A DNA stretch of 64,000 bases, taken from assembly GCF_010730355.1 (NCBI RefSeq), contig NZ_AP022576.1, positions 5,642,001-5,706,000 on the forward strand, written 5' to 3'. The stretch is from Mycobacterium florentinum (GTDB lineage: Bacteria; Actinomycetota; Actinomycetes; Mycobacteriales; Mycobacteriaceae). The translations under genes were made by a program, and so were the position numbers. Within the stretch, counting starts at the first letter, position 1. Every line of letters begins with the position of its first letter. Under the pieces are notes generated by a model that saw only the letters and a program-made list of their open reading frames with translations, made no database searches and had not been told where the DNA came from. Of this stretch, positions 1 through 64,000 are shown piece after piece.

Positions 1-36
1 TCGCCGTTGAAGCGGCTGGTCGTGTCGAGGTAGTGG

Positions 37-1215
37 ATGGTCCTGGATTTCGCGTTCTTCCCGCCGGAGATCAATTCGGCCCTGATGTACGGCGGTGCCG
101 GCTCCGGGCCGTTGCTCGCGGCTGCCGCGGCATGGGATGGACTGGCCGCCGACATGTGGGCGTCGGCGACGTCGTTCGACTCCGTGGTGTCGGGCCTGGC
201 GTCGAATGGGCAATGGACCGGTCCGTCCGCGGAGTCGATGACGCAAGCGGCGGCGCCGTATTTGCAGTGGTTGCACACGGCGGCGGCGCACGCCTCCATG
301 TCGGCCGTGCAGGCCCGGGTGGCGGCGATGTCCTACGAGTCGGCATTCGCGGCGACGGTGCCACCCGCGGCCATCGCGGCAAACCGTATCCAGCTGATGA
401 CCTTGATCGCGACGAACATTCTGGGCCAGAACACCGCGGCAATTGCGATGACCGAATTCGAATACATCCAGATGTGGCTGCAGGATGTGTTGGCGATGTT
501 CGGCTATCACGCGGGGGCGCAATCGGTCATGTCGGCGTTGCCGTCGATCAGTTCGGCCCCGTCGAGTCTGGCGGGGTTGTTCACGACGCCGCTGAGCACG
601 TTGGCGTCGCAGTTCACCGGGGCGTTGTCGTCGCTGGGTGGGCAGATATTCGGCCCCGGGTTCTCCTCGGCGGTGACCGCGATTCAATCCGCGCTGAGCC
701 AGGTGGGGTCGATCGTGACGTCGGCACCGGTGTCGTCCTTGATGTCGGCGGCCCAGATCGGGATGTATCCGGCGAGCGCGTTGATGCCGCCGATGATGAC
801 GCTGGCCCAAGGCACTGCGCCGGTTACGTCGCTGGCGAGCGCTACGAATGCGGCCGCCACCGGTGCGTCGCAGACCGTCGGTTCGACCGCTCCTGGGATG
901 CGAATGATGAGCGGCGACGGGAGCTGGGGCTCGTCAATCTCGGCCAGTCTCGGCCGGGCGCGGTTGGTCGGCGCGATATCGGTGCCCTCGGTGTGGCAGG
1001 GTTCGACCCCGGCCCCGATCGTCAGCTCGGCGATGGCGGGAGCGGGAGCGACCGGCACCGTGGTGGAGCCGGCCGGAACCACCAGCAGCATGCCGATGCC
1101 GGCGCGGGCGGGCGTCGGTCATGACAAGCCGGCCGAAATGGTGGGCCGGGCGGGAACCAGTCAGACTCACGTGGTGCAGACCCGGCCCAAGGTGGTGCCC
1201 AGAAAGGGAGCCTGA
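37..1215 (+). CDS. PPE family protein, SVP subfamily
   Basis: PPE proteins are mycobacterial secreted or cell-envelope proteins usually exported by ESX systems. The N-terminus carries the Pro-Pro-Glu signature at residues 9-11 and a WTG motif near residue 60. The C-terminal half contains GxxSVPxxW (G312, S315-V-P, W320), which places it in the SVP subfamily. The product is 392 residues, normal for that subfamily. The ATG at 37 puts PPE in its usual place, and a GAGG sequence lies 6-7 bases upstream. Only 36 bases lie upstream in the window, so a PE partner, common 5' of PPE genes, cannot be judged. It precedes an Esx pair, a frequent arrangement. The specific PPE orthologue is not assigned. 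Confidence 0.93.
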   Translation: MVLDFAFFPPEINSALMYGGAGSGPLLAAAAAWDGLAADMWASATSFDSVVSGLASNGQWTGPSAESMTQAAAPYLQWLHTAAAHASMSAVQARVAAMSYESAFAATVPPAAIAANRIQLMTLIATNILGQNTAAIAMTEFEYIQMWLQDVLAMFGYHAGAQSVMSALPSISSAPSSLAGLFTTPLSTLASQFTGALSSLGGQIFGPGFSSAVTAIQSALSQVGSIVTSAPVSSLMSAAQIGMYPASALMPPMMTLAQGTAPVTSLASATNAAATGASQTVGSTAPGMRMMSGDGSWGSSISASLGRARLVGAISVPSVWQGSTPAPIVSSAMAGAGATGTVVEPAGTTSSMPMPARAGVGHDKPAEMVGRAGTSQTHVVQTRPKVVPRKGA

Positions 1216-1777
1216 GGGGGTCGGCGCATTTGCCGGGGCGGTCATACGAATGGATCGGACGCGTCGCAAATTTCTCGAGATGCTGCGAACGCGTATTCAT
1301 CGGTTACACGCTTAATCAAACTATTAGGTACGGTTTGCGGCGGAGAATGATTCCGGCGTACGCAATGTTCGGCAGAACATCCGTACCGCGGGTAGCCGCA
1401 TCGTTGGGCGCCGGTCCTGTTCTCGGGTCCGACGCTGTTGAAACCGGATGCCGTCGCGCCGCGACGGTCGCCACGAACGGACCGTCCATCTGCTCGCCAG
1501 AATTCCTGTCGAGCAACGATTTTCGCACTCCAACCCACGCACGGCCGCGCAAAGCGCCCTGACCCACCCGGCAGCGTCGGTCAATGTGGCGAACGACCGG
1601 CCCGGGCGACGTTCACGTTCCGGGTTACCGGGTGACTGCATTTTCGTGTTTAACGGCGACGGAATCAGAAATTTCCAACAATTGTCCGGTGGTTTGATTT
1701 AGTATCGAAATACTCGGCGGTGATTTCGCGCCGTTGGGGTCTGTGTGAACAGAGTTTCGGGTGTGGAAGGGGGCATC
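1216..1777. other. Intergenic region upstream of the small SVP-like gene
   Basis: About 560 bases between the PPE stop and the next supported start. Codon use in the open frames here is not gene-like and no family is recognisable. The region is less GC-rich than its surroundings around 1310-1340 and 1640-1730. A short hairpin (AGTAT, CGAA loop, ATACT) lies at 1701-1714. A promoter for the downstream small gene and Esx pair is likely here, but no clear -35/-10 pair was identified. Confidence 0.4.
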
Positions 1778-2104
1778 ATGCTTTTGCCTCTTGGTTCACC
1801 TCTGCCGGACGATTCGGTGGCGGCAGTTCGGGGTGAGTCAGGCATGCTCGGTCGCTTAACGGTTCCGCTCAGTTGGGGCGTGGCCGTTCCGCCGGACGAC
1901 TATGACCATTGGGCACCGGAGCGCGAAGAGCTCTCCGATGCCGATGGCAAGGCGACCGACGGGCCGGATTCAGAGGCGGGGGCCGACGGCATTAGTGAGA
2001 AGAAGGAATGGGGGCATTGGAACGAATGGGGCGGTGACGCCGAACCTCGTTTCGAGCCGCCACGAACCGGCAGCGTTGTACCGCATTCTCCGTGGGCTGG
2101 TTGA
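1778..2104 (+). CDS. Small Rv2348c-like protein preceding the Esx pair
   Basis: A 108-residue acidic protein that closely resembles M. tuberculosis Rv2348c as I remember it, including the opening MLLPLGSPLP and the VPLSWGVAVPPDDYDHWAP segment. The latter recalls the SVP-type C-termini of PE/PPE proteins. The ATG at 1778 is preferred over an upstream GTG at 1745 because GGAAGGGGG lies just upstream and the length then matches Rv2348c. The C-terminal half is rich in Asp, Glu, Gly and Trp. It sits 73 bases before the esxP-like gene in the same direction, so co-expression with the ESX substrates is likely. Biochemical function is unknown; no signal peptide or membrane segment is visible. Confidence 0.8.
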   Translation: MLLPLGSPLPDDSVAAVRGESGMLGRLTVPLSWGVAVPPDDYDHWAPEREELSDADGKATDGPDSEAGADGISEKKEWGHWNEWGGDAEPRFEPPRTGSVVPHSPWAG

Positions 2105-2177
2105 GAGGAAAGACGGTCGGCCGACCGGGCCGGGCGCGTCAGAGGGTTTACGTCCGCTTACCTAAGGAACAGACAGT

Positions 2178-2474
2178 ATGGCAACACGTTTTATGACCGA
2201 CCCGCACGCGATGCGTGCGATGGCGGGCCGTTTTGAGATGCACGCGCAGACGGTGTCGGATGAGGCTCGCAAGATGTGGGCGTCGTCGATGAACATCGCC
2301 GGTGCGGGCTGGAGTGGTCAGGCGCAGGCCACGTCGTACGACACGATGGGTCAGATGAACCAGGCGTTCAACAACATTGTCAACATGCTCCACGGTGTGC
2401 GTGACGGGCTCATCCGTGACGCCAACAACTACGAGACGCAAGAGCAGGCCTCGCAGCAGGCCCTCAGCCACTAG
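2178..2474 (+). CDS. esxP: ESAT-6-like WXG100 protein, EsxP/QILSS family
   Basis: A 98-residue WXG100 secretion substrate of the duplicated Mtb EsxJ/K/M/P/W group. W45-S-G is the WXG turn between the two helices, and Y85xxxE89 near the C-terminus fits the type VII export motif YxxxD/E. The opening [12 protein letters not shown] matches EsxP, while the tail ends QALSH instead of QILSS. It should form a heterodimer with the next gene product and be secreted by an ESX system, probably ESX-5, which handles this subfamily. AAGGAACAG lies upstream of the ATG. EsxP is chosen over its near-identical paralogues because of synteny with Rv2347c-Rv2345. Confidence 0.93.
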
Positions 2475-2515
2475 CAGCGAAAATCGTTGCTACCCAATAC
2501 TTGAGGACGTAGACA

Positions 2516-2800
2516 ATGTCGATCAATTACCAGTTCGGGGATGTGGACGCGCACGGTGCGTTGATCCGCGCGCAGGCTGCTTCGTTGGAGGCCGAGCACC
2601 AGGCCATCGTTCGCGATGTGCTGGCTGCCGGTGACTTCTGGGGTGGCGCCGGTTCGGTGGCGTGCCAGGAGTTCATCACCCAGTTGGGTCGTAACTTCCA
2701 GGTGATCTACGAGCAGGCCAACCAGCACGGGCAGAAGGTGCAGTCGGCCGGCAACAACATGGCCAGCACCGACAGCGCCGTCGGGTCCAGCTGGGCCTAA
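2516..2800 (+). CDS. esxO: ESAT-6-like WXG100 protein, EsxO/Mtb9.9 family
   Basis: A 94-residue partner of the preceding Esx protein, nearly identical to the EsxI/L/N/O/V (Mtb9.9) family over its whole length. W42-G-G43 supplies the WXG motif. The gene starts 41 bases after the esxP stop with a GAGGA ribosome site. It is the last gene of the unit and is followed by a strong hairpin. Assignment to EsxO rests on synteny with Rv2346c next to the Rv2345 homologue; sequence alone does not separate the paralogues. Confidence 0.93.
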   Translation: MSINYQFGDVDAHGALIRAQAASLEAEHQAIVRDVLAAGDFWGGAGSVACQEFITQLGRNFQVIYEQANQHGQKVQSAGNNMASTDSAVGSSWA

Positions 2801-2810
2801 ATAGATTCCG

Positions 2811-2852
2811 AGCGGTAGGGGCGTGCCGAGCAATCGGTGCGCCCTTACTGCT
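2811..2852. terminator. Bidirectional hairpin terminator between esxO and the TPM gene
   Basis: A 19-bp stem (2811-2829 with 2834-2852, four G-U wobbles) closed by a GCAA tetraloop of GNRA type. It lies 10 bases after the esxO stop and 9 bases beyond the stop of the convergent gene, so it can serve both strands. There is no U-tract, as is common in mycobacteria. Confidence 0.75.
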
Positions 2853-2861
2853 GTCTGGGAC

Positions 2862-4844
2862 TCAGAATCGTCCGCCGCCCCCCATGAAGCCGCCGTCGGA
2901 ACCGCCCGGCGACGAGTTCGACGAGCCGCCGAACGACGTGGAGCTCCAGCCGCCGAATCCGCCCCGCATTCCTCCGCCGAGCAGGTCGCCGATGATGATC
3001 CCGCCGAGCATCGCGCCGGCGTCGTTGCCGCCGACGCGGGCGTAGGCACGCTGAGCCGAGACCACGTCGGCGTTGGCCAGCGACTGCGCGTTGGCCGCCA
3101 GCGTCGACGCCGCGTTGGCGTGGGCGATCGCCCCGGCCGGGTCGGTCGACTTGGTGGCGTGCGCGGCCTCGAGATGGCGTTGAGCTTCGGCGAGCCTGGT
3201 CCGAGCGTCGGGCCCGACGCTGCCGCGACGGGTGTCGATGTATTCCGAGACGCCGCGCACCCGCGATTCCGCGGTGAACAGCGCCTGTTCTAGCGAACGG
3301 TTGAGCCGATCGGCGTCCGCCTGTTCCTTGGCGACCGTGGCGAGCACCCGGTTGAGGTCTGAGTCGGCCTTGGCCAGCTGGGCGAAAGTACCCAGCGGAT
3401 CGGCGGATCCACCGCCGGCGGCGTCGACGGCTCTGGTGGCGGCATCACGGGCCGCGGCGAGCTCGCCGGCGTGCGGCGCTTTCGAGTTCTGCCCTTGCAG
3501 TTGCGCGGCGGCGCGCTGGATGCCGGCCTGGATGTCGGTCAGCACCGCCGGCAGCCTCTCAACGGCACGCCGGATGTCACCGGCCGCGTTGTCCACCGCA
3601 TCGAGCAGCGCGCGAGCCTGCCCGAGCGCCGACTCGGTGGCGCGCACCGCGTCGACCAAACTGCTCTGCTGTCCGCTGACCGCGTCGTCGGCCAGCGCTC
3701 GGGCCGAGCCGATGTTGCGGTCGGCGAACGCCAGTCGCTCCTTGGTGGTGGCGACGTTGCCCGACACCGAAGTCAGTGCCGCAGGGCCGAATTCCCTGTT
3801 CAACTCCGCCAGCCGCTGTTCGGCCGGTTCGATGCGGGCGGTGAGTTCGACGACCTGCTGGGTCAGCGCGTCGAGCCGAGTCGCGGCGTTGACCACCAAA
3901 TCGCGTAGCTGCTCGAACGCCTCGGTCTGCGCTTCCAGCTCGCGGTCTGCGCTGGCCGCCGACACGATCACCTGGGTGAGCAGCTGGCGCTGCTGCGCGG
4001 GCGTCTCGGGCACGTCGTCGTCAAGCTGCTGTCGCACCGTAAACGCTTGGGATAGAGCGGCTTTGGCATTGTCGACGGCCCGGGTGAAGGGTTCGGTGCG
4101 CTCGGCGCCGAACTCGTCGATCGCCAGGGCGAGCTCGTTGGAACTGGTGCGCACCGCGTTGTCGACCTCCACCACCATCGAGCGTGACAGGTCGTCGAGG
4201 GCGGCCAACGGCACGGCGGCCAGCGCGGTCGGATTGGTGGGGTCCACCCGTCGTGCGGCGGCCAAATCGGCGGTGCGGCGTCGCCGGCGGCGATAACGCA
4301 TGACGAGCACCAAGGCCACCACCGCGACGATGATCACGCCGAGGCTGGCCAGCAACCAGAAGCGGCTCGACGAATTCGGCGCCGCATCGAGGCCGTTCGC
4401 CGCGGAGACCGCCGCGCCGCGCCAATCTCCTTCGCGCAGAGCGGGTTCGATTTCGTTACGACGCAGCTCGTCCACCTGAGTCTGGGTGAGGCCTTTCACC
4501 CCGGACGGCACCAGGAAGGCATACGCACGTCCGGTGGTGGCCACCGCGAGCAGCGCGTCGTACGTACTCAAATCGCTTTCGTGGATCGTGCGCTGCGCCC
4601 AGCTCGTCGCGTTCTGGCCGGAGAAGTCGCCGACATAGACCACCCACAGCCGGATGTGACGGTTGGCGTAGAGCCGGTCGACGGCCGCGCCCACGTCGGC
4701 GCGCCCGGACGGCGACAGCGCGCCCGCGTTGTCGGTGACGTACCCCGGCAACCGGAACGGGGGCTCCGCGTCGGCGGCCGGTGCCACCAGCAGCCCGGTG
4801 ATGAGCGTCGTCAGGATCACGCCGAGTAGGCGGGCAATGCGCAT
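2862..4844 (-). CDS. TPM-domain membrane protein (Rv2345-like)
   Basis: A 660-residue envelope protein. Residues 1-26 form a signal peptide ending ADA before EPPF. A TPM (TLP18.3/Psb32/MOLO-1) domain follows over about 27-150. A transmembrane helix (about 160-182) is followed by an Arg-rich stop-transfer segment (RYRRRRRR). The next roughly 400 residues are helical and likely coiled coil. The tail is Gly/Ser-rich (GGF, GGGMRGGFGG, ending GGGGRF). Length and order match Rv2345 as I remember it. TPM domains occur in proteins linked to membrane protein turnover or assembly; a specific role is not established here. Convergent with esxO. Confidence 0.85.
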   Translation of the reverse strand: MRIARLLGVILTTLITGLLVAPAADAEPPFRLPGYVTDNAGALSPSGRADVGAAVDRLYANRHIRLWVVYVGDFSGQNATSWAQRTIHESDLSTYDALLAVATTGRAYAFLVPSGVKGLTQTQVDELRRNEIEPALREGDWRGAAVSAANGLDAAPNSSSRFWLLASLGVIIVAVVALVLVMRYRRRRRRTADLAAARRVDPTNPTALAAVPLAALDDLSRSMVVEVDNAVRTSSNELALAIDEFGAERTEPFTRAVDNAKAALSQAFTVRQQLDDDVPETPAQQRQLLTQVIVSAASADRELEAQTEAFEQLRDLVVNAATRLDALTQQVVELTARIEPAEQRLAELNREFGPAALTSVSGNVATTKERLAFADRNIGSARALADDAVSGQQSSLVDAVRATESALGQARALLDAVDNAAGDIRRAVERLPAVLTDIQAGIQRAAAQLQGQNSKAPHAGELAAARDAATRAVDAAGGGSADPLGTFAQLAKADSDLNRVLATVAKEQADADRLNRSLEQALFTAESRVRGVSEYIDTRRGSVGPDARTRLAEAQRHLEAAHATKSTDPAGAIAHANAASTLAANAQSLANADVVSAQRAYARVGGNDAGAMLGGIIIGDLLGGGMRGGFGGWSSTSFGGSSNSSPGGSDGGFMGGGGRF

Positions 4845-4919
4845 AGGTCAATTTAAGCCTCGCGGCGGCGTGGGCAGAGCGGAGCCACTTCCCGGCGTTC
4901 CCTGGCAGACTGTGCGTCG

Positions 4920-6185
4920 GTGATCACGAACGTGCAGGACCCATACGACGACTTCGACCGGCAGCGGCGGGTGGGCGAAGCGCCGAAGACCGCGGGTCTG
5001 CCGGGCACCGAAGGCCAGCACCGCACCGACTTCGCCCGGGACCGGGCGCGCGTGCTGCACAGTGCCGCGCTGCGCCGCTTGGCGGACAAGACACAAGTCG
5101 TCGGGCCCCGGGAAGGGGACACCCCGCGCACCCGGCTGACGCACTCGCTGGAGGTCGCCCAGATCGGGCGCGGGATGGCGATCGGCCTGGGCTGCGATCT
5201 CGATCTCGTGGAGCTGGCCGGGCTGGCCCATGACATCGGACACCCGCCCTACGGGCACAACGGCGAGCGCGCACTCAACGAGGTCGCCGACGAGCACGGC
5301 GGTTTCGAAGGCAATGCCCAGAATTTCCGGATCCTGAACGGCCTTGAGCCCAAAGTGCTTGACGAGCAAGGCAATAGCGCGGGACTGAACCTGACCCGCG
5401 CCTCGCTGGACGCCGTCACGAAATATCCGTGGATGCGTCGTGCCGGGGATCGCAAGTTCGGGTTCTACGAAGAGGACCGCGAGGCGGCGGACTGGATGCG
5501 CGCCGGGGCGCCGCCGGACCGGATGTGCCTGGAAGCGCAGGTGATGGACTGGGCCGACGACGTCGCCTACTCGGTGCACGACGTCGAGGACGGCGTCGTC
5601 TCACAGCGCATCGATTTGCGGGTGCTCGCCGACGACGACGAGGCGGCGGCGCTGGCCAAGCTGGGCGAGAGCGAATTCTCCCGGGTGAGCGCCGACGATT
5701 TCATGGCGGCCGCGCGCCGGCTGTCGGCGTTGCCGGTGGTGGCCGCGGTCGGCAAGTACGACGCCACACTGGCCGCGTCGGTCGCGCTCAAGCGGTTGAC
5801 CAGTGAATTGGTCGGCAGGTTCGCCTCGGCCGCAATCGCGACCACGCGTGCGGCGGCGGGTCCCGGCCCGCTGGTGCGTTTCCAGGCCGATTTGCAGGTG
5901 CCCGATTTGGTGCGGGCCGAGGTCGCCCTGCTGAAGATTCTGGCGCTGCAATTCATCATGTCCGACCCACGGCATCTGGAAACTCAGGCTCGGCAGCGCG
6001 AACGCATTCATCAAGTGGCGCAATGGCTGTACGCCGGCGCGCCCCGCACGCTTGATCCGTTTTTCGCCGCGGCATTCAGCACTGCGGCGGACGACGGCGC
6101 CCGGTTGCGGGTCGTGGTCGATCAGATCGCCTCGTACACCGAAGGCCGCCTGGAACGAATCGACCCCAGCCCGGCCAGCCCGTAA
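4920..6185 (+). CDS. dgt: Deoxyguanosinetriphosphate triphosphohydrolase-like protein
   Basis: HD-superfamily dNTP triphosphohydrolase that hydrolyses dNTPs to deoxynucleoside and tripolyphosphate. Metal ligands are visible at H75 and in the HD pair H104-D105 ([16 protein letters not shown]). The family signature [15 protein letters not shown] is present near residue 46. The product has 421 residues, slightly shorter than the Mtb Rv2344c protein. The GTG start at 4920 begins [12 protein letters not shown] and leaves 75 bases to the divergent TPM gene. It lies upstream of dnaG, as in M. tuberculosis, with a sodC-like gene inserted between them. Confidence 0.92.
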
Positions 6186-6226
6186 AGGCATTTTCCGCCC
6201 AGACCGCACCAGTTAAGCTGCGGGGC

Positions 6227-6859
6227 ATGAGCAGAAACACCGCCGTTGGCGCCGCCCTGTTCTCGATTCCGATCGTGGCCCTCACCGCGTGCAGTTCGCC
6301 TCAGCATGCGAGCACCCAGCCCGGCACCACGCCGCCGGTGCTCAGCGGCTCCGCGTCGACGACATCCGGTCAGGCGGCGCCCAGCGGCCAAGCGCTCTCC
6401 ACTGTCCTGAAAGCACCCGATGGCCGGCAAGTGGCCACGGCCACCTTCGACTTCACCGACGGCTACATCACCATCACCGTCAAGACGGACAACCCCGGGA
6501 TCCTGGCGCCCGGGTTGCACGGCATGCACGTGCACGAGATCGGCAAGTGTGAGCCGAACTCGGTGGCCCCGACCGGCGGTCCGCCTGGGAACTTCTTGTC
6601 CGCCGGCGGCCACCTCCAGGCGCCCGGGCACACCGGGAAACCCGAGAGCGGCGATCTGTCGACGCTTGACGTTCGCAAGGACGGCTCCGCCTACCTGGTG
6701 ACCACGACCGACGCGTTCACCAGAGATGATCTGCTGGGACCGAACAAGACCGCCTTGATGCTGCACGGCGCGGAAGGCGGCGACATGGCCGGCATGCCGG
6801 GCATGCCAGGTGGGGCGATGGAGCGAGTCGCCTGCGGCGTGATCGGCCCGGCCAGCTGA
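6227..6859 (+). CDS. SodC-like Cu/Zn superoxide dismutase family lipoprotein
   Basis: Predicted secreted lipoprotein (lipobox LTAC, Cys22) with a Cu/Zn superoxide dismutase fold over about residues 55-207. Candidate ligands are H101 and H103 (HGMHVHE), H129, H135, D143 and H180. C108 and C203 can form the conserved disulfide, and R200 is the catalytic arginine in RVACGVIG. Compared with Mtb SodC (Rv0432) from memory, HYH in the metal loop becomes HLQ. The segment before R200 is much shorter and Met-rich (M187, M190, M193, M198). It looks like a second, divergent SodC. It is absent between dgt and dnaG in M. tuberculosis. Enzyme activity is plausible but unproven; copper binding or storage is an alternative. 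Confidence 0.85.
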
Positions 6860-6914
6860 GCTGGTCGTCACGGGTTTGGTGAGAAGGCCGCACCCGGCGT
6901 CCTAGACTGAGCCG

Positions 6915-8831
6915 ATGGCTGGCCGGATCTCCGATCGTGATATCGCCGCCATCCGCGAACGTGCCCGTATCGAGGAGGTCGTCGGCGACTACGTCCAGCT
7001 GCGCCGCGCGGGTGCGGACTCGCTGAAGGGCTTGTGCCCCTTCCACAACGAGAAGTCCCCGTCGTTTCACGTCCGCCCCAACCACGGCCACTTCCACTGC
7101 TTCGGCTGCGGCGAAGGCGGCGACGTCTACGCGTTCATCCAGAAGATCGAACATGTCAGCTTTGTCGAAGCAGTCGAACTGCTGGCCGACCGGCTCGGCC
7201 ACACGATCACCTACACCGGCGGCACGACCACCAACGTGCAGCGCGATCGCGGCAGCCGCAGCAGGCTCATCGCGGCCAACGCCGCCGCGGCCGAGTTCTA
7301 TGCCGAGGCGCTGGAGTCCGACGAGGCGGCACCGGCCCGTCAGTACCTCAAGGAGCGGAACTTCGACGCCGAGGCCGCCCGCCACTTCGGCTGCGGCTTC
7401 GCGCCGTCGGGGTGGGAGAAGCTCACAAAACATTTGCAGCGCAAGGGTTTCGAGTTCAAGGAGCTGGAGGCCGCGGGCCTGTCCCGGGAGGGACGCCGGG
7501 GTCCGATGGACCGCTTCCACCGCAGGCTGTTGTGGCCCATCCGCAGCTCGGCCGGTGAGGTGATCGGGTTCGGGGCCCGGCGGCTGTTCGACGACGACCC
7601 GATGGAAGCCAAGTACGTCAATACCCCCGAGACGCTGCTCTACAAGAAGTCGTCGGTGATGTTCGGCATCGACTTGGCCAAACGCGACATCGCCAGAGGG
7701 CACCAGGCGGTCGTCGTCGAGGGCTACACCGACGTGATGGCGATGCACCTGGCCGGGGTCACCACCGCGGTCGCGTCGTGTGGCACCGCGTTCGGCGACG
7801 AGCATCTGGGGATGCTGCGCAGGCTGATGATGGACGACAGCTTCTTCCGCGGCGAACTGATCTACGTGTTCGACGGCGACGCGGCCGGCCGCGCGGCCGC
7901 GCTCAAGGCCTTTGGCGGCGAGCAGAATCTGGCCGGGCAGTCGTTTGTCGCGGTCGCCCCGGACGGCATGGATCCCTGCGACCTACGCCTGGCGTCCGGC
8001 GACGGCGCGCTGCGCGACCTGGTGGCACGGCGAACCCCGTTGTTCGAGTTCGCGATTCGCACCGCGATCGCCGAGTTCGACCTGGACAACGCCGAAGGCA
8101 GGGTGGCCGCGTTGCGTCGTTGCGTGCCGATGGTGGGCCAGATCAAGGACTCCACGCTGCGCGACGAGTACGCCCGTCAGCTCGCCGGCTGGGTGGGCTG
8201 GGATGACGTCGCGCAGGTCATCGACCGGGTGCGGACCGAGGCGAAAAAGTCCAAGGCGCCCGCGGGTTCGACGCCGACTCCGCGCCGCGGCGCCGAGCAG
8301 CCGGCCCAAAGCGCCCCGGCCGAGCCCGCCGCCGGGCGTCCCAACCCGCGCGACCCGACCCTGTGGCCGCAGCGTGAGGCACTCAAGTCGGCGTTGCAGT
8401 ACCCGGCGTTCGCCGGCCCGGTGTTCGACACGCTGACCGTCGAGAGCTTCACCCACCCCGGGTACGCGGCCGTGCGCGCGGCGATCGACGCGGCCGGCGG
8501 CACGTCGACCGGCATCACCGGCGCGCAGTGGATCGACGCGGTCCGCCATCACACCACCTCGACACTGACCGCCGGCCTGATCAACGAACTCGGCGTGGAG
8601 GCCGTCGCCGTCGACGACGAGAGGCTGCCCCGGTACATCGCCGGGGTGCTGGCCCGGCTGCAGGAAGTCTGGATGGGCCGGCAGATCGCCGAGGTCAAGT
8701 CCAAGCTGCAGCGCATGTCACCCATCGATCAGGGCGACGAATATCACGCGCTGTTCGGCGACTTGGTCGCCATGGAGGCATACCGGCGCAGCCTGCTGGA
8801 GCAGGCTAGCGGCGACGATCTGACGGCGTAA
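6915..8831 (+). CDS. dnaG: DNA primase
   Basis: Synthesises RNA primers at the replication fork. The N-terminal CHC2 zinc finger has C41, H44, C62 and C65. The TOPRIM catalytic core follows, with VVEGYTDVMAMHLAG near residue 267 and FDGDAAG near 318. The C-terminal region after about 440, beyond a Pro/Ala-rich linker, is the helicase-interaction domain. At 638 residues it is close to Mtb DnaG. The 3' end overlaps the convergent Rv2342-like gene by 26 bases. Confidence 0.97.
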   Translation: MAGRISDRDIAAIRERARIEEVVGDYVQLRRAGADSLKGLCPFHNEKSPSFHVRPNHGHFHCFGCGEGGDVYAFIQKIEHVSFVEAVELLADRLGHTITYTGGTTTNVQRDRGSRSRLIAANAAAAEFYAEALESDEAAPARQYLKERNFDAEAARHFGCGFAPSGWEKLTKHLQRKGFEFKELEAAGLSREGRRGPMDRFHRRLLWPIRSSAGEVIGFGARRLFDDDPMEAKYVNTPETLLYKKSSVMFGIDLAKRDIARGHQAVVVEGYTDVMAMHLAGVTTAVASCGTAFGDEHLGMLRRLMMDDSFFRGELIYVFDGDAAGRAAALKAFGGEQNLAGQSFVAVAPDGMDPCDLRLASGDGALRDLVARRTPLFEFAIRTAIAEFDLDNAEGRVAALRRCVPMVGQIKDSTLRDEYARQLAGWVGWDDVAQVIDRVRTEAKKSKAPAGSTPTPRRGAEQPAQSAPAEPAAGRPNPRDPTLWPQREALKSALQYPAFAGPVFDTLTVESFTHPGYAAVRAAIDAAGGTSTGITGAQWIDAVRHHTTSTLTAGLINELGVEAVAVDDERLPRYIAGVLARLQEVWMGRQIAEVKSKLQRMSPIDQGDEYHALFGDLVAMEAYRRSLLEQASGDDLTA

Positions 8832-9084
8832 GGGCCTCGTCGGCCGGCCGCTCGACCTCGCGCTGCACCACGGCCGTCTCGTTGTCGATCTCGGCCACGG
8901 TGACAAACCCCGCGTCGGGCGAGATCGTGTTCGCGATCTTGCGCCGGCCACCTTCGATCATCGACTGAGCCATCGGACTGCTGGTCAGCGCGCGATAAGT
9001 ACCGACGAGCTGCTCGTACCGGCGTCGGCCGGCTTTCGAGCCCAGCACGTAACCCAGTCCGAGCACGACGACATATCGGATCAA
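8806..9084 (-). CDS. Small Rv2342-like protein, N-terminal membrane segment
   Basis: A 92-residue protein starting MIRYVVVLGLGYVLGSKAGR. It has a short hydrophobic N-terminus, a basic stretch (KAGRRRYEQL) and a polar C-terminal half ending in Asp/Arg. This is the organisation of Mtb Rv2342. The TTG start at 9084 is chosen because GGGAGGG lies about 6 bases upstream and homologues start there; the frame itself is open further upstream. Function unknown. It converges on and overlaps the end of dnaG. Confidence 0.75.
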   Translation of the reverse strand: MIRYVVVLGLGYVLGSKAGRRRYEQLVGTYRALTSSPMAQSMIEGGRRKIANTISPDAGFVTVAEIDNETAVVQREVERPADEALTPSDRRR

Positions 9085-9259
9085 AGCGTCCCTCCCCACG
9101 ACGGTGCGGATGGGTCCATCCTGCCTCACTCGGCTGGGTGCGTGTGCCACCGATCGGTCTAACGGGGCGCGCGCGTCCTGCCCTGAACTTGGGCGCGGGT
9201 ATGCCAGTACGCTAGAGTCGTCCAGCGATCCGCGCCAGATTTCGCGCGGGCCAGGTTAA

Positions 9260-9332
<73 letters not shown>

Positions 9333-9536
9333 CAGGCAACGGCGCATCTCCGGCACACCGGGCACATGGTGCTCACGGGCGCCGTCAACGGGGGGCTCGG
9401 CAGCGATGGTTCGAAATTTGACAGATGTACGGCGCGGTGAGCGGCTACGTCACCGTCAGTTCAGTAGCAATGCGTACGGTTTGGCCATCGCACTCGTGTG
9501 TGCCCGCACATGACGGCTGGAGGGTGGTGTCGTTCG

Positions 9537-9833
9537 GTGCCGTTGAGCGGATTGCTGACCACGTTCGACGCCGTCATTCGCGCCGGATACCCGCACGGCG
9601 TGCCGCGCGCCGACTACGTCCCGCTGCTGGCCCTGTTGCGCCGCCGCATGCCCGACGGCGCGGTGGCCGCGGTCGCCGGCCAGGTAGCGGCCGACGCCGA
9701 CCTGGACATCAATGCCGCCGATATTCGCGCGACCATCACCCGGGTCGCCGATGAACTTCCCTGCGCGGCCGATCTTGAACGCGTCCAGCGACGGCTGGCG
9801 GCGATCATCGAATTAGCCCAGCAGCCGACGTAA
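9537..9833 (+). CDS. DUF3349 domain protein
   Basis: A 98-residue protein with the DUF3349 pattern: LTTFDAVIRAGYPHGVP, then DYVPLLALLRRRM, a segment of alternating helix, and DELPCAADLERVQRRLA at the end. The family is small, all-helical and common in mycobacteria (for example Rv0543c); its function is unknown. The GTG at 9537 is preferred because GGAGGG lies at 9519-9524, although a 12-base spacing is long. An ATG at 9510 or GTG at 9498 would add a non-conserved extension. It converges on arr with 13 bases between stops. Confidence 0.75.
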   Translation: MPLSGLLTTFDAVIRAGYPHGVPRADYVPLLALLRRRMPDGAVAAVAGQVAADADLDINAADIRATITRVADELPCAADLERVQRRLAAIIELAQQPT

Positions 9834-9846
9834 TTGAGCTCAAGCG

Positions 9847-10272
9847 CTAGTCATCGATGACGGCAAGTCCTCGGCGCTTGAGGTCGGCGAGGCCGTCGCG
9901 CATGGCTTGAAGCTGCTCGGATGAATGCCCCACCCAGTCGGTGATCTCGCCGACGATTCGCACGGGCTCCCGGGTGCGGTAGGAGCGAGTCGGATTTCCG
10001 GGGAACTTCTTGTCGGTCACGTTCGGGTCGTCTTCCAGCGTGCCTTCCGGTTCCACGATGTAGATGCGGCCCCGGCCTGTTCCCTTGGACAGTTCGGCTC
10101 CCCACACCGCGGCATCCAACGTCCGCGTCACGTAGACGTGGTTGGCCAGGCGCCCTTCGCCGTAGTTCGACAGACGTCCGGGCACCAGGAGATCGCCCAC
10201 CGCGAGGTCGGACTTGGTGCCGTGCAAGAAGGCACCCGACTCGTGCACTTCGAAGGGTTTCGGCGCGCTCAT
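9847..10272 (-). CDS. arr: NAD+-rifampin ADP-ribosyltransferase
   Basis: Arr transfers ADP-ribose from NAD+ to rifamycins and so inactivates them. The 141-residue protein keeps the family core: FLHGTKSDLAVGDLL, NHVYVTR and the hallmark DPNVTDKKFPGNPTRSYR. H17, Y47 and D82 correspond to the His19/Tyr49/Asp84 set of M. smegmatis Arr, all offset by two residues, so the active site looks intact. It lies 37 bases behind cysE in the same direction and may be the last gene of a TQXA-cysK-cysE-arr unit. M. tuberculosis lacks it. It predicts intrinsic rifampicin tolerance if expressed. Confidence 0.95.
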   Translation of the reverse strand: MSAPKPFEVHESGAFLHGTKSDLAVGDLLVPGRLSNYGEGRLANHVYVTRTLDAAVWGAELSKGTGRGRIYIVEPEGTLEDDPNVTDKKFPGNPTRSYRTREPVRIVGEITDWVGHSSEQLQAMRDGLADLKRRGLAVIDD

Positions 10273-10309
10273 CGGACTGAATCGTGCGGCAAGGGCTTTC
10301 GCGACCGGA

Positions 10310-10996
10310 TCAGATGGAGAAGTCTTCGCCGTGCCAGACGCCGGCCTCGGGTGGCCGGATGACGCGGCCGGTCTGCTGGCCGGCGTCGTCCTGGGCCTCG
10401 AGTTTGGCCACCCGGGTGAGCAACTGCTGCAGGCTGACTCCCACCAGATCGGGCATCAGCGAATCGTTCGGGCTGCCGGGCTTGGCGGTGCTGATGACCT
10501 GCCCGGGTACGCCGACGACGACGGAGCCCGACGGGACCTCCTTGACCACAACGGCATTGGCGCCGATGCGGCTGTCGTCGCCGATCTTGATCGCGCCGAG
10601 CACCTTGGCCCCGGCGCCGATGACCACCCGGTCGCCGATGGTGGGGTGACGCTTGCCGGTGTCCCTGCCGCTGCCGCCGAGCGTGACGCCGTGGTAAATC
10701 GTGACGTCGTCGCCCACTTCGGCGGTTTCGCCGATCACCACGCCGCTCGCGTGGTCGATGAATAGTCCCTTGCCGAGGGTCGCACCGGGATGGATCTCGA
10801 CACCGGTCAGGATGCGGGTGAGTTCTGCGAATCCCCGTGCGGCGACCTTGGCGCCCCGGTTCCACAGCGACTGGCTGATCCGATGGCCCCAGATGGCATG
10901 CACGCCGGGATAGGCGACGATGACCTGCAGCGTCGACGGGTTGGCCGGATCACGTTCCTTGGCCGCCTGAATGTCGCGCCGAACTTCGTCGAACAC
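10310..10996 (-). CDS. cysE: Serine O-acetyltransferase
   Basis: Makes O-acetylserine from serine and acetyl-CoA, the first step of cysteine synthesis. The 228-residue protein has an N-terminal helical region and a left-handed beta helix of hexapeptide repeats (about 68-190), with the catalytic [17 protein letters not shown] segment and HPTIGD. Length matches Mtb CysE (Rv2335). The GTG start lies 2 bases after the cysK stop, so the two are co-translated. Its product is the substrate of the neighbouring CysK. Confidence 0.96.
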
Positions 10997-10998
10997 GA

Positions 10999-11931
10999 CT
11001 AGTCGCCCACGTCGTCAAAAAGCGGTGTGCTCAAATACCGTTCGCCGAAGTCGGGGAGGACAACCACGATCAGCTTCCCGGCGTTTTCGGGCCGGCGGGC
11101 GACCTGCAGCGCGGCCACCACGGCCGCACCGGAGGACACTCCGACCAGCAGTCCCTCTTCGCGAGCCAGCCGTCGCGCCAAATTGATCGAGTCGTCGTTG
11201 CCGACGGTGATGATCTCGTCGATCAGATCCACATCGAGCACCGGCGGGATGAACCCGGCGCCGATGCCCTGAATGGGGTGCGGACCCTTCTGGCCGCCGG
11301 ACAGCACCGGTGATGCGGCCGGCTCGACGGCCACGAATTGCACCGAAGGCTTGCGCTCCTTGATCACCTGGGCGACGCCGGTGATGGTGCCGCCGGTGCC
11401 GACCCCCGCCACGAAGAAGTCGATCTTGCCGTCGGTGTCGCGCCACACCTCCTCGGCGGTGGTTTTGCGGTGAATGGCAGCGTTGGCCGGGTTCTCGAAT
11501 TGCTGGGGCACGAAATACCGGTCGTCGGTTTTGGCCAGTTCTTCGGCCTTGGCAATAGCGCCCAGCATGCCTTCGGGGCCCGGGGTGAGGATGAGCTCGG
11601 CGCCCAGCGCCCGCAGCAGCTTGCGTCGCTCGATGCTCATCGTCTCCGGCATGGTGAGCACAATCCGGTAGCCCCGGGCGGCGGCGACCACAGCCAGCGC
11701 GATCCCGGTGTTCCCGCTCGTCGGCTCCAGGATGATGGTGTCCGGCTTGATCAGGCCGGCTTCCTCGCCCGCGTCGATCAGGGCTACCCCGAGGCGGTCT
11801 TTCACGCTGTTCGCCGGGTTGAAGGACTCCAGCTTGGCGACGACGTCCGCGCCGGCGCCATCGGTGACCCGGTTCAACCGGACCAGGGGGGTGTTGCCGA
11901 TCAGTTGCGTGATGTTCTCAGCGATTGTCAC
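10999..11931 (-). CDS. cysK: O-acetylserine sulfhydrylase (cysteine synthase A)
   Basis: PLP enzyme that joins O-acetylserine and sulfide to give cysteine. K44 in [11 protein letters not shown] is the Schiff-base lysine, [12 protein letters not shown] binds substrate, and [12 protein letters not shown] binds the PLP phosphate. From the GTG at 11931 the protein has 310 residues, the same as Mtb CysK1 (Rv2334), and begins [12 protein letters not shown] like it; an in-frame ATG at 11940 is possible. The start lies inside the 3' end of the TQXA gene (14-base overlap), which implies translational coupling. The C-terminal [11 protein letters not shown] resembles the Mtb enzyme. Confidence 0.95.
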
Positions 11932-13186
11932 AAACGCCATTCCAGCGAATGTCGAAGTGGATTGCAACGTCGGAGGGTACGGCGAGGGCGACCGGAGTGA
12001 ATTGCTCCGGCGCCTCGGGGGCCACTCCGGTCAGCACTCGGCCGGGCAGTCGGTACGACGTTGTGGCGGTCAACGTTGCCGTCGATGTGCCCGGCGCCGG
12101 ACGCAGGTAGAAGTCGGTGCCCGGGTGGACGGTCCCGTCGACGGCGAAACCGTCGGCGTCAACCAGCGAGTGGCCGTCGGCAACGTTGAACGTCAACGGG
12201 ATTCGCACGTGGAAAGGGCCGACCAGCTCGGGTCCGGCGGTGGCTTCCGTATCGATGAGGGTGGATTCGTCGGGCCTCTGCGGAGCCTTCAGCGCTCCGG
12301 AGAGCAGGTAGTTGTAAAGATGCACAACGCGATCGGCGTTGCGATAGTGCCGTGTACCCGTCAGCCAGAAGCCCACATGGCCGATCTTGGGCGCGGTGCC
12401 GTCCACTGTCTCGGCGATGAGCCGGTAGTAGCGGTAACCGTGTCCACGGTGGCCGTGGCTGCTGCTCGACAACGTGCTGCCTATTCCCAGCGCCCGTTCG
12501 TAGCGCCCCATGGCTGCGCTGGTGGTCAGCTGTGAACCCGAAATCTCTTGCCAATCAACACTATTGGCGGATTTCTGCAGCCGCAGATTGACGGTGCTGT
12601 CCGACGCGGTCCACACCGAGTAGCCACCGAGTTGGGGTTGGCCGTCGAATTCGAAGGTGATTTCCGGTCCGGGTCCCCGGTGCACCGCGATCGGAACGTT
12701 GAGCGGCTGCGTGTCCAGGGACAGGCCGTTGGTGAGATACCAAATCGCGGCCTGGGTAGCCGCAATGGCTTCGTGCTCCTCGAGATTGCCGGTTCCCAGC
12801 GGGTATCCGGCCGCGCGCAACCGGCGGCTCAACTCGGCGGTGGTACGCAGCGGATAGGAGTGGCGCAGAATCCAATCCACCTCCGCCTCATAGTCGCGAC
12901 TACGCAGATGCTCGAGTGCAGACCAGGTTCCCAAGCGATAGCGCGACGGCAGATGTGGCGCGATACCGGAGAAGTTCAGCGAATAGGCGTGCAGGCTGGG
13001 GTGCAAGCGGATCAGATCGGTCCGCGCGGTGCTGCCGTCACTGAACGTGATCGTGTCGACCGTGTGGGAGTAGGTGCCGCCGCGGTAGCGCGTCATCTGG
13101 GGCAGGTCCTTGGCCGGCCGGGCCATGATCCGCGGACGGGTGGTCACCTCCGCCAGTGCGCGGCTGGATATGGACAAAACGGTCAT
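11918..13186 (-). CDS. TQXA (thioester) domain protein lacking the cysteine
   Basis: A 422-residue protein whose first half has the TQXA/thioester-domain layout: [14 protein letters not shown], a central [10 protein letters not shown], and the Gln motif T144[10 protein letters not shown]. In classical surface thioester domains a Tyr-Cys near the N-terminus bonds to this Gln. Here the matching position reads Y68-S69, and the only cysteine in the protein is C419 at the end. No signal peptide, membrane helix or LPXTG motif is visible. The C-terminal part is beta-rich. It is coupled to cysK downstream and divergent from the encapsulin operon. GGGAAGAG precedes the ATG. Function unknown. Confidence 0.7.
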
Positions 13187-13549
13187 TGCTGGTTGCTCTT
13201 CCCGAAAGATTTCGACTGGGCGCGCCTCGATACGCGCGGGCGTGCGCCCGCTGGCGGGAAAAAAGCGCGACGATTAGAAAGTCAGATCTGGGTCGTCTGG
13301 AATCAACAACAGCGACAACAGTCCACGGCAAGGCAGCGCGAAGTGATGAAGCGCAGCTGTGCAGCGTGGTGCATACCTCCACTATAGGGCAATATCGCGA
13401 TCGGATTAGCTCGACCAGCAACGACCATCCTGCGGTTGAAAAAATCTCGATGAGTTTTACACTTGCCTCGGCTCAGCGTGGTGCTCTCGGTTGATGACCT
13501 GTGGCTCTACATCCGTGCTTAGGTATTCGGCAACGACGGAAGGACCAAG
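13187..13549. promoter_or_regulatory. Divergent promoter region of the encapsulin and cysteine operons
   Basis: A 363-base gap between two divergent operons, lower in GC than the genes, with no convincing ORF. It must hold promoters for the TQXA-cysK-cysE-arr unit and the encapsulin-desulfurase unit. AT-rich stretches at 13378-13400 (ACTATAGGGCAATAT) and 13437-13460 are candidate -10 regions. The encapsulin ribosome site GGAAGGA is at 13538-13544. No recognised operator was found. Confidence 0.55.
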
Positions 13550-14473
13550 ATGACGTCCGCTCAAAACGAGTCTCAGGCACTCGGGGATCTCGGCGCCAGG
13601 CAGCTAGCCAACGCGACCAAGACCGTTCCGCAGCTCTCGACCATCACCCCCCGCTGGCTGCTGCATTTGCTCAGTTTCGTGCCGGTGGAAGCCGGTATCT
13701 ACCGGGTCAACCGGGTGGTCAACCCCGAACAGGTCGCCGTGACCGCGCAGGAGGGCGCCGCCCTCGACACGCCGCTGTCGGAGACCTTCGTCGACTACGA
13801 GACCAGCCCCCGCGAATACACCCTGCGCAACATCTCCACGCTGCTGGATGTCAGCACCCGGGTGTCCGACCTCTACTCCAGCCCGCACGACCAGGTCACT
13901 CAGCAGCTGCGGCTGACCATTGAGACGATCAAAGAGCGCCAGGAATTCGAACTGATCAACAGCCCCGAGTACGGGTTGCTGGCACAGGTGACCCCGGAGC
14001 AGACGATCCAGACCCTCGGCGGCCCTCCGACCCCCGACGACCTGGACGCACTGATCACCCGGGTGTGGAAGACACCGAGCTTCTTCCTGACCCACCCGCA
14101 GGGCATCGCTGCCTTCGGTCGCGAGGCCACCTACCGCGGTGTGCCGCCCGTCGTCGTCAGCCTGTTCGGCGCACAGTTCATCACCTGGCGCGGCATCCCG
14201 CTGATCCCGTCGGACAAGGTTCCGCTGGAAGACGGCAAGACCAAGATCATCCTGGTGCGCACCGGCGAGGAGCGCCAAGGCGTCGTCGGTCTGTTCCAGC
14301 CGGGCCTGGTCGGAGAGCAGGCGCCGGGCCTGTCGGTGCGCTTCACCGGCATCAACCAGTCGGCGATCGCGCGCTACCTGGTGACCCTCTACACGTCCTT
14401 GGCGGTCCTCACCGACGACGCGCTTGCCGTGCTCGAAGACGTCGCTGTGGACCAGTTCCATGAGTACAAGTGA
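13550..14473 (+). CDS. Family 2A encapsulin shell protein (35-kDa major membrane protein I, SrpI family)
   Basis: A 307-residue HK97-fold shell protein of the SrpI/MMP-I family, which self-assembles into a protein nanocompartment. Family features include the N-terminal helix LGARQLANATKTVPQLSTITPRW (residues 12-34), PVEAGIYRVNRVV, the ETSPREYTLRNISTLLDV segment, and an E-loop/A-domain region around SLFGAQFITWRGIPLIPSDKVP. M. leprae and M. avium homologues were first described as the 35-kDa antigen. The downstream gene encodes the typical cargo, a cysteine desulfurase, overlapping by 14 bases. Known relatives encapsulate the desulfurase, and elemental sulfur storage has been reported for family 2A systems. 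Confidence 0.95.
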   Translation: MTSAQNESQALGDLGARQLANATKTVPQLSTITPRWLLHLLSFVPVEAGIYRVNRVVNPEQVAVTAQEGAALDTPLSETFVDYETSPREYTLRNISTLLDVSTRVSDLYSSPHDQVTQQLRLTIETIKERQEFELINSPEYGLLAQVTPEQTIQTLGGPPTPDDLDALITRVWKTPSFFLTHPQGIAAFGREATYRGVPPVVVSLFGAQFITWRGIPLIPSDKVPLEDGKTKIILVRTGEERQGVVGLFQPGLVGEQAPGLSVRFTGINQSAIARYLVTLYTSLAVLTDDALAVLEDVAVDQFHEYK

Positions 14474-16379
14474 GTACCGGTCGGTAGACGCCGAAAGCGA
14501 TCTGCCCCTGGGCGCCGCGGAGATCGCGGCACTGGCCAATCAGCTGTACGCGGCCAGCTTCCGCCCGGGTCCGGACAGCCCACCGCAATCGGCACCGGTC
14601 GCCCCTCGGGGCAGCGTGCCGGACACGACGGCGGCGGCCTCGGCCGGGCAGACCGCGGCGGGCAGCACCGATTTGTACTCGGCGCCGGTTCCGCTCCTCG
14701 GTATCACCGACATCTATGTCCCGGCTCCGACGTCGCCGGAGCCCGAACCGCCCCCGCAGACGGTGCCGGTCGCCCCGCGCGGCAATGTGCCGGACACGTC
14801 GGCGGCGCCGTCGGGCGCACATGCGGTCGGCAGCGTTGCCGACCCGTACCTGCCGCCGGCCGACTTCAGCGCGTTCGAGGTCCCGACCTCGGGCATCGTT
14901 CCGACGGTGCCCGGTGTGCTGGCCGGTCCTTCGAATGTCGCAGCACCGCCGAGCACTCCGGTGGCGCCGCGGGGTTCGGCTCCGTACTCGGGCATCGGGT
15001 GGCATCCCGACGCGCCGTCCGTCGGCGACCTCGGCTGGTCGGATGCGGTGCCCGCCGCCCCGGCCGCGCTGAGTGCGCCTTCCGATAGCGAGTACAGCTA
15101 CCACTTCCTGACCGCGTCTGATCCGGTACCGCAATTGACCGACGACCACGAGGTGTTCGACGTCAACGCGATCCGCGAGGACTTTCCGATCCTCAAGGAG
15201 ACGGTCAACGGAAAGCCGCTGATCTGGTTCGACAACGCCGCGACCACCCAGAAGCCGCAGGTGGTGATCGATCGGCTGTCGTACTTCTACGCGCACGAGA
15301 ACTCCAACATTCACCGGGCGGCGCACGAGCTGGCGGCGCGGGCCACGGATGCCTACGAGGAAGCCCGCGAGACCGTGCGTCGATTCATCGGCGCCGAGAA
15401 GGCCGAGCAGAACATCTTCGTGCGCGGCACCACCGAGGCCATCAACCTGGTGGCCTACGCGTGGGGCGGTAAGCACTTGGGCCCGGGCGATGAGATTGTC
15501 ATCACCCACCTGGAGCACCACGCCAATATCGTTCCGTGGCAACTGCTTTCGCAGCAAACCGGAGCAATCCTGAAGGTTGCGCCGGTCGACGAGGCGGGCA
15601 ACCTGTTGCTGTCGGAGTTCGAGGATCTGCTGGGGCCGAAGACGAAGTTGGTGGCGGCAACCCAGGTTTCGAACGCGCTGGGGACGGTGACGCCGGTCGA
15701 GAAGATCGTTCAGCTGGGTCACCGCTACGGCGCGCGAGTGCTGATCGACGGCGCTCAGTCGATTCCGCACCTGCCCATTGACGTCGCCGAACTCGGTGTC
15801 GACTTCTTCGCGTTCTCCGGACACAAGATCTACGGCCCCACCGGAATCGGCGTGCTGTACGGCTCCGAGGAGGCGCTGGCCGAGACGCCACCCTGGCAGG
15901 GCGGCGGCAACATGATCGCCGACGTCACCCTGGAACGCTCGCTGTACCAAGGACTTCCCAACAAGTTCGAGGCCGGCACCGGCAACATCGCCGATGCCGT
16001 CGGGTTGGGCGAGGCCCTGCGTTACGTCGAGCGGGTGGGCATCGAGCGCATTGCTGCCTACGAGCATGCGCTGCTGGACTATGCGACGCCGCGCCTGGCC
16101 GACATCCCCGGTGTTCGCCTGGTGGGCACCGCGCAGGAGAAGGCCAGCGTGCTGTCCTTCGTGCTGGCCGGCCACGAGCCTCTCGAGGTCGGCAAGGCGC
16201 TCAACTCCGAAGGGATCGCGGTGCGGGCCGGACACCACTGTGCCCAACCGATTCTGCGCCGGTACGGCCTGGAGGCCACTGTCCGTCCGTCGTTCGCCTT
16301 CTACAACACGTTCGAGGAGATCGACGTGCTCCTCCAGGCGGTACGCCGGATCGCCGAGGGTGGCACGAACGTCGGCTAG
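14460..16379 (+). CDS. Encapsulin cargo cysteine desulfurase (SufS-like) with disordered leader
   Basis: A 639-residue PLP enzyme that takes sulfur from cysteine, leaving alanine. The catalytic part (about 232-639) is SufS/CsdA-like, with K456 in FSGHKIYGP as the PLP lysine and C594 in GHHCAQP as the persulfide cysteine. The first 230 residues are Pro/Ala-rich and unstructured and carry three PVAPRG repeats (46-51, 103-108, 167-172) after a helix-like PLGAAEIAALANQLYAASF. Such leaders load the enzyme into family 2A encapsulins. The ATG at 14460 begins MSTSEYRS and lies within the shell gene end, so translation is coupled. Upstream in-frame codons belong to the overlap. Confidence 0.94.
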   Translation: MSTSEYRSVDAESDLPLGAAEIAALANQLYAASFRPGPDSPPQSAPVAPRGSVPDTTAAASAGQTAAGSTDLYSAPVPLLGITDIYVPAPTSPEPEPPPQTVPVAPRGNVPDTSAAPSGAHAVGSVADPYLPPADFSAFEVPTSGIVPTVPGVLAGPSNVAAPPSTPVAPRGSAPYSGIGWHPDAPSVGDLGWSDAVPAAPAALSAPSDSEYSYHFLTASDPVPQLTDDHEVFDVNAIREDFPILKETVNGKPLIWFDNAATTQKPQVVIDRLSYFYAHENSNIHRAAHELAARATDAYEEARETVRRFIGAEKAEQNIFVRGTTEAINLVAYAWGGKHLGPGDEIVITHLEHHANIVPWQLLSQQTGAILKVAPVDEAGNLLLSEFEDLLGPKTKLVAATQVSNALGTVTPVEKIVQLGHRYGARVLIDGAQSIPHLPIDVAELGVDFFAFSGHKIYGPTGIGVLYGSEEALAETPPWQGGGNMIADVTLERSLYQGLPNKFEAGTGNIADAVGLGEALRYVERVGIERIAAYEHALLDYATPRLADIPGVRLVGTAQEKASVLSFVLAGHEPLEVGKALNSEGIAVRAGHHCAQPILRRYGLEATVRPSFAFYNTFEEIDVLLQAVRRIAEGGTNVG

Positions 16380-16419
16380 CGTGCCGCGAGCATGGCTTTG
16401 ACTGTGCGGTCAGGGATTT

Positions 16420-16494
16420 GAGTGTGCGCCCACGGTGGCGGCGGTCGGCGTGTCGTCGCCCCCACCGCACACTCATTGCCAAGGGCGCACACTC
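16420..16494. repeat. Palindromic GAGTGTGC element after the desulfurase gene
   Basis: GAGTGTGCGCCC (16420-16431) recurs as a perfect inverted copy GGGCGCACACTC (16483-16494). A third, shorter inverted copy GCACACTC lies at 16467-16474. CGGTGG/CCACCG inside the shorter pair extends a stem. It begins 41 bases after the stop, so it may terminate the encapsulin operon, or be a REP-like intergenic element. Confidence 0.6.
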
Positions 16495-16991
16495 GGGGTG
16501 GACGCTAACCGCGCCGCCGGCGCGTTAATTGACGTCATTCTGAACGAAACTGTTGCTTTCGACTTCAGTTTTCCGGACTGTGACGTGCAATCAACCGTGC
16601 ATCCTCGAGTGGGTTCCGACGTGGTGGAAAGAGATTCGCGCGGTGCCGGCGAACGGTCTTTTGTCGACTTCTGCAACCGCCGACATGACGTAGCCATTCC
16701 ACGCATCCCGGCGCGTTGGCCGGCCCGCCGCGCCCCACCCTGACGGGCGAGACATCTTCTTCATGCTGCCCGGCCAGCACGTTCGGTACGAATGTCGGGC
16801 GAACGTTCTTGCGGCCGCCCAGATTTCTTCTGGTTGATTGCAACCCTGACGCCGGGCATCGTTTTGTCCGTAAATTTCTGCGATGTTCTATGTGTGCAAA
16901 CAGGCGGCGCGGTCCACGTGTAAACGATGCTGACCTCTTATGGGTCGGCGAGTTACGCACGGGTAAAAGTGATTACGAATTGGGGGATCAC
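16495..16991. other. Intergenic region upstream of the mce operon
   Basis: About 500 bases without a convincing gene. The open frames that cross it have no recognisable homology or mycobacterial codon bias. AT-richer blocks at 16525-16590 and 16855-16900 (for example TTTTGTCCGTAAATTTCTG) are likely promoter territory for the yrbE-mce operon. No operator was recognised. Confidence 0.4.
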
Positions 16992-17033
16992 ATGAGCCGA
17001 ATGGACCGTCGGCGGTCTGGGCAGGTTTTATGA
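16992..17033 (+). CDS. Candidate 13-residue leader peptide coupled to yrbEA
   Basis: ATG at 16992 follows GGGGG by five bases (a good ribosome site) and opens a 13-codon frame, MSRMDRRRSGQVL. Its TGA overlaps the ATG of yrbEA (TTATGA). yrbEA itself has no clear ribosome site of its own outside this frame. The arrangement suggests translation of the operon is primed through this mini-gene. It could instead be the true start region of a longer transcript with no product function. Confidence 0.4.
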   Translation: MSRMDRRRSGQVL

Positions 17034-17797
17034 ACGGCACCGCCATCGCACGGCCCATGAACGCGCTTGGCGAATTCTTTATGCTCAGCGCCGAAGCGCT
17101 GGTGACTGCGCTGCGCCGGCCGTGGGCCTGGCGCGAGATCCTCGAGCAGATCTGGTTTGTTGCCCGGGTGTCGATCTTCCCGACCATCATGCTGTCGATT
17201 CCGTACACCGTGCTGATCGTGTTCGTGCTCAACATCCTGCTCGTGGAAATCGGCGCCGGGGACCTGTCCGGTGCCGGGGCCGGGCTGGCGTCGGTGACCC
17301 AGGTCGGCCCGGTGGTCACTGCGATGGTCGTCTCGGGCGCCGGGTCGACCGCCATGTGCGCGGACCTCGGCGCGCGCACCATCCGCGAAGAAATCGACGC
17401 GATGAAGGTGATCGGGGTCAATCCCATTCAGGCGCTGGTGGTTCCGCGCATCATCGCCGCCACCTTCGTCGCGGTCCTGCTGTACTCGGTGGTCGCTGTC
17501 ACCGGGCTGACCGGCAGCTACATCTTCGTGGTGTTCGTCCAGCACGTCACACCCGGCGCCTTCATCGCGGGCATGACACTGGTCACCGGGCTTCCGCAGG
17601 TTGTGATCTCGCTGATTAAGGCGACGTTGTTCGGGTTATCCGCGGGCTTGATCGCCTGCTACAAGGGACTTTCGGTGGGCGGCGGCCCCACCGGCGTCGG
17701 TAACGCGGTGAACGAGACCGTGGTCTTCTCGTTCATGGCCCTATTCTTCATCAACATCGTGACCACCGCGCTCGGAGTGAAAGTGACTGCCAAATGA
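17030..17797 (+). CDS. yrbEA: Mce transporter permease YrbEA
   Basis: A 255-residue MlaE/YrbE-type permease, one of two integral membrane subunits of an Mce lipid importer. An amphipathic N-terminus is followed by hydrophobic segments at about 40-65, 80-105, 140-175, 185-205 and 230-252. The EEIDAMKVIGVNPI cytoplasmic loop that contacts the ATPase (MceG/MlaF-like) is present. The stop overlaps the yrbEB start (ATGA). The ATPase itself is not in this operon, as usual for mce loci, where a shared MceG works in trans. Confidence 0.95.
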   Translation: MNGTAIARPMNALGEFFMLSAEALVTALRRPWAWREILEQIWFVARVSIFPTIMLSIPYTVLIVFVLNILLVEIGAGDLSGAGAGLASVTQVGPVVTAMVVSGAGSTAMCADLGARTIREEIDAMKVIGVNPIQALVVPRIIAATFVAVLLYSVVAVTGLTGSYIFVVFVQHVTPGAFIAGMTLVTGLPQVVISLIKATLFGLSAGLIACYKGLSVGGGPTGVGNAVNETVVFSFMALFFINIVTTALGVKVTAK

Positions 17798-18642
17798 CCG
17801 ATCTCGCGCGCGGTCCGTCGTGGCTGGACACTCTGGGCCCCAGGCTGGTGGCATCCACCCGCAAGCTGGGGGAACAGACCGAGTTCTACGGAAAATCGCT
17901 GGCCGCCACCGTGGACGCGGTACGGCGCTACCCGAACGAACTGCTGCGCCTGATCGCCGAGATGGGAATGGGCACAGGCGCTTTGGCGGTGATCGGGGGC
18001 ACCGTCGGCATCATCGGCTTCTTGACCCTGACGACCGGCGCTCTCGTCGCGGTGCAGGGATACGACACGCTGTCCAACATCGGAGTGGAAGCACTGACCG
18101 GCTTCCTGTCGGCGTTCCTGAACGTCCGGATGATCGCGCCCTGCACGGCCGGGCTGGCATTGGCGGCCACGATCGGTGCCGGTGCGACGGCGCAGCTGGG
18201 TGCGATGCGCATCAACGAGGAGATCGACGCCCTGGAAGTCATGGGCATCCGGTCGATCACCTACCTGGCATCCACGCGAATTATTGCCGGCGTCCTGGTC
18301 GTCATCCCGCTCTACGCCGTCGCGGTCCTGATGTCGTTCATCGCGGCCAAGTTCCTCACGATCTACGCGTACGGCCAGTCCCGGGGCGTCTACGAGCACT
18401 ACTTCTCCACCTTCCTGCGCCCGAGCGACCTGATGTGGTCGTTTCTGTCGGCGCTGACGATGGCGACGGGTGTGATGGTCGTGCACACCTATTACGGCTT
18501 CACCGCGACAGGTGGTCCCGCCGGTGTGGGGGAGGCCGTCGGTCGCTCAGTGCGGTCATCGATGATCGTCACGGCGTTTGTGTGCCTGATGATTTCGCTG
18601 TCCGTCTATGGGCAGTCCGGCAACTTCAACTTGTCGGGGTAA
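17794..18642 (+). CDS. yrbEB: Mce transporter permease YrbEB
   Basis: A 282-residue second permease subunit of the same importer. The coupling loop reads NEEIDALEVMGIRSI, matching the YrbEA loop. About five hydrophobic segments are spread over residues 65-275. It begins at an ATGA overlap with yrbEA and is followed 4 bases later by mceA. The substrate is presumably a lipid or sterol, as for characterised Mce systems; the sequence does not say which. Confidence 0.95.
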   Translation: MTDLARGPSWLDTLGPRLVASTRKLGEQTEFYGKSLAATVDAVRRYPNELLRLIAEMGMGTGALAVIGGTVGIIGFLTLTTGALVAVQGYDTLSNIGVEALTGFLSAFLNVRMIAPCTAGLALAATIGAGATAQLGAMRINEEIDALEVMGIRSITYLASTRIIAGVLVVIPLYAVAVLMSFIAAKFLTIYAYGQSRGVYEHYFSTFLRPSDLMWSFLSALTMATGVMVVHTYYGFTATGGPAGVGEAVGRSVRSSMIVTAFVCLMISLSVYGQSGNFNLSG

Positions 18643-18646
18643 CCAT

Positions 18647-19915
18647 ATGAGCAACCACAGGGACAGCGGACCGGCACGACGAAACAGAGTCCGCAGCAGC
18701 AGGATTGATCCGATCTGGTGGGCACCGATCTTGTTCATCCTGGTCGCGGGCCTGATCGCGGTGACCGCCGGGGCGTTCTCGGGCAAGTTCGCGGACTTCA
18801 TCCCGCTGACGCTGGTGTCGGACCGGGCCGGATTGGTGATGGAGCCGGGCGCCAAGGTGAAGTTGCGCGGGGTTCCGGTGGGTACGGTCGCGTCGATCGG
18901 CACCGACGTGAAAGCGGCTCAGCTGCAACTGAAGATGGACCCGGGCCCGTTCAAGTATCTGCCGAGCAACCTCGAGGCCGAGATCAAGTCGACCACCGCG
19001 TTCGGATCCAAGTACGTCGACCTGGTCGTGCCTGACCATGCCAGCCCCACACCGTTGAAGCCGGGTGCGGTGCTGCATTCGCGCAATGTCACCGTCGAGG
19101 TCAATACAGTTTTCGAGAACCTGCAGTCCGTCGTCCAGGCGCTCGACCCGGCGAAGCTGAATGCCATCTTGTCGGCTTTCGCCCAATCGGTGCGCGGTAA
19201 GGGCGATCGCCTCGGCCAGTCGGTCACCGATGCGAACAGTCTGCTGCTGACCGTCAACCCGCGCATGGACACCATCCACCGGGACTGGCGGCTGTTCGGG
19301 AAGACCACGGCCATCTATTCCGATGCGGCGCAGGACATCCTGTCGATCCTCGACTCGGCCTCGACCACCAGCGCCGCGCTCACCGAAAACGACCGGTCCT
19401 TCGATTCGCTGCTGTTGTCGGCGATCGGCTTCAGCCAGACCGGTATCAGCGTCATCGGCAGAAACGAACCCAACATCGTGCAGTCGATGAAGCTGCTCGA
19501 CCCGACGTTGACGCTGCTGAACAAGTACTCGCCGACCTATACCTGCCTGTTCCAGGGTGCGCAATGGTACGTCGACCATGGGGGCAGGGACATGCTCGGT
19601 GGCAACGGCTACTCGTTCATCATGGACGCGGCCCTGCTGTTCGGTGATGACCCCTACCGCTACCCGAAACACCTGCCGAAGATCAACGCAACGGGGGGGC
19701 CGGGTGGTAAGCCCAGCTGCGGTTCACTGCCCGACCCGAGCGCGAATTACCCGGTGCGCCAGCTAGTTACCGACACTGGTTGGGGGACCGCTCCGAACGA
19801 GATTCGCAGCAATGTGGCCGCCGGCAATCCATGGTGGGGCAACTGGTTCCCGACCACCAAGAATGCTCCCGAACCGCCACGCTACTTCTGGCGCGGGGGG
19901 CAGCCGCCGCCATGA
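18647..19915 (+). CDS. mceA: Mce family protein MceA
   Basis: A 422-residue substrate-binding/tunnel subunit. A basic N-terminus and one transmembrane helix (about 22-42) are followed by the MCE/MlaD domain (about 50-135, with GLVMEPGAKVKLRGVPVG) and a long helical region that assembles the periplasmic needle. The C-terminal third has Trp/Pro-rich segments (WWGNWFPTTKNAPEPP). ATG at 18647 lies 4 bases after the yrbEB stop. The operon number (mce3-like or mce5-like) is not assigned because numbering among non-tuberculous species is inconsistent. Confidence 0.94.
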   Translation: MSNHRDSGPARRNRVRSSRIDPIWWAPILFILVAGLIAVTAGAFSGKFADFIPLTLVSDRAGLVMEPGAKVKLRGVPVGTVASIGTDVKAAQLQLKMDPGPFKYLPSNLEAEIKSTTAFGSKYVDLVVPDHASPTPLKPGAVLHSRNVTVEVNTVFENLQSVVQALDPAKLNAILSAFAQSVRGKGDRLGQSVTDANSLLLTVNPRMDTIHRDWRLFGKTTAIYSDAAQDILSILDSASTTSAALTENDRSFDSLLLSAIGFSQTGISVIGRNEPNIVQSMKLLDPTLTLLNKYSPTYTCLFQGAQWYVDHGGRDMLGGNGYSFIMDAALLFGDDPYRYPKHLPKINATGGPGGKPSCGSLPDPSANYPVRQLVTDTGWGTAPNEIRSNVAAGNPWWGNWFPTTKNAPEPPRYFWRGGQPPP

Positions 19916-20940
19916 GACGCAAACTTTCGAGCATCATCGCGCGGGTCGCGATTTTCACCCTGGTGTGCCTGCTCTTCACCTTTACGTTGGTCGCCGTGTT
20001 CGGGCAGCTGCGCTTCGAGGACCGCACCGACTACCAAGCGGTCTTCACGAACATCTCCGGCCTGAAATCCGGCAACTTCGTTCGTATCGCCGGGGTGGAG
20101 GTCGGCAAGGTGGGCGACCTCGAATTGCATCGCGACGGCACAGTCACCGTCGGCTTCGAAATCGACAAGGCGATACGGCTCACCGAGGGCACCAAGGCGG
20201 TGGTGCGGTACGAAAACCTGATCGGTGACCGGTATCTCGCGCTCGAAGAGGCCCCCGGGCCGCCGCGCCGGCTACCGGCGGGCGCCACAATTCCGCTGGC
20301 GCGAACATCACCCGCCCTCGATATCGACGCGCTCATCGGGGGATTCCGCCCGCTGTTCCGGGCGCTGGATCCCGATCAGGTCAACGCACTGTCGGGTCAG
20401 TTGCTGCGAATCTTCCAGGGGCAGGGCGGCACGCTCGCCTCGGTGCTGTCGCAGACGTCGATACTGACCTCGACGCTGGCCGGGCGCAGCGAGTTGATCG
20501 GTGAGCTGATCACCAACCTGAACACCGTGCTGCACACCTTCGCCGCGCGCGACCATGAGTTCTCCGACGGGTTGGACAAACTCGCCCAGCTGGTGGAGGG
20601 GCTGGCGCAGCGCAAGGACGACATCTCCACCGGGCTGGCCTACATCAACGCCGCCGCCGGCTCGGTCGCCGATCTGCTTGTCCAGGCCCGCCAGCCGATC
20701 AAGGACGTGGTGCACGAGACCGACCGCATGTCCGGGCAAATCCTCGCCGACCGCGACTATGTCGACAAACTGCTCAAGGATCTCCCGGACGTCTATCAAG
20801 TGCTGTCCAGGCAAGGCCTGACCGGCGACTACTTCGGCTTTTACTTCTGCGAAGTCTTACTCAAGGTCAATGGCAAAGGGGGTAACCCGATCTTCGTCAA
20901 ACTGTTGGGACAGCCCAGCGGGCGGTGCACGCCTCGATGA
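19912..20940 (+). CDS. mceB: Mce family protein MceB
   Basis: A 342-residue Mce subunit. An N-terminal helix (RVAIFTLVCLLFTFTLVAVF) is followed by the MCE domain with FTNISGLKSGNFVRIAGVEVG and a helical needle domain. The ATG at 19912 forms an ATGA overlap with mceA. The C-terminus ends with the FGFYFCEVLLKVNGKGG region typical of MceB. No lipobox. Confidence 0.94.
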   Translation: MRRKLSSIIARVAIFTLVCLLFTFTLVAVFGQLRFEDRTDYQAVFTNISGLKSGNFVRIAGVEVGKVGDLELHRDGTVTVGFEIDKAIRLTEGTKAVVRYENLIGDRYLALEEAPGPPRRLPAGATIPLARTSPALDIDALIGGFRPLFRALDPDQVNALSGQLLRIFQGQGGTLASVLSQTSILTSTLAGRSELIGELITNLNTVLHTFAARDHEFSDGLDKLAQLVEGLAQRKDDISTGLAYINAAAGSVADLLVQARQPIKDVVHETDRMSGQILADRDYVDKLLKDLPDVYQVLSRQGLTGDYFGFYFCEVLLKVNGKGGNPIFVKLLGQPSGRCTPR

Positions 20941-22121
20941 AGTTGAAGCCGCCCAAGATCAAGCCACTCGGTCACCGGAGCCCCTTCATGCTGGGCGTAA
21001 TGGGCACCGCGATCTTGACGTGTGTGACCATCGTCGCCTTCCAGTACAACAAGCTGCCCTTTGTGAAGAACACGGACGACTACGCCGCGTATTTCTCCGA
21101 GGCCGGTGGCATCAAACCCGGTAACACGGTGCGGGTTTCGGGGATGGGAGTCGGCAGGGTCTCCGATATCCGGCTCGAGGGGACCAAGGTCCGGGTCGGC
21201 TTCACCGTTCGCCAGGGCATCGAATTGGGCGACCGCACCGAGGCGGCGATCAAGACCGAAACGATCCTGGGCTCCAAGATGCTGGAGCTCACGCCGCGTG
21301 GGGAAGGGCGATTGTCGGGCCCCATTCCGCTGGCACGTACCCACTCGCCTTATGACCTTCCCGACGCGCTGGGCGACCTGACTACCACCATCAGCGGCCT
21401 CGATACCGCCCAATTATCTTCGGCTCTCACGACATTGGCGACTACATTCAAGGAGACACCGCCGAACCTGAGGCCCGCTTTGGAGGGCGTTGCGCGGTTC
21501 TCGGACACCCTCAATAACCGCGACGCGCAGCTGCGGAGCCTGCTGGGCAATGCCAACAAGGTGTCGACGGTGCTGGGCAAGCGTAGCCAGCAGATTGCCG
21601 GCCTGGTGGCCAACTCCAACGCGCTGTTGGCCGCCCTGCTCGACGAACGAGATTCACTCGATGCGCTGATGAACAACCTCACCGCGGTGTCGCATCAGAT
21701 CTCCGGGCTGGTCGACGACAACAGAACCCAACTCAAGCCGGCCCTCGACAAGCTCAACGGCGTGCTCGAAATCCTGGACAACCGAAAGGAAGACATCCAG
21801 AAGACCCTGCCCAAGTTCAAGCGGTATGCGATGTCGTTTGGCGAAGTGTTAGGTTCTGGGCCATTTTTCAAGGCTTACGTGGCCAACCTGGTGCCCGGCC
21901 AGATCGGTGGGCCGGTCCTCGACGCGGATATGTACGACAGGTTCCTGGATCCCAACCAAAAGCTCCCCTCGGAGGCGGTCGATCCGCCGACCGGATCTCC
22001 ACCGGTCCCGCCGGAGAACGCGCCGGTCCCGATCTGGTCTCAGCCGCCCTCACCGCCGCCCTCGACGCCACCGGTGCGGACCATCCCGCCGCCGTCACCC
22101 CATGACTTCGACGGGCCATGA
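20937..22121 (+). CDS. mceC: Mce family protein MceC
   Basis: A 394-residue Mce subunit. Residues about 15-35 (FMLGVMGTAILTCVTIVAF) form the membrane anchor. The MCE domain (FSEAGGIKPGNTVRVSGMGVG) and a helical region follow. The last 60 residues are Pro-rich (PPVPPENAPVP, PPSPPPSTPP), as in other MceC proteins. ATG at 20937 overlaps the mceB stop (ATGA); an upstream in-frame GTG at 20925 is less likely. Confidence 0.94.
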   Translation: MKLKPPKIKPLGHRSPFMLGVMGTAILTCVTIVAFQYNKLPFVKNTDDYAAYFSEAGGIKPGNTVRVSGMGVGRVSDIRLEGTKVRVGFTVRQGIELGDRTEAAIKTETILGSKMLELTPRGEGRLSGPIPLARTHSPYDLPDALGDLTTTISGLDTAQLSSALTTLATTFKETPPNLRPALEGVARFSDTLNNRDAQLRSLLGNANKVSTVLGKRSQQIAGLVANSNALLAALLDERDSLDALMNNLTAVSHQISGLVDDNRTQLKPALDKLNGVLEILDNRKEDIQKTLPKFKRYAMSFGEVLGSGPFFKAYVANLVPGQIGGPVLDADMYDRFLDPNQKLPSEAVDPPTGSPPVPPENAPVPIWSQPPSPPPSTPPVRTIPPPSPHDFDGP

Positions 22122-23479
22122 CCATGAGTCGAGACATTCTTCGCAAAGCAACCGCGATCAGCCTGGTGCTGACCCTGGCAGTGGCGTCGTTTCTGGTGGG
22201 CAGGAACCTCTGGAAAGACGTCGAAAAGAACACGTACTCGGCGTATTTCACGGAGGCCAACGGCCTGTTCGTGGGCGATGAGATTCGGATCCTCGGCGTC
22301 GCGGTCGGCGTGGTGGACAAGATCGAGCCGCAGCCGACCAGCTCCAAGGTGACATTCTCCGTCGACAAGGAGTATGCGGTTCCGGCCGACGCCCGGGCCG
22401 CGATCTTGTCGCCGTCGCTGGTGACATCGCGAGCAATCCAACTGGTACCGGCGTACTCGGGCGGGCCCAAATTGAGCCCGGGCGCGTCGATACCGCTGAA
22501 CCGCACCGCGGTGCCGGTCGAATGGGACGACTTTCGCAAGCAGCTGGAGAAACTGACCGAGGCGCTGCAGCCGACCAGCCCGGGTGGGGTGAACTCCGTC
22601 GGTGAGTTCGTCAACTCGGCCGCGGACAACCTGCGCGGCCAGGGAGATACTGCTCGCGACACCGTTATCAAGCTCTCCCAAGCCATCTCGGCACTGGGTG
22701 ATCACGCCGACGACATCTTCAGCACGGTGCGCAATCTGCAGTTGCTGGTATCAGCGCTGTACTCCAGCAGTGATCTGCTGGCCGCGTTCAACAAGAACCT
22801 GGCCAGTGTGACGACGGTACTGACGAACAGCCCCGGCGAAATCGGAAATGCGCTGCAGGGTCTGGACGGGGCATTGGTGGATGTGCGCGACTTCCTCGCC
22901 GAAAACCGGGAGGCAATGGGTGTCACTTTCGACCGGCTCGGGTCGATCACCACCGCGCTGAATGACAGCCGTGGCGACATCAAGCAGATATTGCATGTGA
23001 CTCCGACGGTGTTCCAGAACTTCATGAATATCTACCAACCGGCACAGGGCGCAATGTCTGGCATCTTGGCATTGAACAACTTCGCCGACATCCCGCAGTT
23101 CATCTGCAGCTCAATCGAGGCGGCGTCGCGCGCGCGGCTGGCCCGGGTTTCGAAGCTGTGCCTTCAGTACATCAACCCGATCATCAAGAACCGCATCTAT
23201 AACTACATACCCGCGGGGATCAACCCCTTTGTCGGGACGCAGGCCCGGCCCAACGAGATCACCTACAGCGAGGACCGTCTTCGGCCCGGCTACACGCCGC
23301 CGGAAGCACCCCCGCCGCCGCCCGAGGCACCACCACCCGGGCCGCCGCCAGAGCTTCCCGGGCAGGCCGGGCTTGCCGATCAGGCACAGCCGGTCGACGC
23401 TGCGCCGGCGCCGAACACCGGCATGAGCTCGATCCAGGTGCTGCAGAACCTGATGCTGCCGACGGGACCGACCTCATGA
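22118..23479 (+). CDS. mceD: Mce family protein MceD
   Basis: A 453-residue Mce subunit. An N-terminal anchor (AISLVLTLAVASFLVG) leads into the MCE domain (FTEANGLFVGDEIRILGVAVG), then a long helical section. The C-terminus is Pro-rich (PPEAPPPPPEAPPPGPPPEL), followed by SSIQVLQNLMLP. It begins at an ATGA overlap with mceC; ATGACCATG leaves two possible starts 6 bases apart. Confidence 0.94.
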   Translation: MTMSRDILRKATAISLVLTLAVASFLVGRNLWKDVEKNTYSAYFTEANGLFVGDEIRILGVAVGVVDKIEPQPTSSKVTFSVDKEYAVPADARAAILSPSLVTSRAIQLVPAYSGGPKLSPGASIPLNRTAVPVEWDDFRKQLEKLTEALQPTSPGGVNSVGEFVNSAADNLRGQGDTARDTVIKLSQAISALGDHADDIFSTVRNLQLLVSALYSSSDLLAAFNKNLASVTTVLTNSPGEIGNALQGLDGALVDVRDFLAENREAMGVTFDRLGSITTALNDSRGDIKQILHVTPTVFQNFMNIYQPAQGAMSGILALNNFADIPQFICSSIEAASRARLARVSKLCLQYINPIIKNRIYNYIPAGINPFVGTQARPNEITYSEDRLRPGYTPPEAPPPPPEAPPPGPPPELPGQAGLADQAQPVDAAPAPNTGMSSIQVLQNLMLPTGPTS

Positions 23480-24600
23480 GGCGCGCGATCGCCACGGCGC
23501 TCGGTCTGGCCTGCGTAGCCGTACTTTCGGCGTGCGGAGGATGGCGCGGCCTGAATTCGTTCACCCTGCCCGGTACCTCCGGTGGTGGTCCCGGCGCCTA
23601 CACGATCCAGGCGCAAATGCCCGACGTCGTAACTATTCAGCAGAACACTCGCGTGCGGGTTGACGACGTCAACGTCGGCAACGTCACCAACATCGAGCTG
23701 CAGGATTGGCATGCGCTGGTCACCATGCGCATCAACGGCGACGTCCACTTGCCGGCCAACTCCACTGCGAAGCTCGGCCAGACCAGCTTGCTCGGTTCGA
23801 TGCACATCGAGCTCACGCCGCCCAGGGATGAGCCGCCTGTCGGCCAGCTCAAAGACGGATCGGTTATCCCGTTGAGCCGGGCGAGCCTGTACCCGAGCAC
23901 CGAGCAGACGTTGGCGTCGGTGTCAATCCTGCTCAACGGTGGGGGAATTGGGCAGTTGCAGGAGATCAACCAAGCCGTCGCCAAGGCATTCGCCGGCCGG
24001 GAAAACGAGATGCGCAGCCTGCTGAGTCAGCTGGATGAGTTCATCGCCCGAACCAACGAGCAGACCGACGACATCATTTCCGCCAGTGAGAATCTCAACG
24101 CCCTGGCCGGACAGGTCGCCGCCAAAGATCCGGTCGTTGACAAGGCGCTGACGACGATGCCCAAAGCGCTGGCCGTATTGGCCAAAGAGCGCACCAAGAT
24201 CGCCGATGCGATCGATCAGGTCGGCAAATTCAGCGCGATCGCGGCCGACACCATTCACCAGAGCCGGGAGTCCCTGGTCAACAATCTGCGCAATATCGCG
24301 CCGGTGCTGCGATCGCTTGCCGACGCGGGCCCGTCGCTCACCAAAGGCCTGGACGGCTTGGCGACCTACCCCTGGCCGACGTCCACCGTCCGGAACTGGT
24401 TCCGCGGCGACTACGCCAACCTCACGATGATCGTCGACTTGACCTTGAGCCGGATAGACACCGGGCTTTTCACGGGTTCGCGATGGGAAGGTAACCTCAC
24501 CCAACTCGAACAGCTGTGGGGACGCACCATCGGGATGCAGCCCAGCCCCGCCACCGGCGGCAACCCCCTGACCTTTCCGTATCATTTCGGGGGGTACTGA
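23476..24600 (+). CDS. mceE: Mce family lipoprotein MceE
   Basis: The lipoprotein subunit of the Mce complex, 374 residues. The signal peptide ends in lipobox LSAC (Cys22), so the mature protein is lipid-anchored outside the membrane. The MCE domain reads QMPDVVTIQQNTRVRVDDVNVG. The C-terminal FRGDYANLTMIVDLTLSRIDTG segment is typical of the LprK/LprN type. ATGA overlap with mceD. Confidence 0.95.
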   Translation: MRRAIATALGLACVAVLSACGGWRGLNSFTLPGTSGGGPGAYTIQAQMPDVVTIQQNTRVRVDDVNVGNVTNIELQDWHALVTMRINGDVHLPANSTAKLGQTSLLGSMHIELTPPRDEPPVGQLKDGSVIPLSRASLYPSTEQTLASVSILLNGGGIGQLQEINQAVAKAFAGRENEMRSLLSQLDEFIARTNEQTDDIISASENLNALAGQVAAKDPVVDKALTTMPKALAVLAKERTKIADAIDQVGKFSAIAADTIHQSRESLVNNLRNIAPVLRSLADAGPSLTKGLDGLATYPWPTSTVRNWFRGDYANLTMIVDLTLSRIDTGLFTGSRWEGNLTQLEQLWGRTIGMQPSPATGGNPLTFPYHFGGY

Positions 24601-26070
24601 GTGTTGCGCCTCAATCGCAGGACCTGGATCCAGTTGGCCGTCTTGACCCTGGTGACCGTGGTTTCTTGTGGCGCAATGGCATTCAACTTCATGAAGCTGC
24701 CCGCAACGTTGTTCGGGATCGGGGAGTACAACGTCACCGTCGACCTACCTCAATCGGGCGGGCTCTACCAGACCTCGGTCGTCACCTACCGCGGCACCGA
24801 CGTGGGTCAGGTCAAGTCGGTCGACGTCACCGCTGTCGGAGTGCGCGCGGTGCTCGCCATGAGATCCGGGGTCGAAGTGCCTGCCAACGTTCAGGCTTCG
24901 GTGCACAGCCGCTCGGCGATCGGTGAGCAATACATCGAATTGACCCCGCAGCAGGGCAAGGACGGCGAACAATCCCGGCCGCTACGGCCCGGCGACGTCA
25001 TTCCGGCCGGCCATGTCGACGTGCCGGTCGACATCGGCCACCTGCTCGACATGACTAACCGTGCACTGCAAGCGATTCCGCGAGACAACTTGCGCACCGT
25101 GATCGACGAAACCAATCGGGCGGTCGGGGGGCTCGGCCCCGAGCTGTCCCGGATCGTCGACGGATCAGCCGCGTTGGCCATTGCCGGTGGCCGGACCATC
25201 GACCCGCTCGCGCAATTGATCGATCAGTCCCCCGCGGTGCTGAACTCGCAGGTGCAGACCTCGGATGAGATTGCCACGTGGGCCGGTCGAACGTCGGCAC
25301 TCATGGCGCAGTTCAAGGCGCAGGATGCGGCGGTGCGAGACATGTTGACGCACGGCACCTCCGGGATCGAAGAGGGTCGAGCATTGCTCGACCGGGTGTC
25401 GCCGGCGCTGCCGGTGTTGTTCGCCAACCTGGTGAGTCTGGGTGATATCGCTGTCGTCTATCGCCACGACATCGAACAGCTCCTGGTGCTTCTACCGCAA
25501 GGCATCGCGGTGATGGCGGCGGCATTGGTGCCGAACCTGAACACCAAACAGGAGTACAAGGGATTTTTCCTGGATTTCAACCTCAACCTGAACCTTCCGC
25601 CGCCATGCTCGACCGGCTTTCTGCCGCCCACTCAGCGCCGCTCACCTGCCAGCGTGGATGCTCCGGACCGGCCGGCAGCCGACCTCTATTGCCGGATTCC
25701 GCAGGATTCCGAGTTCAATGTGCGTGGGGCGCGCAACATTCCGTGTGAGACCAAGCCGTGGAAACGTGCCCCCACTGTCGAGATGTGCGAAAGCGACGAG
25801 GACTACCTGCCGCTCAACGACGGCTACAACTGGAAGGGCGACCCGAACGCCACGTATTCAGGTCAGGGCGTGCCCCAGTATCCGCCGGGACAGGATCCGC
25901 GGCTGCCACCCCCGCGGGGCACCGCGCCGCCGCCCCCGCCGCTTGCCGTGACCACCTATGACCCGGCCACCGGTGACTACATAGGTCCCGACGGAAAGCG
26001 CTACACCGAGTCCGATTTAGCGCACCCGCGTGCCAAAGACTGGCAATCGCTTCTCGTGCCGCCAGCGTAG
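24601..26070 (+). CDS. mceF: Mce family protein MceF
   Basis: The last Mce subunit, 489 residues. An N-terminal anchor (LAVLTLVTVVSCGAMAF) is followed by the MCE domain (DLPQSGGLYQTSVVTYRGTDVG) and a helical region. A C-terminal domain contains several cysteines (CSTGFLPP, YCRIPQDSEFNVRGARNIPC), a Pro-rich stretch and a DPATGDYIGPDGKRY motif common in MceF. The GTG start follows the mceE stop directly with no gap. Confidence 0.94.
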   Translation: MLRLNRRTWIQLAVLTLVTVVSCGAMAFNFMKLPATLFGIGEYNVTVDLPQSGGLYQTSVVTYRGTDVGQVKSVDVTAVGVRAVLAMRSGVEVPANVQASVHSRSAIGEQYIELTPQQGKDGEQSRPLRPGDVIPAGHVDVPVDIGHLLDMTNRALQAIPRDNLRTVIDETNRAVGGLGPELSRIVDGSAALAIAGGRTIDPLAQLIDQSPAVLNSQVQTSDEIATWAGRTSALMAQFKAQDAAVRDMLTHGTSGIEEGRALLDRVSPALPVLFANLVSLGDIAVVYRHDIEQLLVLLPQGIAVMAAALVPNLNTKQEYKGFFLDFNLNLNLPPPCSTGFLPPTQRRSPASVDAPDRPAADLYCRIPQDSEFNVRGARNIPCETKPWKRAPTVEMCESDEDYLPLNDGYNWKGDPNATYSGQGVPQYPPGQDPRLPPPRGTAPPPPPLAVTTYDPATGDYIGPDGKRYTESDLAHPRAKDWQSLLVPPA

Positions 26071-26085
26071 GAATGAAGGAGAAAC

Positions 26086-26721
26086 ATGGCCGACGAGCCT
26101 GATACCCCCGAGGCCGAAAAGGCCACCGAGCCACCGGCTGTCGATGTCGAGGCCGACGCTTCCATCGACGAGGACGACGAGAGCGCCAGCGAGTCCGAAG
26201 GCCGCTTCGCCCGCTGGCGCCGGCGGGCCACCGGTCGGCGGCTGTCGGGCACCGGAACGGCACTGGTGGCCGGCGCCGCAATCCTGGCGCTGCTTACCGG
26301 ATTGACCGGCTGGCTGGGATACACGGCCTACCAGAAGCACCAAGCCCAGGCCCAGCGTCAGCAATTCATCCAGGTCGCTCGCCAGGGCGCGGTCAACCTC
26401 ACCACGATCAACTACACCCAGGCCGATGCGGATGTGCAGCGAATCCTCGACCTGGCCACCGGCGCCTTCCGAGAGGATTTCGAGCAGCGGGCCAAGCCGT
26501 TCATCGACTTCGTCAAGGCGGCGCAATCGAAATCGGAAGGCACGGTGACCGATGCGGGTCTGGAATCGCAGCGGGGAGATTCGGCCCAGGTGTTGGTGGC
26601 GGTCGCGGTGAAGTCGCGCACTGCCGGCGGCGAGGTAGCGCCCCGGGAATGGCGGATGCGCATCGAGGTCCGCTCGGTCGGCGACGACGCCAAGGTCTCC
26701 AGCGTGGTGTTCGTGCCATGA
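26086..26721 (+). CDS. Mce-associated membrane protein
   Basis: A 211-residue Mce-associated (Mam-like) protein. An acidic cytoplasmic N-terminus (about 1-50, rich in Glu/Asp/Ala) is followed by a basic patch (RWRRRATGRR), a membrane helix (about 65-88) and a periplasmic domain that begins with RQGAVNLTTINYTQADADVQRILD. That signature is shared with Rv1972/Rv1973-type proteins after mce3. AAGGAG precedes the ATG. These proteins are thought to stabilise Mce complexes. Confidence 0.88.
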   Translation: MADEPDTPEAEKATEPPAVDVEADASIDEDDESASESEGRFARWRRRATGRRLSGTGTALVAGAAILALLTGLTGWLGYTAYQKHQAQAQRQQFIQVARQGAVNLTTINYTQADADVQRILDLATGAFREDFEQRAKPFIDFVKAAQSKSEGTVTDAGLESQRGDSAQVLVAVAVKSRTAGGEVAPREWRMRIEVRSVGDDAKVSSVVFVP

Positions 26722-27311
26722 CGACACTTCACGACGACATCGAGACCGACGCTCCCGACCAGGAGATCGCCGAGGAGACAACAGAATCGGTCGAGGCAAC
26801 CGAACCGGGCGAGGAGAAGGCCCGGCGGATCCCGTGGACGCGGGTGCTTGCCTACGGCGTGTTGCCGGCGATCGCGTTGCTGCTGGCGCTGGGGGCCGGC
26901 TACTTTCGATGGGTCGTCGGCTCCGCCGATGAGCTGACACAGGCGGGCACCGAATCCGTCCGGGCGGCAGGCGAAGACGCGGCGGCCCTGCTGTCGTACC
27001 GGGCGGACTCGGCCGACAGGGACCTCGGCGCGGCCCGTGAGCGGCTGACCGGCGAGTTCAAGGACGCCTACACCGCACTGATCCACGAGGTGGTGATCCC
27101 GGGCGCGAAAGAAAAGCACATCTCGTCGGTGGCCAAAGTGACCGCGGCATCCTCGGTTTCGGCAACCGCCAACCATGCGGTAGCCCTGCTGTACGTCAAC
27201 CAGACGGTGACCATCGGCGACGGCGCTCCCACCGACACCCAGCCCGTCATCAAGGTGACGCTGGACAAGGTCAACGGCCGATGGCTGGTTTCGCGCTTCG
27301 ACCCGGTGTGA
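26718..27311 (+). CDS. Second Mce-associated membrane protein
   Basis: A 197-residue paralogue of the preceding protein with the same plan: an acidic N-terminus (DIETDAPDQEIAEE), basic residues, a helix (VLAYGVLPAIALLLALGAGYF) and a periplasmic domain (LLSYRADSADRDLGAARERLTG). The ATG at 26718 makes an ATGA overlap with the upstream gene. It probably works with the first Mce-associated protein as a pair. Confidence 0.88.
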   Translation: MTTLHDDIETDAPDQEIAEETTESVEATEPGEEKARRIPWTRVLAYGVLPAIALLLALGAGYFRWVVGSADELTQAGTESVRAAGEDAAALLSYRADSADRDLGAARERLTGEFKDAYTALIHEVVIPGAKEKHISSVAKVTAASSVSATANHAVALLYVNQTVTIGDGAPTDTQPVIKVTLDKVNGRWLVSRFDPV

Positions 27312-27325
27312 TTCGAGGAGAGCAG

Positions 27326-27820
27326 ATGACCGTGTGGCTGCGTAATCTGACCGTCGTCGTGCTGCTGCCCGCGGCGGGAGCATTGGCGGCGCCGGCCGCG
27401 CACGCCGACAACAAACGGCTCAACAGTGCGGTCGTCTCCGCCGTCTACACCCTGCAGCACCAGGCGGGCTGCACCAACGACGTCATCCGCAACAATGCGC
27501 TGACGCTGGCCGCGCAATGGCACGCGGACGACATGATCAGCAATCGAAACATCAACGACGACATCGGATCCGACGGGTCCACGCCGCAGGACCGCGCGAA
27601 CGCGGCCGGCTATCGCGGCAAGGCCGCCGAGACGGTGGCGATCAATCCGGCCATCGCGATCAGCAGCCTGGAACTGGTCAACCAGTGGTCCTCCAACCCC
27701 GCTGACATGGCCATCATTCGCGATTGCGCCAACACCAATATCGGGGTGTGGTCGGACAACAGCCTGGACCGTACCGTGGTGGTCGCCGTCTACGGTCAGC
27801 CGGCGCCGCCCACGCGATAG
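27326..27820 (+). CDS. Secreted CAP (PR-1/SCP-like) family protein
   Basis: A 164-residue secreted protein with signal peptide ending AAHADN (cleavage near residue 28). The mature part has the CAP core: LNSAVVSAVYTLQHQAGC, LTLAAQWHADDM, GYRGKAAETVAINP and NIGVWSDNSLDRTVVVAVYGQ. Two cysteines can pair. GAGGAG precedes the ATG at 27326, and the gene lies 14 bases after the Mce-associated gene, so it belongs to the operon end. Its molecular role is unknown; it is convergent with mez. Confidence 0.82.
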   Translation: MTVWLRNLTVVVLLPAAGALAAPAAHADNKRLNSAVVSAVYTLQHQAGCTNDVIRNNALTLAAQWHADDMISNRNINDDIGSDGSTPQDRANAAGYRGKAAETVAINPAIAISSLELVNQWSSNPADMAIIRDCANTNIGVWSDNSLDRTVVVAVYGQPAPPTR

Positions 27821-27826
27821 ACCCGA

Positions 27827-29473
27827 TCAGTCGTAGACCGGCGCCCACTGCGTGTCGGCCACGGCCTGTGCGACATCATCGTGGCTGGTCGTGGCCACCC
27901 CGGCGGCGGCCGCGGCGTGATAGACGGCCTCGGCGACCGCTATCGAGATCTCGTGCAGGTTCTGTACATCCGGCAGCAGGGAATCTCCCGTCGCTTTCGG
28001 ACTTGCGTGCCGCACAATGGCTTTGGCCGCGGCTTGCAACATGCCCGGCGTGACTGTCTTGGCTCGGGCGACGATGGTGCCCAGGCCGATTCCCGGGAAG
28101 GCCAGCGCGTTGTTGGCCTGGCCGATGGTGTAGGTGATCCCATCGTGGACGATCGGGGCGACCGGAGTGCCGGTGGTGATCAGCGCCTTGCCGTGCGACC
28201 AGGCCAGCACGTCGGCCGGCATGGCTTCCATGCGTGAGGTCGGGTTGGACAGCGGGAAGATCATCGGCCGCTCACACGATGCGGTCATTGCCTCGACGAC
28301 CTCTTGGTTGAACGCGCCGAATACGGCCGAGGAGCCCAGCAGAATCGAGGGTGACGCGAGTTTGATCGCGTCCACCAGACCCACCCGTTCGCCTGCGCCG
28401 ACCCCGAGTTGATCGCGGTTTTTCGCGTACGGCACCTGAAAGTCGCGCAGGTCGTCCATGTCGTCGAACAGCAAGCCCTGCTTGTCGATCGCCCAGATCC
28501 GCGACGTGGCGTCTTCGACGGTGGCGCCGTCGACGACCATGGCGTCCCGGATTTGGTCGGCGACGCCGATCCCGGCGGTTCCGGCACCGAAGACGATCGC
28601 CTTCTGGTCCCGCAGCGAGACGCCGGTGACATGGCATCCGCCGTACACGGCAGCCACCACCACCGCGCCGGTGCCCTGGATGTCGTCGTTGAAGATGCAG
28701 TAGTCCTCGCCGTAGGTCTGCAGGATTTTGCGCGCGTTGATCGGCCCGAAATCCTCGAAATGCAGGATGGCGCGGGGGAACAGCTGGTGGGCGGTTTCGA
28801 TGTAACGCTTGACGAAAGCGTCGTACTCCTCGCCGCGGCGCCGGGCATGGCGGTTGCCCAGGTAGTACGGGTCCTGCAGCAGCTGTTCGTTGTCGGTGCC
28901 GACGTCGAGTGAAACCGCGATGCAGCGGCGTGGGTCGATGCCGCCGCCGGCGGTGTACAGCGCCAACTTGCCCACCGCGATCTGGATGCCGCCCACACCC
29001 CAGTCGCCGATACCCAGGATGGCCTCGGCGTCGGTGCACACGATCAGGTCGACGTCGTCGGGTCCCAGGCCGAACGTGTCGAAGGCGTCCTTGATCTCGT
29101 CGGGTTCGTCGATGCTCAGAAACAGCCCCCGTTGCCCGCGGTATTCGTCGGAGAAACGTTGGATGGCCTCTCCGACGGTGGGCGTATAGACCACCGGCAT
29201 GAGTTCGGGTAGATGGTCGGACAGCACCTTGTAATACAGCAGCTCGTGGCGGTAGTGCAGCTGCTCGAGAAGCAGGTTGCGGCCTAAATCGGTTGCCAGG
29301 CTTTGTAATTGGTGCCATACCCGGTCGGCTTGTTGCTCAAGGGTGAGAACGGCCGACGGGAGCCGCCCGGTCAACCCGAACTGCCGTCGCTGCTCGTGAG
29401 TGAAGCCGACGCCGCGGTTGAGGCTCGGTGAGGACATCGCGAGTGGGATCCGGGGTGTGTGGGCGTCGCTCAA
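27827..29473 (-). CDS. mez: NAD(P)-dependent malic enzyme
   Basis: Decarboxylates malate to pyruvate, linking the TCA cycle to gluconeogenesis and NADPH supply. The 548 residues match Mtb Mez (Rv2332). Visible motifs are VVYTPTVGEAIQ, the DDIQGTGAVVVAAVYGG metal/substrate segment, the nucleotide-binding FGAGTAGIGVADQI, and FPLSNPTSRMEA. It is convergent with the CAP gene, 6 bases apart. Cofactor preference cannot be read from the sequence. Confidence 0.96.
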   Translation of the reverse strand: MSDAHTPRIPLAMSSPSLNRGVGFTHEQRRQFGLTGRLPSAVLTLEQQADRVWHQLQSLATDLGRNLLLEQLHYRHELLYYKVLSDHLPELMPVVYTPTVGEAIQRFSDEYRGQRGLFLSIDEPDEIKDAFDTFGLGPDDVDLIVCTDAEAILGIGDWGVGGIQIAVGKLALYTAGGGIDPRRCIAVSLDVGTDNEQLLQDPYYLGNRHARRRGEEYDAFVKRYIETAHQLFPRAILHFEDFGPINARKILQTYGEDYCIFNDDIQGTGAVVVAAVYGGCHVTGVSLRDQKAIVFGAGTAGIGVADQIRDAMVVDGATVEDATSRIWAIDKQGLLFDDMDDLRDFQVPYAKNRDQLGVGAGERVGLVDAIKLASPSILLGSSAVFGAFNQEVVEAMTASCERPMIFPLSNPTSRMEAMPADVLAWSHGKALITTGTPVAPIVHDGITYTIGQANNALAFPGIGLGTIVARAKTVTPGMLQAAAKAIVRHASPKATGDSLLPDVQNLHEISIAVAEAVYHAAAAAGVATTSHDDVAQAVADTQWAPVYD

Positions 29474-29549
29474 AACACCCTCCGTCCAATGGCGTGGCGC
29501 ATGCTGACACGGTAGCGCTGATCACGGTGAACGCACCCTGAAGAGCGCT

Positions 29550-29729
29550 TTAACCGCGCTGATCCACCGCGTCGAGCGCGACGTTGTAGGAGCCGGCGAT
29601 ATGCGAGGTCTCGAATTCGGCGGGAGTCCGGACGTCGACGACGCGTGGAGCCACGGGTGATTCCAGTGGCGTCGGTAGCTCCGGCGAAGTGATGACATCG
29701 GCGGTTGTTGCGGCGTTTTCGGCTCCCAT
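29550..29729 (-). pseudogene. Truncated rhodanese-like gene
   Basis: A 59-codon frame starting at the ATG at 29729. The first half of a rhodanese domain is clear: APRVVDVRTPAEFETSHIAG followed by SYNVALDA. It then ends DAVDQRG and stop. A rhodanese domain needs about 100 residues, and the half that carries the catalytic CxxxxR loop is missing. The following 76 bases to mez show no continuation in any frame. It therefore looks like a 3'-deleted relic, though a short expressed peptide cannot be excluded. It lies between the persulfide dioxygenase-like gene and mez. Confidence 0.7.
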
Positions 29730-29780
29730 ATTCGGAGTGAGTCAGCACTACCCGAGCCGGCGTCGTGCACGGCTTTTTGT

Positions 29781-31154
29781 TCAGAGTGAATTTTTCGGCG
29801 CGACGTCCGACGTGGTGATGTCCAGCCTTTCGGCGTTGTCGTAGGCGTCGTTGACCAGCACGACGCGGCGATTATGCCGGTCGAGCAACGCCGCGGCGAC
29901 CGACGCGCGATAGCCGCTGGCGCAATGGATCCATAGCTCGCGGTCGGCGGGAATCTCGTCGAGGCGTTCCGGCAATTCGTGCACCGCGATATTGACCGCG
30001 CCGCGCACCCGGCCGGCGTCGAACTCGTGACGCTGGCGGACATCGAGGACGAGCACGCCGTCATCTCCGAGTACCGCGGCGAGTTCGCGGAATTCGGCCA
30101 CCGGGTAGCTGCGCAGTTCCTCGCCATCGGCCAGGTCGCGGATGTCGCCGCCGGCGCCGCCGGTGAGGTGTTCAATGCCGATGCGGGACAGCTGACGTTG
30201 TGCGTCGGCGATCTGCTTGGTGTCGTCGCCGATCAAGGTCAGCGGTGCGCCCCAGGTACAGAGCCAGCCGAGATAGTTGACGAAAGAACCGGACAGCTCG
30301 AATCCGTATGTGCCAGAAAGATGTCCGGACGCGAATGCGGTTCGGTTGCGTAGGTCGACCACCCATTCGCCGGCATCGATGCGCCTGCGAATCTCGCGCG
30401 GGTCGACCGGTGCGGGCGGCGACAGATCCGCGGCGGTGGGGCCGCGCCGGTTGATCACGCCCATGTGCGCGTAATAGGCGGGGAATGCCGATAGGCCGGC
30501 GAGGAGTTGGTCGACGTAGTCCTGCTCATCCTGGGTCAGCGCGGGGTTTTTGCCGCGTTGCTCCGCGATGGTGGAGTCATCGCCGTCGGTGGGCGCGGCC
30601 GCGCAGAAGCTCCCGAAGCCGTGGGTCGGGTAGACCGGTGTCGGCGCGGGCAGCTCGTCGGCGAGGCGCCGGACCGAATGGTATTGCAGCCGAGTCAATT
30701 CCTCGGTGTGTTCCTCGCCGAACAAGTCGGTTCGTCCGGTGCTGCCGAAGAGCATTGACCCGCCGGTGAATACGCCGACGGTGTCGCCGGACTCGTCGCG
30801 AAGCGCGTAGCTGACGTGATGGTGGGTGTGGCCGGGTGTGAGGAGCGCTTCCAAATGGATTGCGCCGCTATCGATGTGGTCGCCGTCGCCGACGGCGCGG
30901 CAGGTGAATTCGACGTCTTCGCCTGCGGGAAGAATGTATTCGGCGCCGGTCGCGGTGGAAAGCGCCAGCCCGCCGGTGACGTAGTCGTTGTGGATATGCG
31001 TCTCGAGCACGTGAGTGATCCGTAGCTCGCCCGCCAGCTCCAGCACCCGGTCGATGTCGCGCTGTGGGTCGATGACGACCGCTACGTCACCGTCGCTCAC
31101 CAGATAGCTGCGATCGCCCAACCCGGAGGTTTCGATGATCGATACGTCCAACAT
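29781..31154 (-). CDS. MBL-fold hydrolase with two rhodanese domains (persulfide dioxygenase-like)
   Basis: A 457-residue fusion. The metallo-beta-lactamase part (1-250) has H53-I-H55-N-D57 and TPGHTHHHVSY, the mononuclear iron pattern of ETHE1-like persulfide dioxygenases, which oxidise glutathione or low-molecular-weight persulfide. Rhodanese domain 1 (about 260-350) lacks the catalytic loop. Domain 2 (about 360-450) has C411-A-S-G-Y-R, an intact active site. The ATG at 31154 begins MLDVSIIETSGLGDRSYL; the frame extends further upstream without homology. It suggests sulfane-sulfur detoxification close to the encapsulin/cysteine locus. Confidence 0.88.
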   Translation of the reverse strand: MLDVSIIETSGLGDRSYLVSDGDVAVVIDPQRDIDRVLELAGELRITHVLETHIHNDYVTGGLALSTATGAEYILPAGEDVEFTCRAVGDGDHIDSGAIHLEALLTPGHTHHHVSYALRDESGDTVGVFTGGSMLFGSTGRTDLFGEEHTEELTRLQYHSVRRLADELPAPTPVYPTHGFGSFCAAAPTDGDDSTIAEQRGKNPALTQDEQDYVDQLLAGLSAFPAYYAHMGVINRRGPTAADLSPPAPVDPREIRRRIDAGEWVVDLRNRTAFASGHLSGTYGFELSGSFVNYLGWLCTWGAPLTLIGDDTKQIADAQRQLSRIGIEHLTGGAGGDIRDLADGEELRSYPVAEFRELAAVLGDDGVLVLDVRQRHEFDAGRVRGAVNIAVHELPERLDEIPADRELWIHCASGYRASVAAALLDRHNRRVVLVNDAYDNAERLDITTSDVAPKNSL

Positions 31155-31288
31155 GCTTGTGCCCCATCCACGGAGGTCTTCTGAAGCTACTGCCCGACGA
31201 CCGGGATGAGCAGCGCCGGCGTCCGCGGGTAGCACCTGCCGTTTGACAATCGCGGCGGCACGCTATCTCGCTCTGATACGTTCGGCGG

Positions 31289-31729
31289 GTGCACGCACGA
31301 TTCGAATTCGACTTCGTGACAACGGCAACGCCTAATCAGGTCATCGAGCTGGTGACCGACTTCTCGCCCGACCGACCGGACCGCTGGCCGGCCTTGTCGG
31401 CCAAGGAGTTCGAGGTGTATCACGTCGGCGAGACCGAGGCCGACATCCGCGAGGGCCAGGATTTTCCGAAGGTGTGGGCCAAATGGCACTACGACTGGTC
31501 GACGCCGAACTCAGTCACGCTTACCGTCGTCGAAAGCGATGCGCAGGCGCCGGGCAGCTTCATGACGCTGGAAGCCACGTCCAGGGCCGAGGGTGGCAGT
31601 TCCGTTCACGGCGTGTGGGAACAGACCTCGACGAATCTGGCCGGCCTGATCGGTGTGGCGACGATGCGGTTCATCGGACCACGTCTGCTCTCGTCGTACT
31701 ACAAGAGGGTCTACGACGGGTTGGCCTAG
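31289..31729 (+). CDS. SRPBCC (START-like) family protein
   Basis: A 146-residue protein with a START/polyketide-cyclase-like pattern: a beta start (HARFEFDFVTTATPNQVIELVTDFS), a central KVWAKWHYDWSTPNSVTLTVVE, and a long C-terminal helix (MRFIGPRLLSSYYKRVYDGLA). These folds bind hydrophobic ligands; the substrate is unknown. GTG start, divergent from the MBL/rhodanese gene. Its last 4 bases overlap the convergent small gene. Confidence 0.75.
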   Translation: MHARFEFDFVTTATPNQVIELVTDFSPDRPDRWPALSAKEFEVYHVGETEADIREGQDFPKVWAKWHYDWSTPNSVTLTVVESDAQAPGSFMTLEATSRAEGGSSVHGVWEQTSTNLAGLIGVATMRFIGPRLLSSYYKRVYDGLA

Positions 31730-31938
31730 CCCGCCTCGGCATTCAGCGGATCGTATTCCGCGTCGTAGTCGTGGCCGCGTGCGCGCAATGAACGCCAGCG
31801 CTCGCGGGCGAGGTGCTGCACGTAGACCTTGTCGCGCTGGACTTGGGAGAACGCGAAATCCAGGTCGATGGGCAGTCCCGCCCAAGCAACCAAGCTCGCA
31901 GGTAATTCCTGGTCAGCAGGGTGTTCGTCAGTTGCCAT
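31726..31938 (-). CDS. Small protein resembling an internally deleted copy of the nitrate reductase fusion
   Basis: A 70-residue product. Residues about 24-51 (LDFAFSQVQRDKVYVQHLAR) match the C-terminal reductase part of the adjacent 1410-residue enzyme ([20 protein letters not shown]), also at DNA level. The start MATDEH resembles that protein's MAAEH. An operator-like element is shared upstream at the same distance. AAGGGG precedes the ATG at 31938. No cofactor domain can fold from this length, so it is either a relic of a duplicated gene or a small accessory protein. The reading frame is intact. Confidence 0.6.
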   Translation of the reverse strand: MATDEHPADQELPASLVAWAGLPIDLDFAFSQVQRDKVYVQHLARERWRSLRARGHDYDAEYDPLNAEAG

Positions 31939-31982
31939 GTCGGGCACCCCTTCATCTAGTCGCACCAGTTGTTGAGCACATG

Positions 31983-32035
31983 GTGCGACAGGGATGTTTC
32001 AGCCGCGGATGGCCGACGTTTCCGCCGTATTACGG
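31983..32035 (-). promoter_or_regulatory. Operator-like element, copy A
   Basis: A 53-bp element identical at 42 positions, without gaps, to 36318-36370. Read on the minus strand it holds two GAAAC half-sites 22 bp apart, and GTAAT six bases before the first. It ends 45 bases upstream of the ATG of the small gene. The spacing of GTAAn-n6-GAAAC resembles GlnR-type boxes; a nitrogen regulator is inferred, not shown. Confidence 0.55.
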
Positions 32036-32038
32036 GTT

Positions 32039-35000
32039 TTAGTAGACGTCGCGGTGATAGCGCTTATCGGCACTGAGTGACTGGACGTACTCTTCGGCCG
32101 CGTCCAGGTCGAGGTTGCCGTGCTCGGCCGCGATCTCGCAGAGCGCGCGATCCACGTCTTTGGCCATCGGGTCGGCGCTGCCGCAGACATAGAGCTGCGC
32201 GCCGTCCTGCAACCAGCTCCACAGCTGGGCGCCCCGCTTGCGCATCAGGTGCTGGACGTAGACCTTCTCCTGCTGATCCCGGGAGAACGCCAGGTCCAGC
32301 TCGGTCAGCAGCCCGTCGGCGTGCATCTTCTCGATCTCGTCGCGGTAGTAGTAGTCGGTCTCGGCGTGCTGCTCGCCGAAGAACAGCCAGTTGGGCCCGG
32401 TGTGGCCGAGCGCGCGGCGTTCCTGCAGGAAGCCGCGGAACGGCGCGATGCCGGTCCCGGGGCCGATCATGATCATCGGCGTGTCCGACTCACTCGGCGG
32501 CCGGAAATTGCTCGACGGCTGTAGGTAGACAGCGACTCGATCGCCGGGGGAGCGGTCGGCAAGGTAGGTCGAACACACCCCGCGGCGCGGCACGCCCTGG
32601 AAGTTGTAGCGCACCGGCGAAACCGTCAGATGAGCTTCTCCCGGGCACTCCTTGGGGCTTGACGAGATCGAGTACAGCCGCGGTTGCAGTCGTTTGAGGA
32701 CTCTCAGCCACTCGTGGGCCGATGCGTAGACCGGCAGCTTCGCCAGCAGGTCGACGGACTGGCGGCCCCAGGTCCAATTACCCAGTGCAGTTTTGTTTTC
32801 CGGCCGCAGCAGCTCCGCGAGTTTCGGGTCGCCGGTGCGCTCCTGCACGAAGCGCACCAGGTCCCGGCTGATGTGGGCGATCTCGATTCGCTCGGTGAGC
32901 GCCGAGCGCAGCGACATCAGGCCGTGCTCGCCGACCTCGACCGGGGTCTGCCCGTTGAGTCCGGTGACCGACAGCCATTCGTCGACCAGCTGATCGCTGT
33001 TGCGCGGCCACACCCCGAGCGCGTCGCCCGCTTCATAACTGGCGGCCTCGTCGGAAACATCGAAGACGATCTGCCGCACGTCTTTTGCGGAGCTCGGTCC
33101 ACTGAGGGTGATGTTGCTGATCATGTCCGTCACCAGCGGGCGCTTTTTGTTGTAGGCGGGCGCCTGGGGGCGGGCTGCCGGACGGGGAGTGGACGTGGCG
33201 GGGGCCGTCGCCGGTGCGCCGACGCGGCTGGGTGTGCGCCTCAGCGCCTCGATGACCCCGCCCACCCATTCGGCCGCGGCTTCCTCGTAATCGGGCTCGC
33301 AGTCGACGCGGTCGACGAGGCGGGTGGCGCCCAGCTCCGCCAGCCGCTCGTCGAGCTTGCGCCCGTACCCGCAGAAGTCGTTGTAGTTGGAGTCGCCCAG
33401 AGCCAGGACGGCGTACTGGGTGCCGGTGAATTGCGGGGCACCGTCACCGGTCAGCGCCCGCCACAGTGCGGAGCCGTTGTCGGGTGGCTCGCCGTCACCG
33501 GTGGTGCTGGTGATCACCAACAGTTCTCGCGTGCCGGCCAACTCGGTCACCGGGAAGTCGTCCATGCTGTGCAGTGCGACCGACAGCGCGGCATCTGTGA
33601 GCCGGGCAGCGAAATCGATGGCGAGTTCTTCGGCATTGCCGGTCTGCGAGGCCCACAACACCACGATCGGCGCATGCTCGGGCTCGGCTGCGGCCGCGGC
33701 ACCCTTGGGCGGGTCGGACGGTGCCTCGTTGACCGGGGAGGCCGGCGTGATGGCCGGCATCGCTGGAGGCTCCTCGGTACGCGCGAACATGCCCGCGAGC
33801 AGACCGTCCACCCACAGCCGGGTGTTGGTGTCGAATGGCGCGTTGAGTGGCAGGGTGGGCACCCCGGCGGTGCGGCGGCCGGCTTCGGTGCGCAACCCGG
33901 CCAGCACCCCGGCCAGGTAGGTGCGACCGAGCGGACCGAGCTGAGGCGCCGGTTCGTTTGCCACACCGAGGATTTCGGCGAGGGTGTCAACCCGTGACAC
34001 GCTGATTTCGGTAACCTCCGAGGTGGCGGGTTCTGGTGTGCCGGTGATCACCGAGGGCACGGGCTCGGTATCGAGATCCGATGTGGCAACGACGATCTTG
34101 GTGACGCTGACCGCGCACGCCTTGAACTCCGGCTGGAAGGACACCGGATCGACGGCGTCGTTGGTGACCGCGTTGATCGACAGGTATTCGCCGAATGCGT
34201 CGTTCCAATGGAAGGGCGCAAAGCAGTTGCCCGGGCGCACCCGGTCGGTGATCACGGCCGGCAGCACGGCTCGGCCACGGCGCGAGGCGATTTCGACCTG
34301 ATCGCCCTCGGCGATATCGCGCCGTGCGGCGTCGTCAGGGTGGATTTCGATGAACGGCCCCGAGTTGAGTTTGTTGAGCTTGGCGACCTTGCCGGTCTTG
34401 GTCATCGTGTGCCATTGGTGCGGCAGACGCCCGGTGTTGAGCAGGAATGGGTAGTCGTCGTCCGGCATCTCCTCCGGCGACAGATGCGGCCGGGCGAAGA
34501 ACATCGCCCGACCGTTCGCGGTGGGGAAGGCCAGCCGCGGCACCCTGCCGTCCTCACGGACCAACTGGGTTTGGCTGACGCCGTCGTTCAGATAGCGAAT
34601 CGGGTTGCGGTCGTCGGCGCCGTCGGGCGGGCACGGCCACTGCAGCGGGGTCTGCCGCAGCCGCTCGTAACTCGCACCGCGCAAGTCGTAGCCGGTCTTG
34701 GGATTCCAGAAGCCCTTGATCTCCTCGAACACGTCCTCCGCGGAGTCGTAGCTGAAGGAGTCGGAAAAGCCCATCTCGCAAGCGATCCGGGCGATGATCT
34801 GCCAGTCCGGCATCGCCTGGCCGGGAGCCGCGACCGCCGGCTGGAACAGCGTCATGTTGCGCTCGGAATTGATCATCACGCCCTCGGACTCGGTCCACAG
34901 GGCGGCGGGCAGCAACACGTCGGCGTAGCCGTTGGTCTCGGTCTCGAAGAAGGCGTCCTGGGCGATCACCAGTTCGGCCCTTTCCAGGCCGGCCAGCACT

Positions 35001-36271
35001 GTCTTCCGATTAGCAACGCTGGCAACGGGATTGGTGCAGATTATCCAGCATGCCTTGATCTCCCCGCTGGCCATCCGGGAGAACATGTCGATGGTGCCGG
35101 TGCCGACCTCGGTGCGCAACGACCCGCGTGGGATGCCCCACTGGTCCTCGACGAAGGCACGGTCGGCCGCCGCCGTCACCACGCGCTGGCCGGGCAAACC
35201 CGGTCCCATGTAACCCATTTCGCGCCCGCCCATCGCATTGGGCTGCCCGGTGAGCGAGAACGGGCCGCTGCCCGGCTTGCAGATCGCGCCGGTTGCCAGG
35301 TGCAGGTTGCAGATCGCGTTGGTGTTCCAGGTGCCGTGGGTGCTCTGGTTGAGACCCATCGTCCAACAGGTCACGAAGTTCTCGGCTTCGCCGATCCAGC
35401 GCGCCGCGGTACGGATGTCGTCCGCGGGAATGCCCGTGAGCTTGCTGACCCAGTCCGGTGTGAAGTGCTCGAGGAAGCTGGGCATTTCGTCCCAGCCGTC
35501 GGTGAATTCGGCAATGAATTCCGGGTCGGTATGGCCGTTTTCGACGATCAGGTGCAGCAGCCCGTTCAGCAGGGCGAGGTCCGCGCCGGAGGAGATCTGC
35601 AGGAAGAGGTCGGCCTTTTCCGCGGTTGCGGTGCGGCGCGGGTCGACGACGATCAGCTTGGCGCCGGCCTTGACGCGGTCCATCATCCGCAGGAACAGAA
35701 TCGGGTGGCAGTCGGCCATATTGGCGCCGATGACGAAGAAGACGTCGGCCTTTTCGAAGTCCTGATAGGAACCGGGCGGCCCGTCCGCGCCCAGCGACAG
35801 CTTGTAACCGGAACCGGCGCTGGCCATGCACAGTCGCGAGTTCGACTCGATCTGGTTGGTGCCGATGAATCCTTTGGTCAGCTTGTTCGCGAGGTACTGC
35901 GCTTCCAGCGACATCTGCCCAGACACGTAGAGAGCGAAGGCGTCCGGGCCGTGCTCGTCGATGATGGCCCGCAATTGCTTGGCGGACTGGGTGATCGCGG
36001 CGTCGATGTCGATCTGTGCGAGGGACTCGCCGCGTTCGGCGCGCCAGTAAGCCGAATCCATCCGGCCCGGTGCGGCCAGCATGTCGGCGGTGGTTGTGCC
36101 CTTGGTGCACAGTCGACCGAAGTTGGCCGGGTGGCTTTTGTTTCCAACAGATTTCGTAACGTGACGGCGGTCGCTATCGGGATCGGTTGTGATCTGCAAC
36201 ACCATGCCACAGCCCACGCCGCAATAGGCGCACATGCTCTGCACGGTGTCTTGACCGTGTTCCGCAGCCAC
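32039..36271 (-). CDS. Fused assimilatory nitrate reductase / sulfite-reductase-type flavoprotein
   Basis: A single 1410-residue protein. Residues 1-760 form a molybdopterin nitrate reductase with an N-terminal 4Fe-4S site (C14-x2-C17-x3-C21-x33-C55), molybdopterin motifs such as [14 protein letters not shown], and a C-terminal dinucleotide-binding domain ([19 protein letters not shown]). A bridging region follows. From about 868 there is a flavodoxin domain ([12 protein letters not shown]), then an FAD domain ([11 protein letters not shown]) and an NADPH domain ([14 protein letters not shown] to the C-terminus). It should carry electrons from NADPH through flavins to Mo-cofactor in one chain, reducing nitrate in the cytosol. 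GTG start with AAGGAGGG upstream. Absent at this site in M. tuberculosis. Confidence 0.92.
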
Positions 36272-36317
36272 GCCTACGTCCCTCCTTCCGAGCGCGCAAG
36301 GGTCTATCCGCTAAATC

Positions 36318-36370
36318 GTGCGACATGGATGTTTCGGCACCGGGCGTTCGATGTTTCCGCCGCTTTACGG
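36318..36370 (-). promoter_or_regulatory. Operator-like element, copy B, upstream of the nitrate reductase
   Basis: The second copy of the 53-bp element, 47 bases upstream of the GTG of the nitrate reductase fusion. On the minus strand: GTAAA, six bases, GAAAC, then another GAAAC 22 bp on, followed by ATCCATGTCGCAC. Conserved blocks between the copies are exactly the half-sites and the GTGCGACA end, as expected of protein-binding sites. Confidence 0.6.
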
Positions 36371-36557
36371 CTTGATCTCACCGGATCCGAACGCATTTGT
36401 GAGGTGCGTGGAAAACCCGCAGCCGAGTCTGTAACCGCAGGTCAACATTGACTGCGGCTTGGGGTCAGATTACGCGCGGACCCTTGGGAATTCCCTGTCA
36501 GAACGGGGTTTCGGACCAAACAAATGGGACATTCACAGTTTTCGCTAAGCTCACAAA

Positions 36558-37040
36558 GTGCGTCGTCACATTGTGATTTTTCTGGCTTTGTTGGCCGCGT
36601 CTTGCGGCGGAAAACCAACGACACCGCCGGCGTCGCGGGCGGATACGTGCAAAGAGTCCGACGGGCCGAGCGCCGAGACCGTGCGCCAAGCGATCGCGTC
36701 GGTTCCCGTCGAGGTTTCCGGCTCGAGCTGGGTCGAGATCGGACGCGGGCATACCAAGAATTGCCGGCTGTACTGGGTGCAGGTCATCCCGACCATCGCC
36801 AGCGAGTCGACGCCCCAGCAGCTGCTGTTCTTCGACCACAACCGGCCGCTGGGCACACCGACGTCAAACCCCAAGCCGTACATCACCGTGCTGCCCGGCG
36901 GCGACGATGCGGTCACGGTGCAGTATCAATGGCAAACCGGGAACGAAGAGCCCTGTTGTCCCAAGGGAATCGGCACCGTTAAGTTCCACATCGGGCCGGA
37001 CGGCACATTGCAAGCACTCGGCAAGATTCCGCACCAATAG
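36558..37040 (+). CDS. lppP: LppP/LprE family lipoprotein
   Basis: A 160-residue lipoprotein: signal MRRHIVIFLALLAASC with lipobox AASC at Cys16. The mature part (TCKESDGPSAETVRQAI, RGHTKNCRLYWVQVIPTIAS, STPQQLLFFDHNRPLGTPT) is very close to Mtb LppP (Rv2330c). Two further cysteines (CC in NEEPCCPKGIGT) are conserved there. GTG start at 36558. Function unknown; in M. tuberculosis it also neighbours narK1. Confidence 0.9.
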   Translation: MRRHIVIFLALLAASCGGKPTTPPASRADTCKESDGPSAETVRQAIASVPVEVSGSSWVEIGRGHTKNCRLYWVQVIPTIASESTPQQLLFFDHNRPLGTPTSNPKPYITVLPGGDDAVTVQYQWQTGNEEPCCPKGIGTVKFHIGPDGTLQALGKIPHQ

Positions 37041-37118
37041 GTTTACCGCACATAATGTTCCGATATTCCGCGAGATTCGGCCTTGGTATCGAAGGGATTG
37101 CAGTGCCCGAACGCGACG

Positions 37119-38555
37119 ATGCGTCCAGTACGAACGGTCAAGCGCGTGGGTAGGTCCCGTCACCTCTCTCATTGGGACGCAGAAGATCTGGAGGCCTGGG
37201 AGGCCGGTGGCAAGGCCATCGCGCGAAACAACTTGTTCTGGTCCGCCGTCATCGTGCACTTGGGCTACGCGATATGGGCGCTGTGGCCGGTGATGGCGCT
37301 GTTCATGCCCAGGGACGTCTATGGCTTTTCCGCCGGTGACAAGCTGCTGCTGGGCATCACCGCCACCCTCGTCGGAGCATGCCTGCGGCCGATGTACGCC
37401 CTGGCTACCGCGATCTTCGGCGGCCGCAACCTAGCCATGTTCTCGGCGTTCGTCCTGGTGGTCCCCGTCATCGGCGCGATGGTGCTGCTTGCTCATCCGG
37501 GGCTGCCGTTGTGGCCGTACCTGCTGTGCGCGGCCCTGTCCGGCATGGGTGGCGGCAATTTCGCGGCCTCGGCAAGCAACGCCAACTCCTTCTACCCGCA
37601 CCGGCTCAAGGGCGCGGCGCTGGGGATCGCCGGCGGCATCGGCAATCTCGGCGTGCCGATGATCCAGATCGTCGGGCTGGTGGTCATCGCCGCCGCGGGT
37701 GACCGGCAGCCGTACTGGGTGTGCGGCCTTTACCTCGCGCTTTTGCTGGTCGCAGGGCTGGGCGCGACGTTCTTCATGAACACCGTCGCTCAGCACCGGG
37801 TGGAGCCGAGCCGGCTGCGATCGATCCTGTCGGCGGTGGTGTCCACCCGCGACACCTGGCTGCTCTCACTGCTCTATCTCGGCACCTTCGGGTCGTTCAT
37901 CGGCTTCTCGTTCGCCTTCGCCCAGGTGCTGCAGACCAGTTTCGTGGCCGGCGGGCAAACCAACTTTCAGGCCTCGCTGCACGCCGCCGAACTGGCCTTC
38001 ATCGGACCGCTGCTGGCCGCGCTGTCGCGCATCTACGGCGGCCGGCTGGCCGACCGGCTCGGCGGGGGCCGCGTCACGTGTGCGGTGTTTGTCAGCATGG
38101 GCCTGGTCGCCGGGATGCTGATCACGGTCGGCACCATCGAGGATCCGCACGCGGGTCCGGTCAGCGGCTCGGCGATGGCCGGATATGTGGCCTGCTTTAT
38201 CGCCTTGTTCACCCTGGCCGGGTTGGGCAATGGATCGGTCTACAAGATGATCCCGACGATTTTCGAAACGTGCAGCCGCGACCTGGAAATGACCGAGACC
38301 GACCAGCGGCAGTGGTCACGCGTGATCTCGGGCATCGTCATCGGCGTCGTCGCCGGCGTCGGGTCGTTGGGCGGTGTCGGGATCAATGTGGCGTTGCGGC
38401 AGTCCTACGTCAGCACCGGCACGATGACGTCGGCATTCTGGATCTTCCTGGCCGTCTATATTGCTGCCGCACTGCTGACCTGGGTCAGGTATGTGCGCCG
38501 CCCGCTGAGCATGTCCGCGAACACCGGCATTGCCGGTGCGGTCGAAGCCGGTTGA
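37119..38555 (+). CDS. narK1: NarK-type nitrate/nitrite transporter
   Basis: A 478-residue major facilitator with 12 hydrophobic segments. Nitrate-porter features include GACLRPMYALATAIFGGRN with the substrate arginine in TM2, GMGGGNFAASASNANSFYP (nitrate signature 1) and GLGNGSVYKMIPTIF in the second half. It sits beside lppP as Mtb narK1 (Rv2329c) does. The ATG at 37119 is chosen; a TTG at 37083 would add 12 residues. It likely supplies nitrate to the adjacent reductase. Convergent with the acyl-CoA oxidase-like gene. Confidence 0.92.
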   Translation: MRPVRTVKRVGRSRHLSHWDAEDLEAWEAGGKAIARNNLFWSAVIVHLGYAIWALWPVMALFMPRDVYGFSAGDKLLLGITATLVGACLRPMYALATAIFGGRNLAMFSAFVLVVPVIGAMVLLAHPGLPLWPYLLCAALSGMGGGNFAASASNANSFYPHRLKGAALGIAGGIGNLGVPMIQIVGLVVIAAAGDRQPYWVCGLYLALLLVAGLGATFFMNTVAQHRVEPSRLRSILSAVVSTRDTWLLSLLYLGTFGSFIGFSFAFAQVLQTSFVAGGQTNFQASLHAAELAFIGPLLAALSRIYGGRLADRLGGGRVTCAVFVSMGLVAGMLITVGTIEDPHAGPVSGSAMAGYVACFIALFTLAGLGNGSVYKMIPTIFETCSRDLEMTETDQRQWSRVISGIVIGVVAGVGSLGGVGINVALRQSYVSTGTMTSAFWIFLAVYIAAALLTWVRYVRRPLSMSANTGIAGAVEAG

Positions 38556-38573
38556 GCCGGCGGTGATTCGGGT

Positions 38574-40523
38574 TCAGTCGGCGTCGGGCAGGTTCTCCGG
38601 GTGCAGCATCTCGGCGTAGCGCAGCGGCTCCGGGATACCGAAGCCGTCGACCAGTGTCTCGGCATGCGGGCGAAGTGCCCGGCATCGGTCGTTGATCCCG
38701 CGGGTGACCGCCTTGGCCCGCCCGCTGGACAGGTAGCCGTGCTCGATGTACCAGGCCTTGTCGTCCTCGATCACCGACAGCGCGTACAGGTCACAGAGGA
38801 TCTCCAAAAGCTCACGGGCTTCCGTGTTTTCGCAGGCTTCGATGCCGGCGACGAATGCTTCCAGCACGATCCGGTCGATGTGTGCGTTCGCGGCGTGCAG
38901 TACGTGGTCCTGCACGGCGTTGAATGCGTCGAACGCCGACATTTCCTTGGACTTGCCCTGTAGCCGCCGGGCGACCGACGACAGCAGATACTCCTCGCGG
39001 GCTTCGAACATGTTGACCTGGGTGCCACGGTTGAACAGGCTGCCCTCTTCTTCGCTGTCCTGGCGGGCGTCGACGATCCTTTGCATAATCGCCTCGGCCG
39101 CAGTGCGTTTCAGGACCCGCTCACCGACGGTGTTGGCGGCAAACCGCACCCATTCGACGGGGCTCATGCTCTTGATGTCGTCGGCGTAGGCGGTCAGCAG
39201 CTCCTTGGCCACCAGTTGGGTCAGTACGTGGTTGTCGCCCTCGAAGGTGGTGAACACGTCGGTGTCGGCGCGCAGTGCGATCAACCGGTTTTCGGCCATG
39301 TAGCCCGCGCCGCCGCAGGCTTCGCGGGCCTCCTGGATCGCTTTCGAGGCATGCCAGGTGTTGGCCGCTTTCAGACCGGCGGCACGCGATTCCAGCTCGC
39401 GCTGTTCCTCGGCATCCGGGAAGTCCGACGTCTGCAGGTCGTGACACTTGGCGACCAGCTCGTTCTGCGCGAACTGCAGCGCATACGACTTGGCGATCAA
39501 GGGGAACAACCGTCGCTGATGCACCAGGTAGTCCAAGATCAGCACTTCATGCGCGTCGTCGTCGGGTGCGCTGAATTGCCTGCGCTGCAATGCATATCGA
39601 GTGGCGATGTCCAACGCGACGCGGGCGGCGGAACCCGCGCTGCCGCCGACCGTGACCCGGCCACGGATCAGCGTGCCGAGCATGGTGAAGAACCGCCGGT
39701 TCGGGTTGTCGATCGGCGACGTGTAGGTACCGTCGGCCGCGACGTCGCCGTACTTGTTCAACAGGTTTTCCCGCGGCACCCGGACGTGGTCGAACATGAT
39801 CCGGCCGTTGTCCACACCGGGCAGTCCGCCCTTGTAGTCGCAGTCCGACGTCGTCACCCCGGGCAGGTCGTTGCCGTCGGCGTCGCGGATCGGGACCAAC
39901 ACGCAGTGCACGCCGTGGTTGACCGGCTCGCCGTCTTCGGTGGTGATCAGTTGCGCGAAAACCGATGCCATGGTTGCGGTTTCGGCAGCGCCGCCGATGT
40001 AGTCCTTGCGGGCCGACGGGGTCTCGGAGTTGATGACGAACTCTTGGGTCTCGGGGTCGTAGGTCGCGGTGGTCTCCAGCGACTGTACGTCGCTGCCGTG
40101 TCCGGTTTCGGTCATCGCGAAACAACCGCGCAACTCGAGGCTGATGATCTTGGGCACATAGGTCTCGTGGTGGCGCTCGGTGCCCAGGTTCTCCACGGCG
40201 CCGCCGAACAGGCCCCACTGAACTCCGGCCTTCACCATCAGCGACAGGTCCGACATCGCCAGCATCTCGATCATCGTGACCGCCGCGCCGACGTCGCCGG
40301 TGCCGCCGTGCTCTTTGCGGAACGAGTCGGCGGCGGCGCCGAACGCGGCCATGATCCGCATCTGCTCGGCAACCTTGGTGCGCGCGATCACGGTGTTCGG
40401 CGTGTAGTGCGGGCGGAACAGGTCCTCGCTCATCGCGGCCCGCATCCGGTTCTTCACGTCGCGCCAACGCCCGTCCAAGGCGTTGCGCAGGTGCTCGGCA
40501 GTCTTCGTCGCATCTTGGGCCAT
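38574..40523 (-). CDS. Acyl-CoA oxidase/dehydrogenase-like flavoenzyme
   Basis: A 649-residue FAD enzyme of the acyl-CoA oxidase branch. Segments seen are CFAMTETGHGSDVQSLETTATYD (FAD/substrate), RRFFTMLGTLIRGRVTVGGSAGS, EARE-ACGGAGYMAEN and TTFEGDNHVLTQLVAKELL with the likely catalytic glutamate. The C-terminal 200 residues are helical, as in ACOX proteins and unlike 380-residue acyl-CoA dehydrogenases. It probably introduces the 2,3 double bond in an acyl-CoA. Chain-length preference and electron acceptor are not evident. Confidence 0.88.
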   Translation of the reverse strand: MAQDATKTAEHLRNALDGRWRDVKNRMRAAMSEDLFRPHYTPNTVIARTKVAEQMRIMAAFGAAADSFRKEHGGTGDVGAAVTMIEMLAMSDLSLMVKAGVQWGLFGGAVENLGTERHHETYVPKIISLELRGCFAMTETGHGSDVQSLETTATYDPETQEFVINSETPSARKDYIGGAAETATMASVFAQLITTEDGEPVNHGVHCVLVPIRDADGNDLPGVTTSDCDYKGGLPGVDNGRIMFDHVRVPRENLLNKYGDVAADGTYTSPIDNPNRRFFTMLGTLIRGRVTVGGSAGSAARVALDIATRYALQRRQFSAPDDDAHEVLILDYLVHQRRLFPLIAKSYALQFAQNELVAKCHDLQTSDFPDAEEQRELESRAAGLKAANTWHASKAIQEAREACGGAGYMAENRLIALRADTDVFTTFEGDNHVLTQLVAKELLTAYADDIKSMSPVEWVRFAANTVGERVLKRTAAEAIMQRIVDARQDSEEEGSLFNRGTQVNMFEAREEYLLSSVARRLQGKSKEMSAFDAFNAVQDHVLHAANAHIDRIVLEAFVAGIEACENTEARELLEILCDLYALSVIEDDKAWYIEHGYLSSGRAKAVTRGINDRCRALRPHAETLVDGFGIPEPLRYAEMLHPENLPDAD

Positions 40524-40625
40524 ACCCGACGGTAACGTGCCGCGCGCTGGGCGGGAACAACCCGCAGGTGCGATCGTGCGGCGTGCATCTTCCGGGCATG
40601 GCCAACCTCACGCTTAGATGACCTC

Positions 40626-41348
40626 ATGTCCCAGCCCGACACCCCGTCCCAGAACCCGGCGCTAGACGTCGGGCACACCCATCCCGATGTCAGCGGAGGC
40701 TGGCTGCGTGCGGCCACCTTCGGCGCGATGGATGGCCTGGTCAGCAACAGCGCCCTGATCGCAGGTGTGGCCGCCGGCGAAAGCGCCCACACCACGTTGG
40801 TCAGCGGTATCGCCGGTTTGCTGGCCGGCGCATTCTCGATGGCACTGGGCGAGTACTCGTCGGTGACCACGTCCAACGAGCAGATCGATTCCGAGGCCTA
40901 CGTGGAGCGCCGCGCCTTGCGCTCCCGCCCGAAGGCCGAGCGGGCCGAGCTCGTCGACCTGCTCGTCGACATGGGCATGAGCCAGAAAACGGCGGAGACG
41001 GCCACCGACGAGATCCACAAGGACGAAAACCGGGCCGTCAGTTTCCATCTCGTCCAGGAGATCGGCCTGGATCCCGCCGAGAAACCGTCGGCCCGGCTCG
41101 CGGCGGTCGCGTCCTTCTTCATGTTCGCGATCGGTGCGGTCATTCCGCTGATCCCTTACCTTCTCGGATCCGGATCGTTGCCAATCGGTCTGGCATGCGG
41201 CGCGGTCGGGCTGCTGATCGCGGGCGGCCTGACCGCTCGCTATACGCGAAAACCGGTGTGGTGGGCCGCGGGCCGGCAGTTGATGTTCGGCGCGGTCGCC
41301 GTCGCCGCCACCTACCTGCTCGGTCTGCTTGTGGCGGCAGTCATTTGA
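40626..41348 (+). CDS. VIT1/CCC1 family metal transporter
   Basis: A 240-residue membrane protein with the VIT family opening GGWLRAATFGAMDGLVSNSALIAGVAAG and GLLAGAFSMALGEYSSVTTSNEQ. A cytoplasmic three-helix region (EAYVERRALRSRPKAERAEL to EIHKDENRAVSFHLVQEIGLDP) carries acidic residues that bind metal, then three hydrophobic segments follow. It likely exports or sequesters Fe2+ or Mn2+. Its stop overlaps the start of the next gene (TGATG). Confidence 0.9.
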   Translation: MSQPDTPSQNPALDVGHTHPDVSGGWLRAATFGAMDGLVSNSALIAGVAAGESAHTTLVSGIAGLLAGAFSMALGEYSSVTTSNEQIDSEAYVERRALRSRPKAERAELVDLLVDMGMSQKTAETATDEIHKDENRAVSFHLVQEIGLDPAEKPSARLAAVASFFMFAIGAVIPLIPYLLGSGSLPIGLACGAVGLLIAGGLTARYTRKPVWWAAGRQLMFGAVAVAATYLLGLLVAAVI

Positions 41349-42469
41349 TGCCGGTCCGGTTGCTCGCGCTGTGTGGGTTATGCATTGCCTGGCTGCTCTC
41401 CGGTTGCGAGTCGGCGCGCCCATCGGCTCCGTCGAACACGCCGCGGCCGGTGCTGGCGTACCTCGGTCAGGCGCAGATCCCGTTCGGCGCTACCTTCGCC
41501 GACACCGTGATCGGCGGTCTGTCCGCGCTCAGCTACGACCCGGAGCGCCAGCTCTACTACGTGATCAGCGACGACCGCTCGGAGAAGAACCCCGTGCGGT
41601 TCTACACAGTGCAATTGTCGTTGTCGGACAAGGGAATTAACGGGGTCACCTTCACCGCTACCCATCCGCTGCTGGACCAGGCTGGTCAGCCGTTTCGGCC
41701 GCTGACGCTGAACACCACGCCGCCCGTGGTGCCGCCCGACCCGGAAGGCATCGCGTTCGACCGCGTCCGGCAACGGTTGTATTGGAGTTCGGAAGGCGAG
41801 CGGCTGACCGAGGGCCCGGTGCTGCTGGACCCGTGGGTCAGGACCGCCGGACTCGACGGCGCCTATCTGGGCCAGTTCACCCTGCCGTCCAATCTGGCGA
41901 TGTCCGCACAGAAGACCGGACCGCGGCGCAACCGCGCACTCGAGGGAGTGACGTTGACGCCCGACGGCCGATCGGTATTCGCCTCAATGGAGGATCCGGG
42001 TTACAACGACGGGCCCGAGACCGGCGACGGGCACCGGGTGCTGACCCGGTTCACCAAATTCGACGTCGCCACCGGATTGCCCACCGCGCAGTACGCCTAT
42101 CCGATGGAGCCGCCCACACCGCCGGCCGAGGAGAACGGCGTCTCGGACCTGGTCGCGCTGACGGATACGACGTTTCTGGTGATCGAGCGGACCGATTCCA
42201 TGCCGCAGACCGCTCGGGTCTACCGCGCCGAGATCGCTTCTGCGACAAATGTATTGGATATGCCGTCGATGACCAACGTGACGCTGACACCGATGGTCAA
42301 ATCGTTGGCCGTCGACATGACCACGACTGGGGGCCTTTCGCCGCTGGGCAACGTCGAAGGCATCACGCTGGGACCCAAATTGGCCGATGGCCGTCAATCG
42401 GTGGTGTTCGTCAGCGACAACAACTTCTCACCCCGGGGGATCACTCAATTCCTGTTGTTCGCGATGTAG
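41348..42469 (+). CDS. Esterase-like/phytase-like lipoprotein
   Basis: A 373-residue lipoprotein; the signal peptide ends LLSGC (Cys18). The rest matches the esterase-like activity of phytase domain (PF13449 type): FADTVIGGLSALSYDPERQLYYVISDDRSE, DPEGIAFDRVRQRLYWSSEGER, NRALEGVTLTPDGRSVFASMED and GNVEGITLGPKL, which looks like a beta-propeller. Catalytic function is not established. Translationally coupled to the VIT transporter gene. The 3' end overlaps the convergent ABC gene by 42 bases. Confidence 0.85.
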   Translation: MPVRLLALCGLCIAWLLSGCESARPSAPSNTPRPVLAYLGQAQIPFGATFADTVIGGLSALSYDPERQLYYVISDDRSEKNPVRFYTVQLSLSDKGINGVTFTATHPLLDQAGQPFRPLTLNTTPPVVPPDPEGIAFDRVRQRLYWSSEGERLTEGPVLLDPWVRTAGLDGAYLGQFTLPSNLAMSAQKTGPRRNRALEGVTLTPDGRSVFASMEDPGYNDGPETGDGHRVLTRFTKFDVATGLPTAQYAYPMEPPTPPAEENGVSDLVALTDTTFLVIERTDSMPQTARVYRAEIASATNVLDMPSMTNVTLTPMVKSLAVDMTTTGGLSPLGNVEGITLGPKLADGRQSVVFVSDNNFSPRGITQFLLFAM

Positions 42470-44980
42470 CGGCCGCGGGCGGATTTCGCGTGCCGGCGGT
42501 CGAAGCCGGTATCGGGCAAACCCGGCCCATAGTGCACCGAGGCCGGCGAGTACGAGCATGTCGAACATCCACCAGCCCGCGTAGTGCGTCCACATCAAGA
42601 CGTCGGCGGCCTGCGGGTCGACCCGGTGCAGGTCGACGGTCGATGCGGAGGCCGCAAAGCCCCACTGGGCCGGCACCAACCACGAGATCTGGTCGTAGCC
42701 CCAGGTGCCTACCAGCGTGATCAGGCCTCCGGCGAACAGTGCCGAAGCCAGGATCACCGGCACGACCAGTGGCAGGACCTCGCGCAGCGACTTGCCCAGC
42801 GTCGAGAGCGCCAGGCCCACGATCGCCGAGATGATGGCCGTCAGCGCCACGCTGACATACAACTCGGCAGTGGCGTTCTGCAGCAAGACGGCCCCGCGCA
42901 CCGGACGGCCTTTGTCGGCGATCACGATGGCGAACAGAATGGCCGTAAGGGCGGCCGCGGCCACGCTGGAGAAGACGATCTTGCCCGCCAGATAGGCGGA
43001 CGTCGAAAGCCCGACGGCTTGCTCGCGCCGGAAGACGCGCCGCTCGCCGACCAATTGGCGAACGGTCAGTGCGGTGCCCAGCAGCACCGCGGCGATGTTG
43101 AGTGCGGCCAGGATCTCGACGGCCTCATGCAGGTTGCGGCTCGTCGGGCCCGGTCGACCCAGCCCGGAGTCGCCCGGAATCAGCAGCGTCAACCCTGCCA
43201 ACGCGAACGGCAGCGCCACCAAGAACAAGGTGTAGAGGGGGTCGGCGACGAGCAGCCGCGCTTGCCGCCGTGCGATCAACCAGGCCTGCCGGGTCAGGGT
43301 GGGCATTCGCTGCGGCGGCCAGGGCGAGGCGGCCTGCGGCGGTTCCGTCGGACCTTGTGCCTGTTGCAGTGCGGAATACGCCCGGTGGGCGCCATCGGGA
43401 TCGGCACCTACACGTGCGAGGGCGTCGGACCAGTCGCTGGTGCCCAGCGCCGACGCGACCTGCTGCGGCGCTCCCGCGAAGGCCATCGTCCCGGCGGCCG
43501 TGAGCAGCAGAACCTGGTCGCACATCGTGAGGTGGGCCAGCGATGTGGTTGCCAGCACGACGACGCAGCCGAGGTCGGCCTGACGTCGCAGCACCGCCAT
43601 CACGTGAGCTTCTTGGTCAGGGTCCAGTCCGACGCTCGGCTCGTCGACCACGAGCAGGCTCGGTCGGGTGACCAGTTCGATCGCCACCGACGCACACCGG
43701 CGCAGCTCCGGCGAGAGCTTGCCGATCCGGGTGCTGCGGTGCGGCGTCAGGTCGAGCTCCTCGAGCACCTGGTCGACCACCCGGTCGCGATTCTCAGGTG
43801 AGGTGTCGGGCGGCAAACGAAGTTCGGCGGTGTAGCGCAGGGCCCATTCGACGGTCAGCCGCCGGTGAATTCGTTCGTCGCGCCCGACGATGCCGATGCG
43901 GGTGCGCATGGACTCCGGTTCGGAGTACACATCGTGGCTGTCGACGGTGACCTGCCCGGCGCTGGGCGCCCGGGTGCCGGCGAGTATCCCCAGCAGCGCC
44001 GAATTTCGGGCGGCCGACGGACCAGTCACCGCGGTGAGCGTGCCCGGACGCGCCGTGAACGACACGTCGGTGAGAAGTTCGTGCCCGTTGGCGCTCAGGC
44101 CCAGCCGGTAGGCGTTGACCCCGACCGTGCGGGCGGCGGCGTCGAGCGGCAACCGATAGGTCGTGTTCGGCTCTTCGGTGGGGAACATGGCGGTGGCGGC
44201 GGGCCGGCTTGCCCGCAGCTTTCGCGTCGCGTCGGTCATCCGCTCGATCAGCCCGCGGCCTCTGGGCTGTTCGCCCGATTCGATGGGCTGATCCGCCGGG
44301 GGCGCGGGCGGTTCTGCTTGTGGGTACGACGGCGGCAGCGGGGGTGGCGCGACCGGGGCCGGCGGCAAGGGTGGCGGCGGCACCGGTGGCAAGGGTGGCG
44401 GCGGCATCGGTGGCGGAGGCGGTGATGGTGGTGCCATCGGTTCGACCGGCGGCGGCGCCGAGGGCGGGATGGGGCGCTCGACCGTCGGCTGTCGCGTAGG
44501 CGGGATCCGCATTCGCTGGGTTTCGCGCTGGGTCGGGATCTGCGGCGGGGGCTGCTGCGGCGGGACAGGCGGTGGCTGCGGTGGGGGTGGCATGGGCGGC
44601 CGCTGCATAGGTGGTGGCGGCATGGGCGGCGGCCCCGGCGGGCCGGCCGGCGCGCCAAGCCGGAAAATCAGCCGTGGCCCGCGCTGGGGATCCCCGAGCG
44701 CGATCGTTTGGCCGTCGCGGATATCGACCGCCGGAACCCGAGCTCCGTCGACGAAGATGCCGTGGCGACTTCTGTCGATGGCAACCCAGCGCGTTCCGGC
44801 AAAGCGAAGCAGCAGATCCGGCTGCGGAATCGGCGGCGGTGGGGCTGCGAAGCCCAGGCGGTCCAGCGGGATGTCGCACCAGTCGCCATACGCCACGATC
44901 ACGTCGCGGCCCGGGGCGAAGACGTACCTCATCGAGCCGACGAAGACGGTGAGCGGTGAGGCTGGGAACGCGGAAGCCAC
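42428..44980 (-). CDS. FHA-domain ABC transporter with degenerate ATPase
   Basis: An 850-residue fusion similar in plan to Mtb Rv1747. An N-terminal FHA-like domain (1-110, DRSRHGIFVDGARVP) is followed by a long Pro-rich linker (110-240), an ABC ATPase (about 285-510) and an ABC-2 permease (about 575-840, six hydrophobic segments). The Walker A site reads GPSAARNSAL (about 318), lacking the GK pair. The signature is LSPELRRCAS instead of LSGGQ. Walker B, VVDEPSVGLD, is kept. ATP hydrolysis is doubtful unless it pairs with another subunit. Not present here in M. tuberculosis. Confidence 0.85.
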   Translation of the reverse strand: MASAFPASPLTVFVGSMRYVFAPGRDVIVAYGDWCDIPLDRLGFAAPPPPIPQPDLLLRFAGTRWVAIDRSRHGIFVDGARVPAVDIRDGQTIALGDPQRGPRLIFRLGAPAGPPGPPPMPPPPMQRPPMPPPPQPPPVPPQQPPPQIPTQRETQRMRIPPTRQPTVERPIPPSAPPPVEPMAPPSPPPPPMPPPPLPPVPPPPLPPAPVAPPPLPPSYPQAEPPAPPADQPIESGEQPRGRGLIERMTDATRKLRASRPAATAMFPTEEPNTTYRLPLDAAARTVGVNAYRLGLSANGHELLTDVSFTARPGTLTAVTGPSAARNSALLGILAGTRAPSAGQVTVDSHDVYSEPESMRTRIGIVGRDERIHRRLTVEWALRYTAELRLPPDTSPENRDRVVDQVLEELDLTPHRSTRIGKLSPELRRCASVAIELVTRPSLLVVDEPSVGLDPDQEAHVMAVLRRQADLGCVVVLATTSLAHLTMCDQVLLLTAAGTMAFAGAPQQVASALGTSDWSDALARVGADPDGAHRAYSALQQAQGPTEPPQAASPWPPQRMPTLTRQAWLIARRQARLLVADPLYTLFLVALPFALAGLTLLIPGDSGLGRPGPTSRNLHEAVEILAALNIAAVLLGTALTVRQLVGERRVFRREQAVGLSTSAYLAGKIVFSSVAAAALTAILFAIVIADKGRPVRGAVLLQNATAELYVSVALTAIISAIVGLALSTLGKSLREVLPLVVPVILASALFAGGLITLVGTWGYDQISWLVPAQWGFAASASTVDLHRVDPQAADVLMWTHYAGWWMFDMLVLAGLGALWAGFARYRLRPPAREIRPRPLHREQQELSDPPG

Positions 44981-45033
44981 CGACTAAGTGTCTACCCGCC
45001 GGCGGTCATCGACCGACAAGGGGTGCGGGCCGG

Positions 45034-45510
45034 TCACAGTGTGTTGCGCCGTGGTGACGCCGCCGCATTGTCGAGCAGCCGGCGCAATACCTGGACCGCC
45101 TCGGCCAGCACCTGACGGTCGGCCGGCTCGAGCATCGCCAGTTGCGGTTCGATCGCGGCGGCGCGGTCGGCGCGAACCGCGTTCAGGGTGCGTCGGCCTT
45201 CGGGCGTGATGCGGATCCGGACCGCGCGGGCATCGCCGGGGTCGACGGTTCGGCTAACCAGGCCGGCGTCTTCGAGTCGGCGCACCTGGGTGGTCATGGT
45301 GGGTTGAGAGCAGTGATCGACGGCCGCAAGGTCGCCGATGCGCGCTTCTCCGTGCGCCTCGACGGTCGCAAGCAGTCTGGCCTGTGCCGCAGGCAGCGGC
45401 ATCTGGATGCGTTGCGTAGCCAATCGGTTCAGCCGCGCGACCACAGCGAGCAGGTCCGCGCCCAGACCTTGCTGAAGCGCGCTGTTTGCGGTGTCGACGA
45501 CGTTGTCCAT
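45034..45510 (-). CDS. MarR family regulator (Rv2327-like)
   Basis: A 158-residue winged-helix regulator. Dimerisation helices flank the DNA-binding region [47 protein letters not shown], with wing [16 protein letters not shown]. The ATG at 45510 gives a length close to Mtb Rv2327. It is divergent from the ECF transporter gene, with a perfect palindrome in between, so it probably controls both its own gene and the transporter. The inducer is unknown. Confidence 0.9.
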
Positions 45511-45522
45511 ATGCCCATGCTT

Positions 45523-45539
45523 GCATAGCTTTGCTATGC
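45523..45539. promoter_or_regulatory. Perfect palindrome, probable MarR operator
   Basis: GCATAGC-TTT-GCTATGC, a perfect 7-3-7 inverted repeat. It lies 12 bases upstream of the marR start and 100 bases upstream of the ECF transporter start. Size, symmetry and position fit a MarR-dimer site that blocks the divergent promoters. Confidence 0.75.
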
Positions 45540-45638
45540 GAGACCAACCGCTGTCACCTTCGAGCCGAAGAACGGCGCGGGCCAGCAAAGAGCGCTACCT
45601 GGCGGCACCTGGTGAGTTGGCCTGGCACAATCGAGAAA

Positions 45639-47681
45639 GTGACCGCGCGCCCCCTTCGGCACAGTACGAGTGGACCGCTGCAGCCGAACGAATTAGCTCA
45701 GGCCGCGGTGATGGGGGCGCTCTGTTCGGTAACCGCAATCATCGCCGCGGTCATCCCGTTCGCTCAGGGCCTCGGGGTGCTGGGCACGGTGCCGATGGGG
45801 TTGCTCGCCTACCGCTTCCGTCCCCGGGTGCTGATCGCCTCGGCCGTCGCCGCGACGATCATCGCCTTTTTGATCTCCGGACTGGGCAGTTCGGCGATGG
45901 TGGTCGATGCCGCCTGGGTCGGCGGGATATGCGGAATCGTCAAACGCAAGGGCCGCGGCGTGCCCACGGTGATTGCCGCGTCCCTGGTCGCCGGATTCAT
46001 CTGGGGTGCGGCCTGGGTGGCCGTGTTCGCAGTGCTAACCCGGTTGCGGCAGTTGATCTTTGGGGTACTGACCGCGAACGTCAACGGTGTCGCCGCATTC
46101 CTGCGCTGGGTGCACTTGCCGCAGGTCGGCGAGACCTTGAAGCGCTGGGTCGCCGAGGGGCTGCAGTACTGGCCGTGGTTGGTGCTGCCGTATTTGGTTT
46201 TCGTGGTCGTGTTGGTGACGCTGATCGGCTGGTCGGCGTTGTCCCGGCTGCTGGAGCGGATGGGCGACATCCCTGATGTGCACAAGCTGGATCCACCCGA
46301 CACCGAGGTGCCCGAGGATGCCGGGATCGGCCCGGTGCCGGTGCGACTGGACCGGGTGCGATTCCGCTATCCCAACGCCGCCAAAGACGCACTGCGCGAA
46401 GTCAGCCTGGAAGTTCGAGGCGGTGAGCACGTCGCGATCACCGGCGCCAACGGCTCCGGCAAGACGACGCTGATGCTGATTCTGGCCGGCCGCAAACCCA
46501 CGTCGGGAACCGTGCACCGCCCCGGCACAGTGGGTTTGGGCGAGCTGGGCGGCACCGCGCTGGTCTTGCAACACCCGAAGAGTCAAGTGCTGGGCACCCG
46601 GGTCGCCGACGATGTGGTGTGGGGCTTACCCCCGGACGCCAAGGTCGATGTCAGCCGATTGCTGCGCGAGGTCGGCCTCGACGACCTCGCCGAAAGCGAC
46701 ACCGCAAGCTTGTCCGGCGGGCAACTCCAGCGCCTGGCGCTCGCCGCGGCACTGGCTCGCGAGCCCGCACTGCTCATCGCCGACGAGGTCACCTCCATGA
46801 TCGATCAGAAGGGCCGCGACGGCCTGCTGAGCGTGATGTCGGGCCTCACCGAGCGGCACCGGACTGCCCTGGTGCACATCACCCACTTCGACGACGAGGC
46901 CGCGACCGCGGACCACACGATCAATCTCAGCGAATCATCGGATAACGCCACCGCGGTGGGGATCGCGGACGCGCCGGCGCCGAGCCCCGCGGTACCGCAC
47001 CGGCACAACGCGGGAGCGATCGAACTCGTCGGCGTCGGGCACGAATATGCCAGTGGCACACCGTGGGCCAAGACCGCGCTGCGCGACATCAACTTTGTCG
47101 CCGAACAGGGTGACGGTGTCTTGATCCACGGCGACAACGGCTCGGGCAAGTCAACGCTGGGATGGATCATGGCCGGGTTGACCGTTCCCACCACGGGTTC
47201 CTGCCTGATCGACGGTGAGCCCACCGATGAGCACGTCGGCGTGGTGGCGTTGGCTTTCCAGTCGGCCCGGCTGCAATTGATGCGCAGCCACGTCAACCTG
47301 GAAGTGGCTTCGGCAGCGGGCTTTTCGCATCACGACGAAGACCGCGTGGCTGCCGCGCTGGGCCTGGTCGGGCTGCAGCCGGCGTTGGCCCAACGGCGCA
47401 TCGACCAGCTCAGCGGCGGCCAGATGCGCCGCGTAGTGCTGGCCGGACTCTTGGCGCGATCGCCGCGAGCGCTGATCCTCGACGAGCCACTGGCGGGACT
47501 GGATATCGCCAGCCAGCGCGGCTTGCTGACGCTGCTGGAGCGCCTGCGTCGTGAACAGGGTCTGACCCTGGTGGTTATTTCGCACGACAGCGTCGGCCTG
47601 GAGGGAATCTGCCCGCGCACCTTGCATTTGCACGACGGAGTCCTGGAAACCGTGCCGACCACGACCGGGGGCGTGGCATGA
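45639..47681 (+). CDS. ECF transporter: membrane domain fused to two ABC ATPases
   Basis: A 680-residue protein like Mtb Rv2326c. Residues 1-210 form a membrane domain with about six helices (S-component-like). ATPase 1 (about 230-430) has [22 protein letters not shown] and LLIADEVTS. ATPase 2 (about 460-675) has [23 protein letters not shown] and [12 protein letters not shown]. Both nucleotide sites look intact. The GTG at 45639 begins [10 protein letters not shown] as in Rv2326c. With EcfT next door it makes a complete vitamin or micronutrient importer; the substrate is unknown. Confidence 0.92.
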
Positions 47682-48538
47682 CCGAGACTGCTTCACCGCC
47701 CGCCGACAAGAGTCAGACCAAGCGTCCCTCTCGCCCGGTCGTGCTGTTGGTCCCGGTGCCCGGAAACACCGTCATGCACCGATTGTGGGCCGGCACCAAA
47801 CTCCTCGTTGTTGTCGGCGCCGCGGTGCTGCTGACCTTCTATCCGGGTTGGGTGACGATCGGACTCCTCGGGGGTCTGACCGTGGCGGCGGTATGGCTTG
47901 CACACATTCCACGCGGCGCCCTGCCCACGGTGCCGCGCTGGCTGTGGCTGGTGATGGGGCTGGGCTTTGTGACCGCCGCGCTGTCCGGCGGTAGTCCGAT
48001 GATTTGGGTGGGCGGGCTCCACGTCGCGCTGGGCGGATCGTTGCACTTTCTGCGGATGACCGCGCTGACCATCCTGCTGATCACCCTCGGCGCCATTGTT
48101 TCCTGGACGACGAATGTCGCCGAAATCGGGCCCGCGCTAGCAACTTTGGGCCGCCCATTCAAGATATTCCGGATCCCGGTCGACGAATGGGCGGCGGCGT
48201 TGGCACTCGCGTTGCGCGCCTTCCCGATGTTGATCGAGGAATTCCAGGTGCTCTATGCGGCTCGCCGGCTACGTCCCAAGGAAGTGCCGCCCACCCGCAG
48301 GGCTCGGCGCAAGCAGCAGGGCCGTGAGGTGATCGACCTGTTGGCGACGGCCATGGTCGTGACATTGCGGCGCGCCGACGAGATGGGCGATGCGATCACC
48401 GCTCGAGGTGGGGCGGGCCAGCTCGCCGCATCTCCCGCCCGCCCGAAACCGGCCGACTGGGTGACACTGGCCCTCTTTGTCGCGGCGGGCGCCGCGTCGG
48501 TGGTGCTCGAGACGATGCTGCATCTCACCCCGCTTTGA
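47678..48538 (+). CDS. ecfT: ECF transporter T component
   Basis: A 286-residue CbiQ/EcfT-type membrane protein (Rv2325c-like). After a polar N-terminus there are hydrophobic segments at about 40-60, 66-90, 92-110 and 125-155, then the coupling helices with Ala-Arg motifs ([13 protein letters not shown] and [15 protein letters not shown]) that contact the ATPases. A final helix ends the protein. ATGA overlap with the ATPase gene. Confidence 0.92.
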
Positions 48539-48564
48539 CGAGGCTCTTCGCGTAGCGTAGGCGC

Positions 48565-49017
48565 GTGGCCGACATCCAGCGCACTCGTATCATTGCGGCT
48601 CGCGTGCAAGAAGTCTGGGATGTGCTGGCCGACTTCGGCGCCATCAGTGCGTGGGCCGCCAACGTCGACCACTCCTGCATCCTGTATTCGGGCGCCGACG
48701 GAGCAGCGATCGGTACGACGAGGCGAGTGCAGGTCAAACGTGACACCCTCGTCGAGCGCATCACGGAGTTCGACCCGCCACACGCGCTCGCCTACGACAT
48801 CGAGGGCCTGCCCCGGCTGCTGGGCCGGGTGAGCAACCGTTGGACGCTCGCGGTGAGTTCCGGCGATGCGACCGCCGTGACACTGACCAGCACGGTCGAA
48901 ATCGGGCCTCGCGCACCTCAACAGCTGGCCGAGCGCGTGGTGTGTCGCGTCGCTGTACGACAGTCCGATTCGATGCTCGCCGGGCTCGCAAACCGATTGG
49001 AGAATGCGCGTGTCTGA
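48565..49017 (+). CDS. SRPBCC (START-like) family protein
   Basis: A 150-residue polyketide-cyclase/START-like protein: ARVQEVWDVLADFGAISAWAANVDHSCIL at the start, VERITEFDPPHALAYDIEGLPRLL in the middle, and a long C-terminal helix. A hydrophobic ligand cavity is likely but the ligand is unknown. GTG start 27 bases after ecfT. Its end overlaps the sulfatase start, implying coupled translation. Confidence 0.78.
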   Translation: MADIQRTRIIAARVQEVWDVLADFGAISAWAANVDHSCILYSGADGAAIGTTRRVQVKRDTLVERITEFDPPHALAYDIEGLPRLLGRVSNRWTLAVSSGDATAVTLTSTVEIGPRAPQQLAERVVCRVAVRQSDSMLAGLANRLENARV

Positions 49018-50806
49018 TCGCCCCGACATCGTCATCCTGATGACCGACGAGGAACGTGCGGTGCCACCGTACGAGACGTCCGGCGTGCTCGCCTGGCGCG
49101 ATCGAATATTGCTGGGGCGCAAGTGGTTCGATGATCACGGCGTCAGTTTCGGCCGGCACTACACCGGCTCGCTGGCCTGCGTGCCCAGCCGCCCGACCAT
49201 CTTCACCGGGCAGTATCCGGACTTGCACGGCGTCACCCAGACCGACGGCATCGGGAAGACTGCCGACGATTCCCGCATGCGCTGGCTGCGCCGGGGCGAG
49301 GTGCCCACCCTGGGCAACTGGTTTCGCGCGGCCGGATACGACACGCACTACGACGGCAAGTGGCACATCTCGCACGCGGATCTGACCGATCCCGACACCG
49401 GCCGTTCGCTGGCCACCAACGACGACGACGGCGTCGTCGACCCGGCCGCGGTGCGGCGCTACCTTGACGCGGATCCGCTTGGGCCGTATGGCTTTTCCGG
49501 ATGGGTCGGCCCGGAGCCGCACGGGGCGCTGCTGGGCAATGCCGGCATTCGCCGCGATCCACTGATCGCCGATCGCGTCGTCGCCTGGCTCACCGACCGC
49601 TACGCCCGCCGTCGCGCCGGCGACCCCGCCGCGCTGCGTCCGTTCCTGCTGGTCGCCAGCTTCGTCAACCCCCACGACATCGTGCTGTTCCCGCTGTGGT
49701 CGCGCCGCAGTCCGGTCAAGCCGTCACCGCTGGACCCGCCTCCGATCGCCCCGGCACCCACCGCCGACGAAGACCTGTCGACCAAGCCGGCCGCGCAAAT
49801 CGCGTTCCGCGAGGCCTATTACTCGGGCTACGGGCCGGCGCCCGCGATCGACCGGACCTATGAGCGCGGCGCGCAGCGCTACCGCGATCTGTATTACCGC
49901 CTGCATGCCGAGGTGGACGGGCCGATCGATCGCGTCCGGCGCGCCGTCACCGAAGGTGGTTCGGACGACGCCGTTTTGGTGCGTACCGCCGATCACGGCG
50001 ATCTGCTGGGCGCCCATGGCGGGCTGCATCAGAAATGGTTCAACCTCTATGACGAGGCCACCCGCGTGCCCTTCGTCATCGCCCGCATCGGTGCGCGCGC
50101 GACGCAGCCCCGGGTGGTGACGGCGCCGACGTCGCATGTCGACCTGGTGCCGACGCTGCTGGGAGCCGCGGGCGTCGATGTCGCGGAAGTGGCTGCGACG
50201 CTGGCCGAGTCGTTCTCGGAGGTGCACGATTTGCCGGGCCGCGATCTGATGCCGGTCGTCGACGGCGCACCCGCCGACGACACGCGGGCCGTCTACCTGA
50301 TGACCCGCGACAACATGCTCGAAGGCGACAGCGGTGCGTCGGGTCTGGCCCGCCGCCTCAAGCAGACGGCCAATCCGCCTGCGCCGCTGCGTATCCGGGT
50401 GCCGGCGCACACCGCGTCGAATTTCGAAGGCCTGGTTGTCCAGGTCGACGAAGCCGGAGGCGATGGGCACCTGTGGAAGCTGGTCCGCACCTTCGACGAT
50501 CCTGGCACCTGGACCGAACCGGGCGTTCGCCATCTGGCGGCCAATGGCATTGGGGGAGAAGCGTATCGGACGTCCCCGCTGGATGATCAGTGGGAGCTTT
50601 ACGACCTGACCGCCGACCCGATCGAAGCCGACAACCGCTGGACGGATCCGCAGCTACACGACCTGCGCCAGCACCTGCGGATGCAGCTGAAGCAGGCCCG
50701 GGCGAGTTCGGTGCCGGAACGAAACCAGCCGTGGCCCTACGCAACTCGCCGGCCAGCGTCTCGGCCCTCGCGGCGCCCCATGCTGACGTTCCGCCCGCGA
50801 GCGTAA
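49010..50806 (+). CDS. Sulfatase-like hydrolase (formylglycine type)
   Basis: A 598-residue alkaline-phosphatase-superfamily enzyme. C57-V-P-S-R61 is the motif converted to formylglycine in active type I sulfatases. Metal ligands are suggested by DIVILMTDEER at the start and TADHGDLLGAHGGLHQKW (about 328-345). The GTG at 49010 is preferred: GGAGA ends 6 bases upstream, whereas the ATG at 49004 touches it. The C-terminal 30 residues are Arg/Pro-rich and the stop lies inside a hairpin. The natural substrate, possibly a sulfate or phosphonate ester, is unknown. No signal peptide. Confidence 0.88.
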   Translation: MSDRPDIVILMTDEERAVPPYETSGVLAWRDRILLGRKWFDDHGVSFGRHYTGSLACVPSRPTIFTGQYPDLHGVTQTDGIGKTADDSRMRWLRRGEVPTLGNWFRAAGYDTHYDGKWHISHADLTDPDTGRSLATNDDDGVVDPAAVRRYLDADPLGPYGFSGWVGPEPHGALLGNAGIRRDPLIADRVVAWLTDRYARRRAGDPAALRPFLLVASFVNPHDIVLFPLWSRRSPVKPSPLDPPPIAPAPTADEDLSTKPAAQIAFREAYYSGYGPAPAIDRTYERGAQRYRDLYYRLHAEVDGPIDRVRRAVTEGGSDDAVLVRTADHGDLLGAHGGLHQKWFNLYDEATRVPFVIARIGARATQPRVVTAPTSHVDLVPTLLGAAGVDVAEVAATLAESFSEVHDLPGRDLMPVVDGAPADDTRAVYLMTRDNMLEGDSGASGLARRLKQTANPPAPLRIRVPAHTASNFEGLVVQVDEAGGDGHLWKLVRTFDDPGTWTEPGVRHLAANGIGGEAYRTSPLDDQWELYDLTADPIEADNRWTDPQLHDLRQHLRMQLKQARASSVPERNQPWPYATRRPASRPSRRPMLTFRPRA

Positions 50807-50853
50807 CGCCACGGCGGAAAATCAACCGAAATATCGCCGTGGCGTTACGCTCG
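50798..50853. terminator. Long perfect hairpin between sulfatase and lrp genes
   Basis: A perfect 19-bp inverted repeat (50798-50816 with 50835-50853) around an AT-rich 18-base loop. It begins inside the sulfatase stop region and ends 17 bases before the stop of the convergent lrp gene, so it can terminate both. No U-tract. Confidence 0.75.
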
Positions 50854-50870
50854 GCGCACCACGCGCTCAA

Positions 50871-51317
50871 CTACGTCCGCATCCGGTCGATGAGGTTCGA
50901 CAGCACGACGATGCTTTCACTGCGTTCGATGTCGGCACTCTCCCGGATGCGTTCCAGTACGGACTCCAGGTGGCGCATGTCGCGGGCCAGCACATGCACG
51001 ATGGCGTCCGACGTACCGGTCACCGTCGCCGCGCTGACCACCTCGGGCATGTCCACCCAGGCCGCCCGCAACTGATCGGGCGCGATGGTGCCGTGGCAGT
51101 ACACCTGCACGTAGGCTTCGGTGTTCCAGCCGAGCGCATTGCGGTCGACGACGGTGGTGAATCCCCTGATCACGCCGCTGTCGAGCATCCGGTCGACGCG
51201 ACGCTTCACCGCCGGGGCGGACAAATTCACCTTCTCGCCGATCTCGGCGAAGGTGGCCCGCGCATGCTCGGTGAGTTCGGTGAGGATGCGTTCGTCGGTG
51301 TCATCCAGGCGGTCCAT
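50871..51317 (-). CDS. Lrp/AsnC family regulator
   Basis: A 148-residue regulator (Rv2324-like). The N-terminal helix-turn-helix reads LTEHARATFAEIGEKVNLSAPAVKRRVDRML. The C-terminal RAM domain (about 65-140) binds an amino acid. It is divergent from ddaH-rocD-rocE across 101 bases, so it very likely controls the arginine/ornithine operon, as expected of Lrp-type regulators of amino-acid breakdown. GAGGGG precedes the ATG. Confidence 0.92.
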   Translation of the reverse strand: MDRLDDTDERILTELTEHARATFAEIGEKVNLSAPAVKRRVDRMLDSGVIRGFTTVVDRNALGWNTEAYVQVYCHGTIAPDQLRAAWVDMPEVVSAATVTGTSDAIVHVLARDMRHLESVLERIRESADIERSESIVVLSNLIDRMRT

Positions 51318-51418
51318 CGCCCCTCACTTCAGGCCTACACAATAAATCGCTGTAATCGCCACTCTAGCGCAATAGATCGTTCATAGACACGCAAGAATCG
51401 GCGTTTGATTGTGTCCAG

Positions 51419-52315
51419 ATGCCAAAATACCCTGGAAATATGACGGATTACTATGTCGACCCGGCGCCACACCCCGTGCCCGCGGCATGGCAAGACGCCG
51501 CGCCCCAGCGGTCCAGAACAGCTCAGACACGTCGGTATGCGATGACGCCGCCGGCCTACTTCGCGGTCGAGTACGCGATCAACCCCTGGATGGACACCAG
51601 CGCACCCGTCGACGTCGACATCGCGCACACACAGTGGGAAGTTCTTCGGCAGACCTACCTGGCGCTCGGCCACCGCGTCGACATCATCGAGCCGGTGCGT
51701 GGCCTGCCGGATATGGTCTACGCCGCCAATGGCGGCTTCATTGCGGGCGACGTCGCGATCGTCGCGCGATTCCGTTATGTGGAGCGGGCCGGCGAGGCGG
51801 CGGCCTACGGCGAGTGGATGTCGTCAATGGGCTTTCAGCCGGTCAGCACCCGCTTCATCAACGAGGGCCAGGGCGACCTGCTGATGGTGGGCGAAATGGT
51901 GTTGGCCGGTTACGGTTTTCGCACCGACCCGCGCGCCCACGCCGAGATCTCGGCGGCACTGCGCATGCCGGTCGTCTCGCTCGAACTGGTAGACCCACGG
52001 TTCTACCATCTTGATACCGCACTCGCCGTCCTTGACGATCACACGATCGCCTTCTACCCTCCGGCGTTCAGCGTGGCGGCGCAGGACCAGCTGCACGCAC
52101 TGTTCCCCGACGCTATCGTGGTGGGCAGCGCGGACGCCTACGTGCTGGGCCTCAATGTGGTGTCCGACGGCTTGCATGTCGTGCACCCCTGCGCCGCAAC
52201 GGGTTTCGCTGTCCAGTTGCGGGAGGCGGGCTTTGAGCCCGTCGGCGTCGACCTTTCCGAGCTGCTCAAGGGGGGCGGCTCAGTGAAGTGCTGCACATTG
52301 GAGGTGTTTCAATGA
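51419..52315 (+). CDS. ddaH: Amidinotransferase-fold hydrolase annotated as dimethylargininase
   Basis: A 298-residue guanidine-modifying enzyme (Rv2323c-like). Conserved parts are NPWMD near residue 55, GLPDMVYAANGGFI, INEGQGDLLMVG, DPRFYHLDTALAVLDD with the catalytic His, and GGGSVKCCTLEVF with the catalytic Cys at the C-terminus. DDAH makes citrulline from methylarginines. The adjacent ornithine aminotransferase would fit better with a product of ornithine, so an arginine-hydrolase role is also possible. The start is uncertain: an ATG at 51440 is an alternative and neither has a good ribosome site. ATGA overlap with rocD. Confidence 0.86.
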   Translation: MPKYPGNMTDYYVDPAPHPVPAAWQDAAPQRSRTAQTRRYAMTPPAYFAVEYAINPWMDTSAPVDVDIAHTQWEVLRQTYLALGHRVDIIEPVRGLPDMVYAANGGFIAGDVAIVARFRYVERAGEAAAYGEWMSSMGFQPVSTRFINEGQGDLLMVGEMVLAGYGFRTDPRAHAEISAALRMPVVSLELVDPRFYHLDTALAVLDDHTIAFYPPAFSVAAQDQLHALFPDAIVVGSADAYVLGLNVVSDGLHVVHPCAATGFAVQLREAGFEPVGVDLSELLKGGGSVKCCTLEVFQ

Positions 52316-53544
52316 CGATTCTCGACGACCAGACTTCGATTGCCACCAACGATGCGATATCGCTCGTCGAAGAATATGCAGCGCACAACTATTCGCCGCT
52401 GCCCGTGGTCGCCGCCAGCGCCGAGGGTGCCTGGATCACCGACGTCGACGGCCGTCGCTACCTGGATTGCCTGGCCGCGTACTCGGCGGTCAACTTCGGC
52501 CACCGCAACCCCGAGATCACTGCGACCGCGCATGCCCAGCTCGACACCGTCACGCTGGTCAGTCGCGCCTTCCACGCCGCGAATCTGGGACCGTTCTGCG
52601 CCGGGCTGGCCCGGCTGTGCGGCAAAGACATGGTGCTGCCGATGAATTCGGGCGCCGAAGCCGTCGAGAGCGGCCTCAAGGTCGCACGCAAGTGGGGCGC
52701 CGACGTCAAGGGCGTGCCCGAGGGCCGCGCGAACATTGTGGTGGCCGAGAACAATTTCCACGGCCGCACGATCAGCATCGTCAGCTTCTCGTCGGACCCG
52801 ACGGCGCGGGGCGGCTTCGGCCCGTTCACGCCCGGGTTCCGTGCGGTGCCCTTCGGCGATGCCGCCGCGTTGGCCGGCGCGATCGACGAGAACACCGTCG
52901 CGGTGCTGATCGAACCGATCCAGGGTGAGGCCGGCATCGTGGTCCCGCCCGACGACTATCTGCCGGCCGTTCGTGCGCAGTGCACCGAACACAACGTGCT
53001 GATGATCGCCGACGAAATCCAGTCCGGGCTGGCGCGCACCGGCTACACCTTCGCCTGTGACCGCTGGGGCGTCGTGCCCGACGTCTATCTGCTCGGCAAG
53101 GCGCTGGGCGGCGGCGTCGTTCCGCTGTCGGCGGTCGTCGCCGACCGCGACATTCTCGGCGTGCTGCATCCGGGCGAGCACGGCTCGACGTTCGGGGGCA
53201 ACCCGCTGGCCGCCGCGATCGGTACCACGGTGGTCGCCATGCTGGCGCGGGGCGAATTCCAGGCCCGCTCGGCCGAGTTGGGCGCGCACCTGCATCGGCG
53301 GTTGCGGGGCTTGGTCGGTGACGGTGTGATCGCGGTGCGCGGCTTCGGCCTGTGGGCCGGTGTCGATATCGAGCCGGCTCTGGGCACCGGCAAGGAAATC
53401 AGCGTGCGGCTGGCCGAGCGCGGTGTGCTGGTGAAAGACACTCACGGTTCGACGCTGCGGTTCGCCCCACCGCTGGTGATTACCGAGCAGGAGATCGACT
53501 GGGCGGTCGACCAGTTCGCTGGCGTATTGCGAGAGGCTGCATAA
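52312..53544 (+). CDS. rocD: Ornithine aminotransferase
   Basis: A 410-residue class III PLP aminotransferase that converts ornithine to glutamate semialdehyde. Visible: NSGAEAVESGLKVARKWG, ENNFHGRTISIVSFSSD, VLIEPIQGEAGIVVP, MIADEIQSGLARTG and LGKALGGGVVPLSA with the PLP lysine, then GEHGSTFGGNPLA. The gene is intact in one frame; in M. tuberculosis H37Rv it is annotated as two pieces, rocD1 and rocD2. The ATG at 52312 overlaps the ddaH stop (ATGA). Confidence 0.96.
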   Translation: MTILDDQTSIATNDAISLVEEYAAHNYSPLPVVAASAEGAWITDVDGRRYLDCLAAYSAVNFGHRNPEITATAHAQLDTVTLVSRAFHAANLGPFCAGLARLCGKDMVLPMNSGAEAVESGLKVARKWGADVKGVPEGRANIVVAENNFHGRTISIVSFSSDPTARGGFGPFTPGFRAVPFGDAAALAGAIDENTVAVLIEPIQGEAGIVVPPDDYLPAVRAQCTEHNVLMIADEIQSGLARTGYTFACDRWGVVPDVYLLGKALGGGVVPLSAVVADRDILGVLHPGEHGSTFGGNPLAAAIGTTVVAMLARGEFQARSAELGAHLHRRLRGLVGDGVIAVRGFGLWAGVDIEPALGTGKEISVRLAERGVLVKDTHGSTLRFAPPLVITEQEIDWAVDQFAGVLREAA

Positions 53545-53571
53545 TCAGCTGATCCAGCATAAGGGGGGCAT

Positions 53572-54999
53572 TTGCCAGCCAGCTCGATCAGTCTGAGCCA
53601 ACAGATGCTGCGTCGGCGCCCGGCGGTCGGCGCACCCGTCGCGCACGGAGCCGCGGGTCACCTCAAGCGCGGCATCGGCACGTTCGAGCTCACCATGATC
53701 GGGGTCGGCTCGACGATCGGCACCGGCATCTTCTTCGTGCTGTCGCAGGCGGTGCCGGAAGCCGGACCATCGGTAATCGTCTCCTTCATCATCGCGGGGA
53801 TCGCGGCCGGGCTCGCCGCCATCTGCTATGCCGAATTGGCGGCGGCCGTGCCGGTGGCGGGCTCCTCGTACTCGTACGCGTACACCACGCTGGGTGAGGC
53901 CGTCGCGGTCGCGGTGGCGGCCTGCCTGCTGCTCGAATACGGGGTGGCCACGGCCGCGGTCTCGGTGGGCTGGAGCGGCTACGTCAACAAGTTGCTGCAC
54001 AACCTTTTTGAATTCCAGATCCCGCATGCGCTGTCCGCGGCGCCCTGGGATTCCGACCCCGGCTACGTCAATCTGCCGGCGATCCTGCTGATCGCCATGT
54101 GTGCGCTGTTGCTGATTCGCGGCGCCAGCGAATCGGCGCGGGTCAACGCGATCATGGTGCTGACCAAGCTGGGCGTGCTGGGCATGTTCGTGATCATCGC
54201 GTTCACCGCCTTTGACACCAACCAGCTCAAGGACTTTGCCCCGTTCGGGGTTTCGGGCATCGGCGCGGCGGCGGGCACGATCTTCTTCTCGTTCATCGGC
54301 CTTGACGCGGTATCGACGGCGGGCGAGGAGGTGAAGGACCCGCAGAAGACCATGCCGCGCGCACTAATCGCGGCGCTCGCGATCGTCACCACCGTCTACG
54401 TCCTTGTCGCGGTGGCCGCGCTGGGCACCCAGCCGTGGCAGGCCTTCGCCGGGCAAGAGGACGCCGGACTGGCCACCATCCTCGACAACGTCACCCACCA
54501 AGGCTGGGCCAGCACGATTCTGTGCGCGGGCGCGGTGATTTCGATCTTCACCGTCACCCTGATCACGATGTTCGGCCAGACCCGCATCCTGTACGCGATG
54601 GGCCGTGACGGGCTGCTGTCGTCGCGATTCGCGACGATCAACACGCGCACGATGACTCCGGTGACGAACACGGTGATCGTGGCGATCGCCGCCGGGACGT
54701 TGGGCGGCTTCATCCCGCTGGACGAGCTGGCGGACATGGTGTCCATCGGTACGCTGACCGCGTTCATCGTCGTCGCGGTCGGCGTGATCATCCTGCGGGT
54801 GCGCGAGCCGGACCTGCCGCGCCCGTTCAAAGTGCCCGGTTACCCTGTCACGCCGGTGCTTTCGGTGCTGGCCTGCGGCTACATCCTCGCCAGTCTGCAC
54901 TGGTACACCTGGATCGCGTTCAGCGGCTGGATCTTCGTGGCGTTGATCTTCTACTTCGTGTGGGGGCGCCACCACAGCGCACTGAACGACGCCGACTAA
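53572..54999 (+). CDS. rocE: Cationic amino acid permease
   Basis: A 475-residue APC-superfamily transporter with about 12 helices. HLKRGIGTFELTMIGVGSTIGTGIFFVLS is the classic TM1 region, and GTIFFSFIGLDAVSTAGEEVKDPQKTMPRAL is the TM6-7 hallmark of the cationic amino acid transporter group. The TTG start follows AAGGGGGG. It is the third gene of the ddaH-rocD-rocE unit and likely imports arginine or ornithine. It overlaps the convergent uspC by 4 bases. Confidence 0.92.
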   Translation: MPASSISLSQQMLRRRPAVGAPVAHGAAGHLKRGIGTFELTMIGVGSTIGTGIFFVLSQAVPEAGPSVIVSFIIAGIAAGLAAICYAELAAAVPVAGSSYSYAYTTLGEAVAVAVAACLLLEYGVATAAVSVGWSGYVNKLLHNLFEFQIPHALSAAPWDSDPGYVNLPAILLIAMCALLLIRGASESARVNAIMVLTKLGVLGMFVIIAFTAFDTNQLKDFAPFGVSGIGAAAGTIFFSFIGLDAVSTAGEEVKDPQKTMPRALIAALAIVTTVYVLVAVAALGTQPWQAFAGQEDAGLATILDNVTHQGWASTILCAGAVISIFTVTLITMFGQTRILYAMGRDGLLSSRFATINTRTMTPVTNTVIVAIAAGTLGGFIPLDELADMVSIGTLTAFIVVAVGVIILRVREPDLPRPFKVPGYPVTPVLSVLACGYILASLHWYTWIAFSGWIFVALIFYFVWGRHHSALNDAD

Positions 55000-56324
55000 C
55001 GCTGCGAGGCGGCATTGGCCGCGGCCTGCGCCTGCCGCAGCGTGGTCGCGACGTCGCCGCGGCCGAGGAACATCTCGTCGAAATAGCCTTGCAGCGCGGT
55101 GTTTCCGGCGGCGAAGCCGGCGCCACCCGGGGCCGGGATGCGTGGGCCGTCGAGGACGGCGAAGAACGGTGTCACGTCGACGCCGCGTTCCGCCCAGTAA
55201 TTGAAGTAGACCTGCTGGGCCGAGCGCACCGCGGGTATCGCCGCGCCCTGAGTGCCCAGATAGGCATTGCCCTCGTTGCTGCCCATCCAGGCCAGCACCT
55301 GACGCACCGCGTCGGGATGGTTGGTGGCCGAATTGCCCACGGCGGCAATCCCATTGGTGACACTGATACGTCCCGCCGGTCCGATTGGCAGCATCGCGAC
55401 GCCCCAGCGGAAGCGCGCGTCGCGCGCGATCGACGCGAGGTTGTAGGTGCCGGACTGAAAGAGTGCCATCCTGCCGGCCAGAAACTGATTGTGCGAGAAG
55501 TCGCCGTTGGTGTTGGTGTCCGAGGCGGGCGGCGCGACGTGGTCGTCGTTGATCAGAGCGACCAGGTAGCGGAAGGCCGCGATGGCGCCGGGGTTGTCGA
55601 ACGCGAACTCGTCGCCGCGCTGGAACACCCCGCCCGCCGAGCCGATGTAATTGAGGTAGATCGCCTGCGCGTCGTTAGCCGCGTTGTAGCCCCACTGCCG
55701 AACCCGGCCGGGGTCGAAACCCGCTGTGCCCGCGTGATTTCCATTGGCGTCGACGGTGAGCCGGGCGGTGAGCGGGCGCAGCGTGTCGTTGCCGTTGGGA
55801 TCCCAGCGCAGGCTGTTCAGCTGACCGGGCTCGATGCCGGCGGCCGAAAGCAGGTCCGCGTTGTAGTACACGGCGATCCCGCCGTCGGTCAGTTGCGGTA
55901 CCCCCCACAGCGATCCGCCGCGGGTGAACTGGTCCACGACCGCGGGTTCCCAGTCACCGGCGCTCATGGTTTTGCTGATGTTCAGGAGCCGGCCGTTGTC
56001 GGCGTACGCCGCGAGGTAGGCGTTGGAGAGCCAGAAGATGTCGTCGGCGCTGCCGCCCGCGACGTCGGTGCGCAGCGTGTTGAAGTACGTCGAGTAGGCC
56101 ACCAGATCGATGTGCACGTCGATACCGGGATGTGTGCGGCTGAATGCCGCGAACGACTGCCGGTAGGACTCGGCGAGCGGGGCGTCCCAGATCCGCACCC
56201 GCACCACGATCTTGTCGCCGTGCGGTTCGCCGGAGTAGTTCAACAGCATCGCGACCACGGCCAACAGCACCGCCACCAGTCCCAGCGCACCGGCGGCCAG
56301 CGTGGACGAGCGGGGCCGGCTCAC
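54996..56324 (-). CDS. uspC: Sugar ABC transporter substrate-binding protein UspC
   Basis: A 442-residue extracellular solute-binding protein, cluster 1. Mtb UspC binds amino sugars such as chitobiose. The N-terminus (SRPRSSTLAAGALGLVAVLLAVVAMLL) is a membrane anchor or uncleaved signal with no cysteine lipobox. The binding domain has KIVVRVRIWDAPLAESYRQSFAAF, GGSLWGVPQLTDGGIAVYYNADLL and GRMALFQSGTYNL. GTG at 56324 overlaps the uspB stop (GTGA) and gives a length close to the Mtb protein. Confidence 0.92.
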   Translation of the reverse strand: MSRPRSSTLAAGALGLVAVLLAVVAMLLNYSGEPHGDKIVVRVRIWDAPLAESYRQSFAAFSRTHPGIDVHIDLVAYSTYFNTLRTDVAGGSADDIFWLSNAYLAAYADNGRLLNISKTMSAGDWEPAVVDQFTRGGSLWGVPQLTDGGIAVYYNADLLSAAGIEPGQLNSLRWDPNGNDTLRPLTARLTVDANGNHAGTAGFDPGRVRQWGYNAANDAQAIYLNYIGSAGGVFQRGDEFAFDNPGAIAAFRYLVALINDDHVAPPASDTNTNGDFSHNQFLAGRMALFQSGTYNLASIARDARFRWGVAMLPIGPAGRISVTNGIAAVGNSATNHPDAVRQVLAWMGSNEGNAYLGTQGAAIPAVRSAQQVYFNYWAERGVDVTPFFAVLDGPRIPAPGGAGFAAGNTALQGYFDEMFLGRGDVATTLRQAQAAANAASQR

Positions 56325-57145
56325 TTGACACCCGACAGGACGATCGAGGCGACGATGTGTCGCTGGGAAGCGATGAACAGCAGTACCAGCGGCACGATCG
56401 CGATCGTGGTCGCCGCCATCACCAGCGTCCATTGCGCGTTGAAGCGCGACTGCAGTTCGGCCGTCGCCACGGTGAGCACCCGCCACTTGTGCCCGCTGGT
56501 GATCACCATCGGCCACATGAAGTTATTCCATTGCGAGACCACGGTGATCAGCGTCAGCGTCGCGAGCACCGGTCGGCTCGACGGAATCACCACATGCGTG
56601 ATCACGTCCAAAGTGTTGGCGCCGTCGAGGCGTGCGGCGTTGATCAAGTCGTTGGGGATCAGCCGAAAGTGCTCGCGCAGCAAGAAGATCGCGTAGGGGG
56701 AGCCGAACATGAACGGCAACACCAACGCCCAGAACGTATTGCGCAGGCCCGCCTGGGCCATCATCAGATACAGCGGCACCACGGTGACCGTCCCGGGCAC
56801 CATCAACGTCGCGATGTAGACCCAGAACAACACGTCGCGCCCGGCGAAGTCCAGACGTGCGAAGGCGTAGCCGGCCAGTACCGAGAAGGTCAACTGGCCC
56901 ACCAGGATCACCGCCGTCATCAATGCCGTCACCGCCGCGGCGCGGCCGAACCCGGCACCGGCGAGGTCGCCGTAGTTGGCCAGCGTGGGCGGGTGCGGCA
57001 GTTGCAGCGGTCTGCCCGTTGCGAACTGGTGCGCCGAGGTGAACGAGGTCAGCAGGCCAAGTGCGAAGGGCAGCAACGTGATCAACGCGCCGACGATCAT
57101 GCCCGCGTAGATCGAAACATTAAAGACGCGACTAGACGAGGTCAT
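56321..57145 (-). CDS. uspB: Sugar ABC transporter permease UspB
   Basis: A 274-residue MalG-type permease with six hydrophobic segments. The EAA loop is represented by INAARLDGANTLDVITHVVIPSSRPVL, which docks with the ATPase. The start overlaps the uspA end by 14 bases. The ATP-binding subunit is not encoded here and must act from elsewhere. Confidence 0.94.
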   Translation of the reverse strand: MTSSSRVFNVSIYAGMIVGALITLLPFALGLLTSFTSAHQFATGRPLQLPHPPTLANYGDLAGAGFGRAAAVTALMTAVILVGQLTFSVLAGYAFARLDFAGRDVLFWVYIATLMVPGTVTVVPLYLMMAQAGLRNTFWALVLPFMFGSPYAIFLLREHFRLIPNDLINAARLDGANTLDVITHVVIPSSRPVLATLTLITVVSQWNNFMWPMVITSGHKWRVLTVATAELQSRFNAQWTLVMAATTIAIVPLVLLFIASQRHIVASIVLSGVK

Positions 57146-58010
57146 AGGAGATCCGCCGTCGGAAATACAGATGCTGAACGATCGTGATGCCGACCAGGAT
57201 CACGAACAGCACCACCGCCATCACCGACGCCCGGCCGATGGACGCCGAACCGAACGCCTCGGCGTAGATGCGGTGGGCCACCAGGTCGGTGCTGTTGCCC
57301 GGCCCGCCGTCGGTCAACGCGTACACGGTGTCGAAAACCTGTGCCGTGCTGACAATCCCGGTGACCAGCACGAAGAACATCGTCGGGCGCAGCATCGGCA
57401 GGGTGATGCGCCAGAACCGCTGCCACGCGTTGGCGCCGTCGGTGCGCGCGGCGGCATGGATGTCGTTGGGAATGGCCAGCAGGCCCGCCAGGAACGACAG
57501 CGAGTTATAGCCCACGTTCATCCAGACGACGACCGCCGAAACCAGGGGCAGCGCGAAGGTGGGATCGGAGAGCCATTCGATGCTGTGCCCCAGCAGGGTC
57601 GCGATCGCGCCGTCGGTGGGCGCCAGGATCCAGCGCCACAACACGGCGATGGCCAGCGGCGCGCAGATCCACGGCAGCACGAACCCCGTCCGGAAAAAGC
57701 CGGTCCCCGGCAGCAGCCGGGCCAGCATCGAGGCGACGGCCAGTCCCAGCACGGTCTGCGTCGGGACCACGATCGCGACAAAGATCGCCGTGACGAACAG
57801 TGAGTGCCCGAAGCCGGGGTCGGTCAGCACCGAGCGCCAGTTGGCCAGGCCCACAAAACGCAGCGGACCCAGCAGGTCCCACCGGTACAGGCTGAGCCAG
57901 ATCACCACCAGGATGGGCAGCAGCAGGAAGGTGACGACACCGAACAGGCTGGGCGCCAGCAGCCCATAGGCCAGCACGCTGGATCGCGGCTGACTCCGTG
58001 CGGCGGCCAT
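57132..58010 (-). CDS. uspA: Sugar ABC transporter permease UspA
   Basis: A 292-residue MalF-type permease with six helices and the EAA loop AARTDGANAWQRFWRITLPMLRP. It is the first gene of the uspABC operon and is divergent from tldD, with 59 bases between the starts, where the promoters of both must lie. Confidence 0.94.
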   Translation of the reverse strand: MAAARSQPRSSVLAYGLLAPSLFGVVTFLLLPILVVIWLSLYRWDLLGPLRFVGLANWRSVLTDPGFGHSLFVTAIFVAIVVPTQTVLGLAVASMLARLLPGTGFFRTGFVLPWICAPLAIAVLWRWILAPTDGAIATLLGHSIEWLSDPTFALPLVSAVVVWMNVGYNSLSFLAGLLAIPNDIHAAARTDGANAWQRFWRITLPMLRPTMFFVLVTGIVSTAQVFDTVYALTDGGPGNSTDLVAHRIYAEAFGSASIGRASVMAVVLFVILVGITIVQHLYFRRRISYDLV

Positions 58011-58069
58011 GCAGCTTATTAAAGCGGGCGTTGCAGGGGTTTGGAGTGCACAGTCGTTACGGTGGAGCC

Positions 58070-59587
58070 GTGACAGCGAATCGGGGGATCGATGCCGACT
58101 TCCTCGGCCTGCCGCGACACGAGCTCGCGGAGGCCGCGTTGTCGGCGGCCACGACGGCCGGGGCCAGCTACGCGGACCTGCGAATTCACCGCATCATCAC
58201 CGAGATCATCCAGCTGCGCGATGGTGAGCTCGAGACCGCGGTCCTCACCCGTGAGGTCGGTTTGGCGGTGCGGGTCATCGTCGACGGCACCTGGGGATTC
58301 GCCTCGCACGCCGAGCTGGCGCCCTCGGTCGCGGCCGAGACCGCGCGCCGCGCGGTGCACGTGGCCACCACGCTGGCGGCGCTGAACACCGAGCGCGTGG
58401 AGCTCGCACCCGAGCCGGTGTATGCCGACGCCACCTGGGTGTCGAACTACCGGATCGACCCGTTCGACATCCCCGCGGCCGACAAGATCGGTGTGCTCGA
58501 GGAATACTCCGGGCGGCTGCTGAGCTCCGACGGCGTCGACCACGTCTCGGCCGGTCTGACCGCGGTCAAGGAGCAGACGTTCTACGCCGACACCTTCGGG
58601 TCGGCGATCACCCAGCAGCGGGTGCGGGTGATGCCGTCGCTGGAGGCGGTGACCGTCGACCCCGCGGCGGGCAGTTTCGACTCGATGCGCACCCTGGCGC
58701 CGCCGATGGGGCGCGGCTGGGAGGCGCTGGTCGGCGACGACGTGTGGAACTGGACCGACGAGCTTGCGCAGCTGCCGGCGATGCTTGCCGAGAAGGTCAA
58801 GTCGCCCAGCGTGATCGCCGGGCCCACGGATCTGGTGATCGATCCGACCAACCTGTGGCTGACGATTCACGAATCCATCGGCCACGCAACCGAATACGAC
58901 CGCGCAATCGGCTACGAAGCCGCTTACGCCGGTACGTCGTTCGCCACCCCGGACAAACTCGGCACCATGCGCTACGGCTCGCCCGTGATGAACGTGACCG
59001 CCGATCGGACCGTCGAGTTCGGTTTGGCCACTATCGGTTACGACGACGAGGGCGTGGCCGCGCAGAGCTGGGACCTGGTGCGCGACGGCATCTTCGTCGG
59101 TTACCAACTCGACCGGGTGTTCGCGCCACGGCTGGGACAGCCGCGCTCCAACGGCTGCTCGTACGCCGACTCGCCGCATCACGTGCCGATCCAGCGGATG
59201 GCCAACGTGTCGCTGCAGCCCGGCCCCGACGACCTGTCCACCGGCGATCTGATCGCTCGGGTCGAGAACGGCATCTACATCGTCGGCGACAAATCCTGGT
59301 CAATCGACATGCAGCGCTATAACTTTCAGTTCACCGGTCAGCGTTTCTTCCGCATTCGCGACGGCCGCCTGGACGGCCAGCTGCGCGACGTGGCCTATCA
59401 GGCCACCACCACCGACTTCTGGAACTCGATGGAGGCTGTGGGCGGGCCGTCGACGTGGCGGCTCGGTGGTGCGTTCAACTGCGGCAAAGCGCAGCCCGGC
59501 CAGGTCGCCGCGGTCAGCCACGGCTGCCCGTCGGCGTTGTTCCGGGGCGTCAACGTGCTCAACACCCGGACCGAGGGGGGTCGATGA
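58070..59587 (+). CDS. tldD: TldD family metalloprotease subunit
   Basis: A 505-residue TldD protein. The zinc site is HESIGHATEYD (near residue 266), whose histidines and glutamate bind metal. GTSFATPDKLGTMRYGSPVMNVTADRT and the C-terminal GGAFNCGKAQPGQVAAVSHGCP are family hallmarks. It pairs with TldE to cleave unfolded peptides or process small modified peptides. The GTG at 58070 has GGAG just upstream and gives the same length as Mtb Rv2315c. Confidence 0.95.
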   Translation: MTANRGIDADFLGLPRHELAEAALSAATTAGASYADLRIHRIITEIIQLRDGELETAVLTREVGLAVRVIVDGTWGFASHAELAPSVAAETARRAVHVATTLAALNTERVELAPEPVYADATWVSNYRIDPFDIPAADKIGVLEEYSGRLLSSDGVDHVSAGLTAVKEQTFYADTFGSAITQQRVRVMPSLEAVTVDPAAGSFDSMRTLAPPMGRGWEALVGDDVWNWTDELAQLPAMLAEKVKSPSVIAGPTDLVIDPTNLWLTIHESIGHATEYDRAIGYEAAYAGTSFATPDKLGTMRYGSPVMNVTADRTVEFGLATIGYDDEGVAAQSWDLVRDGIFVGYQLDRVFAPRLGQPRSNGCSYADSPHHVPIQRMANVSLQPGPDDLSTGDLIARVENGIYIVGDKSWSIDMQRYNFQFTGQRFFRIRDGRLDGQLRDVAYQATTTDFWNSMEAVGGPSTWRLGGAFNCGKAQPGQVAAVSHGCPSALFRGVNVLNTRTEGGR

Positions 59588-59636
59588 TCCGCGCCGGCGA
59601 CGATGCAGAACGAAGTGATGCTGAGGAGTGGCGCCA

Positions 59637-61010
59637 ATGATCACAGCGCAGCACGTCGTCAACCTCGTCTTGGACGAGGCGGCGAAACTGGGCCGTGCTG
59701 ACGAGACGATGGTGCTGGTCACCGACAAGGTCGAGGCGACGTTGCGGTGGGCCGGCAATTCCATGACCACCAACGGGGTTTCGCACAGCCGCAATATCAC
59801 GGTCATTTCGATTGTGCGCAAGGGTGATAGCGCGTCCGTCGGCACGGTGGTCTCCGCCGAGGTGGACCCGCGGGTGATCCCCGGCCTGGTGGCGGCCTCG
59901 CAGGATGCGGCCGCCGCCGCGCCGGAGGCCGGCGATGCGGCGCCGCTGCTGGGCGATACCGGGGTGCCCGCCGATTGGGATGCGCCGGTGCCCGGTACCG
60001 GTGCCGAGGTATTCGCCGATGTTGCCGCCTCGCTGAGCCGCGGGTTCGCCGGCACCGATCGGCTATATGGCTTTGCGCACCATAGTGTTTCGACGACATT
60101 CCTGGCGTCCTCGACCGGGCTGCGCCGCCGTTTCACCCAGCCCGCCGGCGCGGTGGAGATCAACGCCAAGCGTGGCGACGCCAGCGCCTGGGCGGGGATC
60201 GGGACCGCCGATTTCGTTGATGTGCCGACTGATTCGCTACTCGCTGACCTGTCGCTGCGACTGGGCTGGGCCGAGCGCACCGTTGCGCTGCCCGCGGGGC
60301 GCTACGAGACGATCATGCCGCCGTCGGCCGTGTCCGACTTGATGATCTACCTGGGCTGGTCGATGGCCGGTCGGGGAGCGCAGGAGGGACGGACCGCCTT
60401 CTCGGCTCCCGGCGGCGGGACCCGGGTGGGGGAGCGGCTCACCGATCTGCCGTTGACGTTGTACTCCGACCCGATGGCGCCGGGGCTGGCGTGCACGCCC
60501 TTCGTGGCGGCAAGCAGTTCCACGGAGACCGTGTCGGTGTTCGACAACGGCATGGAGATCAGCCAGATCGACTGGATCCGCAATGGGGTGATCAACGCGC
60601 TGGCCTATCCGCGCGCGGCCGCCGCCAAATTCGACGCCAAGGTCGCCGTGGCTGCGGACAACCTGGTGATGACCGGCGGGTCGGCTGAGCTTGCCGACAT
60701 GATCGCGGGCACCGAGCGGGGCCTGCTGCTGACCACGCTGTGGTACATCCGCGAGGTCGATCCGACCACCCTGTTGCTCACCGGGCTGACCCGGGACGGG
60801 GTGTACCTGATCGAGGGCGGTGAGGTCACCGCGGCGGTCAACAACTTCCGGTTCAACGAGAGCCCGCTGGATCTGCTGCGGCGTGCCACCGAGGCCGGCG
60901 TCAGCGAGAAGACCCTGCCGCGGGAGTGGGGCGACTGGGTCACCCGCGCGGCCATGCCGACGCTGCGGATCCCGGATTTCCATATGTCCTCGGTGAGCCA
61001 GGCGCAGTAG
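59637..61010 (+). CDS. pmbA: TldE/PmbA family subunit
   Basis: A 457-residue partner of TldD. It has no zinc motif, as expected for TldE. Recognisable parts are [67 protein letters not shown] and [27 protein letters not shown] C-terminal sequence. The ATG at 59637 follows GAGGAG and gives the length of Rv2314c. It lies 49 bases after tldD. Confidence 0.94.
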
Positions 61011-61026
61011 TCGTAACGTATCTCCA

Positions 61027-61887
61027 ATGGTGACTCCCGCAACGGTTCGTGATGGTCAGCTGACGCGGTTGGTGGCCTTGTCTCCTCCTGCTGATTCCCG
61101 CCTGGTGGGGTTGGTGCGGCGGGTATGTGCGCAGACGATGTCGCTGTCGCCGCTGCCGGTCGAGGTAGAGGTGACTCAGCCGTCGTCCGAGGCCGAGACC
61201 GTCGTCGCCGAGTTTGCCGAGCAGTTCAGCGCCGACGTTTCCGCGATCACCGTCGAGCAACGGTCCTTGCTGTTTAAGACCTTGGGGGACAGCACCTTTG
61301 GTGTCGTGGTGGCGATGTACATCGCCGACTTCGTACCGCGGGTGCGGGCCGGGCTCGAGGCGTTGGGCGTCGGCTCGGGTTTTCTGGGCTGGACGCGCGG
61401 GCCGATCGAGTGGGATCACGCCACCGACCCGTCGGGTGAGGTGTTCAACGAGTTTCTGCCCGCGGTCGGCCGGATGCGCGCGCTGGATCCGGTGACGTCC
61501 GAGCTGGCGCGGCTGCGCGGGGCGACTGCGCACAACTGCCGGTTGTGCAAGTCGGTGCGGGAGAGCAGGGCGCTCGATGCCGGGGGTTCGGAGACGCTGT
61601 ACGACGACATCGCCCAGTTCGAGCAGTCGACGTTGATCGACGATCGCGCAAAAGCAGCGCTGCGGTATGTAGATGGGTTAATTTGGACGCCGGCGCACCT
61701 CGACGCCGACGTTGTCGCCGAGGTGCGCGCTCGGTTTTCCGAGGTCGAAGCCGCCGAGCTCACCCTCGATGTCATGCGTAATGCCAGCAATAAGATCGCT
61801 GTCTCGCTGGGTGGGGACGCGCCCCGGGTTTCCGAAGGTACCGAGACCTACCTACTCGACGTCGACGGTCAGACGGTATTCAGCTGA
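61027..61887 (+). CDS. Carboxymuconolactone decarboxylase/AhpD-like family protein
   Basis: A 286-residue protein, Rv2313c-like by position. The AhpD-like half contains C-R-L-C in [13 protein letters not shown], a CxxC redox site, and the helix [20 protein letters not shown]. The N-terminal half is helical without a known motif. A peroxidase-reducing or other thiol role is possible. The 3' end overlaps the convergent EthD gene by 8 bases. Confidence 0.82.
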
Positions 61888-62218
61888 CCGCTCGAGATCC
61901 CTGCTGCGGCACCTCGATGTCGGAGACCAGTACACGCACGCCGCCGGTGGCGATCCGGCCTAGGGTTTCGAAAAAGGCGCCCGCCTCTGGGGTCGTCACC
62001 GCCACACTGACGTCGTCGTACGTCGGGTAGTACAGATCGATCATGCGGTAGGCGGGCGTCGGGCTGCCGTCTTCTTTCGGCCAGACTTTCGACGCCTCGA
62101 GCCGGAGATATCCCGGTATCCGTCGAGCGGCTTCGAGTTGCTCCGATTCGTAGGCGGCTTCGAAGGCCGCCGGATCGGTGGGGTTGTCGTAGATGACCGT
62201 GAGCTTGGTTTCGGACAA
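61880..62218 (-). CDS. EthD family protein
   Basis: A 112-residue ferredoxin-like alpha+beta protein of the EthD type: [42 protein letters not shown], then [37 protein letters not shown]. Such proteins act as small dimeric oxidases or accessory proteins; the substrate is unknown. GAGG precedes the ATG. Confidence 0.85.
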
Positions 62219-62326
62219 CGGATTTCCTCACATCGTCGATAGTCGGGGCGGGATCGCCGTCCTGACACTACCCCCTGACCAGAGCCCTGGGGACCCGGGT
62301 TTCACGGACCCGCCGGCGCCCGCCAC

Positions 62327-62683
62327 CTAGCCGCCGATTCCGTTGTCCAGACCGAGATGGGTCACGAAATACCAAGGGATACAGACCAATTGAACTATTG
62401 CTGCGGCGACCAACGCGATGAGGGCGCCGAGCAATCCGATCGCACGCGTTCGGGCGCCCATCGGTAGTAAGGCCAGAATCAGAAACAGCACGGCGAGACC
62501 GAACTCCGCCCACAGCAGGATCTGTTTGGGCGTGTGTGCCGCTTTGTCGTAGTCCGTCAGGTGGCCGTCGGGAAAGCCGGTCAAGTAGAGATCCATGGCC
62601 CCGTTTAAGGCCAGCCCCAGCGCGGCCACGACGCAGGCTACGCACGCGGCGCGCACGATTGCTGGGCGCGTACTTATCGGCAT
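62327..62683 (-). CDS. Small hypothetical membrane protein
   Basis: A 118-residue protein with three hydrophobic segments (about 10-30, 55-75 and 82-105). A polar loop between the first two contains PDGHLTDYDKAAHTPKQ. No family is recognised. It stands alone, 108 bases upstream (minus strand) of the EthD gene. Confidence 0.65.
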   Translation of the reverse strand: MPISTRPAIVRAACVACVVAALGLALNGAMDLYLTGFPDGHLTDYDKAAHTPKQILLWAEFGLAVLFLILALLPMGARTRAIGLLGALIALVAAAIVQLVCIPWYFVTHLGLDNGIGG

Positions 62684-62855
62684 CGCGGCACGTTATTCGC
62701 CACGGTCGCGAGTGTCAATGCTTGTCGGGCGTCGCGATCGACCGGGGCTTGACTCGGAACTGTGCAGCTCGCAGATCCGGGTTTTTCGCCTGCCGCCAGT
62801 CGGCTGGCGACGGCACTGGAAGCTGAGACGCTAATGTCGTACCCGTTAAGCACCG

Positions 62856-62932
62856 GGGGCGGTAGCTCAGTTGGTTAGAGCCGCGGACTCATAATCCGTT
62901 GGTCGCGGGTTCGAGCCCCGCCCGCCCCACCA
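62856..62932 (+). tRNA. tRNA-Met (CAT)
   Basis: A complete cloverleaf with an encoded CCA end. The acceptor pairs GGGGCGG with CCGCCCC. The D-arm is GCTCAGTTGGTTAGAGC, the anticodon loop CTCATAA (CAT) and the T-loop GGGTTCGAGCCCC. The full acceptor pairing argues for an elongator and against initiator tRNA-fMet. A tRNA-Ile with modified CAT is possible but less likely. Confidence 0.92.
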
Positions 62933-62948
62933 AGTGTTTGTATGACCT

Positions 62949-63008
62949 CGGTTGATGCTTGACGGTGTTTCGGCTGATGGTTGACAGCTACTTCGGCTGA
63001 TCCTTGAC
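62949..63008 (+). repeat. Three iterated CGGYTGATNNTTGAC repeats at an IS end
   Basis: CGGTTGATGCTTGAC (62949), CGGCTGATGGTTGAC (62971) and CGGCTGATCCTTGAC (62994) recur every 22-23 bp just before a transposase fragment. They look like transposase-binding iterons of an IS481-type left end; one turn-of-helix phasing supports protein binding. Confidence 0.7.
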
Positions 63009-63033
63009 ACTCCCTAGATGAGGGAGTTTGAGC

Positions 63034-63306
63034 GTGGCCGAACAGCGATATTAGGCGGTGATCAGTGATGGGCTGTCGGTGTCGCAGGTCGCCGAGAAGG
63101 TAGGGGTGTCGCGTCAAACGCTGCATTCCTGGTTGGCCCGGCATGAGGCCGCGGGTCTTGAGGGGTTGATGGATCGGTCGCAGCGGCCGGTGTCGTGTCC
63201 GCATCAGATGCCGGCCGAGGTTGAGGCTGCGTTGTTGGAGTTGCGGCGGTCGCGGCCGTATTGGGGGCCGCGGCGGTTGGTGTTCGAGTTGGCTAAGCGT
63301 GACTAG
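63034..63306 (+). pseudogene. IS481-family transposase fragment
   Basis: The N-terminal helix-turn-helix of an IS481-type transposase: MAEQRY, an in-frame TAG at 63052, then AVISDGLSVSQVAEKVGVSRQTLHSWLARHEAAGLEGLMDRS and SCPHQMPAEVEAALLELRRSRPYWGPRRLVFELAKRD, ending at a stop at 63304. A full transposase has about 300 residues or more, so the DDE catalytic core is missing. Both the early stop and the truncation mark it as dead. It lies 100 bases after a tRNA gene. Confidence 0.85.
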
Positions 63307-63434
63307 CCCTCACCGCGTAAGTTGGTCAGTGGTCTGGAAGATTTTGAATTCCTCTGCGGGAGCTGGCATTTGACGACGCTGGCAACGAGCAGTGCAAGCT
63401 CTTCTGCAACTTGGCATCGAATGGTGAACTCTCA

Positions 63435-64000
63435 TTACTTGCTTTTCCGGAGTAGTCCCGACACGCCCGCCAGGAAAAGAGCTGCCAGGGCCCAGAGCCC
63501 GAGCTTGACGACGGGCAGACCGACGACAAGCACCAGGGGCGCGGTGGGCGAGATCGTCCAGTCCTGGTTGGTTGCCCCCGCCGGCGGAAGGACGTCGTTG
63601 ACGGCGTAGGTCAGGGGTTCCATGCAGGGGTAGCCGGGGTGAACCTCGCAGGGTGTCTGCGCGGTGATCGGTAACCATTCCTTGGCTTTCTGGTCTCCGA
63701 GATGCTGTATCGCTGCCTTTAGCGCGGCGTCCGAGTGGGTCGGCACAATGCCGTCGCGATTCCCATCCACGATGGCGAAGCTAATGGCCACCAAGACGAT
63801 CATGCTTGCGATGGACAATAAGGGGAAGTATCCATAGCCTGCCACGGCACAGTAGACAATTCGCACCATCCGCGTCCAGGGTGGTGACTGAGCGGTGATC
63901 TTGTTTTCCGCGGCGAATCGCAGTCTTCGTGCGGCGGCGGGGTCACCGTTGCGGTCGTAGACGTCAGCTAACGCGTGCCAGGGCTGGACCGACACCACTT
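63435..64000 (-). CDS. Membrane protein, C-terminal part (runs off the window)
   Basis: The open frame continues past base 64000, so the start is outside. The visible C-terminal part begins with QPWHALADVYDRNGDPAAARRLRFAAENK, a helical repeat-like segment. It then has a hydrophobic stretch (GYGYFPLLSIASMIVLVAISFAIV), an extracytoplasmic loop with a CEVHPGYPC pair, and a final membrane helix before RKSK. The pattern recalls C-termini of large mycobacterial pentapeptide-repeat or oxidoreductase-annotated membrane proteins. Function unknown. Confidence 0.6.
   Translation of the reverse strand, partial: VVSVQPWHALADVYDRNGDPAAARRLRFAAENKITAQSPPWTRMVRIVYCAVAGYGYFPLLSIASMIVLVAISFAIVDGNRDGIVPTHSDAALKAAIQHLGDQKAKEWLPITAQTPCEVHPGYPCMEPLTYAVNDVLPPAGATNQDWTISPTAPLVLVVGLPVVKLGLWALAALFLAGVSGLLRKSK

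Follow-up and report, generated by a model that had tools for sequence, protein, structure and literature searches.

The divergent locus analysed here raises the question of which neighbour its TQXA-domain gene belongs with: the encapsulin operon on one side, or the cysteine synthesis genes on the other. In the window, that is, the whole 64-kb stretch of Mycobacterium florentinum DNA analysed, two operons diverge. The forward strand carries a family 2A encapsulin shell protein of the SrpI family (13550..14473; NF041162, 492.7 bits, cut-off 380) and a cysteine desulfurase cargo with a long N-terminal extension (14460..16379; NF041166, 845.4 bits, cut-off 800). The reverse strand carries a TQXA-domain protein of 422 residues (11918..13186; TIGR03934, 56.1 bits, cut-off 30.4; Pfam TED, 39.1, cut-off 22), cysK, encoding cysteine synthase A with a GTG start (10999..11931; TIGR01139, 470.7 bits, cut-off 350.95), and cysE, encoding serine O-acetyltransferase (10310..10996; TIGR01172, 240.7 bits, cut-off 210.65). 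The genes and the divergent layout described in an earlier note on this DNA are all present, each gene above its model cut-off. The exception concerns the place of the rifampin ADP-ribosyltransferase gene arr (reverse strand; NF000318, 253 bits, cut-off 250), which the note had put within 11918..16379 and which lies at 10272-9847 (9847..10272). Its proposed membership of the system was rejected as well: arr is a local neighbour, present in 4 of the 80 related loci compared (some with short flanks).

The desulfurase ORF is listed from TTG 14424, but its likely start is ATG 14460; its extension contains three PVAPRG repeats in the window (read by eye), and the aminotransferase class-V domain starts at residue 267 of the listed ORF. 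The shell and desulfurase genes overlap by 14 nt in the window and likewise in 54 of 75 relatives, counted from the first possible start. A shell with an adjacent desulfurase bearing an N-terminal extension is, judged by its genes alone, a family 2A desulfurase encapsulin. It resembles SrpI/CyD of Synechococcus elongatus in its shell and cargo, which match the family models above cut-off, and in the long N-terminal extension of the cargo, and differs from it in that the cys genes are divergent and stand behind a poly-cysteine leader.

Across 346 mycobacterial genomes searched at E <= 1e-20, a shell match is found in 118, and TQXA is found in 118 of these 118; eight genomes have TQXA only, as remnants or frameshifted copies in six of them, and 220 have neither. 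The surveyed genomes are related to one another, and the association is given as counts, without a p value. Shells score above the family cut-off in 115 of the 118, and the three below it are in two frames (G362), split over contigs (G538) or a fragment with a stop (G386). TQXA is divergent from the shell at less than 1 kb in 120 of 123 shell rows, a count made without the additional TQXA pieces of G373 and G386; the three other rows are G477 (divergent, 1.86 kb), the second copy in G381 and the G538 fragment on another contig. Similarly, a shell match is the divergent neighbour of TQXA in 79 of the 80 named loci (partial in L138, L155, L179 and L191), and the contig of the 80th ends 333 bp upstream. 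Five TQXA rows were flagged for an internal stop: in three of them it falls at residue 415-416, which is the protein end, and the other two show no stop on re-examination. TQXA is the sole TIGR03934 match in the genome of the window. In a class-wide search (345 genomes, E <= 1e-8), full-length TQXA relatives are confined to the genus of the window (seven of nine matching genomes), and the matches in the remaining two cover one part of TQXA only. The conserved TQXA neighbour that the earlier note had proposed to seek in encapsulin genomes is therefore found in mycobacteria, at a position that is not random, and is absent beside both other family 2A shells found in the wider order.

Those two non-mycobacterial loci, together with the second shell and cargo copy of G381, which has neither TQXA nor leader, indicate that shell and cargo can exist without TQXA. 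Conversely, M. genavense (L155), G512 and G386 have an open TQXA next to a shell gene that is broken or cut, and another TQXA role, or recent shell losses, are therefore possible. In G386, the reading that TQXA is broken together with its shell was rejected; its reading frame is open across an in-frame gap of 25 residues. TQXA is under constraint (dN/dS 0.145-0.227 in eight of nine pairs, 0.42 for M. leprae/M. lepromatosis), and in 9 of 9 pairs its evolution outpaces that of shell and cargo. Gene comparison establishes the shell, rather than cysK, as the constant partner of TQXA, and TQXA is very probably a partner of the shell system.

Upstream of TQXA, a short ORF ending in a Cys run (13303..13374, reverse strand; peptide MHHAAQLRFITSRCLAVDCCRCC), to which the earlier note makes no reference, is present in the window and in 80 of 80 related loci, also at those without a following cysK; the other strand of this stretch, taken for comparison, has a poly-cysteine ORF in 2 of 80. 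The motif TGYTGYTGYTGYTGYTGA, with at most two mismatches, occurs once in the window versus 0.01 expected. A -10-like element, TATAGT (13381..13386, reverse strand), lies at a spacing that would allow a leaderless start at the leader ATG, and it is invariant across 17 aligned sequences. TAnnnT stands at -12 or -13 in the 20 of 80 relatives listed and at most 16 nt from the leader start in 80 of 80, where the start was chosen partly by the same motif. In 17 of the 80 loci the next gene after TQXA is a convergent glycosyl hydrolase; the leader is present in these too, so that it serves TQXA alone there. An Rfam scan of 9000-17000 gave one tRNA and nothing else.

Poly-cysteine leaderless short ORFs of M. 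smegmatis reportedly act as attenuators (Canestrari 2020). Shared with them are the -10-like box just before the ORF, the terminal run of Cys codons and, in many species here, sulfur genes downstream; unlike them, the present leader serves TQXA alone in 17 of 80 loci, and its cysteine response is putative. Poly-Cys leaders are described upstream of mycobacterial cys operons, with MAP2122/ML0840 within those operons, in a passage of PMC1262725, and cysteine-responsive poly-Cys short ORFs of M. smegmatis in passages of PMC9094748 and PMC9031893. By this published precedent, the leader is a putative cysteine-responsive attenuator, and expression of the TQXA arm probably responds to cysteine.

The ribosome-binding stretch of TQXA (13187..13206, reverse strand) is predicted to pair with the poly-cysteine codons in the minimum-energy fold. 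The pairing test covered 57 of 81 leaders, namely those whose TQXA match runs from residue 1 with a start codon. In the predicted folds, at least 8 of the 20 nt of this stretch are paired with the Cys tract in 48 of 57 leaders, against 21% after shuffling of the ribosome-binding stretch and 51% after shuffling of the tract. The pairing is absent in nine of the 57, M. lepromatosis among them, and the window leader folds no better than its shuffles (z -0.85). This shuffled-control count replaced a comparison of ribosome-binding-site openness that had no control (31 of 57 more open, 3 less).

The TQXA protein is predicted to adopt the class II thioester-domain (TED) fold with a discoidin-like insert (model mb8dc3508a5ef, pLDDT 78.2). 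The discoidin/CBM32-like domain is inserted in the TED at about codons 161-279 (12350..12706, reverse strand), and a variable arginine-rich arm of about 30 residues precedes the conserved fold at the N-terminus. Confidence in the model is low (pLDDT about 50-63) in the region of the lost Cys site, around residues 61-100. Its two best Foldseek matches are unrelated carbohydrate enzymes and were rejected for high rmsd; the TQXA profile, run against PDB sequences, gave nothing significant (best E 0.24). Databases label the protein TQXA or thioester domain-containing.

Residue patterns were compared in 200 TQXA proteins, comprising those of the 80 loci and the 120 listed from 1021 matches, with species overlap between the two sets. 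In this set, the bond-forming Cys ([YFL]C) is replaced by Ser in 199 of 200 by pattern, and the one unmatched protein, P0118, reads AYSLDF and thus has Ser too (200 of 200). The C-terminal segment x-[FLYHC]-T-P is present in 200 of 200, and Gln occupies the aligner-matched bond column in 14 of these 200, the window included, in a register uncertain by 1-2 residues. In the same 200 proteins, no LPxTG-like motif is found in the last 60 residues, and the hydropathy scan shows neither a hydrophobic N-terminus (first-60-residue hydropathy at most 1.43) nor a strongly hydrophobic segment (highest 15-residue hydropathy 2.16). The Gln of the TQXA motif was rejected as the bond-forming residue, since a passage of PMC6194298 puts the bond-forming Gln elsewhere, and replacement of the thioester by a Ser-Gln ester was rejected because the second site has no conserved Gln. 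Compared with the class II bacterial thioester domains BaTIE and EfmTIE86, as described in that part of PMC6194298, TQXA has Ser for the bond-forming Cys, no conserved bond-forming Gln and no anchor motif, and it carries an insert of about 120 residues. By its sequence, TQXA would not be a functional Cys-Gln thioester protein, since the Cys is replaced, the Gln is not conserved, and neither anchor motif nor hydrophobic N-terminus is found. The name TQXA suggests a thioester surface protein, which these features do not bear out, and "thioester" is a misleading label for this family.

These losses bear directly on the reading of TQXA as an ordinary secreted thioester adhesin that is here by chance: the Pfam TED and TIGR03934 scores above cut-off and the database names speak for it, but the substituted Cys, the unconserved Gln, the missing anchor and the low N-terminal hydropathy make it extremely improbable. 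Discoidin-like domains often bind sugars or membranes, and the insert would also suit a protein that ties shells to the cell envelope; the shell protein is the "major membrane protein I" of M. avium wall/membrane fractions. However, TQXA has no strongly hydrophobic segment, and the M. avium membrane fraction was pelleted at 100,000 g, a force at which intact shells should come down as well; we regard such tethering as improbable. A second cargo or internal shell scaffold, loaded next to the desulfurase, would agree with the strict association of TQXA with the shell gene and with the arginine-rich arm. Against this, TQXA lies on the other strand with its own leader and -10-like box, it is the desulfurase gene that overlaps the shell gene, and TQXA shows none of the desulfurase's PVAPRG repeats (read by eye), so that a cargo role is unlikely, if less so than tethering.

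The remaining alternative is that TQXA serves cysteine synthesis, as a partner or regulator of CysK/CysE, and adjoins the shell only through the shared intergenic region. TQXA and cysK have the leader in common, and in the window the end of TQXA (stop 11920-11918) and the beginning of cysK (likely start GTG 11931) share 14 nt, in line with the earlier remark that the two genes share translation. Stop and start overlap in 21 of the 45 related loci in which cysK directly follows TQXA, and six more abut. As a conserved feature, however, this coupling falls away: cysK does not follow TQXA in 35 of 80 loci, and in 18 of 80 the next gene is neither cysK nor the convergent hydrolase. Moreover, TQXA outlives the loss of these genes. 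TQXA, shell and cargo are open both in M. lepromatosis, where cysK and cysE are interrupted by stops and lie in two frames, and in M. lepraemurium, which has a cut cysK and in which no cysE was found. Conversely, four shell-less genomes (G504, G551, G608 and G417) have TQXA remnants only beside full-length cysK and cysE matches, with the leader in three, and G373, with a remnant of the shell and its TQXA frameshifted, likewise has full-length cysK and cysE matches. A role in cysteine synthesis is disfavoured and, in our view, very unlikely.

We propose instead that TQXA is a cytosolic accessory protein dedicated to the family 2A (cysteine desulfurase) encapsulin of mycobacteria and produced under cysteine scarcity. 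It would have arisen from a secreted Cys-Gln thioester protein through loss of the signal peptide, the anchor and the thioester and acquisition of the discoidin-like domain. The poly-cysteine leader ORF would set TQXA synthesis. When cysteine is plentiful, ribosomes would run off the leader, and the poly-Cys codons could pair with and hide the TQXA ribosome-binding site. When cysteine is scarce, ribosomes would stall in the Cys tract, the site would be freed, and TQXA would be made, in many species together with CysK and CysE. The target of TQXA would then be the assembled shell, and its action would end the withholding of cysteine-derived sulfur, either because the shell is opened to reductant or because further cysteine consumption is stopped, and CysK/CysE would rebuild cysteine where they are on the same transcript as TQXA. 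The cycle suggested in the earlier note, with one arm drawing sulfur from cysteine and the other remaking cysteine, fits this arrangement, the TQXA arm having its leader in every related locus.

For the cytosolic place, the cysteine response, the contact with the shell and the direction of effect, we infer from the features above. The explanation as a whole, a cytosolic encapsulin accessory under poly-Cys leader control that acts on the shell, stands at about even chances, and direct action on the shell is just as finely balanced. It is rather doubtful that TQXA opens or mobilises the shell instead of closing or tethering it. Equally tentative is the picture of a dead extracellular thioester protein turned into a cytosolic, starvation-induced gatekeeper, in which the shell fills in plenty and TQXA unlocks or shuts it on stalling. 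To our knowledge, such a gatekeeper would be the first dedicated encapsulin regulator protein under ribosome-sensed control. The desulfurase encapsulin of Acinetobacter is reported to store sulfur. In S. elongatus, according to PMC8049743, sulfur starvation raises the level of the shell itself, which is not simply reconciled with a store that fills in times of plenty alone.

What family 2A encapsulins do in cells is not settled, and a near-obligate third component, behind a leader of its own that probably senses cysteine, gives a direct handle on this, offering a condition (cysteine limitation), a gene to remove and an assay (shell sulfur content). The analysis suggests that TQXA is an overlooked, starvation-controlled part of the mycobacterial sulfur store, and that an adhesin-type fold has been repurposed inside the cell. 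Published family 2A accessory genes include serine O-acetyltransferase (PMC8346489), and the words "thioester" and "TQXA" each occur 0 times in PMC8346489 and PMC8049743 ("thioester" counted in the main texts). Literature searches, with subscription papers mostly outside their reach, found no TQXA-encapsulin link in print. The mycobacterial shell is a major antigen (35-kDa/MMP-I) known since the 1990s, and a passage of PMC8049743 equates the family 2A shell with this 35-kDa antigen, or major membrane protein I. MAP2122/ML0840 was recorded in 2005 as an additional hypothetical gene within the cys operon and was then said to lack other reliable homologues, in a passage of PMC1262725 that does not mention the shell gene. 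The shell gene of M. avium subsp. paratuberculosis is given as MAP2121c in part of PMC8049743. By place, that is, by position next to MAP2121c rather than by sequence match, MAP2122/ML0840 is the TQXA gene of M. avium subsp. paratuberculosis and M. leprae.

The locus is composed of two operons that diverge from the intergenic stretch 13187-13549, on a chromosome of 6.2 Mb. The right operon (+ strand) encodes a family 2A encapsulin (the shell, 13550..14473) and then the cysteine desulfurase cargo (14460..16379), whose likely start lies 14 nt inside the 3' end of the shell gene. The left operon (- strand) contains TQXA (11918..13186), a protein with the thioester-domain fold whose thioester residues are lost, followed by cysK (10999..11931), with a likely GTG start 14 nt inside the 3' end of TQXA, cysE (10310..10996) and, farther along, arr. 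The presence of these genes in one locus, as described in the earlier note, stands. Among the named species, the closest TQXA protein is that of M. montefiorense (83%), followed by that of M. sherrisii (78%), within the loci listed, from which records near the window were possibly left out. By eye, a motif close to PVAPRG recurs three times in the desulfurase extension (14460-15000), and these near-repeats may bind the shell.

In separate searches of 346 mycobacterial genomes (E <= 1e-20), 126 genomes gave a TQXA match and 118 a shell match, the latter above the family cut-off in 115; TQXA was present in all 118 genomes with a shell match, and neither gene in 220. TQXA is divergent and less than 1 kb from the shell in 120 of 123 shell rows, a comparison from which one genome was removed. 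Eight genomes have TQXA only: it is reduced to fragments in G356, G417, G504, G551 and G608, frameshifted in G373, located at a contig end in G459, and complete in G512, where it adjoins a shell cut at codon 35. No shell above the cut-off was found without TQXA among the 346 genomes, except for an extra copy in G381; this second shell and desulfurase copy (L202, G381:C1:1369000-1383000) lacks both TQXA and the poly-cysteine leader described below, and the first shell copy of the same genome has both. In an order-wide sample of 298 genomes, TQXA and the shell occur together in 12, all mycobacteria, and for the two other genomes of that sample with a shell above the cut-off (G030 and G080), both non-mycobacterial, TQXA was not matched at E <= 0.001. 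The same mycobacteria-only pattern was seen in 345 genomes sampled across the class. Therefore, the association is strict, yet limited to mycobacteria as far as sampled, and the survey of encapsulin genomes proposed earlier gives a clear positive within this group. No TQXA-encapsulin link in print was found in the literature searched.

TQXA had previously been read as coupled to cysK. Among 80 loci related to that of the window, a shell match (four partial) is next to TQXA in 79, and the contig of the 80th ends too soon. cysK directly follows TQXA in 45 of the 80, mostly in species known as slow growers, M. leprae among them. The reading of the locus thus moves from cysK to the shell as the partner of TQXA, with a leader in front of TQXA that probably senses cysteine. 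The next gene after TQXA is a convergent GH15-type glycosyl hydrolase in 17 loci, and neither this nor cysK in the remaining 18. In the locus L164 (11303-17860), genes for a sulfate ABC transporter (CysT, CysW, the ATPase and the substrate-binding protein) lie beyond the hydrolase. Relatives of the transporter genes are found in 16-18 of the 80 loci, and the range is 16-19 with the hydrolase gene included. In L162, L187 and L189, cysK and cysE are located on the strand of the shell, downstream of the desulfurase, and not behind TQXA.

The leader is a short ORF with a terminal run of Cys codons upstream of TQXA, located at 13374-13303 (-) in the window and present in all 80 relatives; when the other strand of these stretches was read as a control, 2 of 80 gave an ORF of this type. 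A TAnnnT box lies at most 16 nt before the leader start in 80 of 80 loci (position -12 or -13 among the 20 loci listed), a count that is not independent because the box helped choose among leader starts; this placement would be expected for a leaderless transcript. Poly-Cys leader peptides upstream of mycobacterial cys operons are described in a 2005 paper (PMC1262725), and cysteine-responsive attenuation by poly-Cys ORFs in M. smegmatis is attributed to Canestrari et al. (2020) in PMC9094748 and PMC9031893. For 48 of 57 leaders, folding predicts pairing between the Cys codons and the ribosome-binding stretch (RBS) of TQXA; shuffling the RBS lowered this to 21% and shuffling the tract to 51%, a difference that is suggestive but no proof. 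In the M. smegmatis system, stalled ribosomes reportedly block structures that hide the RBS. What is new here is that the leader is retained at TQXA loci without a following cysK, and TQXA itself would therefore belong to the cysteine response.

Natural losses separate the two gene sets. In M. lepromatosis, cysK and cysE carry stops and are split over two frames, and TQXA, shell and cargo are open; in M. lepraemurium, cysK is cut, the same three genes are open, and no cysE match was found. In G504, G551, G608 and G417, the shell is absent, TQXA is a remnant, cysK and cysE are retained, and the leader persists in three of the four; G504 also keeps a leftover piece matching the cargo end. Because the remnant begins at residue 304-305 in both G504 and G551 and elsewhere in G608 and G417, these genomes represent at least three loss events. 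G373 has a shell remnant together with its frameshifted TQXA. Broken or cut shells stand beside an open TQXA in M. genavense (L155), G512 (L193) and G386 (L200, with an in-frame gap of 25 residues in TQXA); therefore, TQXA can outlast the shell, which may reflect either recent shell loss or a shell-independent role. The dN/dS of TQXA is 0.145-0.227 in eight of nine pairs and 0.42 for M. leprae/M. lepromatosis, and TQXA is thus under purifying selection, weaker than that on shell and cargo.

A role of TQXA in cysteine synthesis only is disfavoured by this loss series, as TQXA is kept where cysK and cysE are broken and is a remnant where they stay and the shell is gone. In the mechanism that we propose, the desulfurase in the shell takes sulfur from cysteine; in work on an Acinetobacter homologue, shells of this kind reportedly store elemental sulfur. 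The divergent TQXA arm would be switched on in cysteine shortage. Taken together, this points to an action of TQXA on the shell under such shortage, either opening it for reduction and reuse of stored sulfur or halting further cysteine loss, with CysE and CysK rebuilding cysteine where they share a transcript with TQXA. That TQXA touches the shell, and in which direction it acts, are what we infer. With lower probability, TQXA is instead a second cargo or, less probably still, a tether of shells to the envelope. For the shell protein MAV2054, the wall and membrane fractions in PMC5129020 were pellets spun down at 27,000 g and 100,000 g, and sedimentation of whole shells at these speeds may partly account for its label as a 'membrane protein'.

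The rifampin ADP-ribosyltransferase gene arr (9847-10272) lies directly behind cysE. It is a local neighbour, because it is present in only 4 of the 80 relatives, at variable distance; it is also beside cysE in L199 (G373). On the other side of the locus, a run of YrbE/Mce-looking ORFs, recognized by eye at 17030-22121, begins approximately 650 bp past the cargo gene.
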